Positions 1 to 64,000 of a DNA stretch of 64,000 nucleotides are shown piece by piece (the first letter of the stretch is position 1; the number at the start of each line of letters is the position of its first letter). Location of the stretch: NCBI GenBank assembly GCA_017387565.1, contig JAFOEY010000046.1:1-64000 (forward strand), read 5' to 3'. The position numbers and the translations under genes were made by a program. The notes beneath the pieces are model-generated. The model was not told the DNA's origin, did not search any database, and worked only from the letters and a program-made list of their open reading frames with translations. The DNA is from Lachnospiraceae bacterium. Lineage in GTDB: Bacteria > Bacillota > Clostridia > Lachnospirales > Lachnospiraceae.

Positions 1-110
1 AAAAATAAATAAACAAATAAAAATGAATAAACAAATGAAAATGAATAAACAAATGAAAATCAAAATGAAGATATGGTAATAAAAATTAAAACGAAAAATC
101 AAAAAATAAA
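1..110. repeat. A-rich tandem repeat
   Basis: The window opens with imperfect copies of an 18-base A-rich unit (AATGAATAAACAAATGAA, two exact neighbours with degenerate copies on both sides). No gene is visible before the membrane protein that follows. It belongs with the similar A-rich repeats at about 21743 and 33418. Confidence 0.7.
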
Positions 111-216
111 AATGTAAGATAAACTGGAATACTTCATCCTTAGACAAAATGGGATAATCATTCAGAAATAAACGAAAGCCTAAGCGAATAAGATACAAAA
201 GATGGGGGTAGAGTGT

Positions 217-1896
217 ATGCTGAAAAAAATAAAAAACCTATATGAGACGCTAAAAGAAAATGTTTTTCTAAAATATCCGGTAACGATTTGTGTGATTTGG
301 GTGGCTTCGCTGATTACAGCGATTGCCGTCGATTTTCCGTATGATTCGGAATATTACGAATTTATTCAAAAGTTGACCGCTTTTTTCTGGATTTTTGCTG
401 CGGGAAATTTATTTGTAGAAGAATTGTTCGAAAAACATAAAAAAATAGTCCGTATCATTGGATTTTTAGTTTCAGCAGCAATCTCTGCATTTTTCATACT
501 AATTGCATCTATCGAGCAGGATTACATATTTGGAATAGAAACAGAGGATATTCAGGCTTTTGTTGCAAAAGTATTGATTTGTTATCTGTCATGGATAGCT
601 ATGCTTTGTGTTTTCAAGATGTACAAAAAAAGTGAAGTCAGCTTTGAAAAATACTGCCTGAGTGTTTTCGGCTCAGCTATGCGCACATCCATTGTATATG
701 GGATTTTTGCTTTGGGAATTGCGATTATCATTCTGATATTTGATATTCTGATTTGTGATACGGATGATATCATTGTTAGAATTGAAACATTCCTTGCCTG
801 TGGGCTGTATATTCCAGGCATGATTTTAGCATTTTCCAAAGTTCAGGAAGAGATCGGAAAGTTTCTGCGGGTGGTCGTGAAATATGTTTTGTTGATTTTG
901 GAAATGGCAGCATTTGTCATTATCTATCTTTATATTGCAAAATTAGTTATTTCATGGGAACTACCTTCCAATGAAGTATTTCCTATTTTGAGTTGGTTAT
1001 TTGTATGTGGGCTGCCAATCTGGACAATGGCTATGTATTTTAAAGAAGATAAACTGGGAAAGATTGCGGCTTTTCTGCCTTATATTTTCATACCATTCAT
1101 CATATTACAGGCTATTTGTATCGGATTAAGAATTCAGGAATATGGATTAACAGATTCCCGCTATATTTGTTGTTACCTGATTTTAGCGGAAATCATTTAT
1201 TTGATTTTATTTTCTGTCAAGGGTAGAAAACGATTGCCTACTATTTTTATTATTACCGCAGTCCTTGTTACCATGTTTTATCTGGCACCAGTCATAAACT
1301 CTGACACAATGGTATACTTATCTCAAAAAACACGATTTGAAAATCTGATGCAAAAAGCAGAAAGCGGAAACGAATTGGCGGATAAAGAAATACAAATGTT
1401 TTTGGGAGCTTATCAGGAATTAAAATATCTTCCAAAGGGAGAAGAATATGTCGAAGGGCTTTCTGCATCCTGTGTGAAAATGATTGATGAATACAAGGAA
1501 AATTATACATATGATTACAGGGATTATCATGACTATACCTATGTGTCTATGCGGTGGTCTACACAAAAATATGGATTAGATGTTTCGGATTATGAGATGG
1601 TGTATAACATCAATTTATGCGAAGATACCAATAATTATAATGATTCGGTCGACTTAAAAAAAATCCGCTTTGAAATTGAAGGAGAAGAAAAAATAATTGA
1701 TTTGAGTAATTTTGCCCAAACAGCTCGAAACTATTATGAAGGCGAGGACGATGGTGATGACTGGGCAGATTGGTTATATCAAAATGGACGTATCAGACTA
1801 TCCGACGAATCGGAAATAGTAATTTATGATTTAAATGAACACTTTCGGGATGATACCTGCATCTATTTCCGTGCAGAAGCATATTATCTGAAATAA
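217..1896 (+). CDS. DUF4153-family membrane protein
   Basis: This 559-residue polytopic membrane protein has about ten hydrophobic segments in its first 370 residues and then a soluble, acidic C-terminal domain of about 190 residues. The stretch near residue 310 (RIQEYGLTDSRY) matches the short conserved motif seen in DUF4153 proteins. The family has no established function; it is common in Firmicutes as an integral membrane protein of unknown role. I chose the ATG at 217 because a GGGGGTAG ribosome site lies just before it; an in-frame ATG at 202 would place that site inside the gene. It stands alone, with A-rich intergenic DNA on both sides. Family assignment is fairly sure, function unknown. 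Confidence 0.75.
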   Translation: MLKKIKNLYETLKENVFLKYPVTICVIWVASLITAIAVDFPYDSEYYEFIQKLTAFFWIFAAGNLFVEELFEKHKKIVRIIGFLVSAAISAFFILIASIEQDYIFGIETEDIQAFVAKVLICYLSWIAMLCVFKMYKKSEVSFEKYCLSVFGSAMRTSIVYGIFALGIAIIILIFDILICDTDDIIVRIETFLACGLYIPGMILAFSKVQEEIGKFLRVVVKYVLLILEMAAFVIIYLYIAKLVISWELPSNEVFPILSWLFVCGLPIWTMAMYFKEDKLGKIAAFLPYIFIPFIILQAICIGLRIQEYGLTDSRYICCYLILAEIIYLILFSVKGRKRLPTIFIITAVLVTMFYLAPVINSDTMVYLSQKTRFENLMQKAESGNELADKEIQMFLGAYQELKYLPKGEEYVEGLSASCVKMIDEYKENYTYDYRDYHDYTYVSMRWSTQKYGLDVSDYEMVYNINLCEDTNNYNDSVDLKKIRFEIEGEEKIIDLSNFAQTARNYYEGEDDGDDWADWLYQNGRIRLSDESEIVIYDLNEHFRDDTCIYFRAEAYYLK

Positions 1897-2218
1897 GTTT
1901 TGCAAAAAATTTGCTTCCGAACGATACAAGTTATTTGAATAAATGATAATTAAAATAACTTAATTGTAATGGAATAACAGAAAACGGTAATGGAATAATA
2001 ACTGAATTATTATTGATTTTTATTCGAATTCTGACTAAAAAAACGCGGATTGCCCATACTACTTATTAAAAAATATGAGTTTATAGAAAAATCGAATTGA
2101 AAATAAGAGAGCTCAGAATAAGAGATTTCAGAAAGAGAATCCAGAAAAAGAGATTAAGTTTTCAGCTCAGAAAAAAATTCGATGAGTAATACTTCATAAA
2201 AGTAAAAGGGGTAAAAAG
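1897..2218. other. AT-rich intergenic region with short direct repeats
   Basis: These 322 bases hold no convincing gene. A 12-base direct repeat (GTAATGGAATAA) occurs at 1966 and 1987, and an A-rich, imperfectly repeated stretch (variants of CAGAATAAGAGATT) runs from about 2098 to 2175. No clear terminator or promoter is seen. Confidence 0.5.
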
Positions 2219-2689
2219 ATGGAAGAAAAAGCAATAAAGAAACTAACTTACGGAGTATTTTTGTTATCAACAAAACTTGGACATGAAATGGATGGCTGCG
2301 TTGTTGATACCTGTATTCAGATTGCTAAAGAGCCGGAAAGAGTAGCCGTTGCAATTGAAAACCGACATTACACCTGCGAATTGCTGAATCATGCCCAAGA
2401 GTTTTGCATCAGTATTATGGATGAAACCTGTTCCTTGGAGACCATTGCCCTGTTTGGTTATCAAACGGGAAGAGAGACCAATAAATTCGGGAAGATAGCA
2501 TATGAAACAGATGCCAAAGGCGTACCGTATCTGACGCATGAAACATGTGGCATGCTAAGCTGTCGCATTGTGGATAAAAAGGATCTCGGAAGTCATACCC
2601 TTTTTATCGGAGAAGTTGTGGAAGACAGGGTGCTTAGCCATAATCTGCCGCTAACTTATGGAGAATATCAAAGGCGATTAGGGAAATAG
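2219..2689 (+). CDS. Flavin reductase-like FMN-binding protein
   Basis: This 156-residue protein has the split-barrel fold pattern of the flavin reductase-like family, which binds FMN and often passes electrons from NAD(P)H to flavin or to rubredoxin-type partners. Evidence is the N-terminal stretch around residue 10 (YGVFLLSTK), the central FCISIMDE strand, and the C-terminal GSHTLFIGEV strand typical of the family. It is a single-domain version; in clostridial relatives the same domain is sometimes fused to rubredoxin. The ATG is preceded by AAAGGGG at 2205-2211. It is monocistronic. The exact electron partner and substrate cannot be told from sequence. Confidence 0.8.
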   Translation: MEEKAIKKLTYGVFLLSTKLGHEMDGCVVDTCIQIAKEPERVAVAIENRHYTCELLNHAQEFCISIMDETCSLETIALFGYQTGRETNKFGKIAYETDAKGVPYLTHETCGMLSCRIVDKKDLGSHTLFIGEVVEDRVLSHNLPLTYGEYQRRLGK

Positions 2690-2735
2690 TGATGTAATAT
2701 CTTTTTCCCCCTCCCCTTTTTCGGATTTGTGTGAT

Positions 2736-2770
2736 ACGAAACTCGTAAAAGCCGGCGATAAAGATATATA
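2736..2770 (+). repeat. Short promoter-like repeat, copy A
   Basis: First of three related 35-38 base sequences (others at 13901 and 27016) sharing CGTAAAAGCSRNNGGCAAAGAT-like cores followed by TATATA/TATAAT. Here TATAAT is at 2767-2772. The element lies inside a larger inverted repeat (ATTTGTGT before, ACACAAAT after). Function unknown; it may be a promoter of an unusual type. Confidence 0.45.
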
Positions 2771-2844
2771 ATGGAAACACAAATCAGAAAGGGATTCTCT
2801 TTTTTACCACAACGGAATATTGCCGAATTATTTTGTTATTAGAT

Positions 2845-2896
2845 GCTGCCATTTTAAAGTCTTTTTGCAAGGAATATTAAAATCGGCAGCTTTTTT
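2845..2896 (+). terminator. Rho-independent terminator
   Basis: The stem GCTGCCATTTTAA pairs with TTAAAATCGGCAGC and is followed by six T residues. It lies 156 bases after the flavin reductase stop, so it either ends that transcript or ends a short RNA started from the TATAAT at 2767. Confidence 0.8.
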
Positions 2897-2922
2897 GATT
2901 TTACACCATTTACATATAAAAT

Positions 2923-2946
2923 TTACAACTGTCTTGTCAGGTGTAA
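2923..2946. promoter_or_regulatory. Probable NiaR operator
   Basis: TTACAACTGTCT followed by TGTCAGGTGTAA is a 24-base palindrome with 18 of 24 symmetric positions, and it overlaps the -35 box of the nadA promoter. Its ACA/TGT-rich form resembles described NiaR (YrxA) sites, and a niaR gene ends this cluster. Binding is inferred. Confidence 0.7.
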
Positions 2947-2962
2947 AGAATGGTGCTATACT
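2934..2962 (+). promoter_or_regulatory. nadA-nadB promoter
   Basis: A strong sigma-A type promoter is visible: TTGTCA at 2934-2939, a 17-base spacer, and TATACT at 2957-2962. Transcription would begin near 2969, which rules out the upstream in-frame GTG at 2963 as the nadA start. Confidence 0.85.
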
Positions 2963-3019
2963 GTGCGTGACGCAAAAACAGTTGCGTTTGTAACCAAAGA
3001 TGGAAGAACGGAGATTATG

Positions 3020-3919
3020 ATGAAAGAAAGAATTGAGCAGTTAAAAAAAGAAAAAAATGCTGTTATTCTGGCTCATTACTATGTTGATGAGGATGTGCAG
3101 CAAGTGGCTGATTACATAGGTGACTCGTACTATTTAAGTAAGGTTGCCACGAAAGTTTCGGCAGATCGCATCGTTTTTGCAGGCGTAGAATTTATGGGTG
3201 AAAGTGCAAAGCTTTTAAACAAAGAAAAACGTGTGTTTATGCCGGATGCAACTGCGGACTGTCCGATGGCGCACATGGCGAGCGCAGAAGAGATACAATT
3301 GATAAAAGAAAAATATGAGGATGTTGCGGTAGTCTGCTATATCAATTCTACCGTTGAATTAAAGGCACTTGCAGATGTCTGTGTCACTAGTGCCAATGCA
3401 GTAAAGATTGTTAAAAATCTTCCCAACAAAAATATCTTTTTTATACCGGATCGCAATCTGGGAACCTTTGTACAGGATCAGGTACCTGAGAAAAATATCA
3501 TTTTAAATCAGGGTCATTGTCCAAGACATACCATTATTTCCAAAGCTGATATGCTGGCAGCAAAAGAAGCACACCCTGAGGCAAAGGTTGCGGTGCATCC
3601 GGAATGTACCAAGGACGTGACAGAGTTAGCCGATTATGTGGGAAGTACTTCTGCAATTATTGATTATGTTGTAAATACAGATGCACAAGAGTTTATTATC
3701 GGAACGGTTGACGGTGTATTTTATAAAATCCACGAGCAAGCACCGGACAAAAAACTGTATCGCGTCAGAGCTGTTCAGGAATGTACCAATATGAAAAAAG
3801 TAACATTGGAAAAAATAATCGATGTACTGGAAAATGAAACCAATGAAGTCTTTTTGGATGAGACGATTGCAAAAGCGGCCATAAAGCCCTTAGAAAAAAT
3901 GTTGGAGTTAGCACAATGA
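3020..3919 (+). CDS. nadA: Quinolinate synthase
   Basis: NadA condenses iminoaspartate with dihydroxyacetone phosphate to quinolinate, using a [4Fe-4S] cluster; with NadB and NadC it makes NAD from aspartate in the cytoplasm. The 299-residue length suits the short (about 300 residue) bacterial form. Visible family motifs include AHYYVDEDVQ near the start, FAGVEFMGESAKLL, a Cys in DATADCPMAHM, NQGHCPRHT, and VHPECTKDV with cluster-ligand cysteines. Start at 3020 is favoured by GGAG six bases upstream; the ATG at 3017 is adjacent. It overlaps nadB by the four bases ATGA, so the two are translationally coupled. The operator and promoter upstream suggest repression by NiaR when nicotinic acid is available. 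Confidence 0.95.
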   Translation: MKERIEQLKKEKNAVILAHYYVDEDVQQVADYIGDSYYLSKVATKVSADRIVFAGVEFMGESAKLLNKEKRVFMPDATADCPMAHMASAEEIQLIKEKYEDVAVVCYINSTVELKALADVCVTSANAVKIVKNLPNKNIFFIPDRNLGTFVQDQVPEKNIILNQGHCPRHTIISKADMLAAKEAHPEAKVAVHPECTKDVTELADYVGSTSAIIDYVVNTDAQEFIIGTVDGVFYKIHEQAPDKKLYRVRAVQECTNMKKVTLEKIIDVLENETNEVFLDETIAKAAIKPLEKMLELAQ

Positions 3920-5208
3920 AAAAACAGACAGATGTACTTATTGCAGGAAGCGGATGTGCGGGACTATATTGTGCACTCAATCTTTCCGAAGATACAAAAA
4001 TAACTATTATTACCAAGGCTACGATTGAGGAAAGTGATTCTTTTCTGGCTCAGGGCGGAATGTGTATGCTGAAAAATGATGAGGATTATGACAGTTATTT
4101 TGAGGATACGATGAGAGCCGGTCATTATGAAAACGATAAGACTTCCGTAGACATTATGATAAGATCGTCACAGGATGTGGTAAAGGATCTTGTAAGCATA
4201 GGTGTCGATTTTGAAAGAGAAGCAGATGGGAGCTTTTGTTTTACCAGAGAAGGAGCTCATTCGGACAAGCGCATCCTGTATCATAAAGATATAACGGGAA
4301 AAGAAATCACCAGTAAGCTGTTAGCACGGGCTAAGCAAAAAAAGAATATTGAAATCATTGAACATGCGATGCTTTTAGACATTTTGGAAAAAGATGGCAG
4401 ATGCATTGGGGGTATCATAAGAGAAAACGGACAACTAAAGGTAGTTGAAAGTAAAATTCTCGTATTGGCAACCGGTGGTGTTGGAGGACTGTACAGACAC
4501 TCAACCAATTTCCGCCAATTGACCGGTGATGCATTGGCGATAGCATTAAAGCATAATGTTTCAACAAAAGATATCAATTACATACAAATTCATCCGACAA
4601 CACTCTGGTCGGAAAATGACCGGAAACGGAGCTTTTTGATTTCCGAATCTGTCAGAGGCGAAGGCGCAAAGTTATATGATAAAAACGGCAATCGTTTCGT
4701 AGATGAATTACTGCCCAGGGATTTACTGACGAATGAAATTAAAAAACAGATGGAGAAAGACCAGACGGAATATGTATGGGAGGATTTACGTCCTATACCC
4801 ATCGAAGAATTACAGGCTCATTTCCCCAATATCGTAAAACGTTGCATGGAAGAAGGTTATGATGTCACCAAGGAATGCATTCCGGTCGTTCCGGCACAGC
4901 ATTACTATATGGGAGGCATCCGGGTTGACCACGAGAGTAAGACCAGTATGGATTGCCTTTATGCCGTGGGCGAGACAGCCTGCAACGGGGTTCATGGAAA
5001 AAACCGACTTGCCAGCAATTCCCTTTTGGAAAGTCTGGTTTTTGCCAAAAGGGCAGCAAAGCAAATCAATGAGTTAGCGATTGATAACTGGAAGCTGCAA
5101 GATGCCGGAGAAGTATCCTTAGAAGAATACCGGGATGAAAAAGCCTTAGAGCTTAAGTATAAACAAATGGTACGGGATGCTATGCGTGAAGCGGATATGA
5201 GAGCCTGA
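3916..5208 (+). CDS. nadB: L-aspartate oxidase
   Basis: NadB is an FAD flavoprotein that oxidises L-aspartate to iminoaspartate, the substrate of NadA. The N-terminal dinucleotide site reads GSGCAGLYCALNL, followed by SFLAQGG, the ATGGVGGLYRHSTN region, HPTTL, and RGEGAKLYD, all typical of the succinate dehydrogenase/fumarate reductase flavoprotein superfamily. At 430 residues it is shorter than the roughly 540-residue E. coli enzyme, lacking most of the C-terminal helical part, as is usual in clostridia. Its ATG overlaps the nadA stop. No terminator follows; nadC starts 302 bases later behind its own promoter-like sequence. Confidence 0.95.
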   Translation: MKKQTDVLIAGSGCAGLYCALNLSEDTKITIITKATIEESDSFLAQGGMCMLKNDEDYDSYFEDTMRAGHYENDKTSVDIMIRSSQDVVKDLVSIGVDFEREADGSFCFTREGAHSDKRILYHKDITGKEITSKLLARAKQKKNIEIIEHAMLLDILEKDGRCIGGIIRENGQLKVVESKILVLATGGVGGLYRHSTNFRQLTGDALAIALKHNVSTKDINYIQIHPTTLWSENDRKRSFLISESVRGEGAKLYDKNGNRFVDELLPRDLLTNEIKKQMEKDQTEYVWEDLRPIPIEELQAHFPNIVKRCMEEGYDVTKECIPVVPAQHYYMGGIRVDHESKTSMDCLYAVGETACNGVHGKNRLASNSLLESLVFAKRAAKQINELAIDNWKLQDAGEVSLEEYRDEKALELKYKQMVRDAMREADMRA

Positions 5209-5388
5209 AGGAAATTACAATTTGTATAATTAATTTCGGTATCATTATTAATAGCAATGCGTAAAGCAAGCGAGATTGAAAACATACAGTTTTATTAATA
5301 AGATGCAGAAACCAATGCGATTGAAGAAATAATAATTATGAACCACAACAGAAACAAAATGGTAGAAAACAGATAATATTACAATCTA

Positions 5389-5397
5389 TGATATACT
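5389..5397 (+). promoter_or_regulatory. Extended -10 promoter of nadC
   Basis: TG-A-TATACT forms an extended -10 element. A good -35 box is not evident. A start near 5404 would place the hairpin at 5408-5477 at the very 5' end of the message. Confidence 0.55.
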
Positions 5398-5407
5398 GCG
5401 ATAAATA

Positions 5408-5477
5408 GACGGGAGGAATGTAGAGAGATTTTTTTATCTGAATGCAAAATAATCTCTCAACATTCGCCCCTCCCGTC
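5408..5477 (+). promoter_or_regulatory. Long hairpin in the nadC leader
   Basis: The arms GACGGGAGG, AATGT and GAGAGATT (5408-5430) pair with AATCTCTC, ACATT and CCTCCCGTC (5451-5477), giving about 22 base pairs with small bulges around a 20-base loop. There is no T-run after it, so it is not a terminator. It may protect the message or regulate nadC translation; the true nadC ribosome site lies just beyond it. Confidence 0.75.
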
Positions 5478-5510
5478 ACTCAGTCAAAAAAACAAAAGGA
5501 GAAGAAAAAC

Positions 5511-6365
5511 ATGTTTGATCAGGTAACTTTAAAATTAAATGTTGACCCACTTATTTTAGGAGCTTTAAAAGAAGATATCACGAGTGAAGATGTATCCACA
5601 AACAGTGTTATGCCGGTTGCACAACAGGGAGAAGTGGATCTTATCTGCAAACAGGACGGAATTATCTGTGGATTGCAGGTTTTTTCAAGAGTATTTGAAT
5701 TGTTGGATGAAAAAACAAAAGTGGAGCTCTATGTGCAGGATGGAGACGAAGTAAAAAAAGGACAGTTAATGGCCAAAGTTTATGGTGATATCCGGGTTCT
5801 GCTCTGCGGAGAAAGAACTGCATTAAACTATTTGCAGAGAATGAGCGGAATTGCCACCTATACTTCGCAGGTTAATGCGTTATTAAAAGGAACCAAAACA
5901 AAGCTGGTTGATACCAGAAAGACAACGCCCAACAACCGTATTTTTGAAAAATATGCGGTAAGAGTCGGAGGAGCTTCCAATCATCGATATAATCTGACCG
6001 ATGGTGTTTTGTTAAAGGATAATCATATTGGTGCGGCAGGAAGTGTGACAAAGGCTATTGAATCGGCAAAAGCATACGCTCCTTTTGTCAGAAAAATTGA
6101 AGTAGAAGTTGAAACACTGGATATGGTAAAAGAAGCGGTTGAAGCAGGTGCTGATATTATCATGTTAGACAATATGGATCATGATACTTTAAAGAAAGCA
6201 ATGGAAATCATTGATGGAAGAGCAGAGGTAGAAGTATCCGGAAATGTGACAAAAGAAAACATTTCAAGACTTACTGATCTCGGAGTAGATATTATTTCAA
6301 GTGGTGCATTGACACATTCTGCACCGATTTTGGATATCTCCTTAAAAAATCTGCATGCTGTTTAA
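5511..6365 (+). CDS. nadC: Nicotinate-nucleotide pyrophosphorylase (quinolinate phosphoribosyltransferase)
   Basis: NadC converts quinolinate and PRPP to nicotinate mononucleotide, releasing CO2, and completes the first stage of de novo NAD synthesis. The 284-residue protein has the family motifs GERTALNYLQRMSGIAT, VDTRKTTPNNR, KYAVRVGGASNHR, LTDGVLLKDNHI, and EVEVETLDM, with the basic residues that hold quinolinate and PRPP. An in-frame ATG 69 bases upstream lies within the leader hairpin and has no ribosome site, whereas AAAAGGAGAAG precedes 5511, so 5511 is the start. niaR follows after 15 bases and is probably cotranscribed. Confidence 0.95.
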   Translation: MFDQVTLKLNVDPLILGALKEDITSEDVSTNSVMPVAQQGEVDLICKQDGIICGLQVFSRVFELLDEKTKVELYVQDGDEVKKGQLMAKVYGDIRVLLCGERTALNYLQRMSGIATYTSQVNALLKGTKTKLVDTRKTTPNNRIFEKYAVRVGGASNHRYNLTDGVLLKDNHIGAAGSVTKAIESAKAYAPFVRKIEVEVETLDMVKEAVEAGADIIMLDNMDHDTLKKAMEIIDGRAEVEVSGNVTKENISRLTDLGVDIISSGALTHSAPILDISLKNLHAV

Positions 6366-6380
6366 GTCGGAGGTTTGTGT

Positions 6381-6926
6381 ATGAGTGGTGAAGAAAGAAG
6401 AGAAAAAATCATAAGTACACTCAAAAGCAGTGAAAACCCTGTTTCAGGTTCCGGACTTGCAAAAATTTTGGAGGTCAGCAGGCAGGTAATCGTGCAGGAT
6501 ATTGCACTTCTTCGGGCTAAAAATTATGATATTGATTCTACGAATAAGGGATATGTTTTGCGCAATCAGAATCAGTGCGAGCGGATTTTTAAGATTTATA
6601 ATCGGCCGGAGGAAGAAGAAAAAGAACTTCAGTTATATGTGGATCAGGGTGGATTTGTAAAAGATGTTTTTGTGTATCATAAGGTTTATGGAGTGGTAAA
6701 AGCAGAACTACATATTGCATCCAGAGCTGATGTTGCGTCATATATGGAAGAAATTAAGAGTGGAAAGTCGACATTGTTGAGTAATCTGACGTCCGGATAT
6801 CATTATCATACTATTTTGGCAAAAAATGAAGCAATTCTGGATCAGATACAGGAGAAATTGAGCCAAAATGGATTTTTGGCCCAGCTTTTGGATTATGAGC
6901 CGGTCGATTTCTGGAAAGAAGAATAG
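6381..6926 (+). CDS. niaR: NAD biosynthesis repressor NiaR
   Basis: NiaR (YrxA) is a nicotinic-acid-responsive transcription repressor of NAD synthesis and niacin uptake genes in Firmicutes. The 181-residue protein has an N-terminal winged helix-turn-helix (about residues 5-60, with SGSGLAKILEVSRQVIVQDI as recognition region) and a C-terminal 3H domain named for its histidines; HKVYGVVKAELHI and GYHYHTI carry them here and probably bind metal and ligand. The start at 6381 has GGAGG seven bases before it; an in-frame TTG at 6375 is less likely. Position behind nadC and the palindrome before nadA suggest it represses the nadAB promoter. Confidence 0.92.
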   Translation: MSGEERREKIISTLKSSENPVSGSGLAKILEVSRQVIVQDIALLRAKNYDIDSTNKGYVLRNQNQCERIFKIYNRPEEEEKELQLYVDQGGFVKDVFVYHKVYGVVKAELHIASRADVASYMEEIKSGKSTLLSNLTSGYHYHTILAKNEAILDQIQEKLSQNGFLAQLLDYEPVDFWKEE

Positions 6927-6963
6927 GCTGCATATTTTACTATAATCCATAAGAGGGTATGGT

Positions 6964-7033
6964 GTGAAAGAAAGCAGATTTTTCATTGTTATTTGTAATG
7001 CCAGCCCAGGACGGCGGAATGGAGATTTTTATG
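6964..7033 (+). repeat. Leader element shared with the GGDEF gene, copy 1
   Basis: The 70 bases before and across the start of the SbcD-like gene resemble those before the GGDEF gene at 12526. About 26 of the first 33 bases match, then 19 of the last 20 (GGAATGGAGATTTNTATGAA), which include the ribosome site and start codon. An AGAGGG-preceded GTG at 6964 could begin a 29-residue leader peptide ending at 7053. Confidence 0.6.
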
Positions 7034-8287
7034 AAATTATTGCATTGTGCTGATTTACATCTGGATGCCAAAATGACATCCACGCTGGATAAAGAACGTG
7101 CCAAAGAGCGTAAAGCAGAGCTTCTGCATACGTTTCAGGACATGATTTCTTATGCTGCAAATCATGATATCTGTCACATTCTGATTTGTGGGGATCTATT
7201 TGATACCAAAAATATTTCTGCGTCAGCCAGAAATCTGGTTTCTTCTGAGATTGAAAAGCACCCTGAGATCACCTTTTATTATCTGCGCGGAAATCATGAT
7301 GCTGATAATTTTTTGTCAGGACTGGATGTTGTACCGGATAATTTAAAACTATTTTCCCATAACTGGACGAGCTATGTCGTGAAAAAACAGAATGTTGCCG
7401 AGACAGGGGATTCTACAGTATATCCAAATGATTTGACCGATATGAAAGATTCGGCAGATATGAAAGCTTCGACAGATGGAAATGTGTCGATAGATGGGAA
7501 TATTTCAACAGAAATGAATCCTGTGTTAGAAAAAGAGTGCACAAATATTGTTATATCCGGCATGGAGTTAGCAGAAGATAACGCAAAGAGTGCTTATCAT
7601 ACGCTGGTTCTGGATTCCGATAAAATTAATATTGTTATGCTCCATGGTCAGGAATCGGAAACCGGTGCGAAGGATAAAGCGGAAGTGATTCATTTAAGAG
7701 AGCTTCATAATAAAGGAATTGATTATCTGGCACTTGGACACATTCATGCTTATAAGCGTGAAAAACTGGATGGCAGAGGGGTATATTGTTATTCCGGATG
7801 TCTGGAAGGCCGTGGCTTCGATGAATGCGGAGAACATGGCTTTGTTGTGCTGGATGTGGATGAGGAAAAAAGAACCGTTACCGATACCTTTGTGCCTTTT
7901 GCAAAGAGAAATCTGTATACGGTTTATGTGGACGTGACCGGTTGTAACAGTTCTGTAAAGATGGCAGAAAAAATTCGTCAAGATCTGGCACAAGGACAGT
8001 ATCGCCATGAGGATTTGCTGAAAATCGTTTTAACCGGCGCCTTAGATGTTGCGTGTGAGAAAAATACGAATTATCTTCTTAGTATGTTCTCAGGGGATTA
8101 TTATTTTGTAAAATTGTATGATGAAACAACGCTCCGGGTTGATGTGGAAGATTTTCAATATGATGAATCCTTAAAAGGCGAATTTGTACGTACGGTTCTT
8201 TCTGCCGATGAAATGCCGCAGGAAGAAAAAGCAGCTGTGATTCGATTGGGACTGCAGATTCTGAATAACGAGGAGGTATCATTATGA
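7031..8287 (+). CDS. SbcD-like (YhaO-like) metallophosphoesterase, DNA repair nuclease subunit
   Basis: This 418-residue calcineurin-like phosphoesterase is probably the nuclease half of an SbcCD/Mre11-Rad50-type complex, closest in pairing to B. subtilis YhaO. Metal-binding motifs are in order: CADLHLDAK at the N-terminus, CGDLFDT, LRGNHDAD, MLHGQE, and LALGHIHAYK. The start at 7031 has GGAG at 7021-7024. Residues 134-163 (7430-7519) form an odd insert of five six-residue imperfect repeats (DLTDMK, DSADMK, ASTDGN, VSIDGN, ISTEMN), lying between conserved motifs and probably a surface loop. It overlaps the next gene by ATGA, so the two subunits are coupled. Confidence 0.85.
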   Translation: MKLLHCADLHLDAKMTSTLDKERAKERKAELLHTFQDMISYAANHDICHILICGDLFDTKNISASARNLVSSEIEKHPEITFYYLRGNHDADNFLSGLDVVPDNLKLFSHNWTSYVVKKQNVAETGDSTVYPNDLTDMKDSADMKASTDGNVSIDGNISTEMNPVLEKECTNIVISGMELAEDNAKSAYHTLVLDSDKINIVMLHGQESETGAKDKAEVIHLRELHNKGIDYLALGHIHAYKREKLDGRGVYCYSGCLEGRGFDECGEHGFVVLDVDEEKRTVTDTFVPFAKRNLYTVYVDVTGCNSSVKMAEKIRQDLAQGQYRHEDLLKIVLTGALDVACEKNTNYLLSMFSGDYYFVKLYDETTLRVDVEDFQYDESLKGEFVRTVLSADEMPQEEKAAVIRLGLQILNNEEVSL

Positions 8288-10707
8288 GACTTCTGAATTG
8301 TCATATTGAAAACTTTGGTAAGCTTCATGATTTCTCCATGGATTTTTCTGCAGGATGCAACACGATCTGCCAGGAAAATGGTTTTGGAAAGAGTACTCTG
8401 GCCTCTTTTATCCGGGTAATGTTTTACGGCTTCTTGGGAGAGAGTAAACGAAATAATCTGGAAAATGAGCGAAAACGTTATCAGCCATGGCAGGGCGGCA
8501 TCTATGGAGGAAGCCTGAGTTTTGAAGTGGGAGAGCGGCAATACTGCCTGAGACGTGTTTTTCATGATAAAGTGCAAAATGACGAATTTGAATTGCGCGA
8601 TCAAAAGACCAATTTGATTTCGACGGATTATTCGGAGCACATTGGAGAAGAATTATTCGGTGTCAATCAGGAATCGTTTGTAAGAACGGTTTACATCGGA
8701 CAAAACGATATGGTTACATCCTCTACGGATGATATTAATGCCAAAATAGGTAATCTGACAGATGATACCAATGACTTGAATCGTTTTGAAGAGGCTGATA
8801 AAAAGCTCACAGACTATATTAATGCGCTGTCCCCCAAAAGAAAAACCGGCTCTATCTATAAATTAAAGGAAGAGGCATCTGCATTGCATACACAGATTCG
8901 GGCTTTGCAGGGGATTGAAGATTCCATAAAACAACAGATGGATTTGATGGAACAAAAGCGGGATGAAATTGAGAATCTGAAAGAAGAGCAGAGTGCTATT
9001 TCAAAAAGGCAGGAAGACGCCAGCAAAAAGAAGGATATACAGGCAAAAAAAGAAATCTACGAACATCTGTGTCAGGAACTTCAGATGAAAGAAAAAGAAG
9101 TGGCGGACTGCGAGAAAAAGCTTCATGACAGTCTTCCGGATAAAAATATTCTGGAAGAAGTGAGTATCAAACAGAAACAATCGGAAGAACTGTATGTAAA
9201 AATACAGCTTGATCAACTACAGGAAAAAGAAATTCACAGACTGAATGAACTGAAAAAACTCTTTCAAAATGACCAGGATCCGAAAGCGGTCTTATCTGAA
9301 ATGACTGTCCGCTGGAACGAGCGTAACACCAAAAAGAGTACACTACTTATGAAGAAAAGTACGCTTGCGACGTTAAAGTCTTCCAGAGAGGCGGATGAAA
9401 AGAGACAGTCGGAAACTACAAGAAAGCGTTTTTGGCAATATCTGATTATTGGGATAATACTTTTGCTTGCCGGAATTGGAATTGTCGGCTTTTGTATGGC
9501 AACGGGAGTTGCTTTGCCATCTTTTGATACGTTATCATCAACAACTGATACATCACAGGGGAATGTTGTTTTGTTTGTTGCCGGTGTTGTTATGGCAGTT
9601 GCAGGTATCGTTAGTGCTATACTTGCCTTTTTACAAAAGAACAGGAACAAGCAGGATGCATCTATGCCGGAGGAATTAGAGAATCTGGAAAAAGAAATCC
9701 GGGAAGATGAAGAACAAATACAAAATGCAGATACGACTATCAAAACATATTTTTCCAATAAGGAGCTTGTTTTTTCGGAAAGCGGCGTTCAAAGTGAATT
9801 ACAGAAAATGTTGTCGTTTGTTATTGAATATGAGCAACTTTTGGAAAAAGAAAGGAAATCCTTTTTGCACACGGACAAATTGGAAGAGTATGATCGGATG
9901 CAGGAAGAAATCGGAGCTTTTCTTCATCAATATGGAATGGATGTTGCACCTAATGAATATGCAAAAAGTATTGTCGATTTAAAAGAAAAGGTTTCTGCTA
10001 AAAAAGGGGCTGTGGATGCAGCAAAAAGGAATTATGCAGAGTGTCTACAGAAAAAAAAGCAGTTTGAGCAAGAGTATCCGGCTACGATGCTTATGACAGA
10101 AACAAAAGATGATTCCGATAGTCTGGAAGAACTAAACCGAAAGTTTAATCAAAATGCGGAAATGCTGGAAAATCTTTATCAGACCGCAAGGGATTATGAA
10201 CAACGTCTGGAAGCCCTCAGAGAACAAAATGATTCGTTGAATGAATTGGAAAAACAGTTAGCAAACCTTAACCAGACAATTTCGGATAAAAAACAGCTTT
10301 ATGATCGGTTGAAATATACGCAGGAATTTTTGAAGCAGGCGAAAGAGACGATGACGCAGAAATATGTGGCACCGCTCAAAAACAGTTTTTTGCAGTATTA
10401 TGAAATGGTTGTTCCAAAACAGGATAAAGAGTATTATATGGATGCGAATGCCGATATAACGGTGTTGGAATGCGGAATGCAGCATGAAACAAAATTTTTA
10501 AGTGCAGGATATCAGGACTTAATCGGACTATGTCTTCGCTTTGCTTTTGCAGATGCCATGTATCCGAATGAAAAACCAATGCTAATACTCGATGACCCTT
10601 TGGCCAATCTGGATGCAGAAAAAATTGCCGGAGGCAAAAAACTTTTGCAGGAATTGTCGAAGAATTATCAGGTGATTTATTTTACCTGTCACGATACAAG
10701 AAGGTAA
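8284..10707 (+). CDS. SbcC-like (YhaN-like) coiled-coil ATPase
   Basis: This 807-residue ATPase is the likely Rad50/SbcC-type partner of the upstream nuclease. The N-terminal P-loop is NGFGKST (residues 32-38); long coiled coils fill about residues 170-370 and 470-680; the C-terminus has the signature-like LSAGYQDLIGL followed by Walker B (PMLILDDPLANLD) and a final switch region (YFTCHDTRR). Two membrane segments at about residues 383-408 and 425-450 interrupt the coil, a feature of the YhaN type rather than classical SbcC. It is shorter than SbcC. AGGAGG lies eight bases before the ATG. It ends in front of a dispersed repeat, with no ordinary terminator seen. Confidence 0.85.
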   Translation: MRLLNCHIENFGKLHDFSMDFSAGCNTICQENGFGKSTLASFIRVMFYGFLGESKRNNLENERKRYQPWQGGIYGGSLSFEVGERQYCLRRVFHDKVQNDEFELRDQKTNLISTDYSEHIGEELFGVNQESFVRTVYIGQNDMVTSSTDDINAKIGNLTDDTNDLNRFEEADKKLTDYINALSPKRKTGSIYKLKEEASALHTQIRALQGIEDSIKQQMDLMEQKRDEIENLKEEQSAISKRQEDASKKKDIQAKKEIYEHLCQELQMKEKEVADCEKKLHDSLPDKNILEEVSIKQKQSEELYVKIQLDQLQEKEIHRLNELKKLFQNDQDPKAVLSEMTVRWNERNTKKSTLLMKKSTLATLKSSREADEKRQSETTRKRFWQYLIIGIILLLAGIGIVGFCMATGVALPSFDTLSSTTDTSQGNVVLFVAGVVMAVAGIVSAILAFLQKNRNKQDASMPEELENLEKEIREDEEQIQNADTTIKTYFSNKELVFSESGVQSELQKMLSFVIEYEQLLEKERKSFLHTDKLEEYDRMQEEIGAFLHQYGMDVAPNEYAKSIVDLKEKVSAKKGAVDAAKRNYAECLQKKKQFEQEYPATMLMTETKDDSDSLEELNRKFNQNAEMLENLYQTARDYEQRLEALREQNDSLNELEKQLANLNQTISDKKQLYDRLKYTQEFLKQAKETMTQKYVAPLKNSFLQYYEMVVPKQDKEYYMDANADITVLECGMQHETKFLSAGYQDLIGLCLRFAFADAMYPNEKPMLILDDPLANLDAEKIAGGKKLLQELSKNYQVIYFTCHDTRR

Positions 10708-10727
10708 GTAGTGTGATATAATAATAT

Positions 10728-10803
10728 GATACCAGGGTCAAAAGGGCATACTTTTCATGCCCGCATGAAAAAGTATGACTTGGTTTTGCAAAATATGAGA
10801 AGG
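10728..10803 (+). repeat. Dispersed stem-loop repeat, copy 1 (first module)
   Basis: Begins GATACCAGGGTCAAAAG, then an inverted repeat (CATACTTTTCATG against CATGAAAAAGTATG), then a truncated second module (GCAAAATATGAGAA). It matches the full element at 36358. It occupies the gap between the SbcC-like gene and the phosphatase. Confidence 0.75.
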
Positions 10804-10829
10804 ACAGTAATGTTTACGAGGTGACTAAA

Positions 10830-11741
10830 ATGCACTATGTGATTGGGGATGTGCATGGCTGCTATGACGAATTGGCAGCACTTTTAACAATTATAGAGAG
10901 AAAAGACAAGGCCGCCAGATTTATTCTACTGGGGGATCTGATTGACAGAGGTCCTAAGGTATGGGAAGTTTTATACTGGGCTACAAAACATATTTCACTG
11001 AATGGAAAATATCAATGTATCCGGGGGAATCATGAACAGCTGGCACTTACCTGGTATGTGGCAGATTATTTACCCTGGTATGAAGCGCAGGGCTTTTATT
11101 TTCCTAAGGAGCCGGTTCCGAAAGCCTATTACGATTTTGCAGAGGTATTGGAGAAAAAAGGAATTCGTGAAAAAGATAAAATTGAACCAATCATGCAACT
11201 GTTTGAAAAACTTCCTTCGTCTAAAAAAATAACCGTGACGACCGAATGGGGCAAAGAGGTGACCTATCGTCTGGTTCATGCATGGTATGATTATGAAGAA
11301 ACCAATGAAGGAAAGCAATTTTATACCAATCTGGAAAAAAGATGTGACTATATCAATTCCAATTCCGATGAGATTATTATACATGGACACACTTGTACCG
11401 TAGACTGGGAATATATTTCTCAGGATGAAAAACCGGACAGACCCGGAATGATTGCATACCGCAAAAATTCCATAAATCTTGACGGTGGATGTTGTTTTTC
11501 CAAACGATTTGATTATCCATGTATGCTTTGTGCGATTTGTTTGGAAACACTGGAAGAGATTTATCCGGATACACTGGAAAACCGTTTTTACAAAAATGCT
11601 GACAAAATGATTTCCATGGAAGAGGCAAAAAAAAGAGCGGATGCTTATCGGGAAAAATATATGAAAAAAGAGAATCCTTATCGGAAAGAAATGTTAAAAA
11701 TGTTGCAGGGAAGTAAAAAAAGAGAGAAAAAAGTGAAATAA
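10830..11741 (+). CDS. PPP-family metallophosphoesterase (serine/threonine phosphatase-like)
   Basis: This 303-residue protein carries the PPP phosphatase motifs in order: GDVHGCYDE, GDLIDRGP, RGNHEQ, and a later IIHGHT. Bacterial members of this type remove phosphate from proteins or small phosphorylated molecules using two metal ions; the substrate here is unknown. The region after about residue 255 is very basic and lysine-rich. I chose the ATG at 10830 because GAGG lies eight bases before it; an in-frame GTG at 10821 overlaps that site. truA begins two bases after its stop, so they are probably cotranscribed. Confidence 0.85.
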   Translation: MHYVIGDVHGCYDELAALLTIIERKDKAARFILLGDLIDRGPKVWEVLYWATKHISLNGKYQCIRGNHEQLALTWYVADYLPWYEAQGFYFPKEPVPKAYYDFAEVLEKKGIREKDKIEPIMQLFEKLPSSKKITVTTEWGKEVTYRLVHAWYDYEETNEGKQFYTNLEKRCDYINSNSDEIIIHGHTCTVDWEYISQDEKPDRPGMIAYRKNSINLDGGCCFSKRFDYPCMLCAICLETLEEIYPDTLENRFYKNADKMISMEEAKKRADAYREKYMKKENPYRKEMLKMLQGSKKREKKVK

Positions 11742-11742
11742 A

Positions 11743-12483
11743 ATGAAACAAAATTATAAAATGATATTGTCTTATGACGGAACCCGATTTTATGGCTGGG
11801 AGCATCAGCCGACGACAGATATGACGATTCAGGGCAAAATGGAGAGCGTATTGTCGCTCATGGTTCAAACAGAGGTAGAAGTTATCGGATGTGGGCGTAC
11901 GGATGCCGGTGTGCATGCACAGAACATGGTTTGCAATGCACATTTTGATACACAGATGAATACGGATGAAATTCGGGATTACCTAAACCGGTATCTTCCC
12001 GATGATATCTGTGTCAAAGAGGTACGCATTGCTTCTGACCGCTTTCACAGTCGCTATAATGCAATAGGGAAAACCTATTGTTACACCTGTTATATCGGGG
12101 ATGTGAAGCCGGTTTTTAATCGGAAATATGTTTACGTATTGGATCAGAAACCGGATATTCAGGAAATGAAAAAAGCGGCAGAATATTTAATTGGTACGCA
12201 TGATTTTGCCAGCTTTTGCAGTAATCCCCGTATGAAAAAATCAACGGTTCGCAAGGTTGACCGGATCGATATCCAAAAAAAGGGAGATCTGCTGACATTT
12301 ACGTTTCACGGAAGCGGTTTTTTACAGCATATGGTTCGAATTCTGACAGGAACGTTATTGGAGGTCGGTTTTGGAAAACGGACACCGGAAAGCATTTCGG
12401 ATCTGATTGATGCAAGAGACCGTAAATTAGCCGGGTTTACTGCTCCTGCAAAGGGACTTTGTATGATGCAGGTTGATTATTAG
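11743..12483 (+). CDS. truA: tRNA pseudouridine(38-40) synthase
   Basis: TruA converts uridines 38-40 of the tRNA anticodon arm to pseudouridine. The catalytic aspartate sits in GCGRTDAGVHA; other family signatures are YDGTRFYGWEHQ near the start, HDFASFC, and the C-terminal FLQHMVRILTGTLLEVG. The length of 246 residues is typical. It begins directly after the phosphatase gene with only a weak AGAGAG ribosome site, suggesting coupling. Confidence 0.95.
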   Translation: MKQNYKMILSYDGTRFYGWEHQPTTDMTIQGKMESVLSLMVQTEVEVIGCGRTDAGVHAQNMVCNAHFDTQMNTDEIRDYLNRYLPDDICVKEVRIASDRFHSRYNAIGKTYCYTCYIGDVKPVFNRKYVYVLDQKPDIQEMKKAAEYLIGTHDFASFCSNPRMKKSTVRKVDRIDIQKKGDLLTFTFHGSGFLQHMVRILTGTLLEVGFGKRTPESISDLIDARDRKLAGFTAPAKGLCMMQVDY

Positions 12484-12525
12484 TCTTATTCTGATAAAAT
12501 CCGCGAATGTTGCTGAGAGGTTACT

Positions 12526-12591
12526 GTGAAAGAAAATAGAACTTTTATTACTATTTGTGTCGGGCCTGCTCGCGGAATGGAGATTTATATG
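12526..12591 (+). repeat. Leader element shared with the SbcD-like gene, copy 2
   Basis: Second copy of the leader described at 6964. A GAGAGG-preceded GTG at 12526 starts a frame whose first residues (MKENRTFITIC) resemble those of copy 1 (MKESRFFIVIC). In this copy the frame runs into the GGDEF protein without a stop; in copy 1 it does not. Confidence 0.6.
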
Positions 12592-13878
12592 AACGATCTG
12601 AATTGGGTCTATGCCACTTGTTTTGAAACTGTTTTTAAAGCAATACAGGTAAATGCATTGACCGGTGAATACAATATTATCAAGCGTCCTCAAGATGAGT
12701 TTTATCTGAACATCCCTAAAATGGGAAATATTGAAGCTTATGCAAAAATGATTACGAATTCCGGACTGATTTATCCGGCCGATATTTCAGACTTTTATTT
12801 CCATTTTAATCCTGTATATATTCGCAGAACCATCCGGCATGGCGAACGTCACAAGGTTCACACGTTTCGCCGAAAAATGGGGGACCATTACGTGTGGGTA
12901 ACGTTTGAGATTATTATTCCGTCTTCTTATTCGGAAAGTAATCCCTATGTGTTGTATATCTGGAAGCTGGCAGATAATGATTCCAGAGGATTAGAGGATG
13001 CCATGCGAATGTTATCCAATGTATATCGCAAGATTATCCGAATCAATCTTTCTGAAGATACCCATCAGGAGATTAAGGTCAATTATAATAGGAATGAAAC
13101 AGATCATGGTATGTCTGTCAAGATGTCCGAGTGGTTCCGTAAATTTGCTGAAGCCGGATATGTACATGCGGATGATTTGGAGGCTTTTTGTGAATTTACT
13201 TCTATTCACAAAATCCGTATGCATTTCAGGCATAGCAAAGAAAGTCTGGAACTGGTGTATCGTCGAAGGGAAGATGACGGAGAATTCCGCTGGGTTTCCA
13301 TGGAACTGATTCCAAGTGTAGAGTACAGTCCGCATAATCAGGTTGTAATTCTTTATATTCGTGATGTCCACGATATGTATTCATTGGAATTACAAAGAAA
13401 AGACGAGGCTGATTTTTTCCGGGAACGCGATATTCTGACCGGATTCTACAATCGCAACCGGTTTAAAGAAATGTGTAAGGAATATGAGGCTGCTCCGCCA
13501 AGAAAAACAGTCGCTGTGTTATTTGCCGATATAAACGGATTAAAGATCTTAAATGAAACGGAAGGAAATGATGCGGGCGATAAACACATACAATATTTTG
13601 CTGAATTGTTATGTACCTTTTTTAATAAAGAATATTGCTATCGGATTAACGGTGACGAATTTGTGGTTGTGATACCTGAGATGTCAAAAAGGGAAATTTC
13701 GTTTAAAACCAAAAAAATGAGAAGTGTTTTTCGAAAGGAATACAATTGGATTGCGGCAGTTGGCTATGGTTTCGCGCAGAAACCGGAGACACTTAATGAA
13801 ATTATTCACGATGCGGAATCTTCCATGTATATGGATAAGCATGAGTACTATCGTTTTCATCCGCGCTATACTTATTGA
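12589..13878 (+). CDS. GGDEF-domain protein, variant signature
   Basis: This 429-residue protein ends in a GGDEF domain (about residues 275-429), the fold that makes cyclic di-GMP from two GTP. The expected DxLTGFYNR entry motif (DILTGFYNRN) and the metal-binding FADINGLK are present, but the signature reads NGDEF (354-358) instead of GGDEF, so activity is uncertain. The N-terminal 270 residues contain two similar aromatic-rich segments that look like PAS-type sensory domains. No membrane segment is evident. The ATG at 12589 has GGAG six bases before it; the in-frame GTG at 12526 would add 21 residues and lies at the start of the shared leader element. Confidence 0.85.
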   Translation: MNDLNWVYATCFETVFKAIQVNALTGEYNIIKRPQDEFYLNIPKMGNIEAYAKMITNSGLIYPADISDFYFHFNPVYIRRTIRHGERHKVHTFRRKMGDHYVWVTFEIIIPSSYSESNPYVLYIWKLADNDSRGLEDAMRMLSNVYRKIIRINLSEDTHQEIKVNYNRNETDHGMSVKMSEWFRKFAEAGYVHADDLEAFCEFTSIHKIRMHFRHSKESLELVYRRREDDGEFRWVSMELIPSVEYSPHNQVVILYIRDVHDMYSLELQRKDEADFFRERDILTGFYNRNRFKEMCKEYEAAPPRKTVAVLFADINGLKILNETEGNDAGDKHIQYFAELLCTFFNKEYCYRINGDEFVVVIPEMSKREISFKTKKMRSVFRKEYNWIAAVGYGFAQKPETLNEIIHDAESSMYMDKHEYYRFHPRYTY

Positions 13879-13900
13879 TTTAATTCTTTTCGGATTTTGT

Positions 13901-13935
13901 GTTTCCTCGTAAAAAGCGATGGCAAAGATGTATTA
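13901..13935 (+). repeat. Short promoter-like repeat, copy C
   Basis: A diverged copy of the sequence at 2736 and 27016: CTCGTAAAAAGCGATGGCAA then AGATGTATTAT. It is preceded by CGGATTTTGTG, which also resembles the bases before copy A. It lies before the small DUF2383-like gene. Confidence 0.4.
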
Positions 13936-14044
13936 TTTCCCAGAAGGACGACTTGCTGCTCGTCAAAGTTGCAGATAATATAAAAAGAAAAATGTATAAT
14001 AATCCTCATGTATATCATACTAAGGATAGATGGGAGGTTTTATT

Positions 14045-14476
14045 ATGCAGGACGATACGATTAAATTATTAAAAGAAGTGGATGCCGGATGTAAGATGGC
14101 CATTGACAGTATAGATCGTATGGAAGGATTTCATATGGGAGCGGATATGGCACATATGACAGAGTGTTATAAGCAAAAGCATCAGGCACTGCAGCAGGAA
14201 GTAACAAAAATGCTTCATGATCATGGGGAAACAGGTAAGGCTCCCAATACGATGGCTGCCATGATGTCCAAGACAACAACACAATTTAAGATGATGATGA
14301 GAGAAGATAATCATCAGGCTGCAAAAATCCTGATGGACGGATGTAATATGGGAATACAGTCGGTATCCGAATATATCAATAAATATAAAGCGGCATCGAA
14401 GGAAAGTATATCAATTGCAAAGAGTTTAATTAAAACGGAAGAAGATTTTATGTGTGATTTAAAAAATTTTATATAA
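14045..14476 (+). CDS. DUF2383-like small helical protein
   Basis: This 143-residue all-helical protein is rich in methionine and histidine (HMGADMAHMTECYKQKHQAL). It resembles the DUF2383/ferritin-like proteins found in clostridia, in which two long helices pack into a four-helix bundle. No metal-binding role is proven. The start is set by GGGAGG at 14031-14036, nine bases before the ATG at 14045; an in-frame ATG at 14030 precedes that site. It ends in a shared terminator with the oppositely oriented aminopeptidase gene. Confidence 0.65.
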   Translation: MQDDTIKLLKEVDAGCKMAIDSIDRMEGFHMGADMAHMTECYKQKHQALQQEVTKMLHDHGETGKAPNTMAAMMSKTTTQFKMMMREDNHQAAKILMDGCNMGIQSVSEYINKYKAASKESISIAKSLIKTEEDFMCDLKNFI

Positions 14477-14494
14477 ATACAAACCCGAAAAGGG

Positions 14495-14528
14495 AAAAAG
14501 AAAGGGCCTAGTCGCCCCTTTCTTTTTT
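14495..14528. terminator. Bidirectional terminator
   Basis: AAAAAGAAAGGG pairs with the CCCTTTCTTTTTT side around a short loop, with A-run on one flank and T-run on the other. It sits between convergent genes and can serve both. Confidence 0.85.
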
Positions 14529-14535
14529 ATACAAA

Positions 14536-15837
14536 TCATCCGGCAAAAAATTTCTCAGATAGTTCGCAAAGCGCAACCTGATCACGGATTGCAATTAACT
14601 CTCTCGCAGAATGCATGGATAAAAGAAATACTCCCGCATCTACACAGGGTATACATAAGGACGAACTGATTACGGTTCCCAGTGTAGAGCCACCGCGCTG
14701 GTCGGAACGGTTTACGAATTTGGCATAAGGAATCCCATGCTTTTCACAAATTGCCTGAATGATGCTGGTAAAGCTTGAATCGGTTGCATAGGATTGTCTT
14801 GCGGAAAGCTTGATACAGACACCGTCGCCCAGACAGAAACGATTGGTTGGATCATTTTTGTCCGAATAGGCAGGATGAAGTGCATGAGCCACATCCAGGG
14901 ATAAGCAAAGACCGTTATTGAGGCTACAATATAGTTCTTCCTTTCCCAAGGACAGACAGGAAAAAATACGCTCCAAAATCTGTTCTGTGATCCGGGAATC
15001 TGCCCCCTGTTTACTCATATTGCCGATTTCTTCATTATTGTAAAATGCGGAAATACAGATTAAGTCGTTATCGGTATCGGCAGAACAAACTGCATCCAAC
15101 GCTGAAAGAATTCCTGAACTGTTATCAATTCTGGGTGCAGAGAAAAACTCATCGTTCATACCTACCGATTCACAGGAATCAAAATTGTATAAGAACAGTT
15201 CATAGTCCAGAATATCTTCTTTTTCACAGTCAAGACTCTCAGCGAGGTATGCGGCGAAATCCGTACATTCCTTTTTCTCTTCCAACATCCAGAGTGGTAA
15301 CAGATGTGTCTGGGGATTTAGTTTCAGTTCGGAGTTGATGTCTTTATCCATGTGAATGGCAAGTCCGGGGATAATGGCAACCGGTTTCTGACTGTCAAAG
15401 AGCCGGATGTGCGGTGAAAATGGATCAGCAGATTTCATGCAGACTTTGCCGGCAATCCCTAGAGGCCTGTCAATCCAGGTATGGTATACCGCACCACCAT
15501 AGGGTTCGGTATTTAACCGGACATATTTCTCATTGGTAATGACCGGGTTGGGTTTGATCACAAAACCGGGCCAGTCTGTATGTGCCGTAATCATACGTAA
15601 CTTCGGAAGATTTTGATTGGATACATTTCGACCGATGGTAACGGCTAAAATCGTTGTGTCAAATATCCGGATAACATATTTTCCACCCTTTTCCAGAAAA
15701 AAAGGTTCTTTTAATGTAAGGGGTGAAAACCCGTTTTGTGTCAGTTGTTCCATGATGTATGAACAGCAATGAAAGGGTGAATGTGCCGCATGGATTAATT
15801 CCGAAAGTTCTTTTTGTATTATGGGTTCTGTTTTCAT
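14536..15837 (-). CDS. M18 family aminopeptidase
   Basis: This 433-residue zinc aminopeptidase of family M18 (the aspartyl aminopeptidase/ApeB group) releases N-terminal residues from peptides in the cytoplasm. Metal-site and family motifs visible are ITAHTDWPGF (usually HTDSPG), RIDNSSGILSALDA, FYNNEEIGN, LDVAHALHP, and the C-terminal RGGSTLGTV. The tryptophan in HTDW is a mild departure. AGGAGG lies six bases before the ATG. Its start overlaps the stop of the upstream membrane protein gene by ATGA, so the two are one transcript although functionally unrelated at first sight. Confidence 0.9.
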   Translation of the reverse strand: MKTEPIIQKELSELIHAAHSPFHCCSYIMEQLTQNGFSPLTLKEPFFLEKGGKYVIRIFDTTILAVTIGRNVSNQNLPKLRMITAHTDWPGFVIKPNPVITNEKYVRLNTEPYGGAVYHTWIDRPLGIAGKVCMKSADPFSPHIRLFDSQKPVAIIPGLAIHMDKDINSELKLNPQTHLLPLWMLEEKKECTDFAAYLAESLDCEKEDILDYELFLYNFDSCESVGMNDEFFSAPRIDNSSGILSALDAVCSADTDNDLICISAFYNNEEIGNMSKQGADSRITEQILERIFSCLSLGKEELYCSLNNGLCLSLDVAHALHPAYSDKNDPTNRFCLGDGVCIKLSARQSYATDSSFTSIIQAICEKHGIPYAKFVNRSDQRGGSTLGTVISSSLCIPCVDAGVFLLSMHSARELIAIRDQVALCELSEKFFAG

Positions 15838-18800
15838 AATAACCTCCTGCTCTTGGTTAAAGTATAGTATTGATAATCATCACAGACATCTTTTAGTAAC
15901 ACCATTTTGTCCAAAGGATGTGACGGATCATAAACGGACAGATAGATTTCACAGTTAGCATGTGCTAAATAGTATTCGTTTATGCCAAGCGGAAGAATCC
16001 ATTTTCCCTGTTCATAATCAACATACATGCAACGATAATCGGATGTACAATCCTGTCCAAAACCGATACAGAATACGGTATCCTTCGAAAGCGGGATGTC
16101 AAATTCCTGCATTAGTTTTTCTCTGTTTAATGTAACATATAAGAAATCATCCCGGGTGTCGCAGTCTGTCAAAGTATTGGATAAATGCTCCAGATTGGCG
16201 GCGAGTACGGATGGGACTTTCACCAGATAAACAGATTTGGAAAAAGGTGTTTCTTCATGCGAATCTTCATCCTGTAAAATTTCATCATAAGCATTTTCGC
16301 CATAGAGACTACTGTAGATTTCTTTTGGAAGATAAAATTCGGTCAGTGGATCAAATACATAGCCACGGTCCATAATCAAACGATATAGATAATAATTGTT
16401 TAAGGGTCTGATATCACTGCCGATTACGGTATGTTCGTTGATAAAGGGGACAACACCACAGGCAGCTTCAAAGCTTTTGGCAAGAGATACTTTTCCGGAA
16501 TAAGGAACCTTTTCATCTAACAGGAAGTAATAGAGCTGTCCGCTGTCTAAGCCAAGCACTTGTACAGAAGGATCAGCAAACTTTAAGATTGCAAGCTGGT
16601 TTTGGTATTGATACAGCTTAGAAAGTGTATCTTTGGCAATAAAACCATTTCCGAGGCGGGGAAAAGCCTGTCGGTTTTCTTCTGAAATAAGAACGGCATT
16701 ATCCGGTATGGGTAAAGGTGAGAAATTAGCACTATATTCCCCAATCACAGAAGATGCACTGTTTGTGACACCGTCAGGAGTGGGAAACTGATAATCCTGC
16801 ATGGTATGAAATCCTGTCATTCCGATACCGACAGAAAGTGCAAGCATGGCATAAGAGGTCTGATGCGATTGAAAAATTTCTTTTCCGTAGCGGATGAAAA
16901 GTATGGGAAGAAAAGCACCAAAAATCCAGAGAAAGATATGTCCGCTTCTGGAAAACAGTCTGCAGACCCAGCTTTCATCCATAATAACCAATGTGTAGGT
17001 ATAACAGACCGGTAACAGTATCAGGCATGCACAGAGACCATAAAATGGCGGTGACAGAAAAGCCTGAAAAGAATAACCGTTTTGAACATAGTTTTTACGG
17101 ATATAGATGCACAAGAGCAACAGACAAATCCAGATTAGAGCCATGGGAGTCAAAAAGCGAACCGCATAATAAAAACAAGTGCGAAGATATTCTGTGACTT
17201 CGTGACCGGAAAAATAGGGTATAAACCAATCCGGAACAAAAATGCCGGATAAAGACAGACCGTCTGCAAGCAATGTCTGATGGGAATAAGAAAGTACGTG
17301 CCTCGCCATACGAATTAGTAAGGGGATGCTAACAACAATCGGAATCAAAAGCAGTACGGTTTCAAAATAAAAAGATTTTTTTTGAATTTCATTAACAAGC
17401 ATCTTTTCTTTGCAAAAAGAATAGAAAACTGCCAAAGCGTAAGGCATACCGGCACAGATTAAAGCCAGACCGAAAAGCGGATAGTAAAGACCGGCAAGAA
17501 AACCGCAAAATACATAGGTATAGAGAAAACGGCGTTTATTTGCACGGATTTCGGGCAATAGGAGTATCAGCAAAACCGGAAGAATAATCCAGGTACGGCA
17601 ATAAACCGGCATATGAAAAAGAAAAGCAAATATCAGGGAAGGGAATGCCGGGATGTGTTTACGGATGAGCACGATCATAAGAATAGCAAATAAAATCATA
17701 GTAAGCACAAAGGAGGCATAAAATGTGGTTGCCTGATTGTCAAATAAAACCGCATTAATAAAGCCCGGAATCATGGGAAAGAAACCGGATACCGGGGCAT
17801 AGTCTCCATAAGCCTGCATGGAATGATTGACAATCTGGAAAAAAGGCAGCATCTGTTCGCCATAATGATGCAGATCCGTAGGGACCATCATAGTGGCAGG
17901 AATAAAGGAACCATATAAAAAAATGGAAAGGATGGAAGAAAGCGATATCGGAAAATCTTCGCATTTTTCTTTATTCTGAAAAAACGCTATGGCGAAAATA
18001 ATGTATAGAGCAATCATTAACGCTACAATACAGATAATATAAGCATTAGGCAGAGAAAACTTCTGTAATGAACCCTGATACTGATAGGTGTTTTTGAGAA
18101 AAATACACAAAAGCAAAGGTAAAGGAAGCTGAAGCACCAAAAGTAACGGATAGGAGACGGATGTCCTAATCCGAAAGTGTTTTTTAATAAAGATGATAAA
18201 GCACAGAATTGTTGCAGGAATAAAAAATAAGAATAAATCATTTTGAAGGACTGCAAAAGCATTTGAGCTTAAAATGGTGGTTGGCCCTGTCAAACTCAGT
18301 ATGGTGGCAAAAGCCTGTAAATCAAAATACAAAAACAGATACAAAGCAATATACTTGTATGCGGTTTCTTTAAAGAGAAGAAGTAAGACATAGAACATGG
18401 CAGAAAACAGCCAGAGATAGGTTACTTCTTTGGCATACAGAATCGTTTGCAATAAAGCGGGCACAAAGATAAGCAGACCATAAATGGCATACTTTTCATC
18501 ATACTTCTCATCCCTTTTTTCATCACGTTTCTCATCACATTTCTCAACATATTTCTCATTGCTTTTTGTGGGTTTTGCAGATACATCTTTTTGCTTTTGA
18601 AAAAAATGAGAAAGCAAGGATAGCCCCAGACAGAGAAAACATCCAATCCAGGTCAAATTCCAGAAGAGGTTCCATTCGCCGGTTTTGTTGCTGCCGCCAA
18701 GCGCGACATTATCGATGATCAGATCGGTAAGCACAGGGTAACCCTCAAAGGCAGAGTCTTTTAGCACAAGATAGAGAATGGCTATTATAATACATACAAC

Positions 18801-18887
18801 CAAAAAGATTGCCGGAGCGGAAAGAAAGAAAAACGAAGACTTTCGGCTGTTATTGTGCAGTTGATTTTTTATATCTTTGGTATCCAT
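15834..18887 (-). CDS. Large polytopic membrane protein, glycosyltransferase-C-like
   Basis: This protein of 1017 residues has more than fifteen membrane segments in its first 700 residues and an extracytoplasmic C-terminal domain of about 300 residues. Multi-spanning topology with a large outer tail, next to a GT2 glycosyltransferase gene, suggests a GT-C-type enzyme or a cell-surface polysaccharide function; no family was recognised with certainty. A charged loop near residues 110-133 holds six four-residue repeats of the form EKxD/EKxx (EKYV, EKCD, EKRD, EKRD, EKYD, EKYA). AGAGGA lies seven bases before the ATG at 18887; another in-frame ATG at 18920 has a closer, weaker site. Confidence 0.7.
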   Translation of the reverse strand: MDTKDIKNQLHNNSRKSSFFFLSAPAIFLVVCIIIAILYLVLKDSAFEGYPVLTDLIIDNVALGGSNKTGEWNLFWNLTWIGCFLCLGLSLLSHFFQKQKDVSAKPTKSNEKYVEKCDEKRDEKRDEKYDEKYAIYGLLIFVPALLQTILYAKEVTYLWLFSAMFYVLLLLFKETAYKYIALYLFLYFDLQAFATILSLTGPTTILSSNAFAVLQNDLFLFFIPATILCFIIFIKKHFRIRTSVSYPLLLVLQLPLPLLLCIFLKNTYQYQGSLQKFSLPNAYIICIVALMIALYIIFAIAFFQNKEKCEDFPISLSSILSIFLYGSFIPATMMVPTDLHHYGEQMLPFFQIVNHSMQAYGDYAPVSGFFPMIPGFINAVLFDNQATTFYASFVLTMILFAILMIVLIRKHIPAFPSLIFAFLFHMPVYCRTWIILPVLLILLLPEIRANKRRFLYTYVFCGFLAGLYYPLFGLALICAGMPYALAVFYSFCKEKMLVNEIQKKSFYFETVLLLIPIVVSIPLLIRMARHVLSYSHQTLLADGLSLSGIFVPDWFIPYFSGHEVTEYLRTCFYYAVRFLTPMALIWICLLLLCIYIRKNYVQNGYSFQAFLSPPFYGLCACLILLPVCYTYTLVIMDESWVCRLFSRSGHIFLWIFGAFLPILFIRYGKEIFQSHQTSYAMLALSVGIGMTGFHTMQDYQFPTPDGVTNSASSVIGEYSANFSPLPIPDNAVLISEENRQAFPRLGNGFIAKDTLSKLYQYQNQLAILKFADPSVQVLGLDSGQLYYFLLDEKVPYSGKVSLAKSFEAACGVVPFINEHTVIGSDIRPLNNYYLYRLIMDRGYVFDPLTEFYLPKEIYSSLYGENAYDEILQDEDSHEETPFSKSVYLVKVPSVLAANLEHLSNTLTDCDTRDDFLYVTLNREKLMQEFDIPLSKDTVFCIGFGQDCTSDYRCMYVDYEQGKWILPLGINEYYLAHANCEIYLSVYDPSHPLDKMVLLKDVCDDYQYYTLTKSRRLL
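18486..18557 (-). repeat. 12-base tandem repeat inside the membrane protein gene
   Basis: Six imperfect 12-base units encode successive EKYx/EKCD/EKRD tetrapeptides in a cytoplasmic-looking loop. The units differ mainly in the third codon. Confidence 0.75.
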
Positions 18888-18931
18888 AGCAGAGTCCTCT
18901 GTAGTTGTCGTAGGAATCATGGTATCCTGTG

Positions 18932-19975
18932 TTATCGGAAATAGATTCTGACAGCACAGAAAATCAGAAAATACAAATGATGTTTCATGAAAAATAAAAA
19001 CAGTTTTTCTGCCGCAGTCAGCTTAGGCATATCGTAGACGCTAAGAGCATGTACGACGTCCGAATCGGTGCATACACTTTTCATATCGGAGCGATGTTCC
19101 GAATACGGAGCTGTTTTCTTTTTATAAATACCGCCTTTGACATGTAAGACTGTAAGGCAGAGAAAGTCGTTCCAAATCTGGGTTTCAAAATCGAAATTGT
19201 TTTTCTGGCGGCTGATGCGTAACAGATTTTCTTTCATGATTTTGATTTTATTCATATAACTGCTGTCATATCGCATGGTCATGGAAGAATCATTCATATA
19301 ATAGTTATAGGGGAAAAAGTCTTTTAATATCACTACTTTTTTTGCATCTAAAAACATGCAGAGAGAAAATTGAAAATCTTCCCCGATGGAAACGGAATCA
19401 CTGCACAAATCCAGATTTTTTAATACCAGATCGGTGCGTACCAGTTTGGTGACCCGGTTTGGATGCAGATGACGTCCCATAAAGCTTCCGTCGTTAATAA
19501 GCACCGGAAACATGGAATTCTTCAGTTCGTCAGGAGAAAAAACATCCATGGGGAATTCCATCTGGTCATCCCATTCCTTGTGGCTGTTGTTTTCATAGAC
19601 ATGATGAAGACCGCAGCAGGCAATGTCTGCATTTTCCTGTGTGATACGTGCAAACAATTTTTCATACATATCCGGATTGATATAATCATCGCTGTCAACA
19701 TAGCCGGTATACCGGCCTCTGGCAAGTTTGCTGCCTGCCTTCCATGCGGAAGTCAGACCACCGTTTTCTTTGTGAAGGACAACGACCTTTTGGGGATATT
19801 TTTTTGCATAGGAATCGCACATGTCAGCAGAACGGTCACTGCTTCCGTCATCGACTAAGATGATTTCGATGTTGGTAAGGGTTTGTGCCAGAACGCTTTC
19901 CATACAGCGGTCCAGATATTGTTCCATGTTATATACGGGAATGACGATGCTCACGTCAAATAAATAAGAATCCAT
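18932..19975 (-). CDS. Family 2 glycosyltransferase
   Basis: This 347-residue GT-A fold enzyme transfers a sugar from a nucleotide-sugar donor, probably to a cell-surface polysaccharide or lipid carrier. The N-terminus has VSIVIPVYNMEQYLDRCMES, then IILVDDGSSDRS, ENGGLTSAWKAG, and the DxD-type metal site GYVDSDDYI. The start at 19975 fits the family, where the first strand begins within about ten residues; AAAGGA is present but 13 bases upstream. An ATG at 20023 would begin inside a dispersed repeat. It precedes the large membrane protein by a few dozen bases and is likely in the same transcript. Confidence 0.9.
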   Translation of the reverse strand: MDSYLFDVSIVIPVYNMEQYLDRCMESVLAQTLTNIEIILVDDGSSDRSADMCDSYAKKYPQKVVVLHKENGGLTSAWKAGSKLARGRYTGYVDSDDYINPDMYEKLFARITQENADIACCGLHHVYENNSHKEWDDQMEFPMDVFSPDELKNSMFPVLINDGSFMGRHLHPNRVTKLVRTDLVLKNLDLCSDSVSIGEDFQFSLCMFLDAKKVVILKDFFPYNYYMNDSSMTMRYDSSYMNKIKIMKENLLRISRQKNNFDFETQIWNDFLCLTVLHVKGGIYKKKTAPYSEHRSDMKSVCTDSDVVHALSVYDMPKLTAAEKLFLFFMKHHLYFLIFCAVRIYFR

Positions 19976-20008
19976 TTGATTTTTTATTTCCTTTCGGAAT
20001 GAAACTGT

Positions 20009-20070
20009 GGGTCCCAAGGTCATACTTTTTCATGTAAACATGAAAAGTATGACTTTTGGACCCTGGTATC
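20009..20070 (-). repeat. Dispersed stem-loop repeat, copy 2 (first module)
   Basis: A long inverted repeat: TCATACTTTTTCATGT against ACATGAAAAGTATGA, with GGTCC/GGACC outer pairs and a GGTATC end. It is the first module of the element at 36358, in reverse orientation. It separates divergently transcribed genes. Confidence 0.8.
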
Positions 20071-20133
20071 ATTATATAAGAAGATGCATGGTTTCGCAAT
20101 TGTTGAAAATATAGTATGATGTAAGTATCACGT

Positions 20134-20205
20134 ATTATTTGTAATAGTGATTACATGAATTGCAAATAATGCTTATTGACATCCAAAACACCGGGAACGT
20201 AATAA
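20134..20205 (+). promoter_or_regulatory. Nested inverted repeat and promoter of the VWA-MoxR operon
   Basis: ATTATTTG (20134) and CAAATAAT (20163) flank an inner GTAAT-AGTG-ATTAC palindrome, a likely regulator-binding site. Directly after it lies TTGACA at 20176-20181 with TAATAA 18 bases further on, a fair sigma-A promoter. Confidence 0.55.
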
Positions 20206-20243
20206 AGTGGTGAGAATGTGATGAAAAGAGGAGCAGAATTATC

Positions 20244-21665
20244 ATGGTGGATGCGTCAATGAAAGACACCGAAAAGGAACGGATGCAGAAAGTAGAGAAA
20301 CTGGCATCCCATATTATGCAGTTGGCATGTGACAGTATCGTTGTGAACATGCGTTTTCTGGATGTTGCCATTGCAGCTTTAAAAAAAGAGGCAAGGTATG
20401 GTTTGAATGGTGCGTCCACGGACGGGGTACACCTGTATTACGATCCGGTCTGGCTGTTAAAACAATATGAGAAAGAACAGGGATTTGCCGTGCGTCTTTA
20501 TCTGCATATATTGCTGCATTGCATTTTCTATCATAGTTACCAATACGGGAAACTGGATACCGCTATCTGGGATCTTGCGGTGGATTTAGCTGTTGAAAAT
20601 ACCGTTCTGGAGTTGAATATTTACGGTTCTTCTCTCAAAAAGGATGATGAACTGAAAGAATTGATAAAATCGTTCCATACAGCGATGAACGATAAAGACA
20701 AAGAAGAAAAGTATCAGGACAGTGTCAGTTGGAATCAGACGGGAAGACCAAAGCGCGAAAAGAAAGCGCATGTTCCTTTTACGGCAGAACACATTTACCG
20801 TTATCTTTTGAAAAACCGCCCATTGCCGCAACAGCTTCATAAGATGGTGGCACTAAGTCATATGGATGAGCATGTAAGCTGGAATGTCAAAACTGAGATG
20901 ACGCTGGGGCAGGAACAGTTTCGCCGTATCAGTGAGCGCATCAAGGCTGATTTAAAGAGCTTTTCCAAAGATAAAAACAATTCAGAAAGCCTGACGGACA
21001 ATCTGGGTGAGGCAACCAAAGACCGCTATGATTATGGAGAAATTCTAAAACGTTTTACGTCATTGGCAGAAGATATGGGTGTCAACGATGACGAATTTGA
21101 CTATATTTATTATCACTATGGGATGGAAACATATAAAAATATGCCTTTGATTGAACCGTTGGAATACAAAGAGGTCCGGAAGGTAAAAGAGTTTGTGATT
21201 GCCATTGATACATCGGCTTCCTGCCGTGGAGATCTGGTAAGGGCCTTTTTGAAAAAAACGTATTCGATTTTAAAGCAGAGTGAAAGCTTTTTTACGCAGG
21301 TAAATGTTCACATCATTCAGTGTGATTCGCAGATTCAGTCCGATACCCGGATTACCTGCGATGAAGATTTTGAAGTATTTATGAAAACGGGGAAGCTTTG
21401 GGGATTTGGTTCTACGGACTTCAGACCGGTATTCGATTACGTCATGGAACAGATCGAAAAGCATGAGTTTGAAAACCTGAAAGGACTGATTTATTTTACG
21501 GATGGATATGGGATTTATCCGGAGTTTATGCCTCCGTTTGAAACGATTTTTGCATTTTTAAATGAAGATGACCAAAAGCCTAAGGTGCCGGTATGGGCAA
21601 TTGAAGTTGTCTTAAGCGAACCGGATATTGAAGGGTTTGAGACGGAAACTGCTGATGAAAAGTAG
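20244..21665 (+). CDS. VWA-like domain protein (DUF2201 type)
   Basis: This 473-residue protein pairs a helical, metallopeptidase-like N-terminal domain with a von Willebrand A-like C-terminal domain, as in DUF2201 proteins. The N-terminal part has a histidine-rich helix (HILLHCIFYH) where a zinc peptidase would have HExxH, so catalysis is doubtful. The C-terminal part starts near residue 315 with a MIDAS-like DTSAS, later GFGSTDF and FTDGYG. Such proteins usually work with a MoxR ATPase, and one follows 205 bases later. AGAGGAG precedes the ATG. The cellular target is unknown. Confidence 0.8.
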   Translation: MVDASMKDTEKERMQKVEKLASHIMQLACDSIVVNMRFLDVAIAALKKEARYGLNGASTDGVHLYYDPVWLLKQYEKEQGFAVRLYLHILLHCIFYHSYQYGKLDTAIWDLAVDLAVENTVLELNIYGSSLKKDDELKELIKSFHTAMNDKDKEEKYQDSVSWNQTGRPKREKKAHVPFTAEHIYRYLLKNRPLPQQLHKMVALSHMDEHVSWNVKTEMTLGQEQFRRISERIKADLKSFSKDKNNSESLTDNLGEATKDRYDYGEILKRFTSLAEDMGVNDDEFDYIYYHYGMETYKNMPLIEPLEYKEVRKVKEFVIAIDTSASCRGDLVRAFLKKTYSILKQSESFFTQVNVHIIQCDSQIQSDTRITCDEDFEVFMKTGKLWGFGSTDFRPVFDYVMEQIEKHEFENLKGLIYFTDGYGIYPEFMPPFETIFAFLNEDDQKPKVPVWAIEVVLSEPDIEGFETETADEK

Positions 21666-21742
21666 ATGGCAAGGATGGAATAATCGAAGCAAATGATATA
21701 AAATGCAGACAGATAAAAGTAAAAAACAGAACATACAGGAGA

Positions 21743-21850
21743 AAAAGAAAAATCGGAAATAAGAAAAATCGGAAATGAGAAAATCGATAATAAGAAAACC
21801 TAAATAAGAAAATCGGAAAAGAAAATTCGAAAATACGAAAGAAGCAAAAT
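21743..21850 (+). repeat. A-rich degenerate tandem repeat
   Basis: Six or more imperfect copies of a 14-17 base unit near GAAAAATCGGAAATAA fill the gap between the VWA and MoxR genes. Similar A-rich repeats occur at 1 and 33418. No gene is present. Confidence 0.65.
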
Positions 21851-21869
21851 TCAGAAAGGACAGCACGGT

Positions 21870-23366
21870 ATGAACATTAAAGAAGCAAAGGATTATATTA
21901 AAGATTCGGTCAGTCTATATTTAAAAAAGGATGAATTTGGAGAATATCGGATCCCGATTATAAGGCAGCGTCCCATTTTCCTTTTGGGAGCACCGGGTAT
22001 CGGAAAAACGGCCATTATGGAACAGATTGCATCCGAGCTAGGAGTAGCGCTGGTATCTTATTCCATGACGCATCATACCAGACAATCGGCTTTGGGACTT
22101 CCTTATATTGTAAAAAAAGAGTATGACGGAGAAGAATTTTCGGTTTCCGAATATACCATGAGTGAAATTATTGCCTCTGTTTATGACACCATGGAAGCAA
22201 GTGGCATCAAAGAGGGGATTTTATTTTTAGATGAGATTAACTGTGTTTCGGAAACGCTGGCACCGTCCATGCTGCAGTTTTTGCAGTATAAAGTTTTTGG
22301 AAGGCATCGCGTTCCGGAGGGATGGGTCATTGTGACGGCAGGTAATCCGCCGGAATACAATAAATCTGTCCGTGAATTTGATGTGGTTACCATGGACCGG
22401 TTGAAGGTCTTGGAAGTTGAAGCTGATTACGAGACCTGGAAACGTTATGCACGAGAAGTTTCCATTCATGGTGCGATTTTAAGTTTTCTGGAAATCAAAA
22501 AAGAATATTTTTATCATATAGAAACAACCGTTAAAGGCAGATTATATGTAACAGCCAGAGGTTGGGAGGATTTGTCTCAGATTCTGTATTTATACGAAGA
22601 GGATAAGCTGCCGGTAACCGAAAATCTGATTGGGCAGTATATCCGTAATGACAAAATTGTAAAAGAATTTCTGGCATATTATGATTTATATCAAAAATAT
22701 AAAAAGGATTATCATGTGGATGAAATACTGGATGGTAACGCAGATGAAAACGTTGTGAAAAAAGCAGAGCAGGCTCCTTTTGACGAACGCCTCTCTCTGC
22801 TTGGTATGTTAATTGACCGGGTTATGGCTAATATCCGCGAAAACATGGAAACGGCAGCATATCTGCAGGAAATCATGATTCCGTTAAAAGCAGTCAAGGC
22901 TGCTGACAATACCATGGAAATGTTGAATGTCCAGATTGACGCAAGAGAAAAACTGTTGCAAAATCAGATGAGAAGCGGAGCTTTATCCGCGGCGGATAAG
23001 CGTAAGCATAAACGGATGATTCGTTTTATGGAAGAAGCCAAGAGCCATGCAGTCAAAGAAAATGCAACCGGCAATGAAGAAATTTTTGCGGTGATAAAAG
23101 CTGATTTTGACGGGGAAGTTTCTAAAATGAAACGGACGACAGCAGTTTGCCAGAAACAACTGGATGCTTTATTTGGTTTTGTGGATGAAGCTTTTTCAAA
23201 TGGAAATGAAATGCTGATTTTGGTTACGGAGCTGACCGTCAACAACGATTCGGCTGCTTTCATTGCAACCTTTGGCTGTGATGCTTATCAGAGACATAAT
23301 GAACAGTTGCTGTTATCCGAGAGAAGTGATAAGCTGATAGCGGAAATTAAAGAGTTAAAATTGTAA
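21870..23366 (+). CDS. MoxR-type AAA+ ATPase
   Basis: This 498-residue AAA+ ATPase belongs to the MoxR-like group of chaperones that act with VWA-domain partners. Walker A is GAPGIGKTA (about residues 37-45), Walker B is GILFLDEINC, and the sensor-like VTAGNPPEYN follows. After the core ATPase (to about residue 300) there is a long helical tail of about 200 residues with high charge, likely a partner-binding arm. AGAAAGGACAGC precedes the ATG. It is flanked by the VWA protein and the leucine-rich-repeat protein, suggesting one complex. Confidence 0.85.
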   Translation: MNIKEAKDYIKDSVSLYLKKDEFGEYRIPIIRQRPIFLLGAPGIGKTAIMEQIASELGVALVSYSMTHHTRQSALGLPYIVKKEYDGEEFSVSEYTMSEIIASVYDTMEASGIKEGILFLDEINCVSETLAPSMLQFLQYKVFGRHRVPEGWVIVTAGNPPEYNKSVREFDVVTMDRLKVLEVEADYETWKRYAREVSIHGAILSFLEIKKEYFYHIETTVKGRLYVTARGWEDLSQILYLYEEDKLPVTENLIGQYIRNDKIVKEFLAYYDLYQKYKKDYHVDEILDGNADENVVKKAEQAPFDERLSLLGMLIDRVMANIRENMETAAYLQEIMIPLKAVKAADNTMEMLNVQIDAREKLLQNQMRSGALSAADKRKHKRMIRFMEEAKSHAVKENATGNEEIFAVIKADFDGEVSKMKRTTAVCQKQLDALFGFVDEAFSNGNEMLILVTELTVNNDSAAFIATFGCDAYQRHNEQLLLSERSDKLIAEIKELKL

Positions 23367-23377
23367 GGAAAACAGAT

Positions 23378-24319
23378 ATGTCATTCGAAGTTCTTACCTA
23401 TGAAAAAGATGGTGTGATTTTAGAATATCAGGTTTTGGCGAAAGGGGTGGCCATTACAGGCTATCAGGGAATGCGCAGCGAACTGCATATTCCGGCTAAG
23501 ATTGATGGTTACCCGGTAACAACTATTCAGAAAAAGGCTTTTTTTAATGTTGCCGGATTGTACCGGGTATTTATTCCGGATACGGTCTGTGCCATCGGTG
23601 ACTGGGCGTTTTCCCACTGCAGAGATCTGGAAGAAGTTTTTTTGAAAAGAAAAGCATATGAGTTTGGACGTTCAGTCTTTTTGGAGTGTGACAGTTTAAA
23701 AAGAATTTGTGTTCTTGAGATTGGCGAGGATGAGGTACCAAAAGAAAAAGAAAGCTTTGTGCTGGGATTTGGAGCCTTATTAGCTGCAACCTGCGGCATT
23801 CTGGATGCGCCCTATCTGTTTTATACGGATATCAAAGATGATGCCGAGTGGTTATCTTTATGGGATGCAAAAATGTTTTCGATACTTCGGGAAGATGATA
23901 TGGAAGGATATACTCAGGTCCTTTTATGCGGCGAAGAGGATTATGGCAGTAAGGAAAACAGTCTGGATTTCTTTTTGTCGGAAAAAAGAAAGCGGAAAGT
24001 CCGACTGGCATATTTGCGGCTTTTGTTTCCGAACGGCTTGAAATCTTCTGATGAGCAGGAGTTGAAGCAGTATTTGCTTGATCATACTATGGGATGTGAG
24101 AGTGCGGAAACCTGGCTGGTCTTAAAAGAAGAACATGCATATGATACGGATTATATTGCTTTGTTTTTGGAAACCGGCTGTGTCAGTCTGGAAAATTTTG
24201 ATGACTTACTTTTGGATTTGTCATCAGAATATCCGCAGCTTAAGACGTATCTGATGCGTTATAAAGAAGAAACACTGGGTGGTTCGGATTTTTTTGCCGG
24301 ACTGGATTTAAATCTATAA
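23378..24319 (+). CDS. BspA-type leucine-rich-repeat protein
   Basis: This 313-residue protein starts with a BspA-like (LRR_5) repeat region of about 120 residues, seen in PAKIDGYPVTTIQKKAF, VFIPDTVCAIGDWAF and similar units spaced about 23 residues apart. The remainder is acidic and matches no family I recognise. No signal peptide is seen, so it is probably cytoplasmic, unlike many surface BspA proteins. It lies 11 bases after the MoxR gene and 18 bases before the pyrophosphorylase gene, so all are likely cotranscribed. A role as a scaffold for the MoxR-VWA pair is a guess from position. Confidence 0.7.
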   Translation: MSFEVLTYEKDGVILEYQVLAKGVAITGYQGMRSELHIPAKIDGYPVTTIQKKAFFNVAGLYRVFIPDTVCAIGDWAFSHCRDLEEVFLKRKAYEFGRSVFLECDSLKRICVLEIGEDEVPKEKESFVLGFGALLAATCGILDAPYLFYTDIKDDAEWLSLWDAKMFSILREDDMEGYTQVLLCGEEDYGSKENSLDFFLSEKRKRKVRLAYLRLLFPNGLKSSDEQELKQYLLDHTMGCESAETWLVLKEEHAYDTDYIALFLETGCVSLENFDDLLLDLSSEYPQLKTYLMRYKEETLGGSDFFAGLDLNL

Positions 24320-24337
24320 GGGGAAGGAAAGTGCAAT

Positions 24338-25564
24338 ATGAATTATCAGGAAGCATTAAACAAATGTAAAGAGTGGGATCAGGAACATGTTCTGCAGTAT
24401 TATGAGGAACTGAGTGAAAAAGAAAAACAGGAGCTTTTAACCCAGATTGAGGAAACGGATTTTTCTGTTCTAAACAGTCTAAAGAATTTGGAGAGTATTG
24501 CAAAGAAGGGGGTTGTTTCTCCACTTCCGTCTATGCAGCTTAGTGAAATTGAACCGATGAAAGAGCATTATGAAACAGTTGGTTTAGAAGCCATCCGACA
24601 GGGAAAGGTCGGTGCGGTTTTACTTGCGGGCGGCATGGGTACCCGTCTTGGAAGTGATGCACCAAAAGGGGTTTACAACATTGGTCTGACAAGAGATTTG
24701 TATATTTTTGAATGCCTGATTAACAATATGATGGATGTTGTAAAAAGAGCGGATGCATGGATTCCTCTTTTTGTTATGACCAGCGACAAAAATCATGATG
24801 CAACGGTAAACTTTTTTGCTGAGCATGATTATTTTGGATATAACAGCGAAAAAGTCTGGTTCTTCAAGCAGGAAATGGCTCCGGCAAGTGATTATAACGG
24901 CAAAATATACATGGAAGCTAAGAATAAAATGTCAACGTCTCCGAATGGAAACGGCGGATGGTTTATTTCCATGGCGCGAAACGGACTATTAGATGTTGTG
25001 CACAAAAGTGGAATTGAGTGGTTAAATGTTTTTGCGGTAGATAATGTATTGCAGAAAATTGCAGATCCTCTTTTTGTCGGTGCGGTCATTGAGAAGAATG
25101 TGGAAGTCGGAGAAAAAGTAGTCCGTAAAGTTAATCCGGATGAAAAGCTGGGTGTTGTCTGTTTAGAGGATGGCAGACCGTCGATTGTGGAATACTATGA
25201 ATTGACGGAAGAAATGCGTGATGAACGCGATGAGAATGGCGATTATGCATACAATTTCGGAGTGATTTTAAATTATCTGTTCTCTGTCAGTGCCTTAGAA
25301 CGTATTATGTCCCGTAAACTGGCACTCCATGTTGTAGAAAAGAAAATTCCCTATCTGGATAAGTCCGGAAATCCGGTTAAGCCTGAGGAACCCAATGGAT
25401 ATAAGTATGAACAACTGGTATTAGACATGATTCATGAATTGGACAGTTGCCTCTCTTTTGAGGTAGTAAGAGAGCATGAGTTTGCACCGATAAAAAATAA
25501 GACCGGTGTTGACAGCGTGGATTCTGCCAGAGAGCTTTTACAAAAAAATGGTGTATCTTTATAA
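24338..25564 (+). CDS. UDP-sugar pyrophosphorylase, UDPGP type
   Basis: This 408-residue enzyme belongs to the eukaryote-like UDPGP family, which joins UTP and a sugar-1-phosphate to make UDP-sugars such as UDP-GlcNAc or UDP-glucose. The nucleotide-binding motif is LLAGGMGTRLGSDAPKG (around residue 95), followed by the uridine-binding NGNGGWF region and a VDNVLQKIADP stretch that corresponds to the sugar/metal site. Which sugar is used cannot be told. It is cotranscribed with the leucine-rich-repeat gene, ending an operon with no evident strong terminator. Confidence 0.88.
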   Translation: MNYQEALNKCKEWDQEHVLQYYEELSEKEKQELLTQIEETDFSVLNSLKNLESIAKKGVVSPLPSMQLSEIEPMKEHYETVGLEAIRQGKVGAVLLAGGMGTRLGSDAPKGVYNIGLTRDLYIFECLINNMMDVVKRADAWIPLFVMTSDKNHDATVNFFAEHDYFGYNSEKVWFFKQEMAPASDYNGKIYMEAKNKMSTSPNGNGGWFISMARNGLLDVVHKSGIEWLNVFAVDNVLQKIADPLFVGAVIEKNVEVGEKVVRKVNPDEKLGVVCLEDGRPSIVEYYELTEEMRDERDENGDYAYNFGVILNYLFSVSALERIMSRKLALHVVEKKIPYLDKSGNPVKPEEPNGYKYEQLVLDMIHELDSCLSFEVVREHEFAPIKNKTGVDSVDSARELLQKNGVSL

Positions 25565-25643
25565 AGATATACAAAAAAGAAATATATAAAATGTTGATAT
25601 ACAATATGATGCACTAATTGATTTCGTTGTGAATCGATTCTGT

Positions 25644-25910
25644 TTAATCCTCTTCGATGACCTGAATTTCCAGATAGTCGAAGGGGATTTCTTCGATAAA
25701 ATTATCCTGATAAAACCGGGCTTTGTCATGTCTTTTAAATTCTGCGATTGTTTTTTCCAGCCAAATAGGATTGCTTAAATCAAAATCATAGCAGATTTTT
25801 TCCAATCCGCGAAAAATTTTATGTGTTCTGGTATCATTGCTGTCATCTTCGAATACCATATCCTGTAGGAGATGATTGTCTTTCCAGATTTTTCCCCAAA
25901 GTCGAAACAT
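25644..25910 (-). CDS. Conserved small hypothetical protein
   Basis: This 88-residue acidic protein (many Asp/Glu, ending IQVIEED) has no membrane segment or known motif. Predicted gene quality is good: GAGG lies nine bases before the ATG and codon use fits its neighbours. I recall similar short proteins in Lachnospiraceae but no function. Direction is opposite to its neighbours and it is followed by no other minus-strand gene. Confidence 0.6.
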   Translation of the reverse strand: MFRLWGKIWKDNHLLQDMVFEDDSNDTRTHKIFRGLEKICYDFDLSNPIWLEKTIAEFKRHDKARFYQDNFIEEIPFDYLEIQVIEED

Positions 25911-26007
25911 TTCCGATAACCTCGCCTGTTCGTTAGATTATTTTGTTTTGCTCATTAAATGTAATGGGTGTAACTTTCAGAGCTATTATAACAGAGAGTA
26001 TTCTTGT

Positions 26008-26134
26008 GGGCAATGCCCCAATCGGGCTGCTTTCTTATGTTTTATGGGTTCTCGAGGCTTGCAGCGTGCTATGGGTCTTTGCGTAACATGCTTAGTGTGA
26101 GAATGAAAAAAATGACCTTTTGACCCATGGTATC
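26008..26134 (-). repeat. Dispersed stem-loop repeat, copy 3 (diverged composite)
   Basis: Read on the minus strand it begins GATACCATGGGTCAAAAGG and later contains AAAACATAAGAAAGCAGCCC and CGATTGGGGC, matching the first part and the middle hairpin of the element at 36358. The first hairpin is degraded and the last stem-loop is missing. It occupies the gap between the small hypothetical gene and the alarmone synthetase gene. Confidence 0.6.
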
Positions 26135-26191
26135 ACAAAAATGAAATTATTATGAAATATTCGTAATCCTGACCACAAGTGTGGGTAGTTA

Positions 26192-26200
26192 TGTTATAAT
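26192..26200 (+). promoter_or_regulatory. Extended -10 promoter of the alarmone synthetase gene
   Basis: TG-T-TATAAT is a consensus extended -10 element, 100 bases before the start codon. No good -35 box is seen, as is common for extended -10 promoters. Confidence 0.6.
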
Positions 26201-26300
26201 GAAACATAGAAAACGGATGCAATATCCGCTCATTTGTGTTGGGGAGGGGAATATACGAATGAGGCAGAGTAAATGATTATTCACAGCAGGAGTGTAGCCT

Positions 26301-26942
26301 ATGGATTTTAAACCGGACAGGACGAATGATGTAAAAAGCTGGGAAGAGGTTGTATTAATTTACAATTCGGCCCTGAAAGAAATCGGAACGAAACTGGAAA
26401 TATTAAATGATGAGTTCCAGCATGTACATCAGTACAATCCGATTGAACATATTAAGTCGCGCATCAAAACACCGCAGAGTATTGTTAAAAAATTAAAAAA
26501 ACATGGATATGAATCAACTATTGAGAATATGGTAAAATATGTCAATGATATTGCAGGTATCCGTGTGATATGTTCTTTTACTTCCGACATCTACCGGATT
26601 GCGGAAATGATTATTAATCAGAATGATATCAAAGTGATTTCGGTTAAAGACTATATTTTAAATCCGAAACCCAGTGGATATAAGAGTTATCATCTGATTA
26701 TCAGTGTCCCGATTTTCTTATCGGACCGGATTGTGGATACCAAGGTAGAGATTCAGATCCGAACGGTAGCAATGGATTTCTGGGCAAGTCTGGAGCACAA
26801 GATTCATTACAAATTCGAAGGAAATGTTCCGGATCATATCCGTGATTCTTTAGTAGAATGTGCAGAGATTGTAGCGGATCTGGATGCAAAGATGCTATCT
26901 CTGAATGAAGAAGTGCAAAGTCTTGCGGAAAGTGATGCATAA
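26301..26942 (+). CDS. Small alarmone synthetase (GTP pyrophosphokinase, RelQ-like)
   Basis: This 213-residue protein is a stand-alone (p)ppGpp synthetase of the RelQ (YjbM/SAS1) type, making the stringent-response alarmone from ATP and GTP or GDP. The RelA/SpoT synthetase domain spans almost the whole protein; motifs seen are RIKTPQSIVKKL, NDIAGIRVICSF, KPSGYKSYHL, VEIQIRTVAMDFWASLEHK. It lacks hydrolase, TGS and ACT domains, so it is regulated by expression or by oligomer/allosteric control. AGGAG is eight bases before the ATG. It ends in a good terminator. Confidence 0.93.
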   Translation: MDFKPDRTNDVKSWEEVVLIYNSALKEIGTKLEILNDEFQHVHQYNPIEHIKSRIKTPQSIVKKLKKHGYESTIENMVKYVNDIAGIRVICSFTSDIYRIAEMIINQNDIKVISVKDYILNPKPSGYKSYHLIISVPIFLSDRIVDTKVEIQIRTVAMDFWASLEHKIHYKFEGNVPDHIRDSLVECAEIVADLDAKMLSLNEEVQSLAESDA

Positions 26943-26959
26943 TACATATTTTAGATAAG

Positions 26960-26987
26960 AAAAACCGACAGTGACTGTCGGTTTTTT
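26960..26987 (+). terminator. Rho-independent terminator
   Basis: AAAACCGACAG pairs with CTGTCGGTTTT around TGA, followed by a T-run; 18 bases after the alarmone synthetase stop codon. Confidence 0.92.
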
Positions 26988-27397
26988 GTTGCTCTCTTAT
27001 GCCGCTGAGAAAGACACGAAATCTTGTAAAAGCCGGCAGGCAAAGATATATATATTGTTTTGCCATAAAATGAGGAGTGCCCAGGCACCTTGCGGATACC
27101 TGGGCTATTATGAAAAAATTTATCTATGTCTGTAGTGCTTGCTTATCACTTGCACTACGTTGTTCAAATTTGATGTTTTTATAATACAACATAATTATGA
27201 ACAAAATATGAACATTGCATGAAAAAATAGTAAATTCCAACAAGATTATAAAAAATACACAAATTAAATTGTGCACATTGAACAAAAATGAAACGGATTT
27301 GGATAAAAAAGGGAAAGGTTGTCAAAGAATCTGATACATGATAAAATAACTTGAAATAGTGTCAAAAGTAAGAGCCATATTAACGGAGGAAGTTTTT
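26988..27397. other. Gene-free region with hairpins and repeat copy B
   Basis: These 410 bases have no clear gene. They contain repeat copy B at 27016-27053, a hairpin at about 27078-27104 (GCCCAGG against CCTGGGC), a second at about 27132-27158 (GTAGTGC against GCACTAC), and TATAAT at 27180-27185. They may include a small RNA or a structured leader for the coiled-coil protein gene downstream. Confidence 0.45.
27016..27053 (+). repeat. Short promoter-like repeat, copy B
   Basis: Third member of the family with 2736 and 13901: ACGAAATCTTGTAAAAGCC then GGCAGGCAAAGATATATA. A TTGTAA at 27024 lies 17 bases before TATATA, which allows a promoter reading. Confidence 0.45.
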
Positions 27398-28366
27398 GTG
27401 GATAATTTTATGGATAAACTTGCAAAAAGATTTAATGCAGGAGAAATGATCAGGGCGAATGCACAGGCAGAAGCACGAGATATGAAACGTCTGCAGGAAC
27501 GTACTGCGGAATATGAAAATATGATGCGTGAGATGCGACGTCTGAATTTAAAAAATGTGGAAGTGACAGAGCAGGTTCAGCAACTGATTCAGTGCGGAAT
27601 TGAGCAATTTGAAGGATATGGAACATCTGAGAATTTAATTGGAAAGAAACTGGAAGAATTGCAAGGCGACCTTGCTGCTGCTAAAGAAGGAATTTTAGAT
27701 AATGAAGCTGCAATGGAACGTCTGTTGGAAGATTTGCATCGGGAATTTTCCGATATGAATCAGGGAATTGACAATATTCGGGTGGATTTATCCGGAATGA
27801 ATCAGGGAATTGGCAATGTTCGGACGGATTTGTCTGGGATGAATCAGGATATCGGGGCTATCCGTATGGATTTATCCGGAGTGAATCAGGAAATGGGAAG
27901 CGTTCGCACAGACTTATCCGGAATGCAAAGTGACTTATCTGCTATGAGTGGCTCATTAAATAATCTCCAATATCAGTTTGCCGGATTTGATAACAGCATG
28001 CGTTTGTTGGAGCAGGCAGTCCAGGATAGTATGAATAAGGGAATTGATGCAGAGGCTTTGGCTCCTATAATGGAAAGCATTCGTGAGGTGCGCGAGATGA
28101 TAGCAGCAGCCGGAACCGGTGCTGAGATGACTGCTAAAAAAATGGAAGAACATGTGCATAGAGAAAATGTGCGGGTGTATCGTAATGTTCAGGCAGCCTT
28201 GGTAGATGAAACCGGAAAAAAGGCGCGGGAGATTAACTTAAGACTGGATCAGATGGAGGGAAGTCTGAAAAAGAACGGCGGGCTGAAAGTTATGATTATA
28301 ATAACGATGTTTGCTGCCCTTGTCTCTGCTGCATTACAGGTTCTTATGATGCTGGGAATGTTATAA
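27398..28366 (+). CDS. Coiled-coil protein with C-terminal membrane anchor
   Basis: This 322-residue protein is nearly all helical coiled coil, with a single membrane segment near its C-terminus (about residues 295-318), so it is probably tail-anchored with the coil in the cytoplasm. Residues 120-175 hold four tandem 14-residue units of the form MNQGIGNVRTDLSG, exactly two heptads each, encoded by four 42-base units at 27755-27922. The function is unknown; a scaffold or chemoreceptor-like role is only a guess. I chose the GTG at 27398 because GGAGGA lies seven bases before it. An upstream GTG at 27359 would give 13 extra residues that include the ribosome site. Confidence 0.7.
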   Translation: MDNFMDKLAKRFNAGEMIRANAQAEARDMKRLQERTAEYENMMREMRRLNLKNVEVTEQVQQLIQCGIEQFEGYGTSENLIGKKLEELQGDLAAAKEGILDNEAAMERLLEDLHREFSDMNQGIDNIRVDLSGMNQGIGNVRTDLSGMNQDIGAIRMDLSGVNQEMGSVRTDLSGMQSDLSAMSGSLNNLQYQFAGFDNSMRLLEQAVQDSMNKGIDAEALAPIMESIREVREMIAAAGTGAEMTAKKMEEHVHRENVRVYRNVQAALVDETGKKAREINLRLDQMEGSLKKNGGLKVMIIITMFAALVSAALQVLMMLGML

Positions 28367-28395
28367 AGAAATGTCATATAATAAGGGAATGTGCT

Positions 28396-29058
28396 ATGGG
28401 AAATGTGTCATTTAAACCGGGAAACATGTTGTATCCTTTGCCGGCTGTCTTAGTTTCCGTAACAGACGGTCAGGGAAATGATAATGTATTTACGGTTGCC
28501 TGGACCGGTACCATATGTTCGGATCCTCCGATGGTTTCGATTTCAGTCAGACCATCCAGATATTCCTATCAGATGATAAAGGATACCGGAGAGTTTGTGA
28601 TTAATCTGACTACGGAAAAGCTTGTGCTTGCAACTGATTTTTGCGGCGTCAGAAGTGGTCGGGATGTTGATAAATTTAAAGAAATGAATTTGACAAAACT
28701 TCCGGCGCAGAAGGTGAAAGCACCTCTGATTGGTGAAAGCCCGGTTCGTATTGAATGTCGGGTAACGCAGGAAATTTTGCTTGGAAGCCATACGATGTTT
28801 TTGGCTGTTGTTGAGGCGGTCTCTGTAGATGATGCCTACATGGATGAAAACGATACATTTCATCTCTCAACAGCAAAACCGATTGTTTATTCTCACGGAG
28901 AATATTATTCGCTAAAACAGGTTTTGGGAACATTTGGTTACAGTGTCAGAAAGAAATCTCCATCAGGACAGTTGTCCAATAAAAAGAAATCTTCAAGGGC
29001 TGGTTCGGATAAGAAAACGGCCGCTAAAAATAAGAATACCGGAAAGAAGAATACCTAA
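28396..29058 (+). CDS. Flavin reductase family protein with basic tail
   Basis: This 220-residue protein has a flavin reductase-like FMN-binding split barrel over about residues 1-175: YPLPAVLVSVTD, FTVAWTGTICSDPPMVSISVRPSRYSY and LGSHTMFLAVVEAVS are typical. The last 40 residues are extremely lysine-rich and look disordered; they may bind nucleic acid or be a simple-sequence expansion. It is different in sequence from the flavin reductase-like protein at 2219. AAGGGA precedes the ATG. Substrate unknown. Confidence 0.85.
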   Translation: MGNVSFKPGNMLYPLPAVLVSVTDGQGNDNVFTVAWTGTICSDPPMVSISVRPSRYSYQMIKDTGEFVINLTTEKLVLATDFCGVRSGRDVDKFKEMNLTKLPAQKVKAPLIGESPVRIECRVTQEILLGSHTMFLAVVEAVSVDDAYMDENDTFHLSTAKPIVYSHGEYYSLKQVLGTFGYSVRKKSPSGQLSNKKKSSRAGSDKKTAAKNKNTGKKNT

Positions 29059-29063
29059 CTGGA

Positions 29064-30635
29064 ATGAAACGGATTACAAAGTTTTATCGAGAAATAAAAG
29101 TAGTAAATATTAAAACTGCATATCTGATTCTTTTTCTTGCTCTGCTTTTTTTTCCTAATTTTCATAAAATCGAACATACCGGTAATAATATTTATACGGT
29201 CTATTTGGACGGTTATGAAGTCGGAACGGTAGATAATGAGGCTGATGCGCGAAACTATTTGCGTAAGGCCCGTACACAATTGATCAGAGAAAAGGGGGAT
29301 TTGGTATTCGCCAATGCCGAATTGACCTTGGAAGGCAGAGAATTGTGGATTGGGAAAGTGGATTCACAGAGCAGGGTTATAGACAACATGTGCAATGTTT
29401 TGCGGGATTCCAAGATGGCAGACCGCAGTCTGTCTTATATGATTAAAATTAATCAATTTACCATTAATATTAAAAATGCTGAGGAAGTAAAGGCTGTTTT
29501 ACAGGCTGCTCTCAATAAATATGATGATAAAGGGGAATTTCAGGTTGAATTAATTACAGATCCTGATCGGGAACTGAATGTTCTGACTACCAAAATAACT
29601 AATTCCCTTGACAGATATAAGGAAGCTACTGAAATGCCCCTTGCCGGATTGGACAAGGCATTTTATGAAATAGATAAGGAATCGGAAGAAAGTATCAAGA
29701 CTTCATTTGAGGATTTTGACTATGGGATGGTGGATTTGTACTATGACAATGATATTGAAGTCATAGAAACTTATTTGCCGGAGAGTGAGCTGACGGATAT
29801 TGCAACTGCGACTGAGATTTTGACACAGGATCAGGAAAAAAATTCAATCTATGAAGTTCAATCCGGAGATACTTTATCTGAGATAGCTCTTAAGGTCGAT
29901 ATTCCTTTAGATCGGATTATTGCAATGAATGAAATGCTGGAGGATGAAAACTCTACGATTCGTGTTGGGGATGAGCTGATTATAACGATTCCGGAACCGG
30001 CACTTTCTGTTGGAAGGCAGGAAGAAATTTATTACGAAGAAGATTATGATGCGCCTGTTGAATATATTTATAATGATGACTGGTATACAACAGAATCACA
30101 GGTTCGCCAACAGCCGTCGGCCGGACATCGGAATGTAGCTGCAATTGTTACATATCATAACAATAATGTGAAGGATACCCAGATTTTGAAAGAGCAGGTA
30201 ACCATTGCGCCTGTTGCAAAGGTGGTTGAAGTTGGAACCAAGACGCCGCCTACTTATATTAAGCCAATCTCCGGTGGCCGTCTGTCAAGTACTTTCGGTC
30301 GCAGAAGTGCACCGAAACGTGGTGCATCCACATATCACAGGGGGATTGACTGGGCTACTCCTATTGGTACTGCTGTTATGGCATCTTCTGCAGGTACCGT
30401 AACAAGAGCCGGATGGGGAAGTGGTTATGGATATGTTGTCTACATCAATCATGAGGATGGAAGACAAACCCGTTATGGTCATCTGAGCAAAGTGCTTGTT
30501 TCTGTCGGTCAAAAGGTAAAACAGGGACAAAAAATTGCACTTAGTGGTAATACCGGTGTGAGTACCGGACCGCATATTCATTTTGAAATTTTAATTAATG
30601 GAAGTCAGGTAAATCCTTTAAATTATCTGAACTAA
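29064..30635 (+). CDS. LysM and M23 peptidase cell-wall protein
   Basis: This 523-residue protein probably cuts peptidoglycan cross-links outside the cell. It has an N-terminal membrane segment (about residues 18-35), a LysM domain at about 264-312 (YEVQSGDTLSEIAL and RVGDELIITIPEP) and a C-terminal M23 (lysostaphin-type) domain at about 400-520. The M23 zinc residues are present: HRGID, GHLSK, and HIHFE. A G5-like or other linker may lie between, but I could not identify one. The ATG has only TGGA upstream, five bases after the previous stop, so translation may be coupled. Confidence 0.9.
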   Translation: MKRITKFYREIKVVNIKTAYLILFLALLFFPNFHKIEHTGNNIYTVYLDGYEVGTVDNEADARNYLRKARTQLIREKGDLVFANAELTLEGRELWIGKVDSQSRVIDNMCNVLRDSKMADRSLSYMIKINQFTINIKNAEEVKAVLQAALNKYDDKGEFQVELITDPDRELNVLTTKITNSLDRYKEATEMPLAGLDKAFYEIDKESEESIKTSFEDFDYGMVDLYYDNDIEVIETYLPESELTDIATATEILTQDQEKNSIYEVQSGDTLSEIALKVDIPLDRIIAMNEMLEDENSTIRVGDELIITIPEPALSVGRQEEIYYEEDYDAPVEYIYNDDWYTTESQVRQQPSAGHRNVAAIVTYHNNNVKDTQILKEQVTIAPVAKVVEVGTKTPPTYIKPISGGRLSSTFGRRSAPKRGASTYHRGIDWATPIGTAVMASSAGTVTRAGWGSGYGYVVYINHEDGRQTRYGHLSKVLVSVGQKVKQGQKIALSGNTGVSTGPHIHFEILINGSQVNPLNYLN

Positions 30636-30776
30636 CCATAAAAATATCCAAAAATAATTGTGAATCAGCCTCTCATAGCTACAAATTGACTGATTTTCAA
30701 TTTCTACATTTACAATTTCAATGGTTGTAGTATATAATATAATTTGATGTGTAGAAAAGAGTATCTGAGGTGCATT

Positions 30777-32069
30777 ATGGAGCAATATGCAATCAAAGGG
30801 GGAAATCCTCTGGTGGGCGAAGTCGAAATAGGCGGAGCTAAAAATGCAGCATTAGCAATTCTTGCTGCTTCCATTATGACAGATGAAACAGTTATTATAG
30901 AGAATTTGCCGGATGTTCGAGATACCAATGTTTTGATGCAGGCAATGGAAAGTGTCGGTACAACGATTCAAAAAATTGACCGTCATAGTATCAAAGTTAA
31001 TGGCTCGACTATTCATGATGTTGTAATAGAAGACGATTTTATCAAAAAAATCAGAGCATCCTATTATCTTTTAGGCGCTCTGCTTGGAAAGTATAAAAGA
31101 GCTGAGGTTGCGCTTCCCGGTGGATGTAATATTGGAAGCAGACCGATTGACCAGCACATTAAAGGGTTTAAGGCTCTGGGTGCGGAAGTTAAAATTTCAC
31201 ATGGATTGATAGTGGCACAGGCTGATAAACTGGTTGGAAATCATATCTATTTAGATGTTGTTTCTGTTGGTGCGACCATCAATATTATGATGGCTGCAAC
31301 ACTTGCAGAAGGTCAGACCATAATCGAGAATGCGGCAAAAGAGCCTCATGTAGTCGACCTTGCCAATTTCTTAAACAGTATGGGTGCGCGCATTAAAGGT
31401 GCCGGTACGGATGTTATTCGTATCAAAGGGGTAGAAAAGTTGCATAAAACTGAGTATTCCGTTATTCCGGATCAGATTGAAGCCGGTACATTTATGATTG
31501 CGGCAGCAGCAACAAAAGGAGATGTGACCGTTAAAAATGTCATTCCCAAGCACTTGGAATCTATTAGCGCAAAATTACAGGAAATAGGCTGTGAGATCGA
31601 AGAAAGTGATGATGCAGTGAGGGTGGTTTCTTCAAAACCCTTATCCTATACACAAGTTAAGACCCTTCCATATCCCGGCTTCCCGACGGATATGCAGCCG
31701 CAGATTACTATGACACTTGGATTGTCAAGCGGCAATAGTATTGTTACCGAAAGTATTTTTGAAAATCGATTTAAATATGTGGACGAACTTTCCAGAATGG
31801 GAGCATCCATAAAAGTAGAAGGTAATTCGGCTATCATTACCGGGGTTAGCAAATACACAGGGGCACATATCAGTGCTCCCGACTTAAGAGCCGGAGCAGC
31901 TTTGGTTATAGCAGGGCTTGCTGCAGATGGATTTACTATCGTTGATGATATTTTTTATATTGAACGTGGATATGAAGATTTTGACGAGAAGCTCCGTAGC
32001 CTTGGTGGTTTAATCGAAAAAGTTTCCGATGAAAAAGAAATACAGAAATTTAAATTGAGAGTATCCTGA
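30777..32069 (+). CDS. murA: UDP-N-acetylglucosamine 1-carboxyvinyltransferase
   Basis: MurA transfers enolpyruvate from PEP to UDP-GlcNAc, the first committed step of peptidoglycan synthesis, in the cytoplasm. The 430-residue protein has the N-terminal GGAKNAALAIL motif, the catalytic cysteine (Cys117, in GGCNIGSRPIDQH, matching E. coli Cys115, the fosfomycin target), and the C-terminal DLRAGAALVIAGLAADG. Because Clostridia often have two MurA paralogs, the other may lie elsewhere. The ATG at 30777 has GAGG seven bases upstream; an in-frame ATG at 30744 is weaker. It ends with a terminator. Confidence 0.95.
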   Translation: MEQYAIKGGNPLVGEVEIGGAKNAALAILAASIMTDETVIIENLPDVRDTNVLMQAMESVGTTIQKIDRHSIKVNGSTIHDVVIEDDFIKKIRASYYLLGALLGKYKRAEVALPGGCNIGSRPIDQHIKGFKALGAEVKISHGLIVAQADKLVGNHIYLDVVSVGATINIMMAATLAEGQTIIENAAKEPHVVDLANFLNSMGARIKGAGTDVIRIKGVEKLHKTEYSVIPDQIEAGTFMIAAAATKGDVTVKNVIPKHLESISAKLQEIGCEIEESDDAVRVVSSKPLSYTQVKTLPYPGFPTDMQPQITMTLGLSSGNSIVTESIFENRFKYVDELSRMGASIKVEGNSAIITGVSKYTGAHISAPDLRAGAALVIAGLAADGFTIVDDIFYIERGYEDFDEKLRSLGGLIEKVSDEKEIQKFKLRVS

Positions 32070-32093
32070 TACAATTTTATATTTAAGAAAAGT

Positions 32094-32128
32094 AAAAGCT
32101 GTACATCATAAGTGTGTACAGCTTTTTT
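32094..32128 (+). terminator. Rho-independent terminator of murA
   Basis: AAAAGCTGTACA pairs with TGTACAGCTTTT, followed by T residues, 24 bases after the murA stop. Confidence 0.93.
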
Positions 32129-32162
32129 GTATTAATGTATCTGTTCAGAGCCACCCCCGTAT

Positions 32163-32213
32163 GATACTTACAGATTGCTTCACATTTTGTGCTCCCGCAA
32201 TTGAACGTGATAT
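32163..32213 (-). repeat. Dispersed stem-loop repeat, copy 7 (last module, degraded)
   Basis: GATAC then AGATTGCTTCAC, TTTTGTGCTC and CGCAATTG matches the last stem-loop of the element at 36358, ending TATCAT. The end lies on the stop codon of the HD-GYP gene. Confidence 0.5.
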
Positions 32214-33343
32214 CATAGTATTTTTTCGATGGATAATTCCGGGTGCTGTGACAAATCAACAAAACCGTTTTCGGTTTTGATCATGGGTTTGGATAAGGTT
32301 GCGTGGTTGATATACACAATATCGCCTTCGGTTCCGTCAGAGAGCATAACCCGGTTGTTCATATAGGTGTTAACGACATTTTCCAAAAATTTCAAGATGA
32401 AAGCCGCTTCGTATTTTTGAAGCCCTTCTTTTTCAAATATCTCAATAACCTGAAAAGGACAAAGCGGACCGCGATAAACTCTTGCTGCTGTCATGGCGTC
32501 ATAAACATCGGCAATCGCAACAATTTTTGCAAAAGCATCGATTTTATCTCCTTTTAATCCAAATGGATAGCCGGAACCGTCACATTTTTCATGATGCATC
32601 AGAGCTGCATTTTTAATGTGATCGCTGATGTCCTGCTTTTTTAGGATATTATATCCTTCGATGGTATGTGTTTTCACGGTTTTGTATTCCGCGTCCGTAA
32701 GTTTCCCCGGTTTTTTAATCAACTGATCCGGAATGGCAAGTTTTCCGATATCATGAAGCAGACCGCATAAGGTTGCTGTCTCAATCTCTTTTTGGGAAAG
32801 ATTGAGCCAAGTAGCCAAAATATTACTAATCAAAGCAACATTCATACAATGAGCAAAAGTCAGATCGTCATACTGGCGCATATTATGCAGCATATTAAAA
32901 AACGACGCTGTATTAGATGCTCCGTCAATCAGATGTGTTGCCTGCTTTAACAAAGTGTCGGTATTGATCTTGGCGCCTTTTTGGACAATATCATTCATGC
33001 TGCTTTTGAATTCGTTGATGGTTTGATCAAAATCAGTTTTGTATTGGATAAATTCCGGACTGGACTTAATAAGCTCCGAATAGGGAGAAGTTTTTTGGGG
33101 AACATCCAAAACAGGTTCCGGTTTTGTTCCTGTCTCGTTGTCACAGTATGTAACAGGCGAATCAAACGGTTCGTCCGGATTATCTTTGACCTTTACATAT
33201 GGAATAGAATAAAATTCCAATCTTGTAATTATTTTGTCGGTTAAAACCATACCCTTGGGAATAATGAGCTGATTGGCATAGCTGAAAACGTCTTCTCCAA
33301 CAATCATGCCGGGGGTAAGGTTTGATCTGAGCAGTCTTTTCAC
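32213..33343 (-). CDS. HD-GYP domain protein
   Basis: This 376-residue protein has an HD-GYP domain (about residues 150-330), which usually degrades cyclic di-GMP. Metal ligands are visible in HCMNV, LLHDIGKLAIPD, LMHHEKCDGSGYP, and ADVYDAMTA. The GYP signature is fully kept (HHEKCDGSGYP), so catalysis is likely. The N-terminal 130 residues match no known sensor domain. AGAGGA lies five bases before a GTG start at 33343. It is transcribed away from metK. Together with the GGDEF protein at 12589 it suggests c-di-GMP signalling in this strain. Confidence 0.88.
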   Translation of the reverse strand: MKRLLRSNLTPGMIVGEDVFSYANQLIIPKGMVLTDKIITRLEFYSIPYVKVKDNPDEPFDSPVTYCDNETGTKPEPVLDVPQKTSPYSELIKSSPEFIQYKTDFDQTINEFKSSMNDIVQKGAKINTDTLLKQATHLIDGASNTASFFNMLHNMRQYDDLTFAHCMNVALISNILATWLNLSQKEIETATLCGLLHDIGKLAIPDQLIKKPGKLTDAEYKTVKTHTIEGYNILKKQDISDHIKNAALMHHEKCDGSGYPFGLKGDKIDAFAKIVAIADVYDAMTAARVYRGPLCPFQVIEIFEKEGLQKYEAAFILKFLENVVNTYMNNRVMLSDGTEGDIVYINHATLSKPMIKTENGFVDLSQHPELSIEKIL

Positions 33344-33632
33344 GATGTTCCTCTTTCAAACAAACAGTTTACTGGTAATATAATATTATACCTTTTTGGG
33401 CTGTAAAAAGTCAATGAAAGCCGGGAAATTGAAAATATAATTGAAAATATAACAAGCTGGGAAATTGAAAATATAACAAAACGAGAAAATAAAAATATAA
33501 CAAAAATAGAAAAATATACATTCAGATTGGCAAACATGAATCAAAAATATAAATTCATAAAGCAAATTGAGAATGCAGATATGGAAATGTCTGGAAAATG
33601 TCAAAAAATGTGATTTTAGAGAAGGAATGTAC
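33344..33632. other. A-rich leader between divergent genes with tandem repeats
   Basis: About 290 bases without a gene. A-rich imperfect repeats of GGGAAATTGAAAATATAAC are seen at 33418-33515 in at least three copies. The stretch ends at the metK promoter. Confidence 0.5.
33418..33515 (+). repeat. A-rich degenerate tandem repeat
   Basis: Imperfect copies of GAAATTGAAAATATAACAA, period about 20-24 bases, lie just upstream of the metK promoter and downstream of the divergent HD-GYP start. Confidence 0.65.
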
Positions 33633-33661
33633 TTGACGGAAAGCACAAAATTATATATAGT
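33633..33661 (+). promoter_or_regulatory. metK promoter
   Basis: TTGACG at 33633-33638, a 17-base spacer and TATAGT at 33656-33661. The transcript starts near 33668 and includes the riboswitch. Confidence 0.85.
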
Positions 33662-33695
33662 TTGTCTTAGATATGAAAATTCAATATTGGTAAGG

Positions 33696-33845
33696 CTCTT
33701 ATTCAGAGTGGTGGAGATACAGAGGATCAGTGAAGCCACGGCAACCCCTTAAGACAAAGGAAGGTGCCAACCTGAGCGAGATATTCGAACAATAAGAGGA
33801 TCTTTATGTCTAATCGGTCCGCTTTTTGTTGAAAGCGGTTTTTTT
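33696..33845 (+). ncRNA. SAM-I riboswitch with transcription terminator
   Basis: A SAM-I (S-box) leader controls metK. The closing stem pairs CTCTTATT (33696-33703) with AATAAGAG (33791-33798); the core has GTGAAGCCACGGCAACC and AAGGTGCCAACCTG, the SAM-binding consensus. The intrinsic terminator (CCGCTTT against AAAGCGG plus T-run, 33819-33845) follows. When SAM binds, termination lowers metK expression; this is known for the class and inferred here. Confidence 0.95.
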
Positions 33846-33935
33846 ATGCAAACCAGTAGTTGTCTAACGTTATGCTAAAAGAGAAATGTGTGGCAATTTG
33901 ACAGCTACTCCATCTATTTCTAGGAGGAAAGAAAA

Positions 33936-35123
33936 ATGGATAAAAGATTATTTACATCCGAATCAGTAACAGAAGGACATCCGGACAAAGTCTGTGATGC
34001 AATTTCAGACGCGATTTTAGACGCGTGTATGGAACAGGATCCCATGAGCCGAGTTGCCTGTGAAACCGCATGCTGCACCGGTTTTGCATTGGTTACCGGT
34101 GAGATTACAACAAAAGCGCAGCTTGATGTGCCTGCTATTGTCAGAAATACGGTTGAAGAGATTGGTTATACCGATTCTGAAATGGGATTTGATTATAAGA
34201 GCATGGCAGTTATGGTAGCTCTTGATCAGCAGTCAGCTGATATTGCCATGGGCGTTGATAAGGCATTGGAAGCAAAAGAAAATAAAATGTCTGATGATGA
34301 AATTGAAGCCATCGGTGCGGGGGATCAGGGAATGATGTTTGGTTATGCATCCAATGAGACACCGGAGCTTATGCCTTATCCTATCAGTCTTGCGCACAAG
34401 CTGGCATTGCAGCTGACAAAGGTTCGTAAAGACGGAACACTGACTTATTTAAGACCGGACGGAAAAACTCAGGTTTCCGTTGAATATGATGAAAACGGAA
34501 AACCTTTCCGTTTAGAGGCAGTTGTTCTTTCTACTCAGCATGATGCAAATGTTTCTCAAAAACAGATTCATGAGGATATCAAAAAATATGTTTTTGAACC
34601 GGTTCTTCCCAAAGAATTGCTGGACGAAAACACCAAATATTTCATTAATCCGACCGGACGTTTTGTTATCGGCGGTCCTCATGGAGATGCAGGTCTTACC
34701 GGACGTAAGATTATTGTGGATACCTATGGTGGATATGCTCGTCACGGTGGCGGTGCTTTTTCCGGAAAAGACTGTACAAAGGTTGACCGTTCCGCAGCTT
34801 ATGCAGCAAGATATGTGGCAAAAAATATTGTAGCAGCAGGTCTTGCTGATAAATGTGAGATTCAGTTGTCTTATGCAATCGGTGTGGCACAGCCCACATC
34901 TATCATGGTGGATACGTTTGGAACCGGAAAAGTTTCCGATGAAAAGCTGGTTGAAATTGTTCGTGAGAATTTTGATTTGAGACCTGCCGGAATTATCAAG
35001 ATGCTGGATTTGCGTCGTCCGATTTACAAACAGACTGCAGCATATGGCCACTTTGGAAGAAATGATCTGGATTTACCTTGGGAAAAAACAGATAAAGTTG
35101 ATGCAATGAAAAAGTATTTATAG
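33936..35123 (+). CDS. metK: S-adenosylmethionine synthetase
   Basis: MetK makes S-adenosylmethionine from methionine and ATP in the cytoplasm and feeds methylation reactions. The 395-residue protein shows [29 protein letters not shown], the [17 protein letters not shown] loop, [20 protein letters not shown] and C-terminal signatures, all full-length. AGGAGG lies before the ATG. It is regulated by the SAM-I riboswitch directly upstream. Confidence 0.97.
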
Positions 35124-35224
35124 TAAAATGGAATTGTGGTAGCAAAAGTTGATATCATAGGGCGAAATATCTTTTGCCCCAACATCATTTCATATTGTTA
35201 TATTATAAAGGGGAAATTTAAAGA

Positions 35225-36265
35225 ATGACGTTTGATGAACTTATTGATTATGCGATTTCGCGTCAGGCATCCGATGTTCATATTACAGTTGGGACGGCCT
35301 GTGCGATACGTCGATTTGGAGAACTGGAGATTTTACCGGATATACCGACAGCAGAAGAATCAAAACGAATGATTTTAGATTCCTTGACTGAAGAACAGGT
35401 GGAAAAGGTACTTAACGGACAGGATTTAGACTTTGCATTATTTGCAAGAAATGGTTATCGTTTGCGTGCGAATGTCTATCACCAGCGTAACAATATTGCT
35501 GCATCGTATCGAATTTTAAATCAGACGATTCCTTCTTTCGAAGAATTGGAAATTCCGGCGGCGGTGCAGAAGCTGATTGAGGAGCCAAGAGGATTGGTTT
35601 TGATTACCGGATCGACCGGCTCCGGTAAGACAACGACCATGGCATCCATGATTGATTACATCAATCGCACTAAAAATTTACACGTTATGACAATCGAAGA
35701 TCCGATTGAGTATGTATATTATCACAATAAATCCATGATTCACCAGCGTGAAGTTGGTAAAGACGTAGAGACATTTGCAAAAGCAGTCCGTTCTGCTCTT
35801 CGAGAAGATCCGGATATTATCATGGTTGGTGAGATGCGAGACTATGAGACCATCAGTGCTGCCATTTCCGCAGCAGAAACAGGTCATTTGGTTATTTCAA
35901 CCCTGCATACAACAAGTGCTGCGCAGACGATTGAACGTATTTTAGATGCGTATCCGCCTCATGCACAGGGACAGGCAAGAACACAGCTTGCAAATGTTCT
36001 CCGCGGAGTTGTTACCCAGCTTTTGATTCCGCAGATGAATGGAGAAGGTATGGTGCTTGCAACCGAAGTATTGTTAAATAACGATGCTATTGCTGCCCAG
36101 ATTCGTGATAGCAAGACGCATCAAATTCAAAGCACTATTCAGAGTAACATGGCGATGGGAATGCATACGCTAGAGACTGACTTAAAGAGACTGATGGGAA
36201 GTTTTCGCATTTCCCGTGAGGATGCACTGGCTGCTGCAAACAATCCGAAAGAATTGATGATGTAG
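35225..36265 (+). CDS. pilT: Type IV pilus retraction ATPase PilT
   Basis: PilT-family ATPases power retraction of type IV pili. The 346-residue protein has a PAS-like N-terminal domain and the RecA-like core with Walker A (ITGSTGSGKTTT), an Asp box (TIEDPIEYV), Walker B (DPDIIMVGEMRD), the His box (TGHLVISTLHT), and the PilT-like C-terminal AIRE-equivalent region lacking the PilB zinc segment. This makes PilT more likely than the extension motor PilB. No other pilus gene is in the window. AAAGGGG lies 11 bases before the ATG. Confidence 0.9.
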   Translation: MTFDELIDYAISRQASDVHITVGTACAIRRFGELEILPDIPTAEESKRMILDSLTEEQVEKVLNGQDLDFALFARNGYRLRANVYHQRNNIAASYRILNQTIPSFEELEIPAAVQKLIEEPRGLVLITGSTGSGKTTTMASMIDYINRTKNLHVMTIEDPIEYVYYHNKSMIHQREVGKDVETFAKAVRSALREDPDIIMVGEMRDYETISAAISAAETGHLVISTLHTTSAAQTIERILDAYPPHAQGQARTQLANVLRGVVTQLLIPQMNGEGMVLATEVLLNNDAIAAQIRDSKTHQIQSTIQSNMAMGMHTLETDLKRLMGSFRISREDALAAANNPKELMM

Positions 36266-36288
36266 CATAATAAGTAAAAAGTAAAGAT

Positions 36289-36342
36289 AAAAAGAATGTC
36301 AGATTTGTAAAATTTTATTTCCTAACTGACATTCTTTTTTTT
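36289..36342 (+). terminator. Rho-independent terminator of pilT
   Basis: AAAGAATGTCAG pairs with CTGACATTCTTT with a 23-base loop, followed by T residues, 24 bases after the pilT stop. Confidence 0.9.
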
Positions 36343-36357
36343 ATGCATTATAATAAT

Positions 36358-36509
36358 GATATCAGGGTCAAAAGGTTATACTTTTCAAGCTTGCTTGAAA
36401 AAGTATAACTTTGGGACCCGCAAAACATGAGAAAGTAGCCCGATTAGGGCGGATTTCAAATGTTTTCAGGATTGCGAGAGCACAAAGTGCGTAGCAATCC
36501 GTAGGTATC
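36358..36509 (+). repeat. Dispersed stem-loop repeat, copy 4 (full three-module element)
   Basis: This 152-base copy is the most complete: GATATCAGGGTC at one end and GTAGGTATC at the other, with three stem-loops between. The first pairs TTATACTTTTCAAGC with GCTTGAAAAAGTATAA; the second is GCCC-GATTA-GGGC between AAACAT and ATGTTT; the third pairs GGATTGC with GCAATCC around GCAC-AAA-GTGC. It lies between pilT and dnaE, beyond the pilT terminator. Confidence 0.85.
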
Positions 36510-36605
36510 ATGTGCACAATACATTAACTGCAAAGCTGAGGAGCTGTTTGCAGACATGAGTTTTCAGAAATCATTCCTGCAGGCAGGAGAAGGAGGAAAT
36601 CCGTT

Positions 36606-39600
36606 ATGGCATTTACACATCTTCATGTGCATACAGAGTATTCTTTGTTGGATGGTTCCAACAAAGTTAAAGAATGCGTCAAACGGGTAAAAGAACTTGG
36701 GATGGATAGCTGTGCGATTACGGACCATGGTGTTATGTATGGTGTAATCAATTTTTATCGTGCAGCAAAAGAAGCCGGAATTAATCCAATTCTTGGTTGT
36801 GAGGTCTATGTTGCACCGGGCTCGCGGTTTGATAAAGAAGCCGGTGTGGGCGATGACCGATATTATCATTTGGTTTTGCTGGCTGAAAATAATACCGGTT
36901 ATGCTAATCTGGTTAAGATTGTCAGTAAAGGACATACCGAAGGTTTTTATTATAAGCCGCGCGTGGATTTGGAAGTATTAGAAAAGTATCACGAGGGAAT
37001 TATTGCCTTGTCTGCATGCCTTGCTGGTGAAGTACAGAGAAATATCATGAAAGGGCTTATGGATGAGGCGGAAAAATCAGCCATTCGTTATGAAAAAATT
37101 TTTGGAAAGGGAAATTTCTTTTTAGAATTACAGGATCATGGTCTTGCAGAGCAGCAAAAGGTCAATGCGGCTTTGTTGTCCATGAGTAAAAAACTTATGA
37201 TACCGCTGGTTGCCACCAATGATGTTCATTATACTTATGCGGAGGATGTAAAGCCGCATGATATTCTTTTGTGTCTGCAGACCGGTAAAAAGCTTGCGGA
37301 TGAAGACCGCATGCGCTATGAAGGTGGTCAGTACTATATTAAGAGTGAAGAGGAAATGCGGTCACTTTTCCCCTATGCACTCGAGGCTGTTGAAAATACA
37401 CATAAAATCGCAGAAAGATGCCATGTTGAAATTGAGTTTGGTGTAACTAAGCTGCCAAAGTTTGATGTACCGGAAGGATACGATTCCTGGACATATCTAA
37501 ATAAGCTGTGTTTTGACGGATTGAAGGAACGGTATGAATCAGATGAAGACGGTTCCCTGGCAAAACGTCTGCAATTTGAGTTGGATACCATTAAAACGAT
37601 GGGTTATGTGGATTATTTTTTGATTGTCTGGGATTTTATCAACTATGCCAGAAGTCATGGAATTATGGTTGGACCCGGACGTGGTTCGGCAGCCGGAAGT
37701 ATGGTTGCCTATTGCTTAAAAATTTCTCAGGTAGATCCTATTCGTTACAATCTGATTTTTGAGCGTTTCTTAAATCCGGAACGTGTAACCATGCCTGATA
37801 TTGATGTGGATTTCTGCCCGGATGGTCGCCAGAAGGTCATTGATTATGTCAGTGACAAATATGGAGCGGATAAAGTGGTGCAGATTATTACCTTTGGTAC
37901 GATGGCTGCCAAAGGCGTAATCCGTGATGTGGCACGTGTGATGGATCTTCCATATTCTTATGCAGACTCCATTGCCAAAATGATTCCCAAGGAATTAAAT
38001 ATTACGCTCGAAAAATCTTTGGAAATGAATCTGGAATTAAAAGCTTTATACGATACGGACGATCAGGTACATGAATTGATTGACATGTGTAAGCGTTTGG
38101 AAGGATTGCCGCGAAACGCATCGACACATGCCTCCGGTGTGGTAATCTGCCAAAGGCCGGCGGATGATTTTGTGCCGTTATCACGAGGAACAGAAGGTGC
38201 CATTGTGACACAGTTTGAAAAAGATACGGTGGAACAGCTGGGCCTGTTAAAAATGGACTTTTTGGGACTTCGCAATCTGACCATTATCGAGGATGCCTGT
38301 GATCTGATTGAAATGAGCACCGGGAAAAAGATTGATATTGACAATATTGATTACAATGAAAAAGAAGTGTATGAATCGCTTTGGACCGGAAAAACGGACG
38401 GCGTATTCCAGCTTGAAAGCAACGGGATGAAGAGCTTTATGAAGGAGTTAAAACCCCAGAGCATGGAGGATGTGATTGCCGGAATTTCTTTGTATCGTCC
38501 GGGACCGATGGATTTTATTCCGAAATACATTGAAGGTAAAAATAATCGAAGCGCGGTTACATACTCCTGCCCGGAGCTACAGCCCATCCTTGAGCCGACA
38601 TATGGCTGTATCGTCTATCAGGAACAGGTTATGCAGATTGTAAGGGATTTGGGAGGCTATACCCTTGGCCGAAGTGATCTGGTTCGACGTGCCATGAGTA
38701 AGAAAAAATCTTCTGTTATGGAGGAGGAACGTAAAAACTTTGTATACGGAAATGAAAAAGAAGGCGTTCCGGGCTGTGTGGCGAAAGGAATTCCGGCTGA
38801 GGTAGCGGATCATATCTTTGGTGAAATGATGGATTTTGCCAAATATGCTTTTAATAAATCCCATGCTGCCTGCTATGCGGTTGTTGCCTATCAGACAGCA
38901 TGGTTAAAATATCATTATCCGGTAGAATATATGGCCGCGTTATTGACTTCGGTCATTGATGAATCTAAAAAAATATCTGCTTATATTATGACTTGTAAAA
39001 ATATGGGAATACCGATATTACCGCCGGATGTCAATGAAGGACTTGTTGGTTTTTCTGTAAAAGACGGCTCTATTATCTATGCTTTGACGGCAATAAAAGG
39101 TGTCGGAAACAATGTGGTCAATGCTATTGTAAACGAGAGAGAGGCAAGAGGTCCTTATACAACCATCAACGATTTTATCACAAGACTTGCTGACAAAGAT
39201 ATCAATAAACGACTGGTGGAAAACTTTATCAAAGCCGGTGCGTTTGACAGTCTTCCCGGTAACAGGGCACAGAAGATGAGTGTGTTTGGTCCGATTATGG
39301 ACAGCATTCAAAAGGATCAGAAGAATAATCTGGCAGGGCAGCTTTCTTTGTTTGATCTTGCCTGCGAGGAGCAGAAACAGGAATTTGATATCCGTATGCC
39401 GGATGTTGCGGAATATAAAAAAGAAGTATTACTCAATTTTGAAAAAGAAGTAACTGGTTTCTATGTCAGCGGGCACCCGTTGGATGAATATGAAGATTTC
39501 TGGAAAAAGAGAATCTCTGCCACAACGGCAGAGTTTATGTATAACGATGAACTGGAGGAAGGACAGGAACAGAATCAGATTGAAGATGGAATCAAGGCAA

Positions 39601-40070
39601 CAATCGGTGGAATGATTACTGCGAAAACGACGAAGTATACCAGAAATAACAAGATGATGGCTTTTTTGACCGTTGAAGATCTTGCAGGAAGTGTAGAAGT
39701 TATTGTATTTCCAAGACAATATGAAATTTATGGCCCCAAAATGAATGAAGAGGAAAAGGTTTTCATTACCGGAAAAACAAACGTAGAAGATGAAAAAGAT
39801 GGAAAACTGATTTTAGAAACCATGGTTACGTTTGAAGATGCTCCCAAAAAGCTTTGGATTAAGTTTCCATCCATTGCTGAGTATGAAAAAAAGGCGGCGG
39901 TTTTAAACTCTGTTCTGGAGACTTCCGAAGGAAATGACGAAGTTATTATCTACTGTGAAGCAGAGAAAAAGATGAATAAACTTCCTAAGAATTGTAATAT
40001 TAAAGCTGATGATGAAATCTTAAATCATCTCAAATCAGCGTTTGGGGAAGATTGTATCCGACTGGTTTAA
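36606..40070 (+). CDS. dnaE: DNA polymerase III alpha subunit
   Basis: DnaE is a replicative polymerase of the C family; in Firmicutes it usually works with PolC on the lagging strand. The 1154-residue protein has an N-terminal PHP domain (HLHVHTEYSLLDG), the palm catalytic aspartates in PDIDVDF (Asp398 and Asp400) and MDFLGLR (Asp551), a helix-hairpin-helix region, and a C-terminal OB fold. Fingers and beta-binding segments are of usual length. AGGAGG lies nine bases before the ATG. pfkA follows 171 bases on, a common clostridial order. Confidence 0.97.
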   Translation: MAFTHLHVHTEYSLLDGSNKVKECVKRVKELGMDSCAITDHGVMYGVINFYRAAKEAGINPILGCEVYVAPGSRFDKEAGVGDDRYYHLVLLAENNTGYANLVKIVSKGHTEGFYYKPRVDLEVLEKYHEGIIALSACLAGEVQRNIMKGLMDEAEKSAIRYEKIFGKGNFFLELQDHGLAEQQKVNAALLSMSKKLMIPLVATNDVHYTYAEDVKPHDILLCLQTGKKLADEDRMRYEGGQYYIKSEEEMRSLFPYALEAVENTHKIAERCHVEIEFGVTKLPKFDVPEGYDSWTYLNKLCFDGLKERYESDEDGSLAKRLQFELDTIKTMGYVDYFLIVWDFINYARSHGIMVGPGRGSAAGSMVAYCLKISQVDPIRYNLIFERFLNPERVTMPDIDVDFCPDGRQKVIDYVSDKYGADKVVQIITFGTMAAKGVIRDVARVMDLPYSYADSIAKMIPKELNITLEKSLEMNLELKALYDTDDQVHELIDMCKRLEGLPRNASTHASGVVICQRPADDFVPLSRGTEGAIVTQFEKDTVEQLGLLKMDFLGLRNLTIIEDACDLIEMSTGKKIDIDNIDYNEKEVYESLWTGKTDGVFQLESNGMKSFMKELKPQSMEDVIAGISLYRPGPMDFIPKYIEGKNNRSAVTYSCPELQPILEPTYGCIVYQEQVMQIVRDLGGYTLGRSDLVRRAMSKKKSSVMEEERKNFVYGNEKEGVPGCVAKGIPAEVADHIFGEMMDFAKYAFNKSHAACYAVVAYQTAWLKYHYPVEYMAALLTSVIDESKKISAYIMTCKNMGIPILPPDVNEGLVGFSVKDGSIIYALTAIKGVGNNVVNAIVNEREARGPYTTINDFITRLADKDINKRLVENFIKAGAFDSLPGNRAQKMSVFGPIMDSIQKDQKNNLAGQLSLFDLACEEQKQEFDIRMPDVAEYKKEVLLNFEKEVTGFYVSGHPLDEYEDFWKKRISATTAEFMYNDELEEGQEQNQIEDGIKATIGGMITAKTTKYTRNNKMMAFLTVEDLAGSVEVIVFPRQYEIYGPKMNEEEKVFITGKTNVEDEKDGKLILETMVTFEDAPKKLWIKFPSIAEYEKKAAVLNSVLETSEGNDEVIIYCEAEKKMNKLPKNCNIKADDEILNHLKSAFGEDCIRLV

Positions 40071-40241
40071 ATTCCATTTAATTTATCATTTTGAAAGTAA
40101 TAGTATCCTTATTCATGGAAAATTGCAGAAAGCTTATCCAAAATATACATGGAAAACCTACGAAAAATCTGTATTTTATTGAAATAAGGGAAAAAAAGGG
40201 TTAAAATAAGACGACGTGTTAAGCGAAACGGAGGAGACAGA

Positions 40242-41216
40242 ATGGCAAAAGAAATTAAAACAATCGGTGTCTTAACAAGTGGTGGGGATGCTCCCGGAAT
40301 GAATGCCGCAATTCGTGCGGTAACCAGAAAAGCGATTAATAACGGAGTAAAAGTAAAGGGCATAAAAAAGGGTTATCAGGGGCTGTTAAATGAAGAAATT
40401 ATTGATTTAGACAGACATGATGTTTCTGATACCATTCAAAAAGGCGGAACGATTTTAGGAACTGCCAGATGTATGGAATTTAAGACTGAAGAAGGCCAGG
40501 CAAAAGGGGCAGAGATTTGCAGAAAGCATGGCATTGACGGCATTGTGGTAATCGGAGGCGACGGTTCATACCGCGGCGCGCAGGCATTGTCAAAGCATGG
40601 AATTAATACCATTGGTCTTCCGGGAACCATTGATTTGGATATTTCCTGTACGGATTATACCATTGGTTTTGATACGGCAATCAATACAGCGATGGAAGCC
40701 ATTGACAAAATACGTGATACATCATCTTCTCATGAACGATGCAGTATCGTAGAAGTAATGGGACGAAATGCCGGTTATATTGCACTGTGGTGCGGTGTTG
40801 CATGTGGTGCGGATGATATCCTGCTTCCGGAGAAATATGATTACAATGAGCAGGCCATTATCAATAACATTATCCGAAACAGGAAGCTTGGAAAAACACA
40901 TCATATTATTGTAAATGCAGAAGGAATTGGACATTCCACTTCCATGGCAAGACGTATCGAAGCCGCAACCGGTATTGAGACGAGAGCTACCATTATCGGT
41001 TACATGCAGCGTGGCGGCAGTCCGAGCTGTAAAGACCGATACTATGCATCCATGATGGGAGCTTATGCGGCGGACATTCTCTGCGAGGGAAAGACGAATC
41101 GGGTTGTGGCACATGCCGGCGGAAAATTTGTGGATTATGATATTGATGAAGCACTTGCCATGCAAAAGAGTATTGATGAATATCAGTATGAAGTAAGCAA
41201 CGCCTTGTATCGATAA
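40242..41216 (+). CDS. pfkA: 6-phosphofructokinase
   Basis: PfkA phosphorylates fructose 6-phosphate in glycolysis. The 324-residue protein begins with TIGVLTSGGDAPGMNAAIRA and has GGDGSYRGA (glycine after GGD points to ATP as phosphate donor, not PPi) and the catalytic region PGTIDLDISCTDYTIGFDTA. The usual IDND reads IDLD here; both catalytic aspartates remain. Effector-binding RATxxGYxQRGG is present (RATIIGYMQRGG). GGAGGA precedes the ATG. It ends in a terminator. Confidence 0.96.
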   Translation: MAKEIKTIGVLTSGGDAPGMNAAIRAVTRKAINNGVKVKGIKKGYQGLLNEEIIDLDRHDVSDTIQKGGTILGTARCMEFKTEEGQAKGAEICRKHGIDGIVVIGGDGSYRGAQALSKHGINTIGLPGTIDLDISCTDYTIGFDTAINTAMEAIDKIRDTSSSHERCSIVEVMGRNAGYIALWCGVACGADDILLPEKYDYNEQAIINNIIRNRKLGKTHHIIVNAEGIGHSTSMARRIEAATGIETRATIIGYMQRGGSPSCKDRYYASMMGAYAADILCEGKTNRVVAHAGGKFVDYDIDEALAMQKSIDEYQYEVSNALYR

Positions 41217-41220
41217 TAGG

Positions 41221-41273
41221 AAAGCCATATCTGTATAGATAAGCATATGCTTACCGGCAGAATGGCTTTTTTT
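41221..41273 (+). terminator. Terminator of pfkA
   Basis: AAAGCCAT pairs with ATGGCTTT across a loop containing an inner AGCATATGCT palindrome, followed by a T-run; five bases after the pfkA stop. Confidence 0.85.
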
Positions 41274-41316
41274 ACGCGTCATCTTTTTTAGAAGTAATTT
41301 CATTGGTTGAACCCAT

Positions 41317-41396
41317 GATACCAACGGATTGCTACGCACTTTGTGCTCTCGCAATCCTAAAACATTCGAAATCCGCCCTAATCGGGCTGCTTTCTT
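41317..41396 (-). repeat. Dispersed stem-loop repeat, copy 5
   Basis: Read here it starts GATACCAACGGATTGC, then GCACTTTGTGC, GCAATCC, AAAACATTCG, CGCCC-TAATC-GGGC; this is the second and third modules of the 36358 element, in reverse, with the first hairpin missing. It lies between pfkA and the rRNA methylase gene. Confidence 0.8.
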
Positions 41397-41466
41397 TGAT
41401 TGAAAATCTCTTTAATTGATAAATAGATTTTGGGATTAAAAGGTATTTTAGTAAGTAGAGGAATAT

Positions 41467-42468
41467 ATGATTATATCGGCATCAAATAAAAAAGTTAAGA
41501 ATATAGCAGCTCTTCTTTCGCGTTCCAGAGAACGGAAAAAGCGGGGCGTCTTTGTAGTAGAAGGAATTAAGATGTTTACGGAGGCGCCGATAGACAGAAT
41601 TTTGGAAGTATATATAGAAGAAACTCTTTTTGGGGAGATTCTTGCGGGTAAGTCAGATGAAGAATTTGTAAAGAAACTGGATCAAATAACAGGATGCCTG
41701 CAAAAGAAGGATGGAAAGAATTGTGCCATAGAAAACAACGGTATTTCTGTGGAATTTGAAATTGTGCGCGATGATATCTTTCGAAAAATGAGTGATACGC
41801 AGACCCCGCAGGGAATTTTATGTGTGGTAAAGCGATTGGATGAAACATTTGAAGATCTGATGAAAGAAAATCAAATGAAAGAATGCCAAAAAACAGAATA
41901 CCAAGAAAAAGGTAATCATCAAAAAGATAATCATCATAAAGATAAACACCAAAAAGACAATCAGAAAAAAGATTATCAAGAAAAAGATGGTCAGGCAGAA
42001 AGAGAATGCGCAAAAGGTCTGTATTTAATTTTAGAAGATATACAGGACCCGGGAAATCTCGGAACTATGATAAGAGCCGGAGAAGGAGCCGGGGTTAGCG
42101 GCATCATCATGAGTGATAAGACGGTGGATGTGTACAATCCAAAGACAATTCGTGCAACAATGGGAAGTATCTATCGCGTCCCGTTTTGTTATGTGAGTGA
42201 TTTGCATCGCTGTATCAAAGACTTGCAGGAGTGTGATATAAAGGTATATGCCGCACATCTAAAAGGAGAAGAAGCTTATGATTTACAGAATTACTGCAGG
42301 TCTGTAGCATTTTTAATTGGAAATGAAGGAAACGGTTTAAAGGATGAAACTGCTGAGTTAGCGGATGCTTACATTAAAATTCCCATGCTTGGTAAGGTGG
42401 AGTCGTTAAACGCTGCAATCGCAGCAACATTATTGGTCTATGAAGCGGCCAGACAGAGGAGGAATTGA
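41467..42468 (+). CDS. TrmH-family RNA methyltransferase with repeat-rich linker
   Basis: This 333-residue SPOUT methyltransferase (SpoU/TrmH) puts a 2'-O-methyl on rRNA or tRNA with SAM as donor. The N-terminal substrate-binding domain (residues 1-125) has KNIAALLSRSRERKKRGVFVVEG; the C-terminal SPOUT domain starts near residue 180 with LILEDIQDPGNLGTMIRAGEGAG and ends in the knot IGNEGNGL and IPMLGKVESLNAAIAATLLVYEA. Between them lies an unusual linker of about 45 residues made of five-residue repeats (NHQKD, NHHKD, KHQKD, NQKKD, YQEKD). Such linkers are short in relatives. AGAGGA precedes the ATG. proC follows after one base. Confidence 0.9.
   Translation: MIISASNKKVKNIAALLSRSRERKKRGVFVVEGIKMFTEAPIDRILEVYIEETLFGEILAGKSDEEFVKKLDQITGCLQKKDGKNCAIENNGISVEFEIVRDDIFRKMSDTQTPQGILCVVKRLDETFEDLMKENQMKECQKTEYQEKGNHQKDNHHKDKHQKDNQKKDYQEKDGQAERECAKGLYLILEDIQDPGNLGTMIRAGEGAGVSGIIMSDKTVDVYNPKTIRATMGSIYRVPFCYVSDLHRCIKDLQECDIKVYAAHLKGEEAYDLQNYCRSVAFLIGNEGNGLKDETAELADAYIKIPMLGKVESLNAAIAATLLVYEAARQRRN
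41866..41990 (+). repeat. 15-base tandem repeat inside the rRNA methylase gene
   Basis: At least six imperfect 15-base units of the type AATCATCAAAAAGAT encode the NHQKD-like pentapeptides between the two domains. It looks like a recent or ongoing expansion by replication slippage. Confidence 0.8.
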
Positions 42469-42469
42469 A

Positions 42470-43273
42470 ATGAAAATTGGATTTATCGGATTAGGAAATA
42501 TGGCAACCGCCATCATTGGAGGAATTTTAAAGAATGGACTTGTGAATCCGGCAGATATCATGGGCTCTGCCCATACAGAAGCTACGGTAAAAAAAGCTGT
42601 GGAGCAGTATCAGATTACAGGTGCTTTTGATAATAAGGAAGTGGCAGCATATGTCGATTATCTGGTGTTAGCGGTGAAACCCCAGATGTATCCTGCCGTA
42701 ATTGAAGAAATCAGACAGGTAGTCCGGAAAGATACAGTCATTATCAGTATTGCACCAGGGAAGACTTTGCAGTGGCTGGCTGATTTGTTTATAAAAGATA
42801 TTCATGAAATCAAACTGGTGCGTTGTATGCCGAATACACCGGCTTTGGTTATGGAAGGATGCACCGGTGTCTGCTTCGGAGAAACGGTTTCATCTCAGGA
42901 AAAAGAAACTGTCATGCAGTTGTTAAATAGTTTCGGAAAAGCCATTGAGGTACCGGAAAATCTTATGGATACCGTGGTTGGAGTTAGCGGAAGCTCACCA
43001 GCATATGTATTTATGTTTATCGAGGCGATGGCTGATGCAGCTGTAGCCGATGGAATGCCCAGAAAACTTGCATATGAATTTGCTGCACAATCCGTACTTG
43101 GCAGTGCCAAAATGGTTTTAGAAAGCGGAAAACATCCCGGAGAGTTGAAAGATATGGTATGTTCACCCGGCGGAACGACAATAGAAGCAGTTCGTGTACT
43201 TGAGAAAACCGGACTTAGAAGTAGTGTAATGGAGGCCCAGAAAGCCTGTGTGGCAAAAGCCAAAGGTATGTGA
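42470..43273 (+). CDS. proC: Pyrroline-5-carboxylate reductase
   Basis: ProC reduces pyrroline-5-carboxylate to proline with NAD(P)H, the last step of proline synthesis. The 267-residue protein starts IGFIGLGNMATAIIGGIL (Rossmann dinucleotide site) and has LVRCMPNTPALV, GVSGSSPAYVFMFIEAMADAAV and SPGGTTIEA, the classic substrate/dimer motifs. AGGAGG lies just before the ATG at 42470, overlapping the end of the upstream methylase gene. No clear terminator follows. Confidence 0.96.
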   Translation: MKIGFIGLGNMATAIIGGILKNGLVNPADIMGSAHTEATVKKAVEQYQITGAFDNKEVAAYVDYLVLAVKPQMYPAVIEEIRQVVRKDTVIISIAPGKTLQWLADLFIKDIHEIKLVRCMPNTPALVMEGCTGVCFGETVSSQEKETVMQLLNSFGKAIEVPENLMDTVVGVSGSSPAYVFMFIEAMADAAVADGMPRKLAYEFAAQSVLGSAKMVLESGKHPGELKDMVCSPGGTTIEAVRVLEKTGLRSSVMEAQKACVAKAKGM

Positions 43274-43517
43274 CAATAGAAATAACCGTATCCGGAAAGT
43301 GCCTGAAAAGTAGCAAAAGATATGGGTGAAGAACCAAAAAGCATGTAAAATTTGACAAATTTTAAGGAATCTGCTATTATAACCAAAATCTGTGCTTTTA
43401 ACAATTTTGTAATATTTATACATAAAATTGAAACAATTTGAATTCAAAAAACTTTTGAGCCCAACTTCTTTGTATAGTTATACAAGTTAATGGGGATCGT
43501 TTGTAGTGGAGGATTAC

Positions 43518-44648
43518 ATGAGAGTAAAGAGCAATGTGATTTTTCGTCATATCGTTTTTCTTGCAATTTGTTTTGCAATGATATTGATGAAAAGTTCGAT
43601 GGTTCACGCTTCTGATCTGACACCGGTTACGGAAGTCGATGTTTTAAATGTTTCGGATGATGGAAACAATACGATTGTGGTAGATGATACCAGTATCTGT
43701 CTTGCCGCGGGTGCTTTTGATAAAGAATCTGTTGTTTCGTTAGAGGAAGAAGTAATTGAAATCGAGGTCATCGTAACGGAGGAAGAGGAAGAGACAGTAA
43801 GTAGTAACACTATTTTTGCAAAAGTATCAGATAGTGTGAATGTCAGAGAACAGCCGAATGAGGAAGCGCAAAAAGTCGGTAAACTATTTAAAAACTGTAG
43901 CGGAACCATGTTGGAGCAGGCAGATGGCTGGACCAAGATTACCAGTGGAAATTTGATTGGCTGGGTTAGCAGTGACTATCTGTATTTTGGTGAGGAAGCA
44001 GACCAAAAGATTGCTGAAGTTGGTACGTTGAAGGCAACGATTTCGACAGATGCTTTGCGCGTCAGAAAAGAAGCCAGTGAGAATGCAGGTGTATATAAGC
44101 TTGCCAAAAAAGATGAGAAATTCACAGTCGTAGAAGAGCTTGACGGCTGGATTGGCGTTAAAGTAGATGATGAAACGGTCGGTTATGTATCTGCTGAATA
44201 TGCTACCGTTGAGTTTACAACTGAAAAAGGAAAAACAAATCAGGAGATCGCCGATGAAGAAAGGGCAGAACAGCTAAAGAAACTGACCAAGAATCGGGGA
44301 GCGGTACCTTCCAGTGTATCAGAAACAGCATTGCTTGCCGCTTTAATTCAGGCGGAGGCAGGAACACAGCCTTATGAAGGACAGTTGGCTGTTGGAGCGG
44401 TCGTTATGAACCGTGTAAGAAGCGGTGGATACCCGAATACGGTTATGGGCGTTATTACACAGCCGGGACAGTTCCCGCCGGCAACAAACGGAACGGTAGG
44501 CGCTATTGTTTCCAGAGGCGCCAAGGCTTCCTGTATGAAGGCTGCCGAAGCAGCCATTAACGGTGAAACCAATATCGGAGGAGCCATGCACTTTGGAAGA
44601 GTTGGAAAAGCAGTTGGTATAGTAATCGGCTCACATGTATTTTATTAA
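43518..44648 (+). CDS. Secreted SH3-domain cell-wall hydrolase
   Basis: This 376-residue precursor has a signal peptide (about residues 1-30, ending VHA), two bacterial SH3 domains (about residues 95-150 and 165-220, each with NVREQPN or RVRKEAS-type starts) and a C-terminal SleB-like cell wall hydrolase domain (about 270-375: IQAEAGTQPYEGQLAVGAVV, VMNRV, GQFPP). The catalytic glutamate of the SleB family is probably in IQAEAG. SH3 repeats bind wall peptides. The start at 43518 has GGAGG five bases upstream. A spore role is possible but not required. Confidence 0.88.
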   Translation: MRVKSNVIFRHIVFLAICFAMILMKSSMVHASDLTPVTEVDVLNVSDDGNNTIVVDDTSICLAAGAFDKESVVSLEEEVIEIEVIVTEEEEETVSSNTIFAKVSDSVNVREQPNEEAQKVGKLFKNCSGTMLEQADGWTKITSGNLIGWVSSDYLYFGEEADQKIAEVGTLKATISTDALRVRKEASENAGVYKLAKKDEKFTVVEELDGWIGVKVDDETVGYVSAEYATVEFTTEKGKTNQEIADEERAEQLKKLTKNRGAVPSSVSETALLAALIQAEAGTQPYEGQLAVGAVVMNRVRSGGYPNTVMGVITQPGQFPPATNGTVGAIVSRGAKASCMKAAEAAINGETNIGGAMHFGRVGKAVGIVIGSHVFY

Positions 44649-44664
44649 AAAAAAATTGAAACAC

Positions 44665-44699
44665 TAAGCTGTGGTAATGAAAGTTGCTGCAGCTTTTTT
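44665..44699 (+). terminator. Terminator of the cell-wall hydrolase gene
   Basis: AAGCTG pairs with CAGCTT, followed by T residues, 17 bases after the stop. The stem is short. Confidence 0.7.
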
Positions 44700-44864
44700 G
44701 ATTCTTTTTCCTGCTTATGAACCATACAGAGAATTACTCCGTTTCTGTACGTCTTTTATGATTTAATATATTTTTTGAATATGTTGTTCATTGTATCATC
44801 TTGTTGAAACTTGAAATCAGATGTAGTAAAATAAATCATATATATGGAAGAAAGGAGAATGACT

Positions 44865-45326
44865 ATGAGTACAGTGTTCGGATTGTCAACTGTCTTTTTC
44901 TGGCTGGCTGTATTGGTTGTCATGATTGTCATAGAAATCCTGACCATGGGACTGACTACTATCTGGTTTGCAGGCGGAGCTTTGGTGGCTTTTTTTCTAG
45001 CCTTGTTACGCGTGCCTTTTGTTGTACAGATCGTAGTAGGATTGGTGGTATCCCTGATTTTATTGATTTTTACCAGACCCGTTGCCGTAAAGTATTTCAA
45101 TAAAGACCGCGTCCGTACCAATGTAGAAAGTATGATTGGGACGCAGGCAATTGTTGTTGGTGAAATTGACAATTTACATGGAGTTGGTCGTGTGACGACC
45201 GGCGGCAAGGAATGGAGTGCCCGGACCACAGTAGACGGAATAGTATTACCGGTCGGAACAGTAGTTATTGTCAAAGCAGTAAGTGGAGTTAAATTAATTG
45301 TAGAAGAAAGAAAAGAGGAAAACTAA
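44865..45326 (+). CDS. NfeD-family membrane protein
   Basis: This 153-residue protein has three N-terminal membrane segments (about 80 residues) and a C-terminal OB-fold-like domain (from about IGTQAIVVGEIDN), the short NfeD1b form. NfeD proteins act with SPFH/stomatin partners at membrane microdomains, and a partner gene overlaps its stop here. The ATG at 44865 has AAGGAG seven bases before it; ATGs at 44844 and 44859 precede or overlap that site. Confidence 0.85.
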   Translation: MSTVFGLSTVFFWLAVLVVMIVIEILTMGLTTIWFAGGALVAFFLALLRVPFVVQIVVGLVVSLILLIFTRPVAVKYFNKDRVRTNVESMIGTQAIVVGEIDNLHGVGRVTTGGKEWSARTTVDGIVLPVGTVVIVKAVSGVKLIVEERKEEN

Positions 45327-46258
45327 TGGGTGGATTAGTAGTAGGTTTTATCGTTTTAATTGTCATTGTTGTATGGATATTGGTATCCTGTATTAAAGTT
45401 GTTCCCCAGGCTCATGCCTACGTTGTGGAAAGACTTGGTGCTTATCAGGGAACATGGAGCGTTGGTATGCATTTCAAAATGCCTTTCTTTGATAAAATCG
45501 CAAAGAAAGTATTGTTAAAAGAGCAGGTTGTAGACTTTGCTCCCCAGCCTGTTATCACAAAAGATAATGTAACTATGAGGATTGATACAATCGTATTTTT
45601 CCAGATTACAGATCCCAAGCTTTATGCTTACGGTGTGGAAAATCCGATTATGGCGATTGAAAACTTAACCGCCACAACACTTCGTAACATCATCGGTGAT
45701 ATGGAATTAGACCAGACCTTAAATTCCAGAGAAGTTATCAACTCTAAGATGAGCACAACGCTTGATGTAGCTACAGATCCTTGGGGTATCAAAATCAATC
45801 GTGTAGAGCTTAAAAACATCATTCCTCCGGCAGGTATTCAGGATGCCATGGAAAAACAGATGAAGGCAGAACGTGAACGTCGTGAAGCTATTCTTCGTGC
45901 GGAAGGTGAAAAGAAATCTACCGTCCTTGTTGCAGAAGGTCAGAAAGAATCTGCGATTTTGGAAGCACAGGCTGAAAAAGAAGCTGCTATTCTTCGTGCA
46001 GAAGCGCAGAAAGAAAAGATGATCCGCGAAGCAGAAGGTCAGGCAGAAGCCATCATGAAAGTACAGCAGGCTACTGCAGATGGTATCCGTATGTTAAAAG
46101 AAGCAGGTGCTGATGAAGCCGTTCTTCAGTTAAAGAGCTTAGAAGCATTTGGTAAAGCTGCTGACGGAAAAGCGACCAAGATTATCATCCCGTCTGATAT
46201 TCAGGGTGTAGCAGGACTTGCAACCAGTATCAAAGAAGTAATTGCCGGAGATAAATAA
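45326..46258 (+). CDS. SPFH/Band 7 domain protein (QmcA-like)
   Basis: This 310-residue stomatin-like protein has one N-terminal membrane segment (about residues 5-25), an SPFH domain (25-190: VVPQAHAYVVERLGAY, NVTMRIDTIVFFQI, LNSREVIN) and a long heptad coiled coil (190-260) rich in EAILRAEGEKKS-type repeats. Such proteins form large oligomeric membrane scaffolds, and the neighbour is the NfeD partner. The genes share the bases TAATG. It ends in a strong terminator. Confidence 0.93.
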   Translation: MGGLVVGFIVLIVIVVWILVSCIKVVPQAHAYVVERLGAYQGTWSVGMHFKMPFFDKIAKKVLLKEQVVDFAPQPVITKDNVTMRIDTIVFFQITDPKLYAYGVENPIMAIENLTATTLRNIIGDMELDQTLNSREVINSKMSTTLDVATDPWGIKINRVELKNIIPPAGIQDAMEKQMKAERERREAILRAEGEKKSTVLVAEGQKESAILEAQAEKEAAILRAEAQKEKMIREAEGQAEAIMKVQQATADGIRMLKEAGADEAVLQLKSLEAFGKAADGKATKIIIPSDIQGVAGLATSIKEVIAGDK

Positions 46259-46286
46259 GAGTTATTTTTATATGACAGGCAGAACC

Positions 46287-46315
46287 AAAAGGGGCTTTTT
46301 ATAAGCCCCTTTTCT
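46287..46315 (+). terminator. Rho-independent terminator
   Basis: AAAAGGGGCTT pairs with AAGCCCCTTTT around TTTAT, 29 bases after the SPFH gene stop. Confidence 0.92.
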
Positions 46316-46469
46316 TGCATTTTAGAGATAAATCCATTAAGATAGACATGTTGAAAGAAAATCGCTGGAAATAATAGAAAACGATTGTGATAGTCATTTA
46401 TTATGACTGATATTGAAATGAAGCAAAGCGAAAAATGGAGAAAACATAAAACAGGAGGCATCGTTCGTT

Positions 46470-47474
46470 ATGGTCGAATTAAAAGGAAAACATTTTTTGA
46501 AACTGTTGGATTTTACACCGGAAGAGATTACCTATTTTCTGGATCTGGCAGCAGAATTTAAGGATAAAAAGAAAAAAGGCATCCCCATGGATTGTCTGCG
46601 TGGAAAAAATGTTGCGCTGATTTTTGAAAAGACCAGTACCAGAACACGATGCTCTTTTGAAGTGGCTGCTCACGATTTGGGCATGGGAACAACTTATCTT
46701 GATCCGAAAGGTTCCCAGATTGGAAAAAAAGAAAGTATTGCAGATACCGCCCGGGTACTCGGACGTATGTATGAAGGAATCGAATACCGCGGATATGGAC
46801 AGGAGATTGTAGAGGAGCTGGCAAAATATGCCGGAGTACCGGTCTGGAACGGTCTGACTAACGAATTTCATCCCACACAGATGTTAGCAGATTTACTGAC
46901 GATCCGCGAACATCTGGGAGAATTAAAAGGGAAAACGGTTGCCTATATGGGAGATGCCCGTTACAACATGGGAAATTCCTGGATGGTGACCTGTGCGAAA
47001 ATGGGAATGAATTTTGTGGCATGTGCACCCAAAGAATATTTCCCCAATCCGGAGTTAGTAGCAACCTGTGAGGCAATTGCAAAGGAAACCGGTGCGACCA
47101 TAACATTGACAGAAGATGCCATGGAGGGAACGAAAAACGCCGATGTCGTTTATACGGATGTGTGGGTTTCCATGGGGGAACCGGACGAAGTATGGGAGAA
47201 ACGTATCAAGGATTTGTCTCCCTATCGCGTGACTTCGCAGATTATGAAAAATGCCAAAGATACTGCTATTTTTATGCACTGCCTGCCGGCATTTCATGAT
47301 GTAAAGACCGAAATTGGTGCACAAATTGCGAAGCATTTTGGCATTACCGAAATGGAAGTAACCGATGAAGTATTCGAATCAGCTCAGTCCGTTGTTTTTG
47401 ATGAAGCCGAAAATCGTATGCACACCATTAAAGCAGTTATGGCTGCGACACTGGGGGTTAAACTGGGAGAATGA
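46470..47474 (+). CDS. argF: Ornithine carbamoyltransferase
   Basis: ArgF makes citrulline from ornithine and carbamoyl phosphate. The 334-residue protein has the carbamoyl phosphate loop STRTRCSFE, the GMGTTYLD region, [24 protein letters not shown] and HCLPAFHD, which binds ornithine through its cysteine. These residues favour the ornithine over the aspartate enzyme. AGGAGG lies before the ATG. The gene overlaps birA by ATGA. ArgF here may serve arginine synthesis or the arginine deiminase pathway; context does not say. Confidence 0.95.
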
Positions 47475-48451
47475 AAGCCGAAATATTAGCTCTTTTGCGG
47501 GAACAGGATGGTTATATTTCCGGGCAGGAGTTGTGTGACCGTTTTGGTGTATCTCGGACAGCGGTCTGGAAAGCCATCAAACAATTAAAAGAGAGCGGTT
47601 ATGAAATCGAAGCAGTTCCCAATAAGGGGTATCATCTGATTGGACAGACGGATGTTCTTACTAAAAACGAAATCGAAAGCCGCATGAAAACCGCATGGAT
47701 TGGAAAAGAACTCTATTATAAAGAAACAACCGGTTCTACCAATATTGATGTGAAAAAGCTTTTTGAAGACGGAGCCAAAGAAGGAGTTTTGGTAATCGGA
47801 GGCGAACAGACACAGGGAAGAGGAAGACGTGGCCGAAGCTGGCAGTCGCCGCCAAATACCAACATTTATATGTCGTTAGGATTAAGACCGGATTATCAGC
47901 CGGACTTAGCACCCATGGTGACCTTGATACAAGCCATGGCTGTCGCAGATGCCATTTGTGATGTTTGCAATCTGCCGACACAGATTAAATGGCCCAATGA
48001 TGTGGTCATCCATGGTAAAAAAATCTGTGGAATTTTAACAGAAATGAGTGCGGAAACGGGATATATCCAGTACGTGGTAATCGGGACCGGAATCAATGTC
48101 AATATTCGGGAATTTCCGGATGATATCAAAGATACGGCAACATCTCTTGCCATTGAAAAAGGTGAAACGGTGTTAAGGGCCCCGGTAATTGCAAAGACGA
48201 TGGAGTATTTTGAAAGCTACTATGAAAAGTTTTTAAAGACCGGAGATTTGTCTTTGCTTTTAGAGGATTACAACCGTATTCTGGTAAACCAAAATCAGGT
48301 TGTTAAAGTTTTAGACCCGCAAAATGCGTTTGAAGGCATTGCAAAAGGTATAGACGAAAAAGGACAGCTTCTCGTGGAAAGAGAAGACGGTTCTATAGAG
48401 AAAATCTTTGCCGGGGAAGTCAGTGTACGCGGTGTGTATGGATATGTATAA
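47471..48451 (+). CDS. birA: Biotin-protein ligase and biotin repressor
   Basis: BirA attaches biotin to acetyl-CoA carboxylase or other carriers. The 326-residue bifunctional form has an N-terminal helix-turn-helix (residues 1-60: [19 protein letters not shown]), a catalytic BPL domain with the flexible loop GRGRRGRSW, the KWPNDV biotin site, and a C-terminal SH3-like domain. It may also repress biotin genes. The coding end (GGATATGTATAA) is the first unit of a 40-base tandem repeat. Confidence 0.95.
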
Positions 48452-48555
48452 TATACTTTGTATGTTATGCGGTATGATCGGATATGTGTAATATATTTTG
48501 TATGCTATGTAACATGCACAGATAAATTAATATATTTGGTATGCTGTGAGATAAA
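48440..48555 (+). repeat. Three 40-base tandem repeats at the birA end
   Basis: Three imperfect copies of a 40-base unit that starts GGATATGTATAATATACTTT run from 48440. The first copy contains the last codons and stop of birA; later copies are diverged and T-rich. Confidence 0.8.
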
Positions 48556-48621
48556 CGAAATTATGATGTTTTGACTTGATATTACTATAAAATATCGGAT
48601 ACTTAAATGCGAGGGATATAG

Positions 48622-48996
48622 ATGTCACAACAAACAGATGAAGGAAGATTAAAAGATGGCAGGATGGTTTTGTGTGCTGCCAACAAATATGAAATGAAAT
48701 ATTTTTTCAATAAAAATTTTGAAAGAATCCCCAAATCCATTAAGGATGAACTTCATATTATCAGTGTGTTATTTGTTCAGGAAGTTGGCGGGATCTTTAA
48801 GATTGTTTTTGAAGAAGATGGTGATATTACCATGGAAACCGAATCTGCTGAGGATGATTTTTTGTATGATGATATTTCTGCCGGACTGATGGTGGCAGAG
48901 ATAAAGAGAACTCGGCAGGAAATGTTCGAATCACTTCGTATGTTCTACAGGGTATTTATTCTGAAAGAGGATGCAGAAGAACTTTTGGAAGAATAA
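48622..48996 (+). CDS. Conserved hypothetical protein (DUF6145-like)
   Basis: This 124-residue acidic protein has a compact pattern of aromatic strands (FVQEVGGIFKIVFEEDGD) without membrane segments. I recall a Lachnospiraceae family near DUF6145 with a similar start (LCAANKYEMKYFFN). Function unknown. GAGGGA lies before the ATG. It lies between birA and dusB, and its stop is 119 bases before dusB. Confidence 0.65.
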   Translation: MSQQTDEGRLKDGRMVLCAANKYEMKYFFNKNFERIPKSIKDELHIISVLFVQEVGGIFKIVFEEDGDITMETESAEDDFLYDDISAGLMVAEIKRTRQEMFESLRMFYRVFILKEDAEELLEE

Positions 48997-49115
48997 AACT
49001 TTCTCGCCACATAATTGTAAAGAGGGAGAAAGAACAAGTATATTTATTGAGCTGGTAAGTGAGTATAAAAAAGAACAAAAAGGATATTCGAAAGGATATT
49101 AGAAGGGAAAAACAC

Positions 49116-50084
49116 ATGAACAAGCTTGTAATCGGCAACGTGACGATTGACAGTCCGGTTATTCTTGCACCAATGGCAGGCGTGACAGACCTGCCTTTTC
49201 GTTTGCTTTGTAAAAGAAAAGGTGTGGGATTGATTTGTATGGAGATGGTCAGTGCTAAAGCCATTCATTATAAAAATAAAAATACGGAAGAACTTTTGCG
49301 CATTCACCCGGAGGAAGTGCCGGTTTCTTTGCAGTTATTTGGCAGTGAGCCGGAGTTGATGGGCGAGATTGCCGGACAGATTGAGGAGCGTCCGTTTTCT
49401 ATTCTGGACATCAATATGGGCTGTCCGGTTCCTAAGATTGTAAATAATGGAGAAGGCTCGGCTTTGATGAAGGATGTAAAAAAAGCAGAAGCAATTATGA
49501 AGGCAGTCGTTAGGGGAACGAAAAAACCGGTTACCGTAAAAATCCGGAAAGGGTTTAACGAAGACTGTGTGAATGCGGTTGAAATGGCAAAAATTGCAGA
49601 AGCCAGTGGTGTGGCAGCAATTGCGGTTCATGGCAGAACGAGGGAGCAGTATTACAGCGGAAAGGCCGACTGGGGGATTATCCGGGATGTCAAACGTGCG
49701 GTTTCCATTCCGGTTATTGGAAACGGAGATGTTGTGGATGGGAAAAGCGCAAAACGGATGCTTGATGAAACCGGATGTGACGGTATCATGGTGGGACGTG
49801 CAGCGCAAGGAAATCCATGGATTTTTCATCAGATTGAGCAATATCTTGAGACCGGAAAAGAACCGGAGCCGATTACGGCAAAAGAAAGGTATGATACGAT
49901 TTTAGAACATGCCCGCCTCATGGTGGAATACAAAGGAGAATATCTCGCCGTACGCGAGATGCGAAAACATATTGCATGGTATACAACCGGATTGCATGGT
50001 TCTTCAAAATTCCGGAATGCCATAAACAGCATGGAGAGCATGGAAGAATTGATTTGTGCGATTGATGAACTGTTGAGGGATTGA
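49116..50084 (+). CDS. dusB: tRNA-dihydrouridine synthase B
   Basis: DusB reduces uridine in the tRNA D-loop to dihydrouridine with FMN and NADPH. The 322-residue protein has PVILAPMAGVTDLPFR, NMGCPVPKIVNNGEGSALM (catalytic cysteine in MGCP), VKIRKGF, AIAVHGRTREQYY and GNGDVVDG, a TIM-barrel set. AAGGG lies eight bases before the ATG at 49116; an in-frame GTG at 49059 has no ribosome site. Confidence 0.94.
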   Translation: MNKLVIGNVTIDSPVILAPMAGVTDLPFRLLCKRKGVGLICMEMVSAKAIHYKNKNTEELLRIHPEEVPVSLQLFGSEPELMGEIAGQIEERPFSILDINMGCPVPKIVNNGEGSALMKDVKKAEAIMKAVVRGTKKPVTVKIRKGFNEDCVNAVEMAKIAEASGVAAIAVHGRTREQYYSGKADWGIIRDVKRAVSIPVIGNGDVVDGKSAKRMLDETGCDGIMVGRAAQGNPWIFHQIEQYLETGKEPEPITAKERYDTILEHARLMVEYKGEYLAVREMRKHIAWYTTGLHGSSKFRNAINSMESMEELICAIDELLRD

Positions 50085-50136
50085 ATAAATGTAATTTGCA
50101 CATTTGTGCAAGTATATTTGTAAATTATGAACCTGT

Positions 50137-50222
50137 GATACCAACAGATTGCTACGCACTTTGTGCTCTCGTAATTCAAAAAACATGAGAAACCTGCTCT
50201 AATCGGGCTACTTCATGTTTTT
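50137..50222 (-). repeat. Dispersed stem-loop repeat, copy 6
   Basis: Starts GATACCAACAGATTGC and contains GCACTTTGTGC, then AAAAAACATGAG, AATCGGGC, and CATGTTTTTT. It matches modules two and three of the 36358 element in reverse, with an extra T-rich end hairpin. It lies between dusB and the hypothetical gene. Confidence 0.8.
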
Positions 50223-50257
50223 TGAATAAAAACAGAATTCCTGCATATGATGAAAGC

Positions 50258-51025
50258 ATGAAAACATTGGTTTGTTTTATTGCTGGAAAAAAAAGCGGGG
50301 ATTCTTTTTTTGTACAATTGAAGCAGTTGCTAACTTTTCAATATCATATTGAGAAAAAAGAAGTATTTCAAAATGAGGACGAGCAGATTGTCTGTCTGTA
50401 TGTTTCCGGCCCTGATATTTCGAATTTAGATATTTCAGACTCTCATTCTGTATGCTCTAATATTTCAAATGGTAATTCTTTGGGAGTCGTGAGATGGATT
50501 TTACGACGCATCCTTTTGATGAAGCAGAAAAAATATCTGCAAAAATTGGGAATGGTAACGAAAGTTTATCATTTGCCTGATAAAAAGGTCAAACCGCCGG
50601 AAGTCGCTTCCTTTTGTGTTTTCGAATTTTTGGAGCAGATAAAATTTGAGAAAAACACCATATTGGGAATTATAGATGGTGAAGTGCTGGATTACAAAAT
50701 ATGGGTAAAACTCCTTCGAAGACATCTGGATAAAATCAATGGTCTGATGATTATCAGTGACAAACCGGAACGTTTTGTTGAGTTATATCGGGATGCATGG
50801 GAGCAGCAGGGCCTTGCGATTACCTTGACAAAAAATAAAAAAGAACTGGCATTTTGCGATTATGTAATTGACTGTTCTGACCGCCTGATGACAGAGAAAA
50901 TTATGTTTCGAAAGCCATGTCTGTATCTTATGCTTTCAGAACAAAGAAAAAAGAGCAGGCAGTTATGTATGCAGAACAAGAAATTGAGAATTGTGGGATG
51001 CGTGAATTTTTGTGAGAAGATATGA
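50258..51025 (+). CDS. Hypothetical protein, no recognised domain
   Basis: This 255-residue protein could not be assigned. It has a Rossmann-like pattern of alternating strands and helices (MKTLVCFIAGKKSG at the start and IDGEVLDYKIW, MIISDKPERF later) but no catalytic motif that I recognise. The start is uncertain: no strong ribosome site precedes the ATG at 50258, and an upstream TTG at 50222 lies at the end of a dispersed repeat. A stretch near residue 45 (DISNLDISD) shows short internal repetition. It is between dusB and greA. Confidence 0.5.
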   Translation: MKTLVCFIAGKKSGDSFFVQLKQLLTFQYHIEKKEVFQNEDEQIVCLYVSGPDISNLDISDSHSVCSNISNGNSLGVVRWILRRILLMKQKKYLQKLGMVTKVYHLPDKKVKPPEVASFCVFEFLEQIKFEKNTILGIIDGEVLDYKIWVKLLRRHLDKINGLMIISDKPERFVELYRDAWEQQGLAITLTKNKKELAFCDYVIDCSDRLMTEKIMFRKPCLYLMLSEQRKKSRQLCMQNKKLRIVGCVNFCEKI

Positions 51026-51110
51026 AAGGAATAATTTTTATAATCTTTCGGATATATTTATCAAATCTCCATATTATTTCCATAATATTCCCATAATATG
51101 TCCAACTTCC

Positions 51111-51140
51111 TTGACAGAACTTTTCATTATAAAGTATAAT
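51111..51140 (+). promoter_or_regulatory. greA-lysS promoter
   Basis: TTGACA at 51111-51116 and TATAAT at 51135-51140, an 18-base spacer, both perfect boxes. It drives greA and most likely lysS. Confidence 0.9.
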
Positions 51141-51192
51141 TATGTAGCTTATTAGGGCAATCAGTTTATTTACAAGAAAGAAGGGCCATTCC

Positions 51193-51672
51193 ATGGAAGC
51201 AAAAAAGAATATTTTAACTTATGAAGGATTAAGAAAATACGAGGAAGAATTACACGAATTAAAAGTGGTAAAACGTAAAGAAGTTGCTCAGAAGATCAAA
51301 GAAGCAAGAGAACAGGGTGACTTATCTGAAAATGCTGAATACGATGCAGCAAAAGACGAACAGCGTGACATTGAAGCCCGTATTGAAGAATTAGAGAAAA
51401 TATTGAAAAATGCTGAAGTTGTTGTGGAAGAAGAAGTAGACTTGGACAAAATCAGTGTTGGTTGTCAGATTAAGATTGTCGATTTAGAGGATAATTCCGA
51501 ATTAACATATAAAATCGTAGGTTCTACAGAAGCAAACAGCTTAAAAGGAAAGATTTCCAATGAATCACCTCTGGGCAAAGCTTTACTTGGTGCTAAAGTT
51601 GGTGATGTTGTAACTGTAGAGGCTCCCATGGGCGAATTACAGTACAAAGTTTTAGAAATCCAGAGAGCATAG
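51193..51672 (+). CDS. greA: Transcription elongation factor GreA
   Basis: GreA enters the RNA polymerase secondary channel and triggers cleavage of backtracked RNA. The 159-residue length, the coiled-coil N-terminal finger ([20 protein letters not shown] with [15 protein letters not shown]) and the C-terminal FKBP-like domain ([18 protein letters not shown]) are all standard. The acidic tip of the finger is present. lysS follows after 16 bases, a common clostridial arrangement. Confidence 0.97.
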
Positions 51673-51688
51673 TTTAGGAGTAAGAGAA

Positions 51689-53308
51689 ATGGCAGAACAG
51701 AACAATCAGAAGGGCGGACAGGCTAAGGAGCAGGATCTGAATCAGCTTTTAAAAGTACGTCGAGAAAAATTAGCAAATCTGCAGGAAGCAGGTAATGACC
51801 CCTTTGTCATTACAAAATATGACCAGACACATCATACGGAAGAAGCAAAGGCTCTCTATGAAGCGCATGAAAAAGAGATTCTTGGTGACCGCAAAGTGCC
51901 CGATACAACCGGATTATCCGAAGAAGAGGCAAGAAGTGTACTCAAAGAGGACTACAATGAGCGAAGAGCCATCATGGATGCTTCTCCGATTCATGTTTCA
52001 CTTGCCGGACGTATGCTTTTCAAACGTGTTATGGGTAAAGCGTCTTTCTGTAATATTCAGGACAGAGACGGACGAATTCAGGTATATGTAGCCCGTGATG
52101 CGATTGGTGAAGAAGATTACGCAGACTTCAAAAAATCGGATATCGGCGATATTTATGGTGTTAAGGGATTTTTATTCCGTACTATGACTGGTGAGATTTC
52201 TCTTCATGCAGAAGAAATTGTACTGCTTTCCAAGAGCTTGCAGATTCTTCCTGAAAAATTCCATGGTCTGACCGATACCGATATGCGTTATCGCCAGAGA
52301 TATGTGGATTTGATTATGAATCAGGAAAGCAAAGAAGTATTTATCAAGCGTTCCAAGATTTTAAAAGAAATCCGTAATTTCCTTGCTGACAGAGACTTTA
52401 TGGAAGTGGAAACACCGATGCTCGTTTCCAATGCGGGCGGTGCTGCAGCAAGACCGTTTGAAACACATTACAATGCGCTTGACGAAGATGTAAAATTGCG
52501 TATATCTTTAGAGCTTTATTTAAAGAGACTGATTGTCGGCGGCTTGGAAAGAGTGTATGAAATCGGTCGTGTATTCCGTAACGAAGGCGTGGATACCAGA
52601 CATAATCCCGAGTTTACTCTAATGGAATTGTATCAGGCATACACAGACTATGAAGGCATGATGGAACTGACCGAAAGCATGTTCCGTTATCTTGCAGAAA
52701 AGGTTTGCGGTACAACTAAGATTACTTACAATGGAATCGAAATTGACCTTGGAAAACCGTTTGAGCGTCTGACCATGAATGATGCCATTAAAAAATATAC
52801 CGGTATTGATTTTGATACCGTTTCTTCCGATGAAGAAGCAAAAGCACTTGCAAAAGAAAAAGGAATTGAGTATGAAGAACGTCATACAAAAGGTGATATC
52901 ATCAACTTATTCTTTGAAGAGTTCTGCGAGGAGAATTTAATCCAGCCGACCTTTATTATGGATCATCCGCTTGCAATTTCTCCTCTTACCAAGAAGAAAC
53001 CTTCCGATCCCGAAAAGGTAGAGCGTTTCGAGTTATTTATCAATACTTGGGAAATGTGCAATGCATATTCCGAGTTAAACGATCCCATCGATCAGAGAGA
53101 ACGTTTTGCACAGCAGGATGCCAATGCGGCAGCAGGTGACGATGAAGCAGAACATACTGATGAAGATTTCTTGAATGCGCTGGAAATCGGTATGCCTCCG
53201 ACAGGCGGTATCGGATACGGTATTGACAGACTCGTGATGTTGTTGACGGATAGTCAGGCGATTAGGGATGTGTTGTTGTTCCCAACGATGAAGTCATTAG
53301 ACAAGTAA
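51689..53308 (+). CDS. lysS: Lysyl-tRNA synthetase, class II
   Basis: LysS charges tRNA-Lys. The 539-residue enzyme has an N-terminal OB fold anticodon domain (about residues 65-180) and the class II core with motif 2 ([14 protein letters not shown]) and motif 3 ([12 protein letters not shown]). It is about 40 residues longer than many LysRS, due to an N-terminal extension. The end is intact ([11 protein letters not shown]), although a mobile element begins immediately after it. No normal terminator is seen in the 140 bases after the stop. Confidence 0.96.
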
Positions 53309-53456
53309 AAACCACATAAAATCAAGGGTTTCAGGGTGTTCGGTAGGTGCTTACTACAACGCTTACTACAACAAATTCGTAAGTTGATATGAAGAATTAT
53401 AAGCTCAACTGACGGATTGCTTTGAACAACTACAGATAGAAAAACATGTAAAATGA
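53309..53456. mobile_element. Presumed left end of an integrated mobile element
   Basis: The lysS stop is followed by DNA of different character. A perfect 12-base tandem repeat (GCTTACTACAAC, twice, at 53349-53372) resembles arm-type or inverted integrase-binding sites of tyrosine-recombinase elements. The genes after it are replication and partition genes. The exact attachment core cannot be set without the other end. Confidence 0.55.
53349..53372. repeat. 12-base tandem direct repeat at the element end
   Basis: Two perfect adjacent copies of GCTTACTACAAC. Repeats of this kind near phage or ICE ends are often recombinase arm-binding sites; here this is inferred. Confidence 0.7.
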
Positions 53457-53498
53457 GGACTTTTCTTCAGAAATTAATCTGAGGAAAGGTCCTTTTTT
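53457..53498 (+). terminator. Rho-independent terminator before the element genes
   Basis: GGACTTTTCTTCAGA pairs (with G-U pairs) with TCTGAGGAAAGGTCC, followed by TTTTTT. It may protect element genes from lysS read-through or end the lysS transcript. Confidence 0.9.
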
Positions 53499-53598
53499 CG
53501 TGTTTGGATATTTGATTCGTATAAATTTTTCATATACGAATTTCTGCGATGTGGCATACGAAAAGCATACGAATTTGAAGGAAAGGAGATTGAGACAA

Positions 53599-53838
53599 AT
53601 GATTCACACAGCGTTAAGTGCAACTCATATGGTTGATATTTCACTGAGAGACCCTGGAGGTGGAGAGATGATCAAAGTGAGATTGCAGGGAACAAAACAA
53701 GATATGGAATGGTTAGAAAAACAATTATCAGAATGTCCAGAGGTCAAGATTACAGAATCATCTGAGACATTCAGCAACAAGGGAACAAGTAAGTATTACA
53801 GAAAATATTTAGAAATCAATAGAAAAAACGAAGAATAG
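53599..53838 (+). CDS. Small DUF3970-like protein
   Basis: This 79-residue protein reads like the DUF3970 family of mobile-element proteins (VDISLRDPGGGEMIKVRLQG, MEWLEKQLSE). Such small proteins sit beside ParA/ParB and Rep in clostridial conjugative elements; function unknown. AAAGGAG precedes the ATG at 53599; an upstream in-frame GTG at 53500 would overlap a terminator. Confidence 0.7.
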   Translation: MIHTALSATHMVDISLRDPGGGEMIKVRLQGTKQDMEWLEKQLSECPEVKITESSETFSNKGTSKYYRKYLEINRKNEE

Positions 53839-53856
53839 AAAAGGAGATTAGACCAT

Positions 53857-54639
53857 ATGAGTAAAGTTATTATTTGTGCAAATCAGAAGGGTGGAGTTGC
53901 CAAGACCACCACAACAGTAAATCTTGGCATTGGACTTGCTAGAGAAGGTAAAAAGGTATTAGTGATCGACAATGATCCGCAGGGATCTCTTACAGAAGCT
54001 TTAGGATATCAAGAGCCAGATAGTTTGGAGATTACGTTAGCTCAGATAATGGATTGGGTATTGAATGAGGAATCATTTGATATCAATGCAGGCATTCTTC
54101 ATCATGAAGAAGGGATTGACTTGATGCCGGCAAATATTGAGCTATCCGGTGTAGAAACATCTTTAGTTGGAATTATGAGCAGTGAGACGGTTCTTAAGGA
54201 GTATATTGATATGCTTGGTAATCGTTATGATTACATTATCATTGATTGTTCTCCAAACTTAGGACAGCTTACATTGAATGCATTAGTGGCTGCAGACGAG
54301 ATTATTGTACCGGTACAGGCTGCGTATCTTCCAATTAAGGGCCTTGAGCAGTTGCTTAAAACAATCAGCAGGGTAAAGAGAAAGATGAATCCAAAGCTTC
54401 ATATTATGGGTATATTGCTTACGATGGTTGATTACAGAACCAATTATGCTAATGAGATTACAGAGGTCTTATATCAGGTATATGGAAGTGAAATCCATAT
54501 CTTTGAAAATGTAATCCCTATGTCAGTAAGAGCGGCAGAAACACCTGCAGAGGGAATCAGTATTTATAAGCATGATCCTAAAGGAAAAGTTGCAGATGCA
54601 TACGAAGCATTAACAAAGGAGGTCATCAGCCATGAGTAA
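53857..54639 (+). CDS. ParA-family partition ATPase
   Basis: This 260-residue ParA/Soj-type ATPase partitions DNA by dynamic association with the nucleoid. Walker A deviant motif is QKGGVAKTTT, followed by VIDNDPQGS and YIIIDCSPNLG; the signature lysine of the deviant motif is in KGGVAKTT. It sits on an integrated element, so it may segregate a circular form. GGAG lies before the ATG. It overlaps parB by eight bases. Confidence 0.93.
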   Translation: MSKVIICANQKGGVAKTTTTVNLGIGLAREGKKVLVIDNDPQGSLTEALGYQEPDSLEITLAQIMDWVLNEESFDINAGILHHEEGIDLMPANIELSGVETSLVGIMSSETVLKEYIDMLGNRYDYIIIDCSPNLGQLTLNALVAADEIIVPVQAAYLPIKGLEQLLKTISRVKRKMNPKLHIMGILLTMVDYRTNYANEITEVLYQVYGSEIHIFENVIPMSVRAAETPAEGISIYKHDPKGKVADAYEALTKEVISHE

Positions 54640-55522
54640 GAGAAATCTTGGAGAAAGAATTAAATTACAATCATACGGAGATATGTTTGGAGAAGATACA
54701 GAAACAGAGGTTGTTGTTTCGGAACAGATAAAGGATGTGGCTCTTTCTGAGCTGCATACCTTTAAAAATCATCCTTTTAAAGTAAGTGATGATGCAAAAA
54801 TGGAAGAAATGGTCGAGAGTGTAAAGCAGTATGGAATTTTGGTTCCCGCAATCGCAAGGGAACGTGCAGAAGGCGGTTATGAACTGATTTCTGGTCATCG
54901 CAGACACCATGCAGCAACACTAGCAGGGCTTGAAACAATGCCAGTAATGATAAAGGATTGTAGTGATGATGAAGCGACCGTAATCATGGTTGATGCCAAT
55001 ATTCAAAGGGAAGATATTTCTATCAGCGAAAAAGCAAAGGCATATCGTATGAAATATGATGCAATGAAGCATCAAGGTATTGCGGGTGGAACCACGCTTG
55101 ATGAAATGAGTGAGGCTGCTGGAGAAAGCAGTAAGACGATTCAGAGACTTATCTGCTTATCGAACCTTTCAGATGAATATTTGGAGCTTATTGATAATAA
55201 GAAGCTTGGAATTGCTCAGGGACTTGATTTGTCATATATCCCAGAGGAACATAGGGAGATTGTTCTTAAGGTGATGAAAGATACCGGAATTATTGTAAAT
55301 ATGGAACAGTCCGCTAGAATCAAGAATGCATCTAAGGAAGGACTTTTTAATGAGCATTGGTTTAGAGAAATTCTTAATTATAAAAAGCCTGCAATTAGAA
55401 AAGTGGTATTTAATCAGAGTCGTTTGGATTCATACTTTGAGCCAAATATGACCAATGAAGATATAGAGGGAATTATTGTTAAGTTGCTTGATGAATGGAA
55501 GGCGAAAGGGGGTCGAGATTAG
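54632..55522 (+). CDS. ParB/Spo0J-type partition protein
   Basis: This 296-residue ParB-family protein has the N-terminal ParB/sulfiredoxin-like nuclease-like domain (about 30-120: FKNHPFKV, GHRRHHAATLAG, ANIQREDISI) and a helix-turn-helix segment (LDEMSEAAGESSKTIQRLICL). The GHRRH CTP-binding motif is present. It partners with the upstream ParA; the centromere site was not recognised. Its stop overlaps the repA start by one base. Confidence 0.92.
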   Translation: MSKRNLGERIKLQSYGDMFGEDTETEVVVSEQIKDVALSELHTFKNHPFKVSDDAKMEEMVESVKQYGILVPAIARERAEGGYELISGHRRHHAATLAGLETMPVMIKDCSDDEATVIMVDANIQREDISISEKAKAYRMKYDAMKHQGIAGGTTLDEMSEAAGESSKTIQRLICLSNLSDEYLELIDNKKLGIAQGLDLSYIPEEHREIVLKVMKDTGIIVNMEQSARIKNASKEGLFNEHWFREILNYKKPAIRKVVFNQSRLDSYFEPNMTNEDIEGIIVKLLDEWKAKGGRD

Positions 55523-56574
55523 TGGAAAAGTTAGAACTGGACTATTATTACGGAAAGGAAGCTGAACAGTTTACATTTTACAGATTGCCAAAGGCGCTTA
55601 TCACAGATGAACGCTTTAAGGGCATCTCTAACAATGCGAAACTCCTTTATGGACTAATGCTCGATCGCATGTCTTTGTCCAAAAGAAGAGGCTGGCTTGA
55701 CGATGATAACAAGGTTTATATCAAGTATTCCTTAAATAATATAGAGGAAGATTTGAATGTGAGCAGAAAGACTGCAGGGGCAATATTAAAGGAGTTGGAA
55801 GGTATTGGACTTATTGATATGATTCAGCAGACAGGTGTTGCCAATGTGATTTATGTTAAGAATTTTGTTTCAGAAAGACGTGAAAACACTGATGATACAA
55901 GGGTTCTAGAGGACGAGTGTAAAAAGGGGGCTGGTGTAAAAAAGGAACCTGTGGAAAAAATACACCAGTGTAATAATTCCACCAGTGTAAATTTTGCACC
56001 AGTGGAAAATGGTAACCAGTGTAAAAACGCTACTTGTGAAAGTTTTGAACCGGTAGAAAATTTGCACCAGTGTAATTTTGATACCGAAACCGGGGAAATA
56101 TTTACGCAGGTACCAGGGGAAAATCTACACTCGATTAATAATAATCCAAATAATGAAATGAGTTATAATAATCACATCAGTCTATCTTATCAGCAGGTAG
56201 ATCCGATGGATGAGGCAACCGCGTATATGGAATTAATCAGAGAGAATATTGATTATGACATTATGATGTCGGACAGAAACTGGAGAGATTTTGAAATGTA
56301 TGATGAGCTTTATCAGATTATCTGTGATGTGGTATGTGTACCTCGTAAGACTATCAGAATTGGTGGAGAAGAATATCCTTACAATCTTGTAAAGAGCAAG
56401 TTCTTAAAGCTTAATTCAAGCCATCTACAGTATGTGATTGGATGTATGCAAAATAACACGACTAAAGTTGCCAATATCAAAGCATATTTGATTACAGCGC
56501 TTTATAATGCACCGAACACCATTAGCCATTACTACAATGCAGAGGTCAATCATGATCTCTATGGCATTGATTAG
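55522..56574 (+). CDS. RepA_N-type replication initiator with internal iterons
   Basis: This 350-residue protein begins with the RepA N-terminal initiator domain (FYRLPKALITDERFKGISNNA, YGLMLDRMSLSKRRGW, SRKTAGAILKELE) and ends in a DUF6017-like C-terminal region (about 230-350). The middle (about residues 142-192) has three 17-residue repeats of EPVEKIHQCNN type, which are the translation of a 17-base DNA repeat array. The GTG at 55522 has AAAGGGGG upstream; an in-frame ATG at 55495 would lie inside parB. RepA_N initiators drive plasmid or excised-element replication from an origin in their own gene. Confidence 0.88.
   Translation: MEKLELDYYYGKEAEQFTFYRLPKALITDERFKGISNNAKLLYGLMLDRMSLSKRRGWLDDDNKVYIKYSLNNIEEDLNVSRKTAGAILKELEGIGLIDMIQQTGVANVIYVKNFVSERRENTDDTRVLEDECKKGAGVKKEPVEKIHQCNNSTSVNFAPVENGNQCKNATCESFEPVENLHQCNFDTETGEIFTQVPGENLHSINNNPNNEMSYNNHISLSYQQVDPMDEATAYMELIRENIDYDIMMSDRNWRDFEMYDELYQIICDVVCVPRKTIRIGGEEYPYNLVKSKFLKLNSSHLQYVIGCMQNNTTKVANIKAYLITALYNAPNTISHYYNAEVNHDLYGID
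55930..56082 (+). repeat. Nine 17-base iterons inside repA (probable replication origin)
   Basis: Nine consecutive 17-base units start at 55930, 55947, 55964, 55981, 55998, 56015, 56032, 56049 and 56066; the best copies read ACCAGTGTAA followed by seven variable bases. Since 17 is not a multiple of three, three units give the 17-residue protein repeat. Location within a RepA_N rep gene matches known origins of pSK41/pAD1-type plasmids. Confidence 0.8.
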
Positions 56575-56612
56575 TGCTTTTGGTCAAGTTGACTAGAAGT
56601 GGGGTGACGCAT

Positions 56613-56966
56613 ATGTGGTTTGAATCATACAAAGAGGATTTGAAAGAGCAAATAAGTAGAATCATTCGTGATGAATTCTTTGGAAAAGACGAATTTGAAT
56701 TGCTGGACATAGCTTTTTATGGAAGCCGGACAAGCGGTAAGGCAAGTATTGATTCTGACTTGGATGTGCTTGTTGAATACAAGGGCACTGCAAGGGAAGA
56801 TACAATCTTTGATGTGCTTGCAGAACAGAAGCTAATGCTTGATGGGGTTCGCTTAGACATCAATCCGATTAAGAAAGAAAAATCGGGAACAATCGTTGAC
56901 TATCTGGAACGGTGCGATGATAATTGGAAGGAACACATTACGATTCAGCGAAGACGAAGCAGATAA
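56613..56966 (+). CDS. Minimal nucleotidyltransferase (MNT-type)
   Basis: This 117-residue protein has the nucleotidyltransferase signature FYGSRTSGKASIDSDLDVLV with GSR and DxD. MNT proteins are often antitoxins or regulators paired with HEPN proteins; no HEPN gene is next to it. GGGGTG lies before the ATG at 56613. It follows repA by 39 bases. Cargo on the element; substrate unknown. Confidence 0.8.
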   Translation: MWFESYKEDLKEQISRIIRDEFFGKDEFELLDIAFYGSRTSGKASIDSDLDVLVEYKGTAREDTIFDVLAEQKLMLDGVRLDINPIKKEKSGTIVDYLERCDDNWKEHITIQRRRSR

Positions 56967-57000
56967 TAAGATTAGATGTATATAGAAGGGAAGTGTTGTT

Positions 57001-57417
57001 ATGGCAAAGTATCAAGTCATGATTGATGACAAACCTAAATACGAGAAGAATTACAAATTACCATTAATCAATATTGTGCCTGCAGTTATTTGGAGTATTC
57101 CGTTTCATCAGAAGTTATTTCCGGATGCGGAATGGTGGATGACATTTGGTTTGTGCGCAGCATTTGTTGTTGTGTATGTGGTACTTAGTTATCTTCCTAT
57201 TATAGTTGCAGTACCCTCTATTGCAGGAGTTATTATTTTGACAGCGTTGTTTTGGGTACCGGCAGATTACATAGGGAATAATGTTGCAAGGATAATTGTT
57301 AAAGTGCTAATCGCAATTGTTTGTGGATTTATTGAGCTGGGGATATTCGCAAATGCAACGGTTCCTTGGTTGGAAGGAAAAGAGGCAAATAAGCCAAGGA
57401 TTAGAGTGGAAAGATAA
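57001..57417 (+). CDS. Small membrane protein
   Basis: This 138-residue protein has four membrane segments (about 22-40, 50-70, 76-92, 100-122) and a short basic tail. No family recognised. It lies 34 bases after the nucleotidyltransferase gene and ends in a terminator, so it closes this element transcript. Confidence 0.65.
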   Translation: MAKYQVMIDDKPKYEKNYKLPLINIVPAVIWSIPFHQKLFPDAEWWMTFGLCAAFVVVYVVLSYLPIIVAVPSIAGVIILTALFWVPADYIGNNVARIIVKVLIAIVCGFIELGIFANATVPWLEGKEANKPRIRVER

Positions 57418-57432
57418 TATAGGTAAATGTGA

Positions 57433-57464
57433 GGCAATCATCAGTTTTGGTGGTTGCCTTTTTT
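57433..57464 (+). terminator. Rho-independent terminator
   Basis: GGCAATCATCA pairs with GGTGGTTGCC (with G-U pairs), followed by TTTTTT; 15 bases after the membrane protein stop. Confidence 0.9.
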
Positions 57465-57675
57465 ATGTGTCCGTTTTTATGGACACATAGTCTGATAAGA
57501 TGGTCATAGAATATAGAGAATAGGATAGGAAAAGGATGTTTATTAGCTGGTAAAATGTCTTCTGGAGGACTGCAAGGACAGCTAATATTTTATATGTATA
57601 TTCTAACCAGTTGGAGCATAATCGCAAGAACTTGCAGATTATTTTCGCATTTATGATGAAAAAACTAGAGATTTG

Positions 57676-57684
57676 TGGTAGAAT
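57676..57684 (+). promoter_or_regulatory. Extended -10 promoter of the cargo operon
   Basis: TG-G-TAGAAT, 51 bases before the XRE gene. No strong -35 box. Confidence 0.4.
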
Positions 57685-57735
57685 GTCTAATGAGTTATTG
57701 TATCATTTTAGTTTTATGTTTTATGAGGATTAAAA

Positions 57736-57942
57736 ATGAAGATAAGCTATAAAAAATTATGGATTATGCTAGCAGAACAAGAAATGACAAAGCAGGAGTT
57801 TAGAGAAAAACTGCAAATAGCATCGGGTACGATGACGAAATTGAATAAAGGACAGGAAGTATCTATGTCTGTAATTCTGCGAATCTGTGAATATTTCAAA
57901 TGCAATATAGGGGATATTTGTGACGCAGTTAAAATGGACTAG
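57736..57942 (+). CDS. XRE-family transcription regulator
   Basis: This 68-residue Cro/C1-type helix-turn-helix protein is one DNA-binding domain only (MTKQEFREKLQIASGTMTKL then VSMSVILRICEYFKCNIGDI). It is 15 bases upstream of the PAPS-reductase-like gene and probably regulates that operon. It is similar to small YozG/Xre regulators common in defence islands and mobile elements. Confidence 0.85.
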   Translation: MKISYKKLWIMLAEQEMTKQEFREKLQIASGTMTKLNKGQEVSMSVILRICEYFKCNIGDICDAVKMD

Positions 57943-57957
57943 TACGTTGGAGAATAT

Positions 57958-59688
57958 ATGATAGAAAAAGTATGCCCTAAATGCAGGGTGCCTATGAATG
58001 GAGAAAAGTGTATAAAACCTGAATGTGGCCATTCGACAGTTATGTCATCAACCATATATTGGTGTGATGATTGTAATATTCCTATTTTTGATAATGTGTG
58101 CCCTATTTGTGGAAAAGAGGGAAGATACATTGCAACAGATATGAGACCGGTGTTTCCGGAAGAGAATGTTTTGATTTCGATTCTGTTGGAGAATGATCCT
58201 AAGAGTTATCAAGAGGATTCAGTTTGGTTTGGAAGTGGTGTGTACATAATTAATGGCAAGAAGGTGCGTTTGCCTATTTCAAAGATAAACAAGCTGCCGA
58301 TTGAAGATATTAAGGAATTAAAGGAAAAGTATGAAGCTTTTTCAGATAGTATCACCTATGAATTTTTTAATGAGCATGTAAAGAGATTTATTACAGCAAA
58401 TACTGATAGATATAACTATATAACTGAAGAAGCAGTACATTTTGTTCAACAATATCGAGACAAATATGAGATTGAAGATATGATGGTGTCTTTTAGTGGC
58501 GGTAAGGATTCTACAGTCACTTCTCATATTGTAAATCGTGCGTTGGGAACTAATAAGGTTCTTCATGTGTTTGGAGATACAACGCTTGAATTTCCTTATA
58601 CATTGGAATATAAGAAAAGATTCAATAAGAATGAGGAATCGCAGGGTGTTAGAATTCTAACGGCAAAGAACCGAGAGAAAAATTTTGAAGAACTATGTGA
58701 AGTAGTAGGACCTCCGAGTAGAGTAATGAGATGGTGTTGCACCGTTTTCAAGACAGGTGCTATTCAGAAGACTATTGCAACTGCGTTTAAAGACAAGAAG
58801 AACATATTAAGCTTTCAAGGGATTCGTCATAATGAATCTGCTAGTAGAAGCAAATATGAAAGAGAAAGCGAGAGTCCAAAGATTTCAAAACAGACTGTAG
58901 CATCACCTATCATTGATTGGATTGATTATGATGTATGGTTATATATCTTAACGACAGAAATTGACTTCAATGAAGCTTATAGACTTGGATGGACACGAGT
59001 TGGATGCTGGTGTTGTCCTAATAATGGTGGTTGGTCAGAATTCTTAGCAAAGGTTCATATGTATGACCAGTATTTGCATTGGCATGAATTATTAGTGGAT
59101 TTCGCTAAAAAGATAGGCAAGCCGGATCCAGAAGATTATGTAGATGATGGTGGTTGGAAAGCAAGACAGGGTGGTAATGGGCTAGCAGCTGCACAAACGT
59201 CGGTTGTATCGTTTGAACCTTGTGCTACAGATGAGAATGCTTTCAATTATGACTTGCAGAGGCCGATAACAGAAGAATTATATGAACTCTTTAAGCCGTT
59301 TGGATATATCAACAAGGAACTTGGTAACAAACGTCTGGGTGAAGTTTATGTAATGAATAAGGCTGGAAAGGTTGTTCTTGTTTTACAAGGACGTTTAGGT
59401 AGCACGAAACTTAAAGTAGTTATTAAGGATATTCATATAGCAAAAGCGAAAACACTTTCTGTGGCTGAAGGAAAAATACAGTGTCAGTTAACAAAGTATC
59501 AGATGTGTCTAGGATGTAAAGCCTGCGAAAGTGTATGTAAATTTGATGCTATAAGTGTTAAAGATGACGGAACAGGAAAAATAACTTATACAATCAATGA
59601 TGAAAAGTGTAGACGTTGTACAGAGTGCGTGGGTCATTTTAATGCTGGATGTTATATGAGAAAAGTTCTAGGAATAAAGAGGACATAA
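57958..59688 (+). CDS. DndC/BrxP-like PAPS reductase domain protein with zinc ribbons and ferredoxin
   Basis: This 576-residue protein has, in order: two zinc-ribbon-like cysteine sets (Cys6/9/18/23 and Cys36/39/48/51), a central PAPS reductase (ATP pyrophosphatase) domain with the PP-loop SGGKDS at 180-185 and RWCCTVFK (Cys260-261), a GCWCCPN cluster (Cys350, 352, 353), and a C-terminal 2x[4Fe-4S] ferredoxin (CxxCxxCxxxC at 517-527 and CxxCxxC at 551-557 with Cys565). The PP-loop and cysteines resemble DndC, the ATP-using Fe-S protein of DNA phosphorothioation, and BrxP of BREX type 4. Direct fusion with ferredoxin gives a built-in electron supply. Which sulfur reaction it performs is unknown. 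Confidence 0.85.
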   Translation: MIEKVCPKCRVPMNGEKCIKPECGHSTVMSSTIYWCDDCNIPIFDNVCPICGKEGRYIATDMRPVFPEENVLISILLENDPKSYQEDSVWFGSGVYIINGKKVRLPISKINKLPIEDIKELKEKYEAFSDSITYEFFNEHVKRFITANTDRYNYITEEAVHFVQQYRDKYEIEDMMVSFSGGKDSTVTSHIVNRALGTNKVLHVFGDTTLEFPYTLEYKKRFNKNEESQGVRILTAKNREKNFEELCEVVGPPSRVMRWCCTVFKTGAIQKTIATAFKDKKNILSFQGIRHNESASRSKYERESESPKISKQTVASPIIDWIDYDVWLYILTTEIDFNEAYRLGWTRVGCWCCPNNGGWSEFLAKVHMYDQYLHWHELLVDFAKKIGKPDPEDYVDDGGWKARQGGNGLAAAQTSVVSFEPCATDENAFNYDLQRPITEELYELFKPFGYINKELGNKRLGEVYVMNKAGKVVLVLQGRLGSTKLKVVIKDIHIAKAKTLSVAEGKIQCQLTKYQMCLGCKACESVCKFDAISVKDDGTGKITYTINDEKCRRCTECVGHFNAGCYMRKVLGIKRT

Positions 59689-59689
59689 T

Positions 59690-60547
59690 ATGGCAACTGA
59701 GAAAGTAAAAATAAAATTACAGGGACATGAGAAGTTTGCATTACGCGAGGGATGGGTCAATAAAGCATTGATGCTTCTACCAGATAATTCAGATGCATTT
59801 ACCAGAAAAGATGCGACAGACTTATTTGGAATTGGTAGTAATATGGTTAAGTCGCTTAGATATTGGATGCGAGCTTTTGGACTGACAAATACTCAGGGGA
59901 CTGAGTTGTCGGAAGTAGGCAAGCTGATAGCTGAATATGATCCGTATTTAGAAAATATGTTTAGTCTATGGATTATGCATTCCTATATTGCAAAGAATAA
60001 AGAAGATGCTACTACTTGGTTTATGTTTTTCAATAGATGTGATGCAAATGACATGGATAAGAATGAGATAGAAAGCATTTTACTAAGAGAAGTTCGAAAG
60101 TATGCTGCAGGCACATCTTTCTCTGAGAAATCCTTGAGTAATGATGTTGATGTCTTATTGAATATGTATAGTAAGAGCAAGGATAAGGTTGATCCAGAAG
60201 ATAAAAGTGTATCACCTTTTGCCCAATTAGCCATGATTAAAAAGATGGACGGAAGATATATGAAGAATCATCCGAGCAAAGCACTTTTCCCTGAAGAGGT
60301 GGTTCTCTATGAATTAGCGACAAGAAAGCTTGGAAGTGAAGGCGTTTCTATTGAGGAAGTAGTGTTTGGCGAAGGTGGATTAAATAAAATATTTAATATG
60401 ACAGCAGTAATGGCAAATGACTATTTTGATAGATTGGATGCGGCGGGGTATATTCGAGTGGATAGAACTGCTGGTTTGGACATGATTTATCCAGTAAAAG
60501 TTTTTGATGAACTAATGGTTATCGAAAATTACTATAAGAAAAATTAG
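59690..60547 (+). CDS. DUF4007 family protein
   Basis: This 285-residue protein matches the DUF4007 pattern, a winged-helix-like family (KFALREGWVNKALMLLPD, FTRKDATDLFGIGSNMVKSL, LRYWMRAFGL; later YELATRKLGSEGVSIEEV). DUF4007 genes occur next to DndC-like PAPS reductase genes in anti-phage loci, and here it starts two bases after the previous stop with AGAGGA upstream. It may be the DNA-binding specificity or a regulator; this is inferred. Confidence 0.8.
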   Translation: MATEKVKIKLQGHEKFALREGWVNKALMLLPDNSDAFTRKDATDLFGIGSNMVKSLRYWMRAFGLTNTQGTELSEVGKLIAEYDPYLENMFSLWIMHSYIAKNKEDATTWFMFFNRCDANDMDKNEIESILLREVRKYAAGTSFSEKSLSNDVDVLLNMYSKSKDKVDPEDKSVSPFAQLAMIKKMDGRYMKNHPSKALFPEEVVLYELATRKLGSEGVSIEEVVFGEGGLNKIFNMTAVMANDYFDRLDAAGYIRVDRTAGLDMIYPVKVFDELMVIENYYKKN

Positions 60548-60558
60548 TAGGTGAGAAA

Positions 60559-63500
60559 ATGGCAAAACTTGATTCGTTGAAAGATATTATTAAGTTTAAT
60601 AGTAGTTTTAAGACAGCCGTTAATTTGTATTTGAGTCTTAATAAGCCTGAAAAGGTTTTGGGATATATACCAACAAAGTCTTCTGTTAATTTCATGGGAG
60701 ATTACTTAAAGGCAGTATTGGAAAACAAAGAACAGGCAACTTTATTAGTTGGTCCTTATGGTAAGGGTAAATCACATTTATTATTAGTTCTTTTAGCAGC
60801 ATTATCAATGGAGCGAAATGTTGCAAATGAAGAAGTGATTTCTAAGCTTATCAAAAATGTGAATGACGTAGATGAGGTCGGACCAACTGTAGCTAATAAA
60901 CTTGAAAATGTATGGAAGAACAAAAGATTTTTACCTGTTTTAATTACTGATACTACAGGTGACTTAAACCAGGCCTTTCTTTATGGCTTGAATGATGCAC
61001 TTAAACGTGAAAAATTGAATGAACTCGTGCCAGAAACATTTTATTCTGTCGCCTTAAATAGAATAAATGATTGGGAAGAAAATTATAGAAGTACCTATGA
61101 TGCTTTTGAAGCGGAACTGGCAACGAAGGAAATGACTATTTCAAAGTTAAAGACCGATATAGGTCAGTTTTCTAAGGAAGCACTAGATATTTTTAAGGAA
61201 ATATATCCTCGTGTAACTGCGGGAAGTGAATTTAATCCTATGGCAGTTTCTGATGTAGTTCCTTTGTATAAGAGTACAAGTGAGAAACTTGTAGAAGAAT
61301 ATGGATATAGTGGTATCTACATTGTCTTTGATGAGTTCAGTAAGTTTATTGAGAGTCAAGATGGTGTTGCAGCTGGAGAGAAAATGAAGTTACTCCAGGG
61401 AATGTGTGAATTAGCCACAGATTCAAAGAATGCACAAGTGTTTATTACATTGGTTACTCATAAGAGTATCAAAGAATATGGTAAATATCTTTCGCAAGAT
61501 ACAATAAATATGTTTACGGGTATCGATGGAAGATTGATTGAAAAATATTTTGTGACTTCTTCAAAGAACAATTATGAATTAATCAAAAATGCGATTGTAA
61601 AGGATGAGAACAGATTATCTGATATTCCTCATGTTGAGAAGTATTTGGGAGAGGAAAAGTTTAGAGAATTTTTCTCGTTGCCAGCTTTTAAGAGTCACTT
61701 CTTGGAGAATGAATTCAGAAATATAATATTCAGAGGCTGTTTCCCATTAAATCCAGTATCTGCTTATTTATTATTGAATGTAAGTGAGAAGGTTGCGCAG
61801 AATGAACGAACACTATTCACATTTATATCAAACGATGAACCACACAGTATGGCAAGATTTATTTCGGAACATACTGCGGATATGGAGTGGAGTATAGGTG
61901 CAGATTTAATTTACGACTATTTCAGTTCATTATTTAAGAAAGAAGTTGTTAATGAATATGTTCATAATATTTGGTTGAGTGCAGAATATGCGCTTGATAA
62001 ATGTGAAACATTAGACCAGAGAAAAATTGTTAAAGCATTAGCAATCGTATTAATTGTTAATAAAGAGGAAGAAATTCCAGCTACAAGAAGTTATCTCAAG
62101 CTATGTGTAAATGCTGATGATGCAGACCAAGCAATCACAGAACTTTTTGAAAAGGAATATATATATAGAAAGGGTTCAACTGATTCGTATATTTTCAAGA
62201 CAAGAGCTGGATCAGAATTAAGAGCTGAGATGCGCAGACGTAGTGAGTTAAGAGGTGATAATGCAAACTATGCGAATGCGCTTTTGGATGTTACAGGAAA
62301 GTATTATGTTGTTCCTAGAAAATATAATACTGAGAAATCAATGACTCGATATTTTACAAATGAGTATATGAGTGTGGATGATTTCTTGGGTATCGATTCT
62401 GCTCAGGCATTAATAGGTGATGATGTTTTAGATGGTAAAGTTATCACTTTATTTAGTTTTACAGGAATTAAGCAGGAATTAGTTAATAAGCACTTACTTA
62501 AGTTTGCTGATAAGAGATTAATTGTTGTTTGTCCTAAAAAGGCAATAAAGGCAAAAAAGCAATTAAAAGAGTATGAAATCATTCGAGAAATTCAAGATGA
62601 TACTGCTTTTATTAATAATAACGAAATTCTTAAAAAGGAATTACCAGTATTATTAGATGATTTGTCTCTAGAATTAGAAGCAATGATAAGCTCTGTTTAT
62701 GAAGACGATTCAGAAACAAGAGTACTCTATTTCGATGGAACAAAGATTAAGAATGCGAAATCGGGAAATGAGGAGAACGCAGTAAATGAGTGTTGTTATG
62801 CGTTGTATCCACTGTCACCAGAAGTAAACAACGAGATGGTAAATAGAGCTGTAATTGGTACGGCTCAGACAAAAAAAGCAAGATTAAATATTATTCAGGC
62901 ATTACTTTCTCATGCTGATACTCCTGATTTTTATGCAGGATCTAATCAAGAAGCAACAATATATAGATCGTTATTTACTGTTACGAATGTCATTAATGGC
63001 GAGACAAAAGAAAACACAAGAAAGATTATTGAGACTATAAATGAGTTCGTAGATTCTTGTTGTGATCAGAAAGTGTCAGTTTCTGCTTTAGTAAGCAAAT
63101 TGGTCAAAGAACCATATGGTATGCGCGCTGGATTAATTCCTTTTTATGTAGCTTATGTTTTATCAAATAGGCGAGAAGACATAATCGTTTATTTTGCAGA
63201 CAAAGAGCTTCAAATAACTCCAGATATTGTTGTTAATATGTGTGAACAATCGGAAGATTATTCAATGTATGTTTCAAAAGAAGATCTTCAGAAAGAGAAA
63301 TACATAGCAGAGTTAAATAGATTATTTCAGGTGGATGATAATAGAAACCTATCGTCTAACAGAATAAAGGACATTATTATTTGTATGCAACGCTGGTTTA
63401 GAGCATTACCTCAGGCGACAAGAAATACAATTAATCTTGATAAATATGTCTCGGATGAGGCAAGTATTAGAGCAATCAAAGCCGTTAAGAAGGCAATGCA

Positions 63501-64000
63501 GAAAGTGGAATATAATCCATTTGAAATTCTTTTTGTAGATTTTCCTAATGCCTTTGAAACAGATTCGTTAGAAAGTACATTCATGGTGCTAGATGAATGT
63601 AAAACATATTTTGATGATTATTTTTCTTGGATTGAACAGCAGGCGATATCTGTGATTTACAGTATTTGGGATTCAAAGAGAAAGCAAGAGCTATATCATA
63701 CCTTAAAAGAGTGGTATGAAAATCAAAGTAAAAGCTCTAAACAAGGGCTTTATGATGGCAGAATGACCAGCTTTATGTCATGTATAGAGATGCTTGATGT
63801 TTATAGCAATGAAGATGTAGCTAGTAAGATTGTAAAAGCTGTAACGGATGTTTACCTTGAAAATTGGAATGTTGATTCGCTTGAAGAATTCGAAAATGCA
63901 TTACAGAAGGTGAAGAATGACGTGGAATCAGTTCGCGATAATTCTTCTGTGGGAGACTTTGAACTTACATTTATGGGAAAAAATGGTAAGGAAATTAAGA
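60559..64000 (+). CDS. BrxC-like P-loop ATPase (partial, runs off window)
   Basis: This open frame starts at 60559 with AGGTGAG before the ATG and has no stop up to 64000, so at least 1147 residues are encoded. Walker A is GPYGKGKS (residues 65-72) and Walker B is IYIVFDEF (Asp258-Glu259). The start, with a GYIPTKSSVNFMGDYLKAVL region and the KGKSHLL P-loop, looks like the large BREX ATPase (BrxC/PglY) group, which are about 1200 residues. It lies 11 bases after the DUF4007 gene. The assignment as BrxC rather than a related STAND-like ATPase is moderate. Confidence 0.75.
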   Translation, partial: MAKLDSLKDIIKFNSSFKTAVNLYLSLNKPEKVLGYIPTKSSVNFMGDYLKAVLENKEQATLLVGPYGKGKSHLLLVLLAALSMERNVANEEVISKLIKNVNDVDEVGPTVANKLENVWKNKRFLPVLITDTTGDLNQAFLYGLNDALKREKLNELVPETFYSVALNRINDWEENYRSTYDAFEAELATKEMTISKLKTDIGQFSKEALDIFKEIYPRVTAGSEFNPMAVSDVVPLYKSTSEKLVEEYGYSGIYIVFDEFSKFIESQDGVAAGEKMKLLQGMCELATDSKNAQVFITLVTHKSIKEYGKYLSQDTINMFTGIDGRLIEKYFVTSSKNNYELIKNAIVKDENRLSDIPHVEKYLGEEKFREFFSLPAFKSHFLENEFRNIIFRGCFPLNPVSAYLLLNVSEKVAQNERTLFTFISNDEPHSMARFISEHTADMEWSIGADLIYDYFSSLFKKEVVNEYVHNIWLSAEYALDKCETLDQRKIVKALAIVLIVNKEEEIPATRSYLKLCVNADDADQAITELFEKEYIYRKGSTDSYIFKTRAGSELRAEMRRRSELRGDNANYANALLDVTGKYYVVPRKYNTEKSMTRYFTNEYMSVDDFLGIDSAQALIGDDVLDGKVITLFSFTGIKQELVNKHLLKFADKRLIVVCPKKAIKAKKQLKEYEIIREIQDDTAFINNNEILKKELPVLLDDLSLELEAMISSVYEDDSETRVLYFDGTKIKNAKSGNEENAVNECCYALYPLSPEVNNEMVNRAVIGTAQTKKARLNIIQALLSHADTPDFYAGSNQEATIYRSLFTVTNVINGETKENTRKIIETINEFVDSCCDQKVSVSALVSKLVKEPYGMRAGLIPFYVAYVLSNRREDIIVYFADKELQITPDIVVNMCEQSEDYSMYVSKEDLQKEKYIAELNRLFQVDDNRNLSSNRIKDIIICMQRWFRALPQATRNTINLDKYVSDEASIRAIKAVKKAMQKVEYNPFEILFVDFPNAFETDSLESTFMVLDECKTYFDDYFSWIEQQAISVIYSIWDSKRKQELYHTLKEWYENQSKSSKQGLYDGRMTSFMSCIEMLDVYSNEDVASKIVKAVTDVYLENWNVDSLEEFENALQKVKNDVESVRDNSSVGDFELTFMGKNGKEIK

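What the first reader, a model, noticed from the sequence alone, without database searches (positions are those of the whole stretch)
57736..64000. Candidate anti-phage sulfur-based defence operon (XRE, ferredoxin-fused PAPS reductase, DUF4007, BrxC-like ATPase)
Four consecutive, tightly spaced genes on an integrated element match the beginning of a BREX type 4-like or phosphorothioation-related locus. The PAPS-reductase protein carries its own zinc ribbons and a 2x[4Fe-4S] ferredoxin, so it could move electrons and sulfur without separate partners. No PglX methylase or DndB/D/E gene precedes it. Type 4 BREX, as classified by Goldfarb and co-workers, is expected to have brxP, brxC, pglZ and brxL; the last two would lie beyond position 64000.
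Basis: partly seen in the sequence, partly recalled or inferred. Interest (0 to 1): 0.88.

Follow-up and report, generated by a model that had tools for sequence, protein, structure and literature searches.

The report
Sulfur-marking defence with unnamed cutter
A gut-type bacterium carries, on an inserted element, genes that probably mark its own DNA with sulfur and, next to them, a three-gene set that probably destroys foreign DNA; the marking genes are of a known kind, but I found no description of this attack set.

Summary
The four genes are real, but the locus is not type 4 BREX. Beyond 64000 the contig continues with a cysteine desulfurase, an SF2 helicase (HEL), a MORC-like GHKL ATPase and a PLD nuclease; PglZ and BrxL were not found in the genome. 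By profile the core is an Ssp phosphorothioation (PT) module (SspD-B-C-A) whose SspD is the ferredoxin-bearing BrxP type, an arrangement already in print. The new part is HEL-GHKL-PLD. In Clostridia it sits in a slot after SspA where relatives carry known PT effectors instead (PbeA/PbeC, SspFG, GmrSD); trees need at least 10-11 changes of effector. The GHKL forms a clade of 27 sequences: 26 lie near Ssp genes, one is on a contig edge. The clade spans five phyla and either kind of SspD. Two Lachnospiraceae operons differ by a clean swap of HEL-GHKL. I read the triple as a further PT restriction module besides DndFGH/SspFGH, SspE and PbeABCD. Whether it attacks unmarked DNA or senses the mark is not shown. 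It is rare in the sampled family (2 of 299 genomes). I found no description of it in my searches. All evidence is comparative.

The parts
57736..57942 (+). XRE/Cro-type HTH gene (68 aa), probable regulator, first gene of the operon
   Evidence: HTH_26 3.9e-17; an XRE match precedes SspD in 13 of the 28 relatives
57958..59688 (+). sspD, BrxP type: zinc-ribbon-like N terminus, PP-loop PAPS-reductase domain, 2x[4Fe-4S] ferredoxin motifs (576 aa)
   Evidence: PADLOC BrxP 1.2e-79, SspD 4.8e-13; SGGKDS loop, C260-C261, C350/C353 and the ferredoxin cysteines invariant in the 15 sequences aligned
59690..60547 (+). sspB (DUF4007), predicted DNA recognition/nicking subunit (285 aa)
   Evidence: PF13182 1.2e-75; PADLOC SspB 4.8e-52; solved SspB 6juf/6lb9 3.6e-18
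60559..64000 (+). sspC ATPase (1193 aa), the part inside the window; ends at contig position 64140
   Evidence: PADLOC SspC 8.1e-104 against BrxC 6.5e-27; Walker A residues (G68, G70, K71, S72) and D258-E259 invariant in the 8 sequences aligned
64000..64000 (+). Operon continues beyond the window on the same contig (contig = window coordinates; L002 starts at 60000): sspA cysteine desulfurase 64152-65297 (381 aa); HEL, SF2 helicase 65297-66994 (565 aa); GHKL/MORC-like ATPase 67007-68821 (604 aa); PLD nuclease 68818-69732 (304 aa from a TTG that overlaps the GHKL stop; an ATG follows 12 bases later)
   Evidence: SspA: Aminotran_5 3.5e-68, PADLOC SspA 3.4e-36, C337 and K202 invariant in the 8 aligned. 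HEL: ResIII 1.6e-23, motifs TGxGKT, DEAH, ATPGR, TTGFD, QMxGR invariant in the 18 aligned, PDB RadD 6jde 2.1e-16 and 7clg 4.5e-15. GHKL: HATPase_c_3 1.7e-19, PDB MORC4/2/3 best 1.9e-7, E39, D42, N43, D76, G80, G107, G109 invariant in the 16 aligned. PLD: PLDc_2 1.7e-11, H92, K94, G106, S107, N109, E124 invariant in the 19 aligned, D99 in at least 90%
57431..57460 (+). terminator-like hairpin that parts the Ssp operon from the element's replication genes
   Evidence: a consensus match only (2 terminator-like sites found in 57400-58100, mean in shuffles 0.2)

Best explanation
An Ssp-type DNA phosphorothioation restriction-modification locus with an effector module that I did not find described. 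Modification (inferred by homology): SspA takes sulfur from cysteine; SspD, with its own ferredoxin as electron path, activates and passes it on; SspB recognises and nicks the target and SspC drives the complex on DNA, leaving a backbone sulfur mark on self DNA. Restriction (inferred): the MORC-like GHKL protein closes on DNA in an ATP-dependent way and works as a unit with the SF2 helicase, which moves or opens the DNA, while the PLD nuclease cuts it. Most likely it attacks DNA that lacks the mark (as SspFGH does); a module switched on by the mark (as SspE is) is the second choice and is also listed as a rival. Shown: gene content, order, conserved catalytic residues, linkage, exchange of effectors. 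Inferred: all activities and the direction of discrimination.
For: Profiles name the four core genes SspD/B/C/A. D-B-C-A is complete in 20 of the 28 relatives; of the 19 with a readable slot, 8 carry HEL-GHKL-PLD, 8 PbeA+PbeC, 2 GmrSD+PbeA, 1 SspFG. At least 11 changes of effector on the SspD tree and 10 on the SspC tree of 33 loci. A GHKL clade of 27, of which 26 are Ssp-linked. Plasmids: 14 of the 14 best GHKL records hold SspC within 13 kb; none of the other 31 is among the SspC records listed. HEL-GHKL swapped as a block in one pair of operons. Catalytic motifs conserved.
Against: No activity is shown. L125 has the GHKL without Ssp genes in the 11 kb held, though its upstream side is cut off. 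In L034 and L036 the PLD is replaced by a 359-aa protein without Pfam match; the one compared, L036's, does not match the PLD profile. The PLD does not match the N-terminal part of a PbeA at sequence level. The module is rare: 2 of 299 family genomes, and in the class sample of 341 only the window's own. Linkage alone cannot tell attack on unmarked DNA from sensing of the mark. No structure could be predicted. The 8 relatives in the clade were found through SspD, not independently of it.
Confidence: 0.74

Rival explanations
1. Type 4 BREX (brxP-brxC-pglZ-brxL).
For: SspD is closest to BrxP in PADLOC (266 bits); PMC12839542 section 34 describes the same SspD/BrxP, DUF4007 and cysteine desulfurase set in type 4 BREX.
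Against: No PglZ or BrxL match in the genome or in the 8.2 kb downstream; SspC scores 346 bits against BrxC 92.
Confidence: 0.02
2. HEL-GHKL-PLD is a self-standing defence system that merely shares a defence island with Ssp.
For: Known defence proteins contain similar domains (MzaB, DrmC); Alphaproteobacteria and IMG/VR contigs often carry the module divergently from SspBCD (L032, L036, L076, L127-L129), or up to 13 kb from SspC; L125 shows no Ssp genes.
Against: 26 of 27 clade members are Ssp-linked, across five phyla and in different gene orders; in Clostridia it takes the slot used by known PT effectors; none of 31 more distant GHKL plasmid records is among the SspC records listed.
Confidence: 0.1
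3. A version of the best explanation with the other sign: a PT-sensing effector like SspE. The mark switches the module on and it damages invading DNA, with no harm to cells that lack the mark.
For: Strict linkage to modification genes fits this as well; GmrSD/SspE-like proteins occupy the same slot in relatives.
Against: A multi-gene module with an ATP-driven translocase is closer in plan to SspFGH, which damages unmarked DNA (PMC8092258, passages). Weak evidence.
Confidence: 0.28
4. The locus marks DNA for gene regulation or redox protection and does not restrict.
For: PT roles outside defence are reported for a Salmonella PT system (start of the abstract of PMC9239176, seen in the listing).
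Against: A nuclease with conserved HKD residues and a helicase lie beside the marking genes and are exchanged with known effectors.
Confidence: 0.05

Closest known systems
SspABCD-SspFGH (Vibrio anguillarum FF-93; PMC8092258, passages read)
   Same: SspB, SspC, SspD, cysteine desulfurase core; three-gene effector; SspFG occupies the same slot in L008 (PADLOC) and L107 (my profiles)
   Different: Effector genes unrelated (helicase, GHKL, PLD instead of SspF, SspG and FtsK-like SspH); SspD here carries a ferredoxin
SspABCD-SspE
   Same: Same marking core
   Different: SspE is a DUF262-DUF1524 protein (PMC12707154, passages); here three genes with other domains
Dnd + PbeABCD (PMC10853773, passages read)
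   Same: PbeA is an SF2 helicase fused to an HKD nuclease; HEL matches its helicase part (hhalign probability 97.5)
   Different: Here helicase and nuclease are separate genes, the nuclease does not match PbeA's N terminus, and a MORC-like ATPase stands in place of the CxC ABC ATPase
Type 4 BREX (brxP, DUF4007, brxC, pglZ, brxL)
   Same: BrxP-type PAPS reductase with ferredoxin, DUF4007, ATPase and often a cysteine desulfurase (PMC12839542 section 34)
   Different: No PglZ, no BrxL; the ATPase is SspC-like
MORC/paraMORC restriction systems (PMC2292703, parts 1-2 of 4 plus passages)
   Same: GHKL ATPase with SF2 helicase and nuclease, in a few cases an HKD domain
   Different: Those neighbourhoods often carry DNA methylases; the words phosphoadenosine and PAPS do not occur in that paper
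PLD-helicase enzyme in PDB 7clg (SauUSI, name recalled)
   Same: Both HEL (4.5e-15) and the PLD profile (4.2e-6) match this chain
   Different: One chain there, two genes plus a GHKL ATPase here

Membership tests
Ssp phosphorothioation system | SspB, SspC and SspD together | tested here: met
   PADLOC SspB 4.8e-52, SspC 8.1e-104, SspD 4.8e-13 (BrxP 1.2e-79 is the better profile); adjacent genes
Ssp phosphorothioation system | Cysteine desulfurase (SspA or IscS) | tested here: met
   SspA 3.4e-36; C337 and K202 invariant in the 8 aligned
Ssp phosphorothioation system | A known effector, SspE or SspFGH | tested here: not met
   None among the genes scanned after SspA; HEL-GHKL-PLD instead. Not searched elsewhere in the genome
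Ssp phosphorothioation system | Phosphorothioate in the host DNA | not testable with these tools
   Needs mass spectrometry or PT-seq
Type 4 BREX | PglZ (kept in all 457 taxa of PMC12839542) | tested here: not met
   No PF08665 match in G000
Type 4 BREX | BrxL (436 of 457 taxa there) | tested here: not met
   No PF13337 match in G000
Type 4 BREX | BrxP-type PAPS reductase with ferredoxin | tested here: met
   BrxP 266 bits; ferredoxin cysteines invariant
Dnd | DndC, DndD, DndE | tested here: not met
   P0002 DndC only 37 bits; no DndD or DndE match among the 10 proteins scanned; the rest of the genome was not searched for them
PbeABCD | PLD-helicase fusion plus CxC ABC ATPase | tested here: not met
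   Separate genes; no ABC ATPase among the proteins scanned
MORC/paraMORC GHKL ATPases | GHKL ATP-binding motifs plus S5 domain | tested here: inconclusive
   GHKL motifs invariant in the 16 aligned and PDB MORC matches; the S5 domain was not tested, as no structure could be predicted

The most novel reading that the evidence does not exclude
HEL-GHKL-PLD is a fourth restriction branch of DNA phosphorothioation systems in which a MORC-like ATPase clamp, working as an exchangeable unit with an SF2 helicase, reads the sulfur state of the DNA backbone and licenses a PLD nuclease. It may be the effector of a sizeable share of Ssp loci that have had no known effector.
Probability: 0.4. Interest if true: 0.82.

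Novelty: new variant of a known kind. Interest (0 to 1): 0.64.

Why it matters
One survey (PMC8092258, passages) found 2,678 sspBCD loci, of which 196 had sspFGH, 199 sspE and 36 more both, so most had neither. A 2025 review (PMC12707154, passages) lists three PT restriction branches: DndFGH/SspFGH, SspE and PbeABCD. A linked helicase/MORC-like/PLD module in at least five phyla gives a direct candidate for part of that gap (14 plasmid records, against 66 with SspC; 12 of the 14 are among the 60 listed there, the other two). The common slot in which unrelated effectors follow one marking core allows a clean test: does one backbone mark serve several different cutters? The HEL-GHKL block swap names the partners to co-purify.

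Tried and rejected
Type 4 BREX: rejected after reading the contig to its end and searching PglZ and BrxL in the genome. A split PbeA: the helicase part fits but the nuclease does not match PbeA's N terminus, so I claim likeness in plan only. DISARM (DrmC, 31 bits) and MZA (MzaB, 44 bits, GHKL domain only) were seen and dropped: single weak domain matches. HEL also matches NCBIfam's Dnd restriction enzyme model TIGR04095 far below its cut-off (39.7 bits against 600).

G444 has a GHKL (183 bits) without DUF4007; its neighbours are sugar-metabolism genes and it falls outside the clade. L081 and L130 lie near Ssp genes but their GHKL falls outside the clade; they are not counted in the 26. The weaker GHKL matches (63-88 bits) of the class and family searches fall outside the clade too. 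No Rfam match in L002. The phage collection gave 2 weak partial GHKL matches. Genome sampling in other phyla was not possible, so the phylum spread rests on plasmid records; IMG/VR contigs bear no host name. Plasmid hit H12, a near copy of H13 by its identity figures, was not opened. Of 24 genomes with DUF4007 in the class and family searches I searched 23 for PglZ and BrxL; G081, below the family cut-off, was left out. In G341 a PglZ lies near the end of another contig while the DUF4007 contig is only 4.9 kb, so a BREX locus in that genome is not excluded.

A co-decay test (broken SspC with intact effector) was not concluded: the split SspC of Geminocystis is matched by a two-piece SspC in Cyanobacterium sp. 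HL-69, so it may be natural.
Full report
WHAT IS THERE. The window lies on contig C54 of a genome of 2.9 Mb in 69 contigs, and the contig runs 8.2 kb further (L002). There the ATPase ends at 64140 and is followed by a cysteine desulfurase, an SF2 helicase (HEL), a GHKL ATPase and a PLD nuclease, again nearly touching, and then by three small genes without a confident family.

WHAT THE CORE IS. PADLOC profiles give SspB (4.8e-52), SspC (8.1e-104 against BrxC 6.5e-27) and SspA (3.4e-36). For the PAPS reductase BrxP is best (1.2e-79), ahead of SspD (4.8e-13) and DndC (5.3e-10). SspB also matches the solved SspB structures 6juf/6lb9 (3.6e-18). In 15 aligned SspD sequences the PP-loop SGGKDS, C260-C261 with C350/C353, and both ferredoxin cysteine sets are invariant. 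The CC...CxxC spacing resembles the iron-sulfur site of APS reductases (recalled, from no call). The genome has no PglZ and no BrxL match, so this is an Ssp core with a BrxP-type SspD and not type 4 BREX. That some SspD proteins share the BrxP arrangement is in print (PMC12839542, section 34). In type 4 BREX the PAPS reductase is often fused to DUF4007 (same section); here the two are neighbouring genes.

THE SLOT AFTER SspA. A genome scan with SspD returned 28 loci, mostly Lachnospiraceae and other Clostridia by their titles. Twenty of 28 hold D, B, C and A (in L018 SspC is in two frames); of the others L006, L015, L020 and L028 are cut by contig ends, L010, L025 and L030 are broken, and L027 shows no recognised partner. 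Of the 20, one (L004) ends just after SspA. The remaining 19 carry HEL-GHKL-PLD (8), PbeA+PbeC (8), GmrSD/DUF262 with PbeA (2; in L019 the DUF262 gene stands between C and A), or SspFG (1). PADLOC named proteins from four of these loci (L007, L008, L016, L019); the rest are by profiles that I built from such members. A survey that did not start from SspD found DUF4007 in 18 of 299 family genomes. In the 17 besides the window's own the slot holds PbeA+PbeC in 6, GmrSD in 3, GmrSD+PbeC in 1, HEL-GHKL-PLD in 1, nothing that I recognised in 1, and is cut off in 5. In the class sample of 341 genomes DUF4007 was found in 7 and a full-length GHKL only in the window's own; of the six others five were read: PbeA+PbeC in two (L106, L109), SspFG in one (L107), one cut off (L108), one with only a DUF4007 fragment (L110). 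So the module is rare in this sample: 2 of the 13 family loci with a readable slot, the window's included. In 23 DUF4007 genomes PglZ was over its cut-off in 4 and BrxL in 1, never on the contig with DUF4007, though these are drafts. On trees of 33 loci the five effector labels need at least 11 changes (SspD) and 10 (SspC); shuffled means are 16.1 and 16.2, with 0 of 200 shuffles as low. So effector type is inherited for a while and then exchanged. L007 (PbeA+PbeC) and L008 (SspFG) are sisters with SH-aLRT 100 in both trees.

THE MODULE BEYOND CLOSTRIDIA. tblastn of the GHKL of L032 against 72,556 plasmid records gave 45 records. The 14 best by bit score (149 bits and more) all hold an SspC match in the same record, 1.8 to 13 kb away. 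None of the other 31 appears among the SspC records listed (60 of 66, 41 of 41). I opened 13 of these 14 and six weaker ones; five of the six show no Ssp gene in their annotation, and the sixth is unannotated and showed none with my profiles. For the Agrobacterium record (L034) SspC lies outside the stretch that I opened and is known alone. A scan of IMG/VR contigs with the GHKL profile gave 6 loci: four with the triple plus SspB, SspC and SspD, one (L130) with SspBCD but only a divergent GHKL, and one (L125) with the GHKL at a contig edge and no Ssp gene in the 11 kb held. The GHKL tree of 48 sequences has one clade (SH-aLRT 99) of 27: 26 Ssp-linked and L125. Of the 26, 17 were found through the GHKL itself (12 plasmid, 4 IMG/VR, 1 genome), 8 through SspD, and one is the window's own. 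HEL precedes GHKL in 26 of 26 (a fragment in L018); a PLD match is present nearby in 24 of 26 (on the other strand in L127, after intervening genes in a few), and in L034 and L036 a 359-aa protein without Pfam match stands there. The clade covers Bacillota, Spirochaetota, Cyanobacteriota, Bacteroidota and Alphaproteobacteria, with long and short SspD. Two Ssp-linked GHKL (L081, L130) fall outside it. These counts are not independent events.

A BLOCK SWAP. Lachnospira multipara (L003) and Butyrivibrio fibrisolvens 16/4 (L018) are 94, 92, 91 and 80% identical in SspD, B, C and A and 92% in PLD, but 57% in HEL and 41% in GHKL (HEL of L018 is a 296-aa fragment). DNA identity is about 80-91% until late in sspA, 50-72% over HEL and GHKL, and 82-87% again within PLD. 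The window's HEL and GHKL are 80 and 83% identical to those of L003, although SspC is only 59%. In this pair HEL and GHKL have been exchanged as a unit, separately from the nuclease and from SspB-SspC, which suggests that they form a complex (inference).

HOW IT MAY WORK. The HEL motifs (18 sequences aligned), the PLD HKD histidine and lysine (19) and the GHKL motifs (16) are kept in every sequence aligned, which is part of the clade in each case, so all three are probably active enzymes. GHKL is nearest by profile to MORC ATPases among solved structures; HEL and PLD both match one solved PLD-helicase chain, 7clg. The simplest reading is an ATP-driven clamp and translocase that bring a PLD nuclease to DNA of the wrong sulfur state. 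Attack on unmarked DNA is my first choice by analogy with SspFGH, PT sensing as in SspE my second; the sequence does not decide.

WHAT IS KNOWN. Papers seen: PMC12839542 (passages and section 34), PMC8092258, PMC10853773, PMC11931770, PMC12707154, PMC12421847 and PMC8011034 (passages), PMC2292703 (parts 1-2 of 4 plus passages). PMC12707154 names three PT restriction branches. MORC-like ATPases with SF2 helicases and nucleases were described in restriction-modification neighbourhoods in 2008 (PMC2292703). I saw no paper that joins this triple to phosphorothioation, in the searches, of which I read listings and the passages named; one search listed 30 of 60 papers and 20 of 31. Only open-licence PMC papers are held and no preprints, so a description elsewhere is possible. 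PADLOC-DB 2.0.0 (2023) has no model that fits the three proteins well: best are PbeA 68 bits, MzaB 44 bits and DrmC 31 bits, and MzaB is the only model matched by all 16 GHKL members scanned.

LIMITS. No structure was predicted. No activity is shown. The element's far end was not identified on the contig.

Noticed in passing
window 53293-53334: The end of lysS is an insertion site: close homology with three genus relatives stops there, and two of them (G631, G635) carry diverged DNA similar to the ParA/ParB region at that place (in G631 also to the RepA_N gene).
   Followed up: partly
L002 10799-10829, 11386-11416, 11925-11958: Three similar palindromes (arms of the ACTTTTGG...CCAAAAGT type) after the small genes downstream of PLD; terminators or operator sites.
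   Followed up: no
L007, L011, L012, L017, L023, L024, L026, L029 (slot after SspA): Ssp core followed by PbeA and PbeC; in the passages I read Pbe is described with Dnd or methylase systems, so Ssp-Pbe hybrids may be undescribed.
   Followed up: partly
L016 17549-19705, L019 16231-18411, L088-L090, L092: GmrSD/DUF262 (SspE-like) proteins next to the same core; in L019 the gene lies between SspC and SspA.
   Followed up: partly
L034 9028-10107, L036 11759-12838: A 359-aa protein without Pfam match stands where the PLD nuclease is expected, a possible replacement nuclease.
   Followed up: partly
L078 3-2541 and CP024914.1 27706-30385: SspC is in two pieces in two related cyanobacteria, perhaps a natural split.
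   Followed up: no
SspB and SspC across the window and L003-L022: SspB and SspC diverge in step (for example 59/59, 70/67, 92/91% identity) while SspD stays much more alike, as expected if B and C set sequence specificity.
   Followed up: partly
L081 13683-14315: A PC4-like gene (single-strand DNA-binding fold, recalled) lies between a divergent GHKL and the helicase in a Rhodobacteraceae plasmid.
   Followed up: no
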